DNA of 25,538 nt from a virus. Positions 1-25,538 of the stretch are shown here, one piece after another (position 1 is the first letter of the stretch; every line of letters starts with the position of its first letter). The notes beneath the pieces were generated by a model. The model saw only the letters and a list, made by a program, of their open reading frames with translations, was not told the origin of the DNA and did no database searches. The DNA is taken from positions 1-25,538 of IMG/VR virus record IMGVR_UViG_3300036850_000075; one strand, written 5' to 3'. The position numbers and the translations under genes are program-made.

Positions 1-120
1 AGCGGCCTTCGCATCGTCAAGCTGAAACGGGCCGTTAACACCACTAGCGTAGCGGTTAACAACCCTCACATATGAATCTAGCGTGGCACCTATGAGATTC
101 ATGTCCTCTTCAAGGCTCAC
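1..120 (-). CDS. Partial hypothetical phage protein, cut by window edge
   Basis: Only the first 40 codons lie inside the window; the frame stays open to base 1. The proposed GTG start at 118-120 overlaps the TGA stop of the ParB-like gene (117-119) in a GTGA junction, the arrangement used throughout this operon. The visible peptide begins VSLEEDMNLIGATLD and continues with YVRVVNRYASGVNG. An internal ATG at 100-102 is an alternative start. No family can be named from this fragment. Confidence 0.55.
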   Translation of the reverse strand, partial: MSLEEDMNLIGATLDSYVRVVNRYASGVNGPFQLDDAKAA

Positions 121-731
121 GATGCCTCCAGTTCCTCTGGTCCCCACGCCAAACGGCGGACACCTTCCATGGCTTGGTCAAGGCGCTCGAGGGGAGTCTT
201 CATCCCTATCGCTTCTAGGTGTACTCGGACGAATTCAAGGCAATCTAGGATCTCGTCGGCCACAATCCATGGGTCCGCATTGGCTGCCAGTGCATGCTTC
301 GGCTTCATGCGCTCCCGGAGACGGTGCTCCCGTTGTCTTGCTGCCAGTGCATCGGGCTCATCACTTGCCGATGGCTTCTTCTCCTTGACTGGTGGGACAA
401 TGGGCGGATCATCGTAGCCCAAGTCAAGGCGCAGCTGGTTAGCGATGGCCAGCCACATGGTGCGCTTCACGCCAGTTAGCTGTCGGCGATATGTGTTGAG
501 AACGATTCCGGTGAGCTTGCGTTCTTCATCGGAGGTATACTCACGGAAGCGGACTGGGTAGTCCTCAAGTCCCAATTCCCGCGCTGCACGAAGGCGGTGA
601 TGGCCGTCCACCACCTCGTTGGTATTGGCGTCAATTTCGATGGGCACCAGGACACCACGCTTGGCAATGTCGGATTTCAGGGCCTCGTACTCCCACGGCT
701 TGAGGGGAGAGAATCCGGGAATGTCGCTCAC
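117..731 (-). CDS. ParB-like (sulfiredoxin-fold) nuclease-domain protein
   Basis: A 204-residue protein with the ParB N-terminal signature. Residues 5-35 hold the short beta and helix region ending in VLVPIEID, followed by VVDGHHRLRAARELG at about 41-55, the conserved G-H-x-R element that binds nucleotide in ParB/Srx-fold proteins. The region after 110 is charged and lacks a recognisable ParB DNA-binding HTH, so this is a short phage ParB-like protein rather than a full segregation ParB. Phage proteins of this type often sit among DNA-metabolism genes; here the role (CTPase, nuclease or DNA binding) is open. The start is GTG, coupled by GTGA to the upstream gene, with GGAGGT about nine bases before it. 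Confidence 0.8.
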   Translation of the reverse strand: MSDIPGFSPLKPWEYEALKSDIAKRGVLVPIEIDANTNEVVDGHHRLRAARELGLEDYPVRFREYTSDEERKLTGIVLNTYRRQLTGVKRTMWLAIANQLRLDLGYDDPPIVPPVKEKKPSASDEPDALAARQREHRLRERMKPKHALAANADPWIVADEILDCLEFVRVHLEAIGMKTPLERLDQAMEGVRRLAWGPEELEAS

Positions 732-1057
732 AGGACAGCCACCTCCGGTTCAATGCCATTGAACGAGTCGTCGCAGATAACAGGCCAACCCAGCAATTGA
801 TTTCCTTCCTTTCCCCAACTCTCACGTCCATGTCGGATTCGTTCGGCCCATGCACGATCCTGTTCGTCCTCAAGGCGAGCGAACTTCGGGCCGAATTCGC
901 GAAGAGAGACAACCTCACTTGGCTTTGGCCCCGCCGACATCTCAACTATGGCATCGAATGCTTCGTGATTCATTCGCCATTGGAAGCGCATGCCGGGCCG
1001 ATGTTGCCACCGCTCCTCAATAGCTAGGGCTTTATCGAAAAGCTCTCCACTATTCAT
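728..1057 (-). CDS. Hypothetical phage protein
   Basis: Encodes about 109 residues from the ATG at 1055-1057, which overlaps the TGA of the upstream gene as ATGA. A longer form starting at 1066 is possible but less consistent with the operon pattern. The protein is charged and helical, with an internal AWAERIRHGRESWGKEG segment and no membrane helix or cysteine cluster. It is followed by the ParB-like gene with a GTGA overlap, so the two are probably co-translated. No function is recognised. Confidence 0.65.
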   Translation of the reverse strand: MNSGELFDKALAIEERWQHRPGMRFQWRMNHEAFDAIVEMSAGPKPSEVVSLREFGPKFARLEDEQDRAWAERIRHGRESWGKEGNQLLGWPVICDDSFNGIEPEVAVL

Positions 1058-1248
1058 GCGTACCACCGCTTTCTCTCCATATTGAGCAGCGGCAATATCA
1101 GAGCCGCCTTCTTATCGCCAACGCTGGCCTTGTATCGGACGAACGACTCAAGTAATTCGTCCTCCTCGCCATGCGCCGCCTCGAGATCGCCTCCATCCTT
1201 GTAGGCCTCAATGATTGCCGCGACCCATTGCTCCCACGTAGCGGTCAC
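1054..1248 (-). CDS. Small acidic hypothetical phage protein
   Basis: About 64 residues from GTG at 1246-1248, which forms a GTGA junction with the TGA of the upstream zinc-ribbon gene. An in-frame ATG at 1272 would add eight residues and a longer overlap. The sequence is helical, with an acidic middle (EEDELLES) and a basic C-terminus (NMERKRWYA). No motif identifies a function; it is accepted because of the coupled start and the absence of a better frame. Confidence 0.55.
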   Translation of the reverse strand: MTATWEQWVAAIIEAYKDGGDLEAAHGEEDELLESFVRYKASVGDKKAALILPLLNMERKRWYA

Positions 1249-1412
1249 CCATTCCGCCTCTCCGCCAACCATTCAAGCCACCTATTCCGCCGCTCCGTCA
1301 ACTTCCGTTCTTGGTAGCTGTCGGTTACGCGTACTCCCGCACATCTTGAACACCAACCAGTTTCATCATCATCTATTTCTCTGAATCCGCAACGGGGGCA
1401 AATCTCAAGCAT
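1245..1412 (-). CDS. Small zinc-ribbon protein
   Basis: A 55-residue protein starting MLEICPRCGF at ATG 1410-1412. The two CxxC knuckles, CPRC at residues 5-8 and CSRC near residue 21, are a classic zinc ribbon, followed by a basic helix rich in Arg and Glu. The frame is open further upstream, but this start has an AAGG just before it and places the zinc ribbon at the N-terminus, as is usual. Zinc ribbons of this size in phages commonly bind nucleic acid or proteins; the partner is unknown. It overlaps the upstream coiled-coil gene by eight bases. Confidence 0.7.
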   Translation of the reverse strand: MLEICPRCGFREIDDDETGWCSRCAGVRVTDSYQERKLTERRNRWLEWLAERRNG

Positions 1413-1596
1413 GGCCTTCGAGGGCTTGGCGGAAATATGCCTCGTATTCAGTAGCACCGAGGTCCGCAAACGCATCTACTGCATTCAGCAGGTCCGCCCG
1501 CAGGCGCTCGACTTCTGCCTGAAGGGCTTCTACCTCCTCACTGCCGTAGAACGTCACATCGGCCGCAAGGGTCGTGCCCTTCTTAAACGTAATCAC
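1405..1596 (-). CDS. Small coiled-coil phage protein
   Basis: About 63 residues when started at GTG 1594-1596, which has GGGAGG four bases upstream. In-frame ATGs at 1608 and 1629 are alternatives. After a short beta-rich N-terminus (VITFKKGTTL), residues 20-45 form a heptad-like coiled coil (EEVEALQAEVERLRADL) and the tail is helical. The layout suggests a small oligomeric accessory protein. It overlaps the upstream gene by about 14 bases. The function is not recognised. Confidence 0.55.
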   Translation of the reverse strand: MITFKKGTTLAADVTFYGSEEVEALQAEVERLRADLLNAVDAFADLGATEYEAYFRQALEGHA

Positions 1597-1798
1597 GATG
1601 CCTCCCATATTTCTGGTTTTTAGGGTCATAATCCCTGACGCAAATCGAGCAGTACTCTTGGCGGTTGTAGACGGAGAGAACGGTATCGCAATATCGGTTG
1701 CGGCATACACGTCCTCTCGGACGTTGCCGACGGGGATGCTCTATCCACCAGGGGCCGCGCTCACTCACAATTTTGGTTGCTCGTATCGGTTCCATCAC
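1583..1798 (-). CDS. Small basic cysteine-motif protein
   Basis: A 71-residue basic protein whose middle carries VCRNRYC and then EYCSIC, four cysteines spaced like a small zinc-binding site. The first codon is GTG, overlapping the stop of the upstream gene as GTGA; ATG is the second codon. The high Arg content plus a putative zinc site suggests nucleic-acid binding. This is inference from composition only, since no family was recognised. Confidence 0.55.
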   Translation of the reverse strand: MMEPIRATKIVSERGPWWIEHPRRQRPRGRVCRNRYCDTVLSVYNRQEYCSICVRDYDPKNQKYGRHRDYV

Positions 1799-2058
1799 AG
1801 CATCGTTCTCAACTCGTCTAGGAGTGTCGGGTGATACAGAGCTCCATGCCCGCCAGTGAGGCGATAGAACTGCCGCTCCGCTGATGCCTGGTTCACTCCA
1901 AAGCGGGCGGAATATGCGTGGGCGGCCATTCGGATGGAGCCGTACTCGCTACGGAGCCGGTCTATCAATTCCCTTACTTCTTCGGCATGCTCGAGCGCCT
2001 TAGTTCGGGTTATCCCGTAGTGACCGCATATCTCGCAGGGGGTGTATTCTCTGGTCAC
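1795..2058 (-). CDS. Small zinc-finger / HTH-like protein
   Basis: An 87-residue protein starting at GTG 2056-2058 in a GTGA overlap. The N-terminus has CEICGHYG (residues 8-15) and a nearby histidine, a plausible zinc knuckle. The middle reads MAAHAYSARFGVNQASAERQFYRL, which has the spacing of a helix-turn-helix with the turn at FGVNQA. A DNA-binding phage regulator or accessory factor is possible. The zinc site lacks a clear second CxxC pair, so metal binding is uncertain. Confidence 0.6.
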   Translation of the reverse strand: MTREYTPCEICGHYGITRTKALEHAEEVRELIDRLRSEYGSIRMAAHAYSARFGVNQASAERQFYRLTGGHGALYHPTLLDELRTML

Positions 2059-2270
2059 TTCTTCTCCAGGGCTTGGCGGGCGATAGCGACCAATTCGGCG
2101 CGGCTAAGGCCCCACTTCTCCTCGGCAATCTTCTCGAGAGCTGTGCGCATTCGCAATTGGCTTGTCAGAGTTTTGTCATTCGCTCTGGTCAGAGCGGCGT
2201 TATCTACCCGCAGGCGCTCGTTCTCGGCCTCCAGGGCGATGTGGTCATCGAGGGTGCATCCTGAGTTCAC
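2055..2270 (-). CDS. Small coiled-coil protein
   Basis: A 71-residue, almost wholly helical protein. Residues 8-32 form a coiled coil (ALEAENERLRVDNAAL) and the C-terminal half is a second amphipathic helix ending RQALEKK. The GTG start at 2268-2270 has a GGAGG five bases upstream and overlaps the previous stop as GTGA. Its C-terminal shape resembles the coiled-coil protein at 1405-1596, so the two could be distant relatives. No function is assigned. Confidence 0.6.
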   Translation of the reverse strand: MNSGCTLDDHIALEAENERLRVDNAALTRANDKTLTSQLRMRTALEKIAEEKWGLSRAELVAIARQALEKK

Positions 2271-2680
2271 TTTTTCCTCCTAATGTCCACTACTGCAAAA
2301 TCGCCACGGAGAACGACGCAAGGAAGTGCTCCAGATCCGAACGGTACGGCCCGCTCCGATTGGGAAAGTGCGCGCCGAAACCACTCCGTCTTGATGAACG
2401 TATCCCATGACTTCGGAATCTGTTGGCCTGTCTTTACCTCTGGCATGACTAGGCATTCGACCTGATACGGCCTCGCGCTGGATTCTTCCGTGGGCGTCCA
2501 CCCTTGGCCACCGAGTCTCTTGTGTGCTCGAGCTTGGGCAGCGTGGCCCTTCCGGCGGTTCCGCCGGCCGATGCATGACGGACACCTGCATCCGACAACA
2601 TGGCCAGTCTTGAGTTGGATCTTCAAGTTCACCTCGCCGCACCCACAGACGCAGGTTGGGTCAGGCGCTTTTGCCCGCAT
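2267..2680 (-). CDS. Putative PDDEXK-like nuclease (resolvase-like) with N-terminal zinc cluster
   Basis: About 137 residues from ATG 2678-2680, preferred over the ATG at 2701 because AAAGG lies six bases upstream. The N-terminus has two cysteine clusters (CVCGCGE at 10-16 and CRCPSC at 31-36), which probably bind zinc. The middle is basic (GRRNRRKGHAAQARAHKRLG). Residues 75-90 read ECLVMPEVKTGQQIP, matching the E...ExK core strand pattern of PDDEXK nucleases such as phage Holliday-junction resolvases and VRR-NUC proteins. This suggests DNA branch processing during replication or recombination. The call rests on motif shape alone; it could also be a non-catalytic relative. Confidence 0.55.
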   Translation of the reverse strand: MRAKAPDPTCVCGCGEVNLKIQLKTGHVVGCRCPSCIGRRNRRKGHAAQARAHKRLGGQGWTPTEESSARPYQVECLVMPEVKTGQQIPKSWDTFIKTEWFRRALSQSERAVPFGSGALPCVVLRGDFAVVDIRRKK

Positions 2681-2783
2681 GGAGCACCTTTCCGCAGTCA
2701 TGAACTACTCGAAGATTGCGACGAATGAGGGGCAGGATCTTGTTCAAGTCGATCAGCTGCATGCAGTCTCCGCAGACTGCCAT
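2661..2783 (-). CDS. Tiny zinc-knuckle-like protein
   Basis: A 40-residue reading frame from ATG 2781-2783 with AGGG five bases before it. It carries CGDC at residues 4-7 and HDCGKVLH near residue 28, a plausible zinc-binding arrangement. It lies between two better supported genes, eight bases after the upstream stop, and overlaps the nuclease-like gene by 20 bases. The frame is open far upstream, but that part overlaps the neighbouring gene and looks non-coding. Confidence 0.5.
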   Translation of the reverse strand: MAVCGDCMQLIDLNKILPLIRRNLRVVHDCGKVLHAGKSA

Positions 2784-2790
2784 GTAGTCC

Positions 2791-3096
2791 CTACCCTTCT
2801 TTGCCAACAGACTCCACCGCCCTACAGATACTGATGAACACCGCTTCTTCCCTACCCGGTGCATACTGATAGCCAGTTGCAAACCTACGTAGTGATTCCA
2901 AAACAACTGCTTCACCGAAGGAACGCAGCATCCTGCCCACTACTCTTGGGTCTAGGCCGGTACGGTGAACCAGGTAGTGAACATCGGGATTGACGAACGT
3001 AGTTCGTATTGTTCTCTCCGGTGCCGTAGTTGGTCTTTGTGTTTCAACAAGTTCTTCAATTACCAGGGCCAACTCGGTAGGTTCTCCTTCGTTCAC
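2791..3096 (-). CDS. Hypothetical helical phage protein
   Basis: A 101-residue protein beginning at GTG 3094-3096, preceded by GGGGG with good spacing. An acidic N-terminal helix (MNEGEPTELALVIEELVET) is followed by a region with HTH-like shape (VHYLVHRTGLDPRVVGRMLRS) and a C-terminal helical segment. It is the first gene after a 166-base gap and may begin a sub-block of the operon. A DNA-binding role is possible, but no family is recognised. Confidence 0.6.
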   Translation of the reverse strand: MNEGEPTELALVIEELVETQRPTTAPERTIRTTFVNPDVHYLVHRTGLDPRVVGRMLRSFGEAVVLESLRRFATGYQYAPGREEAVFISICRAVESVGKEG

Positions 3097-3262
3097 CTAA
3101 ACCCCCATCAAACATGCTGACGGCACTTTCACGAAACGCTGTCCGGCGCAGGCGCTAGACTTCTGCGAGCGGCCGCGAGTCTTCCCGACTGGCGGTGGCG
3201 TCACCCATCAGCATTCCGTCTTGCTGACTTCCCCGCCGCCCCCATTAGGAGCGACGGGCAGA
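3097..3262. other. 166-base intergenic gap in the left operon
   Basis: This is the largest gap in the left operon. On the minus strand it holds a 19-codon open frame (ATG at 3212-3214, TAG at 3155-3157) without a convincing SD, followed in the same frame by 19 sense codons up to the next gene. It contains a GCGGCCGC palindrome near 3170. No clear promoter or terminator was found. It may be a decayed small gene or a spacer. Confidence 0.4.
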
Positions 3263-3721
3263 TCAGTTACTGCGAAGCTGGGCTGCGAAGGACGGGGTCC
3301 GTCGCCGCGTGTCACCGCTCGCTGGCGGCTTATTCCGGTTTCGGACTCGCTGTGCCTTCAGCGTCTGCTTCTTGGGGGCTGGCCTTAGGATCAACGTCTC
3401 GCCGGCGACATTCATCGTTCGGTCTTGTCGCTTCGCAATACCGTTGACCAGGAATCGCAGCAGCTTCTTGCGATTCTTGGGCACATTCTGACCGGGCGGG
3501 ACGATAATTCCGACCGAGGCCGTCACATCGGCCCACTCGGCATCCAGTGTGCGCTTCAGGCACCGCACGCCCGAGCAGTTATTCGGATCACCAATAACGG
3601 CCCCCTTCATATCGGCCAGCGTGATCGTTGCTTGCAGCTTTCCGAATGACTGGGGAGCATCGACAACCCGCTTCGGGTCGTAGCCCTGTGCCCGGGCCCG
3701 TGCTATCCATGTTGAGCCCAC
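3263..3721 (-). CDS. Hypothetical basic phage protein
   Basis: A 152-residue protein starting at GTG 3719-3721, one base overlapping the TAG of the upstream gene, with AAGGGGG upstream. The first 70 residues include TITLADMKGAVIGDPNNCSG, which resembles a small domain seen in phage proteins where a beta strand leads into a G-x-P/D-P-x-x-C segment. The C-terminal third is strongly basic (KKQTLKAQRVRNRNK) and probably disordered, which fits nucleic-acid binding. No catalytic motif is visible. Confidence 0.6.
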   Translation of the reverse strand: MGSTWIARARAQGYDPKRVVDAPQSFGKLQATITLADMKGAVIGDPNNCSGVRCLKRTLDAEWADVTASVGIIVPPGQNVPKNRKKLLRFLVNGIAKRQDRTMNVAGETLILRPAPKKQTLKAQRVRNRNKPPASGDTRRRTPSFAAQLRSN

Positions 3722-4086
3722 TATTCACCCCCTTCCTCGTGGAATTCAGGACAGTGGGAACACTGCCCGTGGTGCTCCGAGCGCACGGTATCCGTGCGCT
3801 CTCGTTGATTCCACGGAGCCGTTACGCCCCGAACGTCAATGACCCAACCCTGGAAGGTTGTCTCGGCGATTCCGAAGTGCCTGGCGAAGGAGCGCGCAGT
3901 GACTTCTGTTTGCCGGCCACCAGGCGAAAGAATTGGTGACCCATCCTCATCGAGGAGCGGCGACCCCTCGTATTTCAGGAACAGACCAACGAAACCAGCT
4001 CGGAATGTTTCGGCCTTCTTATCCAGTGCGCTCCACTTGACCGGGCGAATGCGCCGTAGTTCTACGATTTCGGCTGTGTCACTCAC
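3721..4086 (-). CDS. HTH-like phage protein with cysteine/histidine tail
   Basis: A 121-residue protein from GTG 4084-4086, which forms a GTGA junction with the stop of the upstream gene; the longer ATG start at 4116 would overlap 34 bases. Residues about 65-85 (ARSFARHFGIAETTFQGWV) have the classic layout of a helix-turn-helix, with the turn at FGIAE and a recognition helix after it. The C-terminus has CSHCPEFHEE, a possible metal site. It is probably a small DNA-binding protein, either regulatory or replication linked. Confidence 0.65.
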   Translation of the reverse strand: MSDTAEIVELRRIRPVKWSALDKKAETFRAGFVGLFLKYEGSPLLDEDGSPILSPGGRQTEVTARSFARHFGIAETTFQGWVIDVRGVTAPWNQRERTDTVRSEHHGQCSHCPEFHEEGGE

Positions 4087-4301
4087 TCCTGCACCGCCTC
4101 CTCCAACTCGTGCCACTCATCGAGGGCTCGCAGCGGGTCATCTTCGCTCCGCTCGATTACCTCGAAGACTTCCTTGGCCGATATCGCCACCGCTAGCCAT
4201 GTGTCCTCATCAACTGTCGGTACGAATTGCTTGAACCGGCGGGCTACGGCACAGCCGACAAGTAGGGCTGCAAGGTCACCAGGGTCTTCTTCGTCGGTCA
4301 T
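4083..4301 (-). CDS. Small acidic hypothetical protein
   Basis: A 72-residue protein with AAGGAAAG upstream of its ATG. It is acidic at both ends (MTDEEDPGD and ELEEAVQE) with a hydrophobic helix (LAALLVGCAVARRF) near the N-terminus, too short and interrupted to be a sure membrane segment. Its start overlaps the stop of the membrane-protein gene upstream as ATGA. Function is unknown. Confidence 0.6.
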   Translation of the reverse strand: MTDEEDPGDLAALLVGCAVARRFKQFVPTVDEDTWLAVAISAKEVFEVIERSEDDPLRALDEWHELEEAVQE

Positions 4302-4447
4302 AGCTTCTTTCCTTCCGAAATGCCCTCGTTGAATCCCTGCCAGTAGGCGATTTCCCTATCACCCGAATCCCTTGTTGCCGCAGCCATAGCCATAGCCAAG
4401 GCACCGAAGAATCCGCCGACGAAGAACCAGAGCAGGAACCAGATCAT
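4298..4447 (-). CDS. Small single-pass membrane protein
   Basis: A 49-residue gene found by reading the minus strand: ATG at 4445-4447 and TGA at 4298-4300. Both ends form ATGA overlaps, with the 188-residue gene upstream and the acidic gene downstream, which strongly supports it. The first 24 residues (MIWFLLWFFVGGFFGALAMA) are a membrane helix and the rest is polar (DSGDREIAYWQGFNEGISEG), presumably cytoplasmic or periplasmic. The glycine-rich helix suggests self-association. Function is unknown. Confidence 0.7.
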   Translation of the reverse strand: MIWFLLWFFVGGFFGALAMAMAAATRDSGDREIAYWQGFNEGISEGKKL

Positions 4448-5010
4448 TGGGCATCCCACCCCGGAGGTGGCTGATTCGGTGTGCGCCTAGGCCTGTGCTC
4501 GCTGGTTTCGTAATCGATGGGATCAGGCCACTCTTGTTTGGCGGACGAAGGCGGGGCCGCTTCTTGTGGCGCGCTGCTATTCGATTGTCCCCCGCCTCCG
4601 TCCACGCTTTTACGAAGCCATTCGTAGAACTTCTCGGCGTTCCAATACCATTCACCGTCAGCCGCCACGGCTTGCATAAGCGCAGTCCGCCTATCCATCC
4701 GTTCCTGTTCGTACTTGGCCCCGGCTTCGGTATTACGCCAGGCGGCAGGGACTCCGGGGCCCCGCGGACTTCCGCTACCGCCTGACGTAAGTCTTGGGGC
4801 GGCCAGGTACGGCTTGCCAGCCTTTGAAGTCTTGACTTCCCATCCTTCGGGAAGTGGTGTATCCTCTTTCAAATCCTTGCCTAGCGGTGAGTAGCAATTG
4901 ACCTCTCGCTGGCCTGTCTCGTTGACAAGGGTGACCCGGTAGGACGTAACGTCCTCGCCGACGCTATTCGTCCAGTGCTCGACCTTTATGCGTTCCACGA
5001 TGTCGGTCAC
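4444..5010 (-). CDS. Possible ssDNA-binding-like phage protein
   Basis: A 188-residue protein from GTG 5008-5010. Residues 1-75 are beta-rich (YRVTLVNETGQREVNCYSP) and could be an OB-like fold. A linker of Gly, Pro and Ser follows, then a helical segment DRRTALMQAVAADGEWYW and FYEWLRKS. This N-terminal beta domain plus a C-terminal RxxALxxAV...FYEWL helix resembles phage proteins thought to be SSB-like, but no defining motif is present. The tail contains EAAPPSSAK, encoded by a 28-base exact repeat shared with the gene at 5324. Function is inferred at low strength. Confidence 0.5.
   Translation of the reverse strand: MTDIVERIKVEHWTNSVGEDVTSYRVTLVNETGQREVNCYSPLGKDLKEDTPLPEGWEVKTSKAGKPYLAAPRLTSGGSGSPRGPGVPAAWRNTEAGAKYEQERMDRRTALMQAVAADGEWYWNAEKFYEWLRKSVDGGGGQSNSSAPQEAAPPSSAKQEWPDPIDYETSEHRPRRTPNQPPPGWDAQ
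4536..4563 (-). repeat. 28-bp exact direct repeat, copy 1
   Basis: The plus-strand sequence starting gtttggcggacgaagg is identical over 28 bases to 5380-5407. Both copies are read in the same frame and encode EAAPPSSAK-type linker residues in two different proteins. The two copies are about 840 bp apart. Confidence 0.9.
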
Positions 5011-5327
5011 AGGTCGCCCCCATCGTCATCGAGCATGCAGGCATCGCATCCGCAGGGGAACTCATGGGATGCGTAGGTGAGTGACGTTCCGTAGTCTTCA
5101 TGCGCCCGCTCTATGTGTTTCTTCTGTTCGCTGATTCCGTAGTAGGCGAATCGCTTGAAGGGCAGGGCAGCACCGCGCCGGCGGATGGCGAAGGCGAGCT
5201 CATGGGCCGGCACCCCGTTCTCTTCCCGCAAGCACCGCTCCACCCGCTTACCGCACTCCACCGTGTAGGTAGCCAGTCCCCGATGGGTACGGGTTGGGCG
5301 GTTGTACAAAGCCACCGTGGTGCTCAC
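5007..5327 (-). CDS. Hypothetical protein with cysteine-rich tail
   Basis: A 106-residue protein starting at GTG 5325-5327 in a GTGA overlap. The middle is basic and helical (AFAIRRRGAALPFKRF). Near the end FPCGCDACMLDDD holds three closely spaced cysteines and an acidic tail; with the early cysteines VECGKRVERC it could bind a metal. The final codons overlap the next gene as GTGA. No family is recognised. Confidence 0.6.
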   Translation of the reverse strand: MSTTVALYNRPTRTHRGLATYTVECGKRVERCLREENGVPAHELAFAIRRRGAALPFKRFAYYGISEQKKHIERAHEDYGTSLTYASHEFPCGCDACMLDDDGGDL

Positions 5328-5560
5328 GTGTTCTCCGTGGGATACCGGCCTTGGAAGGCCCCTGCTCTAACTGGCGGCGGTTTGGCGGACGAAGGCGGGG
5401 CCGCTTCGCGACTCAGCGCCTCCTTTGCAATTGCAGAAGCATCAGGCAGGGTCGCTATCTCTGTTAGCGCCGCCCGGAGCCGTTTGTTGTCTTGGGCAAG
5501 TGCCCGCGCTGCGGCTTTCCAATTCACTTCATAGGCGGTTACTCGGGTGTCAGATGTCAT
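5324..5560 (-). CDS. Small coiled-coil protein with proline linker
   Basis: A 78-residue protein from ATG 5558-5560, chosen because it makes an ATGA overlap with the upstream membrane gene; the frame is open for 112 more codons, but those overlap other genes and look non-coding. A helical region (WKAAARALAQDNKRLRAALTEIA) is followed by the EAAPPSSAK linker from the 28-bp repeat and a Pro-rich tail. Probably an oligomeric accessory protein. Confidence 0.6.
   Translation of the reverse strand: MTSDTRVTAYEVNWKAAARALAQDNKRLRAALTEIATLPDASAIAKEALSREAAPPSSAKPPPVRAGAFQGRYPTENT
5380..5407 (-). repeat. 28-bp exact direct repeat, copy 2
   Basis: Identical to 4536-4563 over 28 bases. It lies in the 3' part of the coiled-coil gene and encodes the same EAAPPSSAK linker. 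Flanking bases differ on both sides, so the identity ends sharply. Confidence 0.9.
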
Positions 5561-5724
5561 CGCAACAGACTCCATGCGGCCACCAGCACGGCCCAGATAG
5601 CTGCCGAGATGACAAGTCCGATGAGGATGCCTCGAATGGGCGAAAGCGGAGATGAATCCTCCCAACCATCCCACTTGATGCAGCGGTCGGGGTAGCACCC
5701 GGCATGGCCGCATACCCTGGTCAT
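5557..5724 (-). CDS. Small membrane protein with N-terminal cysteine cluster
   Basis: A 55-residue protein from ATG 5722-5724, with ATGA overlaps at both ends. The N-terminus MTRVCGHAGCYPDRC has three cysteines and a histidine, which may bind zinc or form disulphides. Residues 33-53 (IRGILIGLVISAAIWAVLVA) are one clear membrane helix. The layout suggests a single-pass protein with a metal-binding head. Function is unknown. Confidence 0.65.
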   Translation of the reverse strand: MTRVCGHAGCYPDRCIKWDGWEDSSPLSPIRGILIGLVISAAIWAVLVAAWSLLR

Positions 5725-5960
5725 AGAATCCTCTTCCCCCCGCATAGGGCACAGGTCTCGGCGAGCATGTCGTAGATCTGCGCTTCGCAATCCCCACAAG
5801 TCCACGTCTCATCGGGTATGCGGGTGAACTCCACGGTGATCTCGTCCACCCCGACCCACTTGTTGGCGGTGTGGAATGCCGCTTGCCATTCGGCATCGGC
5901 GAATTGTGCGGCAGCCATCACGTTGCCCCTGCTGTCTCGGGCTTGGACGCGGAGGCTCAT
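5721..5960 (-). CDS. Small protein with C-terminal zinc ribbon
   Basis: A 79-residue protein from ATG 5958-5960, coupled as ATGA to the upstream gene. The first 50 residues are mixed alpha/beta (MSLRVQARDSRGNVMAAAQF and later DEITVEFTRIPDETW). The end has CGDC and CALCGG about 18 residues apart, a zinc ribbon. This could be a regulator of a nucleic-acid enzyme; the partner is unknown. The frame is open upstream of the chosen start but overlaps two other genes. Confidence 0.65.
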   Translation of the reverse strand: MSLRVQARDSRGNVMAAAQFADAEWQAAFHTANKWVGVDEITVEFTRIPDETWTCGDCEAQIYDMLAETCALCGGKRIL

Positions 5961-6157
5961 GGGTTCCACCTCCAGGGGTTGCCGGGGGCAGTCCTGGGGT
6001 CGTTTTCCGGCTTTTCCGCACGCCCCTGATTCCTGCTGAGGGCCTGGCAGGTGGATCGGCTGCACCAGAGCCTTGGGCGGCCAATTTCGGGTTGGTGAAG
6101 TTCGGCTCCACACCCCCGGCAGAACGAGGGGCAGGTGCATGTCTCGCAGTGCTTCAT
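5957..6157 (-). CDS. Small cysteine-rich zinc-finger protein
   Basis: A 66-residue protein with seven cysteines in its first 40 residues: MKHCETCTCPSFCRGCGAEL and later LWCSRSTCQAL. The spacing allows two zinc sites, one formed by FCRGC with WCSRSTC. The C-terminal part is basic and probably flexible. It is the second gene of the left operon and joins its neighbours by ATGA overlaps at both ends. Confidence 0.65.
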   Translation of the reverse strand: MKHCETCTCPSFCRGCGAELHQPEIGRPRLWCSRSTCQALSRNQGRAEKPENDPRTAPGNPWRWNP

Positions 6158-6435
6158 GCCCGCTTCCCCTCAATAGATGGGTTGAATGGTGTAGCCGCCG
6201 GCTTCTTGGCGCGTGAGGGAATCGCCTTCATCTCATCCAGGGCGGCACGGCGTAGCGCGGCCCCTACATCGCAGAAGTGGTCTTCCTCAGAAGTACGGCC
6301 GACGTAGCAGCCATCGCACCCCTTGATGATGTAATGCCTAAGCCAACGACTGGAGGCTGAATCCTTGTCGTCGGGGCTGGGCGGGGAGAGCCGAGCCTCC
6401 CCAGGATCACGACTCCCCCTGCCCAAGAAGCGCAT
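6154..6435 (-). CDS. First gene of left operon; cysteine/histidine-containing protein
   Basis: A 93-residue protein from ATG 6433-6435 with CCGGAG eight bases upstream. The frame is open to 6558, but the upstream stretch coincides with the structured leader and is low-complexity Pro/His/Arg sequence, so the later start is preferred. Residues 40-60 (KGCDGCYVGRTSEEDHFCD) hold CxxC and HxC-like ligands. The C-terminal half is basic and helical. Being first behind the strong promoter suggests early, high expression. Function is unknown. Confidence 0.6.
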   Translation of the reverse strand: MRFLGRGSRDPGEARLSPPSPDDKDSASSRWLRHYIIKGCDGCYVGRTSEEDHFCDVGAALRRAALDEMKAIPSRAKKPAATPFNPSIEGKRA

Positions 6436-6455
6436 CAGCGTGTCTCCGGGTGGAT

Positions 6456-6534
6456 GTCCGACAGGGGGGGTGTCATGGACGACGCGAGGAACGCGAAGGC
6501 CCCGAGAGGGATGGGGCAAGCCCCCCTGCCGGAC
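6456..6534 (-). promoter_or_regulatory. Structured 5' leader of the left operon
   Basis: On the minus-strand transcript GUCCGGCAGGGGGG (from 6534) can pair with CCCCCCUGUCGGAC (ending at 6456) as a 14-bp stem with one G-U pair; on the plus strand that pair would be an A-C mismatch. The 51-base interior can form two more small hairpins (CCCC/GGGG and CGCG/CGCG). The stem ends about 20 bases before the start codon and the SD follows directly. This suggests a regulatory leader or stability element. It matches no riboswitch class that I recognise. Confidence 0.5.
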
Positions 6535-6579
6535 GGCTTGTGGAGTGAGTGGGTGCATCCCTCGTTCATGACAAGGCGC

Positions 6580-6608
6580 ATCCTAGCCCCCCCAGGGATG
6601 CATGTCAA
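6580..6608 (-). promoter_or_regulatory. Sigma70-type promoter for the left operon
   Basis: Minus strand reads TTGACA (6608-6603), a 17-base spacer and TAGGAT (6585-6580). The -35 matches the consensus fully, the spacing is ideal and the -10 matches four of six. Transcription would start near 6573, giving a leader of roughly 138 bases that contains the 14-bp stem. Confidence 0.65.
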
Positions 6609-6703
6609 GGATGCAAGGCATCGACGCTCTCCGCGTCCCTGAAGATAGGCCGTTTGGGGGACTACCTATCCATCCCCGGCCTGTCAAGATTGCTGTGTCA
6701 AGG
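6603..6703 (+). promoter_or_regulatory. Three TGTCAAG repeats, candidate operators
   Basis: TGTCAAG occurs at 6603, 6682 and 6696 in the same orientation; the copies at 6603 and 6696 extend to TGTCAAGG. On the minus strand each is a TTGACA, and the one at 6603-6608 is the -35 box of the left promoter. They could be repressor sites for the divergent genes or spare -35 elements. No clear plus-strand promoter for the HTH-protease gene was found. Confidence 0.4.
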
Positions 6704-6741
6704 ACGATGTATCAGGCGAGGCAGAGAAGGGAGCGAAGGCC

Positions 6742-7686
6742 ATGACCGAGGAGCAGCGCGTCGAGGAGCTAGTTAGTCTCCTTCTCGTTGAGAAGAGGGG
6801 CTGGGCCGAGCGCCTACCCCTCATCCGCGAGGAGATGGGTCGGCTGGAGATCACCCCATTTGAGCTGACCGTCTGGCTCCGGGAACGCGGTATCCGTTCA
6901 GCTCGAGGCCCAATCTCAGATGCGACGGTTCGGCGCTGGCTCCGGGGGCACTATGTCCCGGATGCTGACGCTCAAGACGCCATCATAGATATGCTGGTGG
7001 AGGCCAGTTTGGGCAACTGGTCTAAGGCCAGGTACCTCAGTTGGACCCGACTGGCCGAGGGCGTTCGCCCTTTCCTCCACTTCCCCCCGGTACTCAAAAG
7101 ACTCGGGCTGGTGGCTGCATCTGTGGCGGTAGCCCTAAGCCTGATGACTAATACGGCATCAGCCACCATCACCGATTACGGCCCTGGCGGCACGGCCGAT
7201 GCCGCCACCACCCCGACCACCTACACCATGCCCATTCCGGTCATCGACACCCTGGCTCGAACCCTGACCCCGGAGCACCGGAGGATCTGGCGGCAGGCCA
7301 GGGACGCCGCTCTGGCCAACTGGAGCAGTGGGTGCGTGTCCTTCACGGTCACCACCGGGACGAGCACCTGGGATGACTCCATAGGCGACCTGGGCTACTC
7401 CCGCTTGCTCACCTCCGGAGCCATCACCATCTTCCGCAACCAGTCCTCCTCACCGCAGATGCTCGGCTACTGGGACGCATCCTCCGGTGGGGCCTTCGCC
7501 GTCTACGCCCCCTGGGGGCCATGGTGGAAAGACTACTACCGCAGCCAAATGGTTGGGGACATCGGGCATGAGCTTGGGCACGCCTTGGGCTTCGGCCACG
7601 GCGGCAACGGCATCATGATGGGGGATACCGATAGGCCCAACGCCACCGACCTCGCCCTACTCCGCTCGTACTACTGCGACCCCTGA
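6742..7686 (+). CDS. HTH-like / membrane-segment / metzincin zinc protease fusion
   Basis: A 314-residue protein with GGAG eight bases before its ATG. Residues 35-85 look like a DNA-binding helix-turn-helix (FELTVWLRERG ... ISDATVRRWLRGHYVP). Residues 117-140 are one hydrophobic segment after KR (GLVAASVAVALSLM), ending TASA, so it could be a membrane anchor or an internal signal peptide. From 170 on is a secreted protease-like domain with HELGHALGFGH at 276-286, the HExxHxxGxxH zinc site of metzincins, and a downstream MM at 292-293 as Met-turn. It resembles matrixin-like domains. The N-terminus would stay in the cytoplasm and the protease outside. It could be a membrane-bound regulator or a lysogenic-conversion factor. 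It lies divergent to the left operon and just before the integrase. Confidence 0.75.
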   Translation: MTEEQRVEELVSLLLVEKRGWAERLPLIREEMGRLEITPFELTVWLRERGIRSARGPISDATVRRWLRGHYVPDADAQDAIIDMLVEASLGNWSKARYLSWTRLAEGVRPFLHFPPVLKRLGLVAASVAVALSLMTNTASATITDYGPGGTADAATTPTTYTMPIPVIDTLARTLTPEHRRIWRQARDAALANWSSGCVSFTVTTGTSTWDDSIGDLGYSRLLTSGAITIFRNQSSSPQMLGYWDASSGGAFAVYAPWGPWWKDYYRSQMVGDIGHELGHALGFGHGGNGIMMGDTDRPNATDLALLRSYYCDP

Positions 7687-7749
7687 GTTTCATTCAATCG
7701 GGGAATACGCTGGCCAGGTTGTTTGGCCGATAACGAGGGGGTCAACAGA

Positions 7750-8640
7750 GTGAACCGTGAGGATGCCTTGCACCTAGCCCGCTGGTCCGAGTTCCTGGTA
7801 GCCACCGGCCGCTCGACCAATACCATCCGCCAATACCGCTACGCCATCCTCCGCCTAGTGGCCGAGTCCAACGTAGCCATCATGGATATCACCGAGGAGC
7901 ATGTGGTGACCTTCCTGGCCAGCCTGGGCAAGCGGGCCCACAGCCGGCAGCTCTACATCCGGGCCTTCAACTCCTTCTATGAGTGGGCTGTCCAGCGTGA
8001 ATACATCGCCAAGAATCCGGCAGCGAACATCCGCCCAAAAGCACCGATTGACCCGCCACCCGACGCCTACAGCCCGGAGGAGATAGCTTTCCTGGTCCGG
8101 GCTGCGGGCGCTCGAAACCCCCGCTATGGCCACGCCATCCTGGCCTGCTACGCCCTGGGACTGAGAAGGTCGGAGCTCTGCGGTATCACCCAGGAGGACA
8201 TCGACTGGCAGGGGCGGCGGGTGTACATCCGGTGCGCCAAGGGAGACCGGCCCCGATGGGTGGAGATGAACGCTACTGCAATTGAGGCTTTGGGGGCCTT
8301 ACGTTCAATTCGGTCCCGAGAATTGAGGCCTAGCAATCCCTCAAATGCTAGGGATTTGGATGGTTATTCCCTGGTCGGCTTCCACCCCCAGTGGTTCACC
8401 ATGATTGTCCAGCGAGCTGCGGCGGATGCAGGCCTACCCAGGAACCGGCGGCGGGCCCATATGCTCCGTGCCAGCTTCGTCACCGGGCTCCTGGATCAGG
8501 GGGTGCCAGTCTCCGTGGCCTCGAGGCTGGTTGGCCATGCCAACTTGGCGACGACGCACAGGTACGCCTCGGTACGGCCAGAGGACAAGCGGCGGGCGGT
8601 GGATGCACTTCCTACGGTCGCCATACTCGCGGGGGCTTGA
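7750..8640 (+). CDS. int: Tyrosine recombinase (phage integrase)
   Basis: A 296-residue integrase from GTG 7750, preferred over TTG 7723 because GGGGG lies eight bases upstream. Residues 1-95 form the SAM-like core-binding domain (helical, with TNTIRQYRYAILRL). The catalytic domain has R139 in GLRRSEL, K164 in CAKGDRPR, H237 and R240 in HMLR, H263 in VGHANL and nucleophile Y272 in THRYA, so all active residues are present. It would integrate and, perhaps with a directionality factor, excise the phage. There is no arm-binding N-terminal domain, so it is of the simple XerC/D-like type. Its 3' end overlaps the opposing exonuclease gene by 29 bases. Confidence 0.92.
   Translation: MNREDALHLARWSEFLVATGRSTNTIRQYRYAILRLVAESNVAIMDITEEHVVTFLASLGKRAHSRQLYIRAFNSFYEWAVQREYIAKNPAANIRPKAPIDPPPDAYSPEEIAFLVRAAGARNPRYGHAILACYALGLRRSELCGITQEDIDWQGRRVYIRCAKGDRPRWVEMNATAIEALGALRSIRSRELRPSNPSNARDLDGYSLVGFHPQWFTMIVQRAAADAGLPRNRRRAHMLRASFVTGLLDQGVPVSVASRLVGHANLATTHRYASVRPEDKRRAVDALPTVAILAGA
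8305..8356 (+). repeat. Two adjacent 7-bp inverted repeats with 8-base spacers inside int
   Basis: TCAATTC-8-GAATTGA (8305-8326) and AATCCCT-8-AGGGATT (8335-8356) lie eight bases apart within the integrase coding region, between the catalytic lysine and the HxxR motif. The stretch is visibly more AT-rich than the rest of the gene. Both share the arm and spacer geometry of tyrosine-recombinase core sites, although chance is possible. Confidence 0.4.
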
Positions 8641-9181
8641 GCATCCCCCGCTCTAGTAGGACGGCACGCAGGGCTAGCACGGTTTCCACGTCCCGGATGT
8701 TGTACTCCATGAGGCGGCGGAGGTACTCGGGATCCCCGTCGTAGGCCCGCTCCCACGCGTATTCCGACATGCTGCCCTTGGCCTGGATACCGAACCGCTC
8801 CGCCATGTTCCCCAGACTCTTGGAGTAGGCATAGTCGCTCTTGACCAAGTGGGCGTAAGTATCTTGAACAAGGATCGGCCTTGTTAAAGGTTCCAGGCCA
8901 AGCTTGACTAAGGTGCCGTTCAGCATTGGCAAGTCATAACGCACCGCATTATGCCCGACCACCAGGACCCGGCCCTCGCGCAGCGGCATGATCAAGCGCT
9001 CCAGTTCGTATTTCAGGAATCCCGGTGCTAGGTAGGCGATGGGCTTGCCCTCGAAGCCGGCGGCGATGCTGAGCATATTGCGGAATGTAAAGTCCCCCCC
9101 GCCCCAGGGGCCCGGGCGGGCCTCCACGTCGAAGGCCCAGACTGGCCGGGGCTCGCCCCAGCTAGTCTGTATCTTCGTCAT
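8612..9181 (-). CDS. DEDDy-type 3'-5' exonuclease
   Basis: A 189-residue RNase H-like exonuclease with Exo I at D18-x-E20 (AFDVEARPG), Exo II in VVGHNAVRYDLPML (H77, N78, D83) and Exo III YNIRD (Y160, D164), the YxxxD form of the DEDDy class that includes the proofreading domain of family A polymerases. It has no polymerase domain, so it is a stand-alone nuclease that could process phage DNA ends or aid recombination. It is the last gene of the right arm; its stop lies inside the 3' end of int on the other strand, so read-through would make antisense to int. Confidence 0.8.
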   Translation of the reverse strand: MTKIQTSWGEPRPVWAFDVEARPGPWGGGDFTFRNMLSIAAGFEGKPIAYLAPGFLKYELERLIMPLREGRVLVVGHNAVRYDLPMLNGTLVKLGLEPLTRPILVQDTYAHLVKSDYAYSKSLGNMAERFGIQAKGSMSEYAWERAYDGDPEYLRRLMEYNIRDVETVLALRAVLLERGMLKPPRVWRP

Positions 9182-9383
9182 CCACTACCTCGAACTTGGG
9201 AAGCTCCCCGAGGACGGTGATGCGCTTCTCGAGGGCCTGGAGCCCCGGTTTCAGGACATCGAACTCGAAGTCGATGTCCGCCAGGCGATTCTCTAACCGG
9301 CGTTTCGCTCGCTGGATGGCAAGATATTTTGCCCTTGCCCTCTTGACTTCATCGCTGTCGCTCGTTCCAGCGATCTCAGGCAT
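9162..9383 (-). CDS. Small coiled-coil protein
   Basis: A 73-residue protein starting at ATG 9381-9383 with AGGAGG only one base upstream, an unusually tight spacing. It is helical (RARAKYLAIQRAKRRLENRL) and ends acidic (EVVDDEDTD). It overlaps the exonuclease start by 20 bases and the end of the zinc-finger gene by 91 bases in another frame. It could be a separate coupled gene or the product of a frameshift extension of that upstream gene. Confidence 0.55.
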   Translation of the reverse strand: MPEIAGTSDSDEVKRARAKYLAIQRAKRRLENRLADIDFEFDVLKPGLQALEKRITVLGELPKFEVVDDEDTD

Positions 9384-9649
9384 TCCTCCTCCTGTCTCTT
9401 GAGAGATTCGAGCTTGGCCAGGATCGCTTGCTCCTGGTCCCTAAGGTCATGCCGCCGGTGTGTGGCCCAGCCCTTGGTGGTCGCGTTGTACCGGGCATCG
9501 ACCAGGCGGCCTTTACCGCTTGCCCGGTAGCGAGCATGGGCGGCACGGGCTGTGATGCGGTGGCATTCCTTGCAATGGCGGCCAGGGCCCACATTCTCGG
9601 GGGTACGGAGGTGCCCCCGCTTGCACTTCGGTGCCGTGTCTTCGGCCAC
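9293..9649 (-). CDS. Zinc-finger, basic-repeat and coiled-coil protein
   Basis: A 118-residue protein. Residues 9-29 (CKRGHLRTPENVGPGRHCKEC) form a C..GH...CxxC zinc finger of a type common in phage DNA-binding and HNH-related proteins. Residues 40-66 have two related RYxAxxKG motifs (ARYRASGKGR and ARYNATTKGW), followed by a coiled coil. There is no H-N-H catalytic set, so endonuclease activity is not claimed. The start is GTG with no visible SD and a TATAAA ten bases upstream, so the transcript may be leaderless. Confidence 0.6.
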   Translation of the reverse strand: MAEDTAPKCKRGHLRTPENVGPGRHCKECHRITARAAHARYRASGKGRLVDARYNATTKGWATHRRHDLRDQEQAILAKLESLKRQEEECLRSLERATAMKSRGQGQNILPSSERNAG

Positions 9650-9658
9650 GTCTCAGTT

Positions 9659-9664
9659 TTTATA
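9659..9664 (-). promoter_or_regulatory. Candidate -10 element, possible leaderless start
   Basis: TATAAA on the minus strand ends ten bases before the GTG of the zinc-finger gene. The expected -35 position falls at the edge of the 16-bp palindrome and has no good TTGACA match. A protein on the palindrome would block such a promoter. Confidence 0.35.
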
Positions 9665-9670
9665 TGTGCT

Positions 9671-9686
9671 GCGTAACGCGTTACGC
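9671..9686. promoter_or_regulatory. Perfect 16-bp palindrome, candidate operator
   Basis: GCGTAACGCGTTACGC is fully self-complementary over 16 bp. It sits in the 126-base gap between the minus-strand zinc-finger gene (start 9649) and the plus-strand gene at 9776, where a dimeric repressor would control both. The rest of the gap holds a 22-codon plus-strand frame (ATG 9733) that overlaps the next start, and no other clear signal. Confidence 0.55.
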
Positions 9687-9775
9687 CACAACACACTCCA
9701 CGCACAAGTAGTAAAGGACTTGATTGACCGCCATGGGAAAATGGTTGCAGGACAAAGGCGAGAGGAGGATCAGGG

Positions 9776-9973
9776 ATGGCAGTGGATTTCACGAAACATG
9801 ATGCCCGGTGGCGGAAGGATATCGCCCTGGGGTTTGGCGAGAAGATCTCTAAGACTCGGCCTTGGTCATGGGAATGTATTGTCTGCAAGGCACATGGCCC
9901 ACACTTTGCCTCATCGGTAGCTGCCATCGCGTCGGCGACACAGCACAACGGCGGGCAATACAACTCAGGCTAA
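9776..9973 (+). CDS. Lone plus-strand small zinc-finger-like protein
   Basis: A 65-residue protein whose ATG has GAGGAGG seven bases before it, one of the best SDs in the window. Residues 32-58 read WECIVCKAHGPHFASSVAAIASATQHN; CxxC plus spaced histidines suggests one zinc site. It is encoded against the direction of all neighbours and ends in a four-base tail-to-tail overlap with the gene at 9970-10101. Its own control region has the 16-bp palindrome. A regulator or moron role is possible. Confidence 0.7.
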   Translation: MAVDFTKHDARWRKDIALGFGEKISKTRPWSWECIVCKAHGPHFASSVAAIASATQHNGGQYNSG

Positions 9974-10101
9974 GGTATGACCTCATCCCAAGCCCACTGT
10001 CGCCCACACGTGAAGCAGTAGTACTCATGGGATAGACGTATTTCCCCGCACCTTGGACAGGTGTCGGGGTCGGAACCGTCGGACTCATGGCGATGTGGCA
10101 T
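9970..10101 (-). CDS. Tiny zinc-ribbon protein
   Basis: A 43-residue gene found by reading: ATG 10099-10101, TAG 9970-9972. It has CPRCGE at 15-20 and YYCFTCGRQW at 27-36, two CxxC knuckles ten residues apart, a complete zinc ribbon. The SD is weak. It ends against the plus-strand gene with a four-base overlap. Other frames here give only low-complexity sequence. Confidence 0.65.
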   Translation of the reverse strand: MPHRHESDGSDPDTCPRCGEIRLSHEYYCFTCGRQWAWDEVIP

Positions 10102-10143
10102 AAAGGTTGTGGCGCACCAGCACGGGCTGGAGCGCATAATCAT

Positions 10144-10359
10144 CTAGGGACTCAATCCGATTGCCACTGGCTCCGCGATCTCTACCATCTGGTCGAGGAT
10201 TTCGTCCCAGTTCTTGAAGTGGTGCATGCCCCGGCAGGAGAACTCCATACCAAGACGGATCAGGTCGGTGGCACACCCGCAGATGGCACACCGGGCTGCT
10301 GCGTAGCTGGGTGCTCTGTTCAGCGGGTCCATGCACGCGTAGATTGGTGGGTAGGTCAC
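10144..10359 (-). CDS. Small cysteine-containing protein
   Basis: About 71 residues if started at GTG 10357-10359, one base after the TAG of the membrane gene; ATG 10330-10332 is the alternative. It contains RCAICGCATDL and MEFSCRGMHHFKNW; the cysteines and two histidines could make one zinc site. A helical acidic stretch follows (DEILDQMVEIAE). No SD is obvious for either start. Function is unknown. Confidence 0.55.
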   Translation of the reverse strand: MTYPPIYACMDPLNRAPSYAAARCAICGCATDLIRLGMEFSCRGMHHFKNWDEILDQMVEIAEPVAIGLSP

Positions 10360-10360
10360 G

Positions 10361-10579
10361 CTAGTGTCCGTGTACGAATAGGAAATGGACGATGAGCCAG
10401 ACAAGGAACCCTGCGATCAGGAACCACATCGGGTTAGTCCAGTTGCCGGCGATCTTGCGGACGTACCAGGTGAACGGCTGCGTCTCCTCCGACTTATCGG
10501 CGAGGGAGATGACCTCAAAGATGATGAATTCCAGAACGATGACCAGCCAGCCGATAGCCCAGAGATTGTGCAGCTTCAT
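10361..10579 (-). CDS. Two-helix membrane protein, holin-like candidate
   Basis: A 72-residue protein with two membrane helices, at residues 7-26 (AIGWLVIVLEFIIFEVIS) and 51-70 (MWFLIAGFLVWLIVHFLFV), joined by a polar loop with an aromatic FTWYVRKIAGNW. Many phages carry a protein of this shape beside lysis genes. It follows the papain-like peptidase with an ATGA overlap. A holin role is inferred from size, topology and position only. Confidence 0.6.
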   Translation of the reverse strand: MKLHNLWAIGWLVIVLEFIIFEVISLADKSEETQPFTWYVRKIAGNWTNPMWFLIAGFLVWLIVHFLFVHGH

Positions 10580-11274
10580 GCGGCCCTCGGCAGCTCATGG
10601 ATGAGCACTGCATCGCCCCATCCCGTAAAGGCGAGCTCCTCGAGGTGGGCGAGTTCGATGCGGGCCTTACCGTTGTCTGCCCAATCAGGGCCCCAGGAAT
10701 TCAGGATGTCGTAGTAGGGCTTGCTTCCATCTGCTGGGGCTAGATCGATGCCGACCACCTCGTACTCATGACCCCCAGCCCTACCGGACTCGGGGCGATA
10801 GCGGATGTACTTGTGGCCGAGGCCATCGGGCGGGGTGTCGAACATTGAGACATACCAAGTGCTGCCGACACAGACGGAGCCTCGCTCCAACACCATGTAG
10901 CGAAGTGCCTCCGGGCTCGTCGCCCATTCGTAGCGGTCGATAGCCCCCCGATTCATCAAGGCAACACACGCGCTAAGGGCCGATGTCCCACTCTGCATGG
11001 CGTAGTCCGGTGCCCCGTAGAAGATGGCTGAGGCCTCTAGGTAAAGCTTCTGGGCGTCGTCCTCCGTTATGCCGTCTATCTGGAGGGGGCCGTTGGCCCT
11101 GCGATGCATGAAGGCATTGCCGACACAGGTTCCGTAGGCCCCCTGGTTCAGCCGCGTCTTGGCCGGGTAGTGGCGGTAGGTCCGAGTCGTTTCATAGGCC
11201 GTGGCGGGATACATCGCCATGGCCCGAGGCGTCTCGGGGTCTAATACCCTACCCAGGGGATACCAAGTGGTCAT
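10576..11274 (-). CDS. Papain-like (C1) cysteine peptidase
   Basis: A 232-residue protein from ATG 11272-11274, with a TAGGA SD; the frame is open upstream, but that part overlaps the small membrane gene. It has the papain catalytic set: Q44 and C50 in NQGAYGTCVGNAF, H169 in GGHEYEVVGID and N192 in ILNSWG. There is no signal peptide or propeptide. It lies between two small membrane proteins in the lysis block, so it may cleave peptide cross-links in the cell wall or act on a host protein. A papain-type enzyme here is unusual compared with amidases or M15 and M23 peptidases. Confidence 0.8.
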   Translation of the reverse strand: MTTWYPLGRVLDPETPRAMAMYPATAYETTRTYRHYPAKTRLNQGAYGTCVGNAFMHRRANGPLQIDGITEDDAQKLYLEASAIFYGAPDYAMQSGTSALSACVALMNRGAIDRYEWATSPEALRYMVLERGSVCVGSTWYVSMFDTPPDGLGHKYIRYRPESGRAGGHEYEVVGIDLAPADGSKPYYDILNSWGPDWADNGKARIELAHLEELAFTGWGDAVLIHELPRAA

Positions 11275-11284
11275 ATTCCTACCC

Positions 11285-11458
11285 CTACTTGCTGATTGCG
11301 ATATGGCCCACGACTGCGAGCAGAAGGCCAATCGCCGCGAAACAGACAGCAAGGGCCAGCTTCTCAATCTTAGGAAGCCAGTCATTTCGGACAGCGGCGA
11401 TGAATGCTGTGACCGCAGAGAGCACAAACGCAACTACCTCTGCACCTGAGAGATCCAT
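11285..11458 (-). CDS. 57-residue two-helix membrane protein, holin candidate
   Basis: Found by reading: ATG 11456-11458 with GGAGGTG six bases upstream, TAG 11285-11287. It has two hydrophobic helices, residues 8-23 (VVAFVLSAVTAFIAAV) and 34-53 (LALAVCFAAIGLLLAVVG), joined by a short charged turn RNDWLPKIEK. Size, topology and position just after an M15 peptidase and before a cysteine peptidase fit a small holin. The next gene starts ten bases later. Confidence 0.7.
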   Translation of the reverse strand: MDLSGAEVVAFVLSAVTAFIAAVRNDWLPKIEKLALAVCFAAIGLLLAVVGHIAISK

Positions 11459-11471
11459 GTTTTCACCTCCC

Positions 11472-11537
11472 CTAAAGAACCCGTGTTAGTACGACAATGA
11501 CGACGATCACGACGATGACTAGCAGCAACAGTCCCAT
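11472..11537 (-). CDS. 21-residue membrane peptide
   Basis: ATG 11535-11537 with GAGGAAAAG six bases before it, TAG 11472-11474. The product is almost pure hydrophobic (MGLLLLVIVVIVVIVVLTRV), a single membrane helix with a basic end. Its stop codon is followed at once by the GGGGAGGTG of the next gene, so the two are probably coupled. It may modulate the holin or be a separate membrane-active peptide. Confidence 0.55.
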   Translation of the reverse strand: MGLLLLVIVVIVVIVVLTRVL

Positions 11538-11550
11538 GATCTTTTCCTCG

Positions 11551-11919
11551 TCACCCCCCTAATGCTCTTTGAATGACTGCACCGATAACGCCGGAGAGCA
11601 GGGCAACCAATGCCCCGAATCCCAGGGCCCGTCCTCGGAAACCCTCCAGACTTACGACCCTGTCCTCTAGCGCCTTGTGTTGACTGTCATATCTATCCCG
11701 AGTCAGGAAGTTGCTACGGTCCTGGGTAACCTCCTGGCGTAGTTCGTTCAGCTTCTCCAGGCGAAGCTCCAGGTTCCGAGAGGCCAGAGCCAGGGCTTCC
11801 GAGTTTGCCTTGAACGCCACGTCAAGGGCCTTCTGCCGCTCGTCGAAGATGCGTTCGATGTACTCCCGGAGCGTGACATCCGGCGCGTGCTCACAACGAA
11901 CGAGCTGCTTTTCATTCAC
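11551..11919 (-). CDS. Coiled-coil protein with C-terminal membrane helix
   Basis: A 122-residue protein from GTG 11917-11919 in a GTGA overlap with the M15 gene. Residues 18-90 are a long coiled coil (RNLELRLEKLNELRQEV), and residues 97-118 are one membrane helix (LGFGALVALLSGVIGAVI). Proteins of this shape, coiled coil plus tail anchor, are common next to phage endolysin and holin genes; some are proposed to be holin-like or spanin-like. The exact role is not established. Confidence 0.7.
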   Translation of the reverse strand: MNEKQLVRCEHAPDVTLREYIERIFDERQKALDVAFKANSEALALASRNLELRLEKLNELRQEVTQDRSNFLTRDRYDSQHKALEDRVVSLEGFRGRALGFGALVALLSGVIGAVIQRALGG

Positions 11920-12338
11920 GCGCAGGGCGGAGTACCACTCCGCAGGGGGTCACCGCTTACGTGGACGTGGTCGCCGGTGGTTCCGGTGTACTCATGCCAG
12001 CCGCGTTCGGGAGTCCAGATCCGCCGGCCGGAGTGGTCGATTACCTCAGAGACAGCGAGCTTACGCCCCAGGTTGGCCGTGGTTCTCTGAGTGGTGTTCT
12101 TGACCACGAAGTTGGCAATAGCTCGGCGGACGGCATCGTGAGAGTCAATGTCCCCCCTCGGGAATAGATCGACAGCGTTCCCCCAAGAGTGCTGCGACCA
12201 GGAATCACTGCCCGCAATCTTCCGACACGCGTATACCGAGGCGTAGTTGATCGAATGTCGAATCTTGGCCCGTTGAAGCACCCGGACGACTCGTTCGATT
12301 TGAGCTGTTTCGACGCTGGTGCTAAGGACCGGGAACAT
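11916..12338 (-). CDS. M15-type peptidase, probable endolysin
   Basis: A 140-residue protein with the zinc-peptidase M15 (DD-/L,D-peptidase) pattern: SQHSWGNAVD with H50 and D57, and GDHVHVSG with H124 and H126. It has no wall-binding domain, so it is a bare catalytic unit. It would cut the stem peptide of peptidoglycan at lysis. The start is ATG 12336-12338 with no clear SD. Nine in-frame codons upstream have no start codon before a TGA. Confidence 0.8.
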   Translation of the reverse strand: MFPVLSTSVETAQIERVVRVLQRAKIRHSINYASVYACRKIAGSDSWSQHSWGNAVDLFPRGDIDSHDAVRRAIANFVVKNTTQRTTANLGRKLAVSEVIDHSGRRIWTPERGWHEYTGTTGDHVHVSGDPLRSGTPPCA

Positions 12339-12365
12339 TGGAGTGAGCGTGCCGAATCGGTCACG

Positions 12366-12887
12366 TCACTGCAGCTTAGAAATGAAGAAGTGGCTGTCCT
12401 TCTTGAGGATAGTGCCTGTTCCATTCGAGACGCTCTGTGCCCACTGAAGTGTGGCATTTCCCGACGTGCCGGCGGTTCGGAAGATTCCGAATACCCAGAT
12501 CTGTGACCCAGTGGAGGCCGAGAAGAACGACGGCGTATCCGCGACGCTCCGGATGCTCGAGAACTGCCACGCTCCGGCGGTAGAGAGCCCCCCTGCTGTT
12601 GCCATGTAGGAACCGGACGCCGGGACGGTGAAGGTGATTTTGATATGCCCAATCTCGGCGGCATTGGTCGTCCAAAGGTTTCCATGGAGCTGCCAGGACT
12701 CATTCGCGCCCATGGCGAATAGGAGATGGTCGTCATCCTGAAGCGTCGTACTCGATGTAACCGTCTCATCGGCACTCTTGACGATGAAGTGGGGAACGGT
12801 GTTCAGGTTGTCGCGGATATGGATGTTGAAGTTGGCGGCCGTCAGCGTCTCGCCGGAGCTCCAGGTTTTAGGCGTTGTCCACGGAAT
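12366..12887 (-). CDS. Virion appendage/tail protein with non-standard start
   Basis: Coding sense extends well upstream of the first ATG (12713): translation from 12887 gives PWTTPKTWSSGETLTA then NFNIHIRDNLN, an N-terminal pattern typical of phage appendage proteins (W-T-x-P-x-T-W...LN-x-H-x-R-D-N-L). No ATG, GTG or TTG exists between it and the in-frame TAG of the upstream gene (12900-12902). The likely start is ATT at 12885-12887, six bases after GGGGGAG. Read-through of that TAG is the alternative. The C-terminal part is beta-rich (ITFTVPASGSYMATAGG) and probably trimeric, giving about 173 residues. Confidence 0.65.
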   Translation of the reverse strand: MPWTTPKTWSSGETLTAANFNIHIRDNLNTVPHFIVKSADETVTSSTTLQDDDHLLFAMGANESWQLHGNLWTTNAAEIGHIKITFTVPASGSYMATAGGLSTAGAWQFSSIRSVADTPSFFSASTGSQIWVFGIFRTAGTSGNATLQWAQSVSNGTGTILKKDSHFFISKLQ

Positions 12888-12899
12888 TTGAATCTCCCC

Positions 12900-14111
12900 C
12901 TACGCTAGAATTGCCGTTGAATCCAGCTGGCCATATGTCGAGCTATCCAGGATCCCCGCCACAATCAGGCTGCTAGGTGACACTGCAAGGGTTACCGTCC
13001 ATGAACCGTCACGGCCGATGTCGTGAGAGATGCCCTCGATAGATGAGATCTGGGATGTCGCTGTGCGGGATTCGATGACCTTCACGATGTCGTTGATATC
13101 CCGGACAAGCACGCGATCCCAGAGACCATGCTGCATGGCGTTATCTATCAGGCTCTCAAGCCGCAGGACGGGCTGGGCGTAGCGCCGCACCTGTTCCGTG
13201 GCCCTAGCTAGGACATCCGAATCATTCACAAGCTGGATGTCCGTCTCCGAACTGGAGCGGATGCCGTATTGGGTTTGGGAGGTCGCGTCTGTCGCTACTT
13301 GCTCGGTGCCCCCGGTCCGGGTGAGGTGAACGTCGTTCAAGATCAGGCTGTCGCTGAAGTCTGGCGCGATGTCTCGGTAGCTCATACCCGTGCCGTTGTC
13401 GGCCCACGTGCGTGTAGAGACATCCGGATTCGTCTCTATGCCTTGCCGGAAGACGGCCTTACCATCCTTGCCGATGAAGAAACGGCCGCCCTCGGCATGA
13501 GCTATCTGCTGGATGTGCTCAAGGGCTGAGACATTCGCCAGTGTGATGGCCGGCACGGTGGAGGTGCCAACGTCGATATCCCGGTCGGCGGTAGGCCAGT
13601 TGATTGCGTCGAGGATTGCCCCCACCCTCGCCCCGCTACCCTGCTGGATGAATGCCCCAGAGACATTCGCCTGGGAGAGCATCTTCATGCCATCGACCAG
13701 CGCGACCCGGGTTTCCATGTCCTTGTCGCCGGGAAAGGTGATTGGCCAGCTCTCCACGAACCCGATGAAAACTGGGTACTCCACCGCTGACCACGTCCCG
13801 GTGATCTTGATGCGCCGCATCGGCAGGACGTTGGGGTAATACGGAGAGCTGATATTGAATGGCGTGAACCGCCCGTCCAGGTTGTCTAGGGTGATAGATG
13901 CCGTGCCGGCCTCAACTCTCTCAAGCTCACGCTGAGCACCCCGGCTTGTTGATGCTTCCCTCACATATGCCGTGATGTCTTGGGGGAAGGTTGGTGCGAG
14001 TGGGCCGAGAACGGCCGTGTCTAGTTGGGCCGTCGCAACATCATCCAGTATCGCCCCGCCGCTGATATAGCCGCCCAGATCGAGTTTGACGGACAGCGTG
14101 GGAGTGCTCAT
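12900..14111 (-). CDS. Minor tail protein
   Basis: A 403-residue tail protein. Residues 40-115 contain ITAYVREASTSRGAQRELER, GTASITLDNLDGRFTP and SSPYYPNVLPMRRI, a signature of siphophage minor tail proteins encoded just after the tape measure. Such proteins form the tail tip or its hub. The start makes an ATGA overlap with the tape measure gene. The C-terminus ILDSSTYGQLDSTAILA repeats the wording of LDDVATAQLDTAVLG near the N-terminus. Confidence 0.85.
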   Translation of the reverse strand: MSTPTLSVKLDLGGYISGGAILDDVATAQLDTAVLGPLAPTFPQDITAYVREASTSRGAQRELERVEAGTASITLDNLDGRFTPFNISSPYYPNVLPMRRIKITGTWSAVEYPVFIGFVESWPITFPGDKDMETRVALVDGMKMLSQANVSGAFIQQGSGARVGAILDAINWPTADRDIDVGTSTVPAITLANVSALEHIQQIAHAEGGRFFIGKDGKAVFRQGIETNPDVSTRTWADNGTGMSYRDIAPDFSDSLILNDVHLTRTGGTEQVATDATSQTQYGIRSSSETDIQLVNDSDVLARATEQVRRYAQPVLRLESLIDNAMQHGLWDRVLVRDINDIVKVIESRTATSQISSIEGISHDIGRDGSWTVTLAVSPSSLIVAGILDSSTYGQLDSTAILA

Positions 14112-15907
14112 AGGCCGGTCGTAGCGTTACGGGCCTTCATCCTCAACAATTCATCACGCGTGATACGGGCGAGTACCTGCTTATCCACCATTAGGACAAT
14201 GTCGCCCTGGATACCGCCCCCCCCGCTATTGGCGGGGATAATCGTCTCGCCCTTGTGGATGAGGGCCACGCCGGTTCTTTCGACGGAGCCGCCCTCCTGG
14301 GCGCGGGGCAATGGGTGCCCCGTTCCGTGGGTCTGGACGAAGATGTCCAGAGTGGTGACATTGGGTAGGGCGTTGATCGCGGAACCGATGCGAGCAATTG
14401 AGTTGGCAGTTTCCACCGATTCCCGCTGGGCCTTCTGCCAATCGTTGATGATCTGGTTGAACTTCCGTTCGTTCGCATTGGCCAGGGCGTCAACGATTCC
14501 CGCACCCTTGAGCCCCATCTCCTGAAGCTGTTGGGCCAGGGTGTCCGGGAGTCCTCGAGCAAGTAGCTTCTGCCAATTCTCTTGATAATCGGCCATCGCC
14601 TGAAGCTGCTTATCGAATGCCTTAAGAATTGCGCTGGCGGTTAGATGAGCCTTGCTTGCCAAGTCATCCAGAGATGCCTGCACTCCGTTCAGGTCGCCGA
14701 CACTCTCCTGCCGCCATGTATCGAATGCCTGGACAGACATGTGGGCGAAGCCACTGCTGGCATTGGCGGCCTTGGCGACATCCTTACTCCAGCCAATCAT
14801 CGTGCCGCGCACGTCATTGATGATCTTGTCTACTTGGTCGGCAGAGCCGCCCATCTGGTCGAGTTTGGCTCGGAGTTGGTCTGTAGTGAGCGTGCCGTTT
14901 GATATCGCGCCGGCCCAATTCTCGATGTCGCCTTTGGCGAGCTTGATTATTGTGTCGTGGTGTTCCAGCGCTTGCTGTAGTGGATCAAGGGCACTTGTCC
15001 ACCCGAGTAGTGTCGGGGCTATTTTGCTCCCGATCCCCTGAAGATCATCAAGGCCTTGGGTGAACAGGCTAACCCCTTGGCTGGCCGCTGGCATCTTCTT
15101 TTGGGCGATGTCGTTCATTACATCCGCAAGGAGGCTCAGCCTGGGAACGAGGACGCCCCCGATTTCCTCTTGAAGGTTGTTGAGGTTTGCCTGGAGCTTC
15201 GCCACTTGGCCGGCGAACGTGTCGCCAGCGGCTTTGGCGGCCCCACCAAACTCCTTCTTCAACTCTCCAAGGATGATCTTCTGAGCCCCCATAAGGTCGC
15301 CGGATTCCTGGAGGTGTTTGATTGTGGCGATCTGCGACTCATCGAACGACACACCAACGCGCTTCAGCGCGGTCATTCCGGCGATTGGGTCGTTCAGAGC
15401 CTTGCCCAACTGAATGGTGCTTGACTGCAATTGGTCCGCCGAGGGAATGGCACCACGGTTGAGCGCCGTGGACATATCAAGGATGGCACCCGTGGCCTGA
15501 TTGAAGATGTCGTTGCCCTTACCAACCTCATTGTGTACATCCCGGAAGGTCAGCAGCAGGTTTTCACTTGATTGAATTGCATCGTCCTGGACGCCGCTTA
15601 GATTCTGCCAATGAGTGGCGAGGTCAAGAACATCCTGAGTGGTTACGTTGGCCGCTCCACCCGTGGATTTCATAACGGCTTCGGTCTGGGCCATTACCGC
15701 CTGGGCTTCGGAAAATGCCTTGACGGAATCCACCCCGAACTTGATCGCCGCTACAGCGGCTCCGGTAAGGGCAAGGGAGCCCACGGCTCCGAAGGAAGAC
15801 ATGATGCCCGTGGTCTTGGCAGTCTGGCCTTCAGCCTGGGCCAGCCCGGTCGTTAGGCCCTTGGTATCTGCCGTGATGGCGACGACGAGCGTGCTAATTG
15901 TTGGCAT
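14108..15907 (-). CDS. Tape measure protein
   Basis: A 599-residue protein with the features of a tape measure: an N-terminal coiled region (GLAQAEGQTAKTTGIMSSFG), a hydrophobic segment at 45-60, long helices with NLLLTFRDV and FGGAAKAAGDTFAGQVAKLQ (a strong phage-TMP marker) and a C-terminal Gly/Pro part with GVALIHKGETIIPA. It sets tail length and helps DNA injection. The size predicts a rather short siphovirus tail. It is the only long gene after the plus-strand island at 15988-16128, so its transcription must pass or start within that island. Confidence 0.9.
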   Translation of the reverse strand: MPTISTLVVAITADTKGLTTGLAQAEGQTAKTTGIMSSFGAVGSLALTGAAVAAIKFGVDSVKAFSEAQAVMAQTEAVMKSTGGAANVTTQDVLDLATHWQNLSGVQDDAIQSSENLLLTFRDVHNEVGKGNDIFNQATGAILDMSTALNRGAIPSADQLQSSTIQLGKALNDPIAGMTALKRVGVSFDESQIATIKHLQESGDLMGAQKIILGELKKEFGGAAKAAGDTFAGQVAKLQANLNNLQEEIGGVLVPRLSLLADVMNDIAQKKMPAASQGVSLFTQGLDDLQGIGSKIAPTLLGWTSALDPLQQALEHHDTIIKLAKGDIENWAGAISNGTLTTDQLRAKLDQMGGSADQVDKIINDVRGTMIGWSKDVAKAANASSGFAHMSVQAFDTWRQESVGDLNGVQASLDDLASKAHLTASAILKAFDKQLQAMADYQENWQKLLARGLPDTLAQQLQEMGLKGAGIVDALANANERKFNQIINDWQKAQRESVETANSIARIGSAINALPNVTTLDIFVQTHGTGHPLPRAQEGGSVERTGVALIHKGETIIPANSGGGGIQGDIVLMVDKQVLARITRDELLRMKARNATTGL

Positions 15908-15920
15908 TAGGCAGCCCTAT

Positions 15921-15971
15921 CCCCTGATTGGGGGACTATCTTCGGCCACGCGTAACCCCGATAATTGGGGG
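15921..15971 (+). promoter_or_regulatory. Two C4/G4 mini-palindromes and a -10-like box
   Basis: CCCC-TGATT-GGGG (15921-15933) and CCCC-GATAATT-GGGG (15956-15970) lie 35 bases apart before the lone plus-strand gene. The second contains GATAAT, five of six with the -10 consensus. No convincing -35 was found at the right distance. Matched sites of this kind may be operators. Confidence 0.4.
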
Positions 15972-15987
15972 TAGGGGGTGGTAGAAG

Positions 15988-16128
15988 ATGAGAAAGACAG
16001 ACGAGGGTCTTAGACAGCACGAGAATCTGATCCAGCACTGGGTTGCGGTGAGCGTCATTCTCATTGTCCTTGGTGCCTTGGCGGCATCTGGATTGCTGGA
16101 CAACGTGGTCAGACTGATCTCGCATTGA
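15988..16128 (+). CDS. Lone plus-strand small membrane protein
   Basis: A 46-residue gene found by reading the plus strand: ATG 15988, TGA 16126-16128. The leader has a run of GGGGG and GGTAG before the start. A polar head (MRKTDEGLRQHENLIQHW) is followed by one membrane helix (VAVSVILIVLGALAASGLL) and a short tail. It runs against the whole structural operon and is followed ten bases later by a strong hairpin. The pattern of its own promoter-like box, one gene and a terminator is that of a moron. Confidence 0.65.
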   Translation: MRKTDEGLRQHENLIQHWVAVSVILIVLGALAASGLLDNVVRLISH

Positions 16129-16137
16129 ACAATCCGT

Positions 16138-16189
16138 CCCCCCGGTCCCTGCTCTACCACCTCCTAACGGTGGAGCAAGGGTCGGGGGG
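16138..16189. terminator. Strong bidirectional hairpin
   Basis: Arms 16138-16158 and 16169-16189 pair over 21 positions with one C-A mismatch and a few G-U pairs, starting CCCCCC/GGGGGG, with a 10-base loop. It lies ten bases after the plus-strand stop and five before the chaperone stop on the minus strand, so both genes converge on it. T-runs are weak on both sides (ATTCTCATTT on plus), so efficiency is uncertain. Confidence 0.7.
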
Positions 16190-16193
16190 ATTC

Positions 16194-16457
16194 TCATTTG
16201 GTATTAGCCTCAGCCTGTCGCAACATGGCCTCGAAGGCCTGGCGAGCACTGTCCGCCGCGGTTAGTTCTTGATACCAGGGCGGCATGAAATCTCGGATCT
16301 TGAAATCGCCGCGCTTCCTACTTCCCCATAGGCTGGCCATGAGCCAACTCAGTTGGGCGAAGCCAACATCAATGCGCTCATGCGGGATGATGGAGCCATA
16401 TACACGCTCATAGGCGGCCCACTCAGTCAGCTCTGCCGAAGTCATCCGTTGGCCCAC
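16194..16457 (-). CDS. Tail assembly chaperone, second frame (GT-like)
   Basis: 87 residues from ATG 16455-16457, but sense sequence continues upstream in this frame (VALALGLTAEEVGQR), so it is probably made as a -1 frameshift fusion with the 16487-16855 gene, like lambda G-T. It contains MTSAELTEWAAYERVYG and FAQLSWLMASLWG, wording typical of the T part in siphophages. It recruits tail tube protein to the tape measure. It ends just before the shared hairpin. Confidence 0.75.
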   Translation of the reverse strand: MGQRMTSAELTEWAAYERVYGSIIPHERIDVGFAQLSWLMASLWGSRKRGDFKIRDFMPPWYQELTAADSARQAFEAMLRQAEANTK

Positions 16458-16486
16458 CTCTTCAGCGGTTAGCCCCAGCGCAAGCG

Positions 16487-16855
16487 CTACTCGGAAAAGC
16501 TGAGCTCGCCTGGGGCTTGCCCGAAAGACTCCGTCGCCTCGTCTACTTCTTCCTGGGTCAGCGCATTGAGCTGCGTTGCCGCAGCGAAGGCCTTTTGGAT
16601 TCTCGGGAAATCCTGTTTGGCGAGCGCGGCGAAATCATCATCGGTCAGAAGCCGGTTGCCGTCCTGGTCTACTAGTGAATGCAGCAGCACCCTGACAGGC
16701 AATTCCTTCGGTGGGCCGGCATCAACCAGTTCTGCCTGATCCTGCGCCGACAACACCCGGACGTAAACGTCGTCGCCCCATTCCGGAACTTCCGTCAAGC
16801 GGCGCGGCTTCCGGTTGTTGCCAGGATCAAGAATGCGCTCCCTGGCTCCCATCAC
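16487..16855 (-). CDS. Tail assembly chaperone, first frame (G-like)
   Basis: A 122-residue protein from GTG 16853-16855, coupled by GTGA to the major tail protein gene. It is mixed alpha/beta at first and ends EATESFGQAPGELSFSE. Position between tail tube and tape measure, the -1 open frame after it and the resemblance of its end to other G proteins support the call. A TTTT run (16498-16495) precedes the stop and is a candidate slip site, though not a standard heptamer. Confidence 0.75.
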   Translation of the reverse strand: MMGARERILDPGNNRKPRRLTEVPEWGDDVYVRVLSAQDQAELVDAGPPKELPVRVLLHSLVDQDGNRLLTDDDFAALAKQDFPRIQKAFAAATQLNALTQEEVDEATESFGQAPGELSFSE

Positions 16856-17277
16856 GAAGGCGTAACCACCGAAACGCCGGGGCTAACGATCTTGAAGGTT
16901 ACGTGGGCCTCATATGCACCATCGTCCGTCGCCTCTTCTTCGTACTGCGTGGTGTATGCGGGAAACTGGAGTGCTCGAGAAGCGAAGGCTGGGTGCTGGA
17001 GCTGGTAGTTCTTAGCCACCGGAACAGTGGCGTCGTAGTCAGTCTTCAGCGCCAGGTGCTGTGCATCGGCCGGGTCGAAGGCAATCGTTAGCGTTACCTC
17101 GCTACCCTCCTGCCGGCCGGGGAGGAAGTCTGACCAGGTATCTCCATGTGCGGAGACATCGATTAGGTTCCTTGTCGAACCCACGGCCGATAGGCTCATA
17201 ATCTGGCCCACCGTCACATAGGTAGAACCCGTCGTGTTCCGCTTAAGGAACCCGGTATATCCGGCTACCTTGGTCAC
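16852..17277 (-). CDS. Major tail (tube) protein
   Basis: A 141-residue beta-rich protein. It has a strand pattern GQIMSLSAVGSTRNLIDVSAH and then EVTLTIAFDPAD and HVTFKIVSPGV, as seen in siphophage tail tube subunits (conserved R-x-x-I-D-V-S and E-V-T). It begins with GTG 17275-17277 after a GGGGGTG. It lies directly before the chaperone pair in the usual tail order. Confidence 0.8.
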   Translation of the reverse strand: MTKVAGYTGFLKRNTTGSTYVTVGQIMSLSAVGSTRNLIDVSAHGDTWSDFLPGRQEGSEVTLTIAFDPADAQHLALKTDYDATVPVAKNYQLQHPAFASRALQFPAYTTQYEEEATDDGAYEAHVTFKIVSPGVSVVTPS

Positions 17278-17291
17278 CTAGTTGTCACCCC

Positions 17292-17633
17292 CTACCCGAC
17301 AAAGACGGCAGCCGTAACTGTCGTCGTGTATGAATGTGTAACCGTGATAAGCCCCGTGCCGGCAGCCCTACAACGGCGCGGGTCGATGCGGAAGAATCGA
17401 TCAGTCGCGTTGACTACCGCTCCCGTCTGGTCGGGGTTGAATGCAGTTGCAGCGACCGGGGTCACGGAGTTGGGATCGTCGATTGTGACTGTATCCGATG
17501 AGGCCCCCGCATTCTTCACATGCAAGATGTGGGGCAGGTCGTTCAGCGGCGTAAATGTATCGGTAGCACTTACCGCCGTATACGTCCCGAGTGTCCCCGC
17601 CTCCGAAACCTGCTGGACCGTGTACGTTGCCAC
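17292..17633 (-). CDS. Small structural protein, decoration- or tail-like
   Basis: A 113-residue beta-rich protein (VTIDDPNSVTPVAATAFNPD, LITVTHSYTTTVTAAVFVG) without cysteine pairs or membrane segments. Such proteins in this position may be tail completion or head-tail joining factors. It starts at GTG 17631-17633 with GGGGGAAGG close upstream. The specific role is unclear. Confidence 0.6.
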   Translation of the reverse strand: MATYTVQQVSEAGTLGTYTAVSATDTFTPLNDLPHILHVKNAGASSDTVTIDDPNSVTPVAATAFNPDQTGAVVNATDRFFRIDPRRCRAAGTGLITVTHSYTTTVTAAVFVG

Positions 17634-17642
17634 CCTTCCCCC

Positions 17643-17987
17643 TTATCTCAACGCAGCCTTGAAGACGGCGGCTATTGCCGCCTCTACCGCTCCACGCGTT
17701 TCATCTGATGCCTCTTCTCCGTATGGCTGAGCATCCATGTATCGCGTGCCCTTCTGAACAAAGCGGTCATAGGCGACATCTGCACCGACGATTGCATCGT
17801 CCCCGTCACGCCGAACCCGGATGCTGGCCGCAAGAGCCCCTGTTCGTTTCGGGGCATCAGCCCGCATCTTTGCGGCAACGATCTGGCCGGCCATCTGCGT
17901 AGCTACGGGAGTCGCAGCCTTGGCCTCAAGTTGAACGCGCTCGAGGGCTGCGATTGTCTCGGCTACGCCCTTGACGATGGTGGTCAT
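17643..17987 (-). CDS. HK97 gp10-like tail component
   Basis: A 114-residue protein from ATG 17985-17987; the frame is open further up but overlaps the connector gene. An N-terminal helix is followed by MRADAPKRTGALAASIRV and YDRFVQKGTRYMDAQPYG, the pattern of HK97 gp10 family proteins, which act in tail completion or head-tail joining. The order connector, gp10, tail tube is canonical. Confidence 0.8.
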   Translation of the reverse strand: MTTIVKGVAETIAALERVQLEAKAATPVATQMAGQIVAAKMRADAPKRTGALAASIRVRRDGDDAIVGADVAYDRFVQKGTRYMDAQPYGEEASDETRGAVEAAIAAVFKAALR

Positions 17988-18015
17988 CCGATCATCGCCA
18001 TCCTCAAGCGACTCA

Positions 18016-18864
18016 TCATCCGACCCACACCGCCATGCCGCGACTCGCAAGCACCTGGTCAACTTCAGGAATGCCCGTTGGACGACTACCGGCCCCAGCA
18101 AATGTGAGTGGTCCGCGTACATCCACCGATGCGGAGATGGCTTCGGACGGCAGGCCCAGGTTGTCGCCTAGCAGGCGGTACTGGATAGCGCGGAGTGCTG
18201 CTTCGCGCAGCTCTAGGTCGGGCTCATCGGCCCCATACTCGTACTGGATGACGACGTTCCGACTGCCATCGTCGAACACCCCGACATCCCGGACCACACG
18301 ACCGGTGTCGTACAGCGCCCACGTTGTGAGACCGGTCTGGGCTACCCCGCCGATCTTGCAAGAGAGGATGGTGCGCGGTTCGATGCGGTCCAGGAGGATA
18401 GTGTCGGTTCCATCACCATCCAGCTTGTCTATTCCAAAGCGGGGGACGAAGGCTCGTCCGCAGTAATCCTCGGCCAAGTCCTCGAACCACTGGCGGGCTT
18501 CCTCGAGTTTCGCATTGGGGAAATCGGTTGTATTGGCAAGGCCCTTCATGGCCCTGATGTCGTTCAGCGGGGCGTAGAAGGCTCCGACAATCTCCGTGTG
18601 TGTGGTGATCTTCTGAACTACCGAGGCAAATGTCCCGGTCCAGACCAGGGTAAAGTACTCGAGGTTCGTCTGCGGCGCTAGGGCATAGCGGTAGGTGCCG
18701 GTCGGGCCAGGATGAGAGGTTGCCGCCCCCGTGGCGAACGCCGTACCGTCTGCCCTAGTGATATCTACGGTGACTGCGCCATCGGCGTCTGTAGCAATGC
18801 CGGCCGAATAGAACGTAACGTCTAGGGTCGCCTGGGTATTGCGAAGGGCGCGTTGGACTGCCAC
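18016..18864 (-). CDS. Head-tail connector with N-terminal beta domain
   Basis: A 282-residue protein. Residues 1-90 form a beta-sandwich-like domain (VTVDITRADGTAFATG, GTYRYALAPQTNLEYFTLVW). Residues 95-282 contain FPNAKLEEARQWFEDLAEDYCG and ELREAALRAIQYRLL, helices like those of gp6-type head-tail adaptors. The C-terminus GIPEVDQVLASRG fits that family. This fusion of an Ig-like domain and connector is known in some siphophages. Confidence 0.7.
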   Translation of the reverse strand: MAVQRALRNTQATLDVTFYSAGIATDADGAVTVDITRADGTAFATGAATSHPGPTGTYRYALAPQTNLEYFTLVWTGTFASVVQKITTHTEIVGAFYAPLNDIRAMKGLANTTDFPNAKLEEARQWFEDLAEDYCGRAFVPRFGIDKLDGDGTDTILLDRIEPRTILSCKIGGVAQTGLTTWALYDTGRVVRDVGVFDDGSRNVVIQYEYGADEPDLELREAALRAIQYRLLGDNLGLPSEAISASVDVRGPLTFAGAGSRPTGIPEVDQVLASRGMAVWVG

Positions 18865-18869
18865 ACGGG

Positions 18870-19565
18870 TTAGCTTCCAAGACTAGTCACGAGTGAGTCG
18901 GCATCGAAGGCTGAGGTGCTCGAATCTCCATTCATCGAGAGCACTGCTGAGTCTCCTTCGCTGAGAAAGATTGGCGGAACACCCGAAGCGGTTACTTCCG
19001 AACCCGTCCAAGTAATCTGGCCCGGAGTGGTAATCAGCGTGATGAACTTCAGCGGGAGCGATTGCCCGGTGAGGGTGATAGCACCAGCGGTGGGAACGGC
19101 CGAGATCTTCAGACCAATGACTTGCCCGGTCCAAGTGATCGCACCGGGCACGGTAACGGAGATAACGGTCCCAGAGAGGAGCACGATATCCGCCGCGCCC
19201 TGCCACAGGATTGCGCCAGGAGCTACCCCGATAGAAGTCTTGAGTCCTAGCGCCTGACCCGTCCAGGTGATGGCTCCCGCCGTTGGGGAGATCGATGTGG
19301 TCAGGCCGATTGTTTGGCCACTCCAGGTGATTGCCCCAGCGGTTGGGGTCGCCGTGTTGGTGAGTCCGACCGTCTGACCGGTCCAAGTTATCGCCCCGGC
19401 TGTTACTGCAATGCTGGTCTTCAGACCAAGCGCTTGTCCGGTCCAGGTGATTTGGCCGGCGGTGTCAACGTTGATGATGACATTGCCGGTGGCGGCACCA
19501 CGGAATGTATCGTTCGTTCGGAGGGTTGATCCGCCACCACTCTTGCGGAGTACGAAGTTAGCCAT
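18870..19565 (-). CDS. 20-residue tandem-repeat structural protein
   Basis: A 231-residue protein dominated by repeats with consensus AGAITWTGQxxGLxTSxxxT. About eight units run from residue 36 to 196, four of them almost identical, with one 24-residue degenerate unit in the middle. Each unit fits a beta hairpin or beta-prism rung. The ends are non-repeated (MANFVLRKSGGG and ALSMNGDSSTSAFDAD). It is probably exposed on the virion. Copy number may change by recombination between the DNA repeats. Confidence 0.7.
   Translation of the reverse strand: MANFVLRKSGGGSTLRTNDTFRGAATGNVIINVDTAGQITWTGQALGLKTSIAVTAGAITWTGQTVGLTNTATPTAGAITWSGQTIGLTTSISPTAGAITWTGQALGLKTSIGVAPGAILWQGAADIVLLSGTVISVTVPGAITWTGQVIGLKISAVPTAGAITLTGQSLPLKFITLITTPGQITWTGSEVTASGVPPIFLSEGDSAVLSMNGDSSTSAFDADSLVTSLGS
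18980..19460 (-). repeat. 60-bp tandem coding repeats
   Basis: Blocks of about 60 bp, beginning around GTCCAGGTGAT on the plus strand, repeat about eight times with variable identity. Each encodes one 20-residue unit. Similarity is highest among the four units nearest the protein's N-terminus. Confidence 0.75.
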
Positions 19566-19568
19566 TGG

Positions 19569-20243
19569 CTACTCCAGGAGCATGGCGAACTGGGCGGGGG
19601 GCGGAGCGCTTATATCTAGTTCGACGATGACCTCGCAGTGGTCAGTCAATGCTCCACCGGTCCAGGAGATTGTGGTGCCGGTCTCGCCGGAACTACGAAA
19701 GCCCGTCCATAAACCAGTGGTCGGGGTGGCATAACCAACATCGCTTGCTTCTGTCCAGCTTGTGGGTGCTGTCAAGGCTGGTGGGCTATCCTCGCCGAGA
19801 ATGCCCGCGATACATGCATTGGCGGTCAGGGGAGCCTGGCTGAATGTTATGGTGGGCGGACTTTCTGTCTGGGTACTCTCACCGACAGACTGGCGGGCGG
19901 CGCTTGCCCCGGTCCGGGTCATACCGCTTACATTGAAGACATCAAGACCACCACCACTATCGCTAGCAATAGTTGCTGTATAAATCGTTGATACGGCCGA
20001 GGACACCAGATTGTTGCGTATGAAGATTTTGATGAGCCCACCAGTACCGCCACCAGAGGCCGAGACGATCTCCGTGTAGGTACCGCCAGTCCCGTTGTCG
20101 GCAACGGAGATGGTCGGAGTAGTCGCACTTGTTGCGCCAGCCACGATGACGATGAGATCATTAAGCGTCGGAGTGGCAGTGACGGTTTTATTGCCAGCAG
20201 TCGTTGTCCATGTCTCGGTGCCGAGTTCGGTGACGGTCGCCAT
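19569..20243 (-). CDS. Beta-rich virion protein (hypothetical)
   Basis: A 224-residue Ser/Thr/Gly-rich protein of beta strands (VTELGTETWTTTAGNKTV, NDLIVIVAGAT, DHCEVIVELDI). The ISWTGGALTDHCEV region looks like a jelly-roll C-terminus. It probably belongs to the tail fibre or capsid surface. No family motif is recognised. It sits in a tight series of accessory structural genes. Confidence 0.6.
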   Translation of the reverse strand: MATVTELGTETWTTTAGNKTVTATPTLNDLIVIVAGATSATTPTISVADNGTGGTYTEIVSASGGGTGGLIKIFIRNNLVSSAVSTIYTATIASDSGGGLDVFNVSGMTRTGASAARQSVGESTQTESPPTITFSQAPLTANACIAGILGEDSPPALTAPTSWTEASDVGYATPTTGLWTGFRSSGETGTTISWTGGALTDHCEVIVELDISAPPPAQFAMLLE

Positions 20244-20798
20244 CTAGGCCTTCACCAGTTCGATGTAGCCTCCGATGGTTCGGACATGCGGGGCGCCCGT
20301 CGTCACGTTCAACTCCCAGCTCAACACCAAGTCTTTCGCGACGGTGGTGTCGATGGTCACCGCCGTAACACCCGAGTTATCGGCGTGGGCAGTCTCAACC
20401 TCGGTAGCAGATGAGGCTCGCTCCACATAGACCATGTCGCAGACCGCCGTGCCGGTAGCACCGATGGTGCGGATGGTCACCTTGGCACCCAGCGCCCATT
20501 GGCTGTTGGTGTTCGTCGTGGTGCTGGCCGTGAAGGGCTCAGTGAGGAGCTGAACGCCGGTAGATGGAGCACTGCCCGATGTGACCCATCGAATTCGGGG
20601 TGTGAACGTAATGGCCGTAGTCCCGTTATCAGTGTTTCCCCATGCGTACATCCGCCAGGTCGTACCGACCGATATGGAATTGGCCAGGATAGTCATGGTG
20701 GCATGGGCCGTCTCGGTCGTGGCCGTCTGGTCGGTAGTGGACGTGATGGTGACGATCTCATTCGCCCCGCCACCCGCTACGCAAATTGGTGCTGGCAT
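20244..20798 (-). CDS. Beta-rich virion protein (hypothetical)
   Basis: A 184-residue Thr/Ala-rich protein (VTITSTTDQTATTETAHATM, ISVGTTWRMYAWGNTDNGTT). The C-terminal part (DLVLSWELNVTTGAPHVRTI and GGYIELVKA) resembles the receptor-side beta-sandwich found at the end of the large fibre downstream in the same block. It is probably a surface or fibre protein. The stop of this gene directly abuts the next start. Confidence 0.6.
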   Translation of the reverse strand: MPAPICVAGGGANEIVTITSTTDQTATTETAHATMTILANSISVGTTWRMYAWGNTDNGTTAITFTPRIRWVTSGSAPSTGVQLLTEPFTASTTTNTNSQWALGAKVTIRTIGATGTAVCDMVYVERASSATEVETAHADNSGVTAVTIDTTVAKDLVLSWELNVTTGAPHVRTIGGYIELVKA

Positions 20799-20806
20799 GT
20801 CTCTCC

Positions 20807-23320
20807 CTAGTTGTTCGCTGAGTAATCAATCCGGAGGCCGACTAGATACACGTCTCCGACATATGTATCTGAACCAGAGCCGCCGATACGCTGGATCTCC
20901 AGCCGTACCCGGTCTGACGCTGCAGGGCTCACACCCGTTGATACCTGACCAGTTTCAAGGACTTCCACGTTCACCGTTCGTGCGGCCGAGACTCCCGTCC
21001 AGGCAACCGATGTTCCGGTGGCGGTAACGTCTGCCGCACTGATGATTTTGATGTTCATCTGCCATTGGACCGTGTGAGCCGTGCCGTCTGTCGCACTCGG
21101 CACCCAGATGGGGCGTATCGTTAGGGTGCCGGTGATGACATCCACCGGCATGATGAAGTTGCAATAGGCCCCGCTAGTAATGGCGTTGGCCAAGGAGACT
21201 CCATCTACTGCGTTTGGGGGAGTACCCAGCTTCACGCCGGTAGCAGCGTCAACGCGGAGTACCGAACCATCGATGAACAGCGAGCGAGTGCGGGCTCCAT
21301 AGACAGACACGACTCCCGCTGAGTTCTTCGATTTGAAGATGGTATCGGCACTATCAACATAAAAGCGGTGAGTATTCGCCCCGGGGTTGCCGGGGGCGGT
21401 AAGTTGCGGTAAGTCAAGCGCTCTCGGCAGCTTCGCAATTTCGGGGTTCGTATTGGGGATGTATGTGGTGTTGATGCTGCCATTGTCCGTGAGGTTCGTA
21501 GCAAGGTTGATATAGGTCATAGCGAAGAGAGTCGTATTCTCGCTGTTGAGACCAAGGATGATCCCCGTCTCGGTTCCGGTTCCTGTAACGACTCCCCCGT
21601 TGAAGGTATTCGCATTGGCTGATAAGGCAGACTGACCGTAATCTTTAGTGACCTGGATGGCGGGATTGCAATCCTCGAAATGGCAAGCGTCAAATTCACT
21701 CGCTCCGCCAGTCATATTGACCCCGATACCGCCATCAATCTTGACCCCGATAACTCTAATGTGCTTGTCCGAACCCGAACCGGATCCCGGCACGTTGAAG
21801 CCTAGGGCGTTTGCCTGGGTAGCGGTACCGAATGCCGAGCCAGCAGCAAGCCCAGAGACAGCCACCCGCCCGAACAACGTGGCAGCGGCAAGGCCGGAGG
21901 TGCCAAGGGTAGCGTCGAAGGTATGGGCGGTGACATTACTAGCCGTCAGTGTCCCGTTGTAGCCGCTCGGAGTTATGCCCTCCACCACTACGGTATTGGT
22001 GTTGGCGATATTATGTGTCGCACCAATCAGGGTGTAGGTTGCCGTGGTGCCCGACTCTGTTGTGGGCGCTGAAGCATATACCCACATGGTGCAGGTAAAC
22101 GTAGTCGTAGTGGGGACGGTGGCGATGACCCATGTTCCGTTGTAACCACTTGGAGTTACCCCGGCGATAGTGACCAATCCACCCTGATTGAAGCCGTGAG
22201 CCGCCGAGGTAGTGAACGTGGCAACGGTGCCCGACATTGAGGCGGCGGTCAGTGTCTTGGCGGTGCCAATCGTTTGCTGATTAACTTCCCCCCCGAGGAC
22301 GGTATATCCGTTGGTTTTGCGCGTATGAATGGCACACACGGAGTACCCGGCCCAATGGCAACCAATGAAGTTGTGCCAAGCACAGTCACCGGCACTCTGC
22401 CCATCCGCCGTAGAGTCAAGATAGACCGGGTAACTAATGTCATTCCAGGAACAGGAATAGAAATTGCAGCGGTTGGTATTCCTAATGACAACGCCTTTGG
22501 TGTCGGCACCCACAGCGCCCTTCTGGAAGATCAGATTCCGGAACTCTGGGCCGTGATGCTGGACATTAGCCCCACCGTCGATTATTAGCATCGTCATTCC
22601 TGCCGTACCAGGAACGAGACAGCTTCCATAGCGATCTTCCCGATAGGCACCAGCACTGGTGCCCTCGAGGACAATGCCTTCCTTGAGATTTATGGTCGTA
22701 TTCAGTTTGTACTGACCGGGCGGGAAGTAAATGATGTTGCCCCGGCCGACCCCGGTTGTTGGAGTTGAATCGATCGCGGCCTGGATGGCAACGGAAGAAT
22801 CCGCAGCCCCCGTCGCATCGGCGCCATACCACAAAATATTCTCTACACCAGGACGATCAACCAATACGCGCTTATCGGTGATATCGGCGGTCTGGATGGT
22901 GTTGTCGTTCGCTGCCCGGAAGACCTGGGCGAGAATGACCTTGCCGGCGGGCAGTGCTGGATACACTGGGTCTGCTGAAGCCGTGCCGGCAAGTGCCGCT
23001 TTCGTGCCAGTGGTGTCTACGGTGATGAGGTCAACACGCGGGTTCGTGGCGTCGGCTGCCGTAAGTGAGACATTGCCACTTGCTACCGTAACCTGCCGTC
23101 CGCCAATACGGACTACCCCCGCAGCGACGGATACCGTTTGGTCTGGCGTACCCTGGGCGGTGACAGCACAACCCGACTGCACACCAGTAGGGCCAGTGCC
23201 ATATCCTGAGCCCGCCGTGGTACTGTGAGCGGCCAGCATGATCTCGAAGTCTCGAGCATCCGGCTCAATCTGGTCAGTCGGGGCGGATGTCTCTGGATCG
23301 TTCAGGAATTGGAACGGCAT
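20807..23320 (-). CDS. Large tail fibre/tailspike with pectate-lyase-type beta-helix
   Basis: An 837-residue protein. Residues 1-160 are a virion-binding head (MPFQFLNDPETSAPTDQIEP, VAAGVVRIGGRQVTV). From 163 on is a right-handed beta-helix start: NILWYGADATGAADSSVAIQ, IIYFPPGQYKL and VLEGTSAG, the pectate-lyase superfamily pattern. Residues about 350-490 hold two related insert domains, each with the SGYNGT motif (VTIAGVTPSGYNGTWVIAT and VVVEGITPSGYNGTLTAS). The end is a beta-sandwich domain (VRLEIQRIGGSGSDTY). It likely binds or degrades a surface polysaccharide of the host. Confidence 0.75.
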   Translation of the reverse strand: MPFQFLNDPETSAPTDQIEPDARDFEIMLAAHSTTAGSGYGTGPTGVQSGCAVTAQGTPDQTVSVAAGVVRIGGRQVTVASGNVSLTAADATNPRVDLITVDTTGTKAALAGTASADPVYPALPAGKVILAQVFRAANDNTIQTADITDKRVLVDRPGVENILWYGADATGAADSSVAIQAAIDSTPTTGVGRGNIIYFPPGQYKLNTTINLKEGIVLEGTSAGAYREDRYGSCLVPGTAGMTMLIIDGGANVQHHGPEFRNLIFQKGAVGADTKGVVIRNTNRCNFYSCSWNDISYPVYLDSTADGQSAGDCAWHNFIGCHWAGYSVCAIHTRKTNGYTVLGGEVNQQTIGTAKTLTAASMSGTVATFTTSAAHGFNQGGLVTIAGVTPSGYNGTWVIATVPTTTTFTCTMWVYASAPTTESGTTATYTLIGATHNIANTNTVVVEGITPSGYNGTLTASNVTAHTFDATLGTSGLAAATLFGRVAVSGLAAGSAFGTATQANALGFNVPGSGSGSDKHIRVIGVKIDGGIGVNMTGGASEFDACHFEDCNPAIQVTKDYGQSALSANANTFNGGVVTGTGTETGIILGLNSENTTLFAMTYINLATNLTDNGSINTTYIPNTNPEIAKLPRALDLPQLTAPGNPGANTHRFYVDSADTIFKSKNSAGVVSVYGARTRSLFIDGSVLRVDAATGVKLGTPPNAVDGVSLANAITSGAYCNFIMPVDVITGTLTIRPIWVPSATDGTAHTVQWQMNIKIISAADVTATGTSVAWTGVSAARTVNVEVLETGQVSTGVSPAASDRVRLEIQRIGGSGSDTYVGDVYLVGLRIDYSANN

Positions 23321-23341
23321 GAGCCTAGGTTCGGGGGAGGG

Positions 23342-24682
23342 TCACGGGGTATTGTTGGTACAGATCACACCAGGGTTGTCTGGAGCGCAATAATCGACCG
23401 CGTCTCCATTCATCGTGTTGTCGTGGACGGTGACGTTGTACATGGCGGCTGGGTCGCGCATTCCTTCCCAGGCCACGAAACCCCGACAGCACACGACTTG
23501 GCTGCCGTTCCACACCACATTACCACCAAAGATATTGTGGTGCGCATCCAAGTTCGAGGAGTCGTTGGCCACCAGTCCCGCTCCACCGCTGACAGAAGCT
23601 CCGCCGTTGTTTTGGATGGTGTTGTTGCGGATGATGATGTTGTCTCCAGCATTGTGGTTGCCGGATACCTCCCAGGCAATTCCCGTGAGGGTGTTTCGGT
23701 CGATGCTATTACCGTCAATCAGCCAGTGGCAGCCATGAACATGGGTTGCACCGCAGTAGTCCCCCCATATCCCTGCGCCGAAGTTGTCGTGGATGTTCGA
23801 CCCGGTGACCGTCAGGTCGCCGCCCGCCGAAGTGATCTTGATACAGGCTGCCTGAATATTCAGCCCACTTGGATGCCAACCATTACCGTCACATTCGATA
23901 TTGCTGAGGATAAGGTCGCCAGAACCGTAGGCAATGCAGTCACTACCGTTGTCGAAGCAGCGAATATTTGTCAGGGTCGAATTTCTAGTGGAGAAAGCGG
24001 CGCCACATAAACTATCATTCCCATCGCAGGCTTGCCCCGTGCTGATATGCCTGCCAGCATGCCCGATGGATAGATCACGAACGGTATAGCCGTACCCACC
24101 GAACATGGCCGAGGAGACTGCCGTGCCGTCGATGACGGTCACCCCAATCCCTGCGCCCTGGATTACATCTCCGGTTTCCCATGTGACACTGGAGAAATTG
24201 GGACTAAATGGCACGGTAAACGTGCCAGCGGCGAGGCAGAAGGTCGTCCCCGGTGGGTTGGCTGAGGATACTGTTTGCAAGTCGGAGCCGGCGGGTACCT
24301 GCACGCCCTGGCATGTTGGCGGCGGGCCGCCAAGAGTGGTAACAGTAACCGGGTTGGAGGGAGCCGTGCTACCGCCCCGCTTCGCATCCACGCGGAAGGT
24401 GTAAGTCGTGGCCGGCGTCAACCCGGTGGCGTCCCAGCCCAGCGTGTTGGCGCCGAGGTCTGTGATTTTGATGCCGCTCCGGTAGACCCAGTATTCCCTC
24501 TCATTCCCCGCATCCGTCCAACTAAGACGTACCGAGGTCTCGGAGACTTGGCTGTACGACAGTACGGGGGCGGTCAGGGCTTGCGCTGGCGTGGCCATTA
24601 CTAGGACAAGTGCCCCAGCAAGGAATCCCCCGAATAGCCGACTTGCCCAGCGAGGGCTGCGTTTCCCAAGATACTTCCGCAT
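23342..24682 (-). CDS. Secreted FN3 / right-handed beta-helix protein
   Basis: A 446-residue protein with a Sec signal: MRKYLGKRSPRW, then the core FGGFLAGALVLVMATPAQA ending at residue 35. A fibronectin type III domain follows at 38-115 (VSETSVRLSWTDAGNEREYW, LTPATTYTFRV). Then comes a beta-helix with parallel-strand wording (DNIIIRNNTIQNNGG, NIHDNFGAGI). It has many spaced cysteines, which fits an oxidising outer environment. A signal peptide on a gene in the structural block is odd: it would be exported from the host cell. It could be a lysogenic-conversion or surface enzyme. The SD sits in a small hairpin. Confidence 0.7.
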   Translation of the reverse strand: MRKYLGKRSPRWASRLFGGFLAGALVLVMATPAQALTAPVLSYSQVSETSVRLSWTDAGNEREYWVYRSGIKITDLGANTLGWDATGLTPATTYTFRVDAKRGGSTAPSNPVTVTTLGGPPPTCQGVQVPAGSDLQTVSSANPPGTTFCLAAGTFTVPFSPNFSSVTWETGDVIQGAGIGVTVIDGTAVSSAMFGGYGYTVRDLSIGHAGRHISTGQACDGNDSLCGAAFSTRNSTLTNIRCFDNGSDCIAYGSGDLILSNIECDGNGWHPSGLNIQAACIKITSAGGDLTVTGSNIHDNFGAGIWGDYCGATHVHGCHWLIDGNSIDRNTLTGIAWEVSGNHNAGDNIIIRNNTIQNNGGASVSGGAGLVANDSSNLDAHHNIFGGNVVWNGSQVVCCRGFVAWEGMRDPAAMYNVTVHDNTMNGDAVDYCAPDNPGVICTNNTP

Positions 24683-24698
24683 ACGGGGGACCTCCCGT
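24683..24698 (-). promoter_or_regulatory. Hairpin over the SD of the secreted protein
   Basis: ACGGG-aggtcc-CCCGT immediately precedes the ATG. The GGGAGG SD lies within it, so folding would limit ribosome access. Confidence 0.35.
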
Positions 24699-24705
24699 GT
24701 GCCAT

Positions 24706-24734
24706 GCCCCGGGCCGTGCTAGCGGTGCCGGGGC
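24706..24734 (-). terminator. GC-rich hairpin after the 24741 gene
   Basis: GCCCCGG and CCGGGGC form a 7-bp stem with 15 bases between, just downstream of the stop at 24741. No T-run follows, so it may slow rather than end transcription. Confidence 0.4.
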
Positions 24735-24740
24735 GTTCGT

Positions 24741-25214
24741 CTACGTTACGGTTGCCTGGAACAGCCCGTTTGCGCCAGTGGTAATTGTGAAGGTGTTACC
24801 CGCAGTAATGGTCTGGGCTCCGCAGTCGATGTAGCCGATGAGGGGCTTGATCGGTGGGCCGACCGTCACGCTATCGTCGTGAAGGACGGCGTACTGGAAG
24901 ACCAGCGAGCCCCCGGAGGCTGTCCAGGTCACCGTCGTGTCGTCCATGTCAAACGTGGTGATGTTGCCGGTGGCGTTGTAAACCACGGTCTTGCCAGCGA
25001 TGGCAATGCCGTTGGCCGTGTAGCCATTGGCTGTCGCGAGCTCGTTCGTGGCGTCGGCGAATGCCTCATTGGTATCGATGTTCGGCACATAAGTAGCCGT
25101 GTGAAGCGTGAACCGCAGGGTGTTGGTGAGATAGTCCGTCATACCCACGTCGCCGGACGCCTCACCGCCGAGGAAGTTGGCCCCGACCTTCCCGTAGAGC
25201 TGGAATGTAGACAC
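24741..25214 (-). CDS. Phage structural protein (beta-rich)
   Basis: A 157-residue protein starting at GTG 25212-25214. The sequence includes NTLRFTLHTATYVPNID, YNATGNITTFDMDDTTVTW, VFQYAVLHDDS and PLIGYIDCGAQT, a wording seen in small structural proteins of many siphophages, probably in the head or tail surface. No enzymatic motif is present. Its last residues (GANGLFQATVT) form a strand. Confidence 0.65.
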   Translation of the reverse strand: MSTFQLYGKVGANFLGGEASGDVGMTDYLTNTLRFTLHTATYVPNIDTNEAFADATNELATANGYTANGIAIAGKTVVYNATGNITTFDMDDTTVTWTASGGSLVFQYAVLHDDSVTVGPPIKPLIGYIDCGAQTITAGNTFTITTGANGLFQATVT

Positions 25215-25227
25215 CTAGAACACTTCC

Positions 25228-25538
25228 CTAGAGGTAGGCATCGGCTGTAGTGGTCACGTTGGTATTTGCTGAATAGGCTAGTTTGAGAAATCTCCAACCC
25301 CTGTCTGGCTGGAGGTTGTAGAAACCGGTCTTGGCCGTGGTGATCGTGAGAGCGGCCGTCACCCAGGTACCGGAGATTGTGTTCTCCGCGCTGTATGGAA
25401 TGTTCACCCAGTTGACGCCATCCCCTGAGCCCTGGATGTTGATGGTGACGGTAGGCGTGGCACCCACGGTTGTTGTGAGAACTAGGGTGCCCTGACGTGT
25501 CGTGTCTTGAATCCCACGCCTTGCGATATTGGTGCTGT
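25228..25538 (-). CDS. Partial phage structural protein, cut by window edge
   Basis: The frame is open from the right edge to the TAG at 25228-25230, about 103 residues. It reads STNIARRGIQDTTRQGTLVL at the start and then VTINIQGSGDGVNWVNIPYS, ending FLKLAYSANTNVTTTADAYL. This beta-rich pattern occurs in small phage structural proteins near the head genes. The GTG at 25467 is inside the coding frame; the true start lies outside the window. Confidence 0.65.
   Translation of the reverse strand, partial: STNIARRGIQDTTRQGTLVLTTTVGATPTVTINIQGSGDGVNWVNIPYSAENTISGTWVTAALTITTAKTGFYNLQPDRGWRFLKLAYSANTNVTTTADAYL

Follow-up and report, generated by a model that had tools for sequence, protein, structure and literature searches.

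In a 25.5-kb virus record of IMG/VR (IMGVR_UViG_3300036850_000075), called the window here, a single polypeptide joins an N-terminal domain modelled as CI-like, a hydrophobic segment and a metzincin-type zinc protease domain. It is conserved as one polypeptide in two phages, its gene lying just ahead of the integrase gene and in the same direction. The best explanation, put forward tentatively, is a two-part protein of the lysogeny module consisting of a CI-like regulator and an exported, probably released metzincin that acts on the host surface. If true, the lysogeny decision would be linked to the cell surface by a single gene, through its repressor-like domain and exported protease. No CI-like domain fused to an exported metzincin was found in the libraries, collections and literature searched, the sequence searches being limited by the seeds used. 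Phage immunity regulators are generally soluble.

The window is apparently a tailed-phage fragment, an integrase, a tape measure and other tail proteins being recognised in it. The nearest named relatives of its tape measure, integrase and papain-like peptidase include many Gordonia, Microbacterium, Arthrobacter, Streptomyces and Mycobacterium phages and the host is therefore likely actinobacterial. The fusion gene is co-directional with the integrase gene just downstream and divergent from the leftward genes on its other side. The following features were identified in the window, partly by comparison with two related contigs, L002 (from IMG/VR) and L003:

6603..6609, + strand: first TGTCAAG copy, minus-strand -35 box (TTGACA) of a leftward promoter with its -10 box TAGGAT at 6585-6580
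6682..6709, + strand: two head-to-tail 14-bp repeats, TGTCAAGATTGCTG / TGTCAAGGACGATG, candidate operator and/or leftward -35 boxes
6742..7056, + strand: predicted N-terminal cytoplasmic domain, residues 1-105, lambda-repressor-like helix-turn-helix (HTH) fold (AF2 model, Foldseek, dN/dS)
7018..7041, + strand: three-way identical block of 24 nt (TGGTCTAAGGCCAGGTACCTCAGT; window, L002 and L003) where the N-domain ends, possible attP core
7093..7149, + strand: single hydrophobic membrane segment or signal sequence, residues 118-136 (hydropathy maximum of 2.33 over 15 residues)
7156..7164, + strand: Ala-Ser-Ala (139-141), signal peptidase I-like cleavage site (alignment with L002)
7168..7683, + strand: predicted extracytoplasmic metzincin domain, residues 143-314 (motif read directly, weak sub-threshold matches)
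7750..8640, + strand: tyrosine integrase (Pfam Phage_integrase, 3.9e-21; 84% identity to L002)

Reading frame, relatives and selection

The frame at 6742-7686 (+) is open throughout, starts with ATG and encodes 314 amino acids, laid out as an N-terminal domain (about 1-105), a hydrophobic segment (about 118-136) and the metzincin domain. This is the continuous frame described by an earlier note on this DNA, and L002 carries the whole fusion. The long start at ATG 6742 is favored because a purine stretch resembling a ribosome-binding site and the N-terminal sequence MT[E/Q]EQ are conserved in both phages. A protease-only product from an internal start was rejected on the same grounds, the candidates M84, V86 and L90 being without a clear ribosome-binding site. 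The integrase likely starts at GTG 7750 (MNREDALHL..., in agreement with the ATG of L002) and not at TTG 7723, which places it 63 nt from the fusion gene, compared with 61 nt in L002.

The full-length homologue in L002 (10001-10870, same strand, 289 amino acids) adjoins an 84%-identical integrase and shares 64% identity with the window protein over 288 aligned codons, or 59% when gaps are counted. It is the one complete relative of the fusion known. The earlier note had tied its regulator idea to relatives lying beside phage control regions, and this sole full relative does occupy the same control-region and integrase position. Generic peptide seeds retrieved no relative, seeds forced onto the protease motif retrieved L002, and seeds from the two-sequence alignment retrieved L003. 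Searches of the collections with the integrase and neighboring genes again returned L002 and L003 as the close contigs, such phages being rare there. Among sequenced phages, plasmids and bacterial genomes, neither tblastn nor peptide seeds, which detect near relatives only, found a relative. The rarity of the fusion in the collections might suggest that two frames were joined by a sequencing or assembly error, an explanation we consider practically dismissed by L002, an independent contig with the same uninterrupted frame at 59% identity and with the same neighbor.

Comparison of the window with L002 gave dN/dS values of 0.21/0.84 for residues 1-112, 0.71/0.92 (about 0.8) for residues 113-142, which comprise the linker and membrane segment, and 0.27/0.60 for residues 143-314, the protease domain. 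These values indicate purifying selection on both globular domains and not on the linker and membrane segment. The contig end of L003 falls within the N-domain, from where its sequence tracks that of L002 over 168 nt, up to a point shortly ahead of the membrane segment, and soon afterwards the frame is closed by a stop. Beyond it come a brief stretch matching the intergenic region and a shortened integrase (L003:279-818, +) that lacks about 100 codons near its N-terminus in frame, MNRE being joined to PEEIASLV. This integrase is probably inactive. The membrane segment and protease were thus lost together with the N-terminal part of the integrase, and as parts of both genes are deleted, the fusion gene appears to decay with, and to be tied to, the lysogeny module. 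The retained N-domain codons of L003 show a dN/dS of 0.08/0.31 against L002. L003 shows that an N-domain lacking membrane segment and protease can occur, at least in relic form.

The N-terminal domain and the control region

An AF2 model of the N-domain based on three sequences reached a pLDDT of 82.4 and a pTM of 0.76, with helices at residues 3-17, 21-35, 39-48, 60-68, 75-89 and 95-106. The putative recognition helix is 60-68 (SDATVRRWLRG), of which R65, W66 and R68 are invariant in the three phages. Foldseek with the full-length model was swamped by spurious matches from the unmodelled protease half and was repeated on the N-domain alone. The leading matches in the PDB were POU-specific domains, an arbitrium-phage protein (9iaq_B; probability 0.90, rmsd 1.2 Å over 61 columns), TP901-1 CI, P2 C, SinR, DdrO, Rgg2 and ComR, their E-values of 1.3-6 making this a consistent pattern in the list and not a significant match. 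No HTH family matched the N-domain above the cut-off in Pfam or NCBIfam or significantly in PHROGs, and the L002 protein gave a weak match to an NsdA-family regulator (E 0.005). Based on its best structural matches, the modelled domain would be a lambda-repressor-like (CI-like) helical HTH domain. The earlier proposal that residues 1-115 adopt a DNA-binding fold is in keeping with the model, while the Foldseek E-values of at least 1.3 fall short of significance.

The HTH-like domain could alternatively be a protein-interaction module that positions the exported protease without binding DNA. In RodZ, a cytoplasmic HTH acts in this way, and the RodZ layout of HTH, membrane segment and outer domain is matched by the fusion protein. 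The lack of a Pfam HTH match and the near-zero net charge of the N-domain (17 K/R and 18 D/E) are also consistent with such a role. It is nevertheless unlikely considering that the domain's place in a phage control region is conserved, that its structural neighbors are DNA-binding repressors and that residues of the putative recognition helix are invariant. Far less probable still is that the N-domain is an excisionase (directionality factor) acting on direct repeats beside the integrase gene. A sub-threshold Pfam match to Exc (PF07825, E 0.062) covers TVRRWLRG and head-to-tail repeats do lie near int, but the model is mostly helical and lambda-repressor-like instead of a small winged helix, no Xis is among the matches listed by Foldseek, and export through the membrane would be hard to explain for an excisionase.

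Four copies of TGTCAAG are present on the + strand of the window, three of them at 6603, 6682 and 6696. The leftward promoter whose -35 box lies at 6608 agrees with the consensus at 10 of 12 positions, and 32 nt separate the pair of 14-bp repeats from the ATG. When such a stretch is shuffled, some 7-mer occurs three times in about 5% of cases, and the repeats gain credibility from positions common to both phages, L002 having TGTCAAGATAGGCA and a degenerate CACCAAGAACGCC at 9946/9960 as well as TGTCAAGG at 9879. A regulator bound at these repeats would block leftward transcription, and the fusion protein may be that regulator. It should be noted that repressors of this class more usually have palindromic sites than direct repeats, which counts against a repressor reading. 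In line with the earlier statement that the window has no other obvious repressor, the only candidate among the proteins scanned was a small leftward one (3721-4116) with a weak Pfam HTH score. The product of the first leftward gene of L002 (9126-9884, -; its true start is probably close to 9700) is HTH-like (HTH_12 at E 8e-4, narrowly below the cut-off), was not seen in the window and could be a Cro-like partner of the switch. At the left end of the window, a ParB N-terminal-like protein (117-731, -; Pfam E 4e-5, just under the cut-off) is conserved in L002.

Membrane segment, cleavage site and protease domain

Hydropathy is highest in LGLVAASVAVALSLM (121-135), after which comes NTASA/T, and K119 and R120 stand at the start of the hydrophobic segment. 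By hydropathy alone, the topology is that of one hydrophobic segment with preceding K/R, and the protein may be cleaved after it. The L002 segment is poorly conserved in sequence (28% identity) and has kept its character; the site matching Ala-Ser-Ala is PNPAWA/L. N137, A139 and A141 are identical in the two phages although the link drifts. As the hydrophobic stretch diverges while its Ala-X-Ala end is kept, like in a cleaved signal sequence, release of the protease by signal peptidase I after Ala-X-Ala appears more likely than transmembrane signaling, an argument that rests on two sequences and is an indication, not proof. To our knowledge, cytoplasmic domains of 115 residues ahead of a cleaved signal sequence are rare, which counts against the two-part reading.

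The earlier note had proposed a lysogeny regulator with a sensing protease, that is, a one-component sensor in which the protein stays intact and extracellular protease events alter the DNA-binding state of the HTH and hence the lysis-lysogeny choice. The regulator part of this proposal gains support from the model and the position. The sensor part, to which the topology of membrane-tethered one-component regulators and the location in the control region would be suited, gains no such support and has against it the poorly conserved linker and membrane segment and the cleavage motif retained between the halves. Moreover, an enzyme would be an odd ligand sensor and L003 retains an N-domain without the remainder. 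Such a sensor is accordingly less likely than previously thought, and we rate it as improbable.

The zinc motif HELGHALGFGH (HExxHxxGxxH) at 276-286 corresponds to HEVGHALGFGH in L002. It is followed by the Met-turn GIMM at 290-293 (M292/M293), the stretch H286-GGNGIMM being identical and equally spaced in both proteins. A chance HExxH was discarded given that the full motif and Met-turn are conserved in L002. Sub-threshold family matches were to Metallopep, M54 and M10, with Matrixin M10 (PF00413) reaching 14.0 and 11.5 bits compared with a cut-off of 24. At the sequence level, the strongest structural echoes were archaemetzincin and stromelysin/collagenase (MMP) around the zinc helix. No ImmA/IrrE-family Pfam match was obtained for the domain, which follows the membrane segment. 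The protease half did not fold in silico, its model from two sequences having a pLDDT of about 30. By its motif, the domain is classified as a metzincin without assignment to the matrixins. A second, separate metzincin-like protein (AHEFGHILGLDH) is encoded in the tail/lysis region of L002 (15578-16105, -; Matrixin E 1e-4, just under the cut-off) and resembles the protease domain of the fusion in the zinc-helix stretch alone (29% over 48 residues).

Under the two-part reading, the N-terminal CI-like domain would stay in the cytoplasm and bind the TGTCAAG-repeat region overlapping the leftward -35 boxes, thereby holding down leftward (early/lytic) transcription. The hydrophobic segment would bring the metzincin domain at the C-terminus through the membrane, and signal peptidase I would probably release it there after Ala-X-Ala. 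The metzincin could then act on host-surface proteins during establishment or maintenance of lysogeny, resulting in exclusion of other phages or a changed envelope, and its dose would be coupled one-to-one with that of the regulator. This reading is favored by the full homologue and synteny in L002, domain-wise selection, the N-domain model, the repeats conserved in position and the decay seen in L003, as well as by a Listeria precedent, Mtz/Tim, for CI-type control of a secreted metzincin (PMC8235301). The missing HTH family match, the insignificant Foldseek E-values, the low pLDDT of the protease half and the single complete relative weigh against it.

Known systems and a candidate attP

Zinc metalloproteases are genetically linked to lambda-like-fold repressors in ImmR/ImmA and DdrO/IrrE, as would be the case here. 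ImmA/IrrE proteases work in the cytoplasm with the repressor as their target, whereas the protease of the fusion is a metzincin predicted to lie outside the membrane. ToxR/CadC-type regulators have, as is predicted for the fusion, a cytoplasmic DNA-binding-like domain, one membrane segment and an outer domain. They combine a winged OmpR-type domain with a non-enzymatic sensor domain. The fusion differs in its lambda-repressor-like, not winged-helix, model and in its apparent protease and cleavage site. A phage-derived cI-cro switch of Listeria monocytogenes is nearest in function: it governs a secreted metzincin together with a TIMP-like partner (mtz-tim), altering the cell wall (PMC8235301). 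Both loci bring together a CI-type XRE regulator and a secreted metzincin, each of these being predicted for the fusion, and the Listeria enzyme, with HExxHxxGxxH and the Met-turn AIMLD, acts at the cell envelope (PMC8235301). In Listeria, regulator and protease are separate genes and the partner is a TIMP-like lipoprotein (PMC8235301), in contrast to the single polypeptide followed by an integrase described here.

Nearest in layout is the cassette of mycobacteriophage BPs, in which the repressor gene lies just upstream of int, co-directional with it and divergent from the early operon, and contains attP, so that integration strips a C-terminal tail and activates the repressor (PMC4557955). 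In both cases, an N-terminal part of about 100 residues, regulatory in BPs and presumably here, bears a C-terminal extension, which in BPs is a 33-residue tail with an ssrA-like degradation tag (PMC4557955) and here a membrane segment and protease, attP within the gene being putative. A comparable integration-dependent switch would place attP at the domain border (7018-7041). Prior to integration, the HTH would be membrane-held and weak; integration would split the gene, yielding a soluble active N-domain and leaving the protease lost or under host control. Besides the shared gene order and an N-domain near the size of active BPs gp33-103 (PMC4557955), such a switch is suggested by the 24-nt block, which is the longest three-way identical block across the gene and integrase and sits at the border of N-domain and linker, and by codons 78-101, where 15 of 18 comparable codons are identical compared with 61% overall. 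We still consider both the attP placement and the ensuing switch to be rather unlikely: a codon permutation for synonymous-site conservation of the block was not significant (p 0.12-0.20), the viral collection yielded no attB or prophage junction, and the C-termini SYYCDP (window) and SYYC (L002) are not ssrA-like. The block had no match in phages, plasmids or Rfam. A tRNA-type attP was dismissed: there is no tRNA gene, Rfam gave no match, and the single GTTCRA site within the gene does not look like a T-arm on inspection. More generally, a membrane-held repressor-metzincin fusion might become a soluble active repressor through a change of location, either by proteolytic release or by integration at an attP within the gene (the 24-nt block), a possibility to which we assign a small chance and which, if true, would represent a new route to a conditional repressor, via membrane release or gene-splitting integration.

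A papain-like cysteine peptidase is encoded beside tail/lysis genes in the window (10576-11259, -) and in L003 (2484-3209, -) and is related to proteins of Gordonia, Streptomyces and Mycobacterium phages; in that part of its genome, L002 has the separate metzincin. A short-repeat protein (GAITWTGQxxGL...) adjoins the tail genes of the window (18870-19565, -). One tail protein comprises 403 amino acids in the window (12900-14111, -) and 841 in L002 (16625-19150, -), the latter being longer apparently because a pair of similar domains, each about 200 residues long, has been inserted at separate sites.
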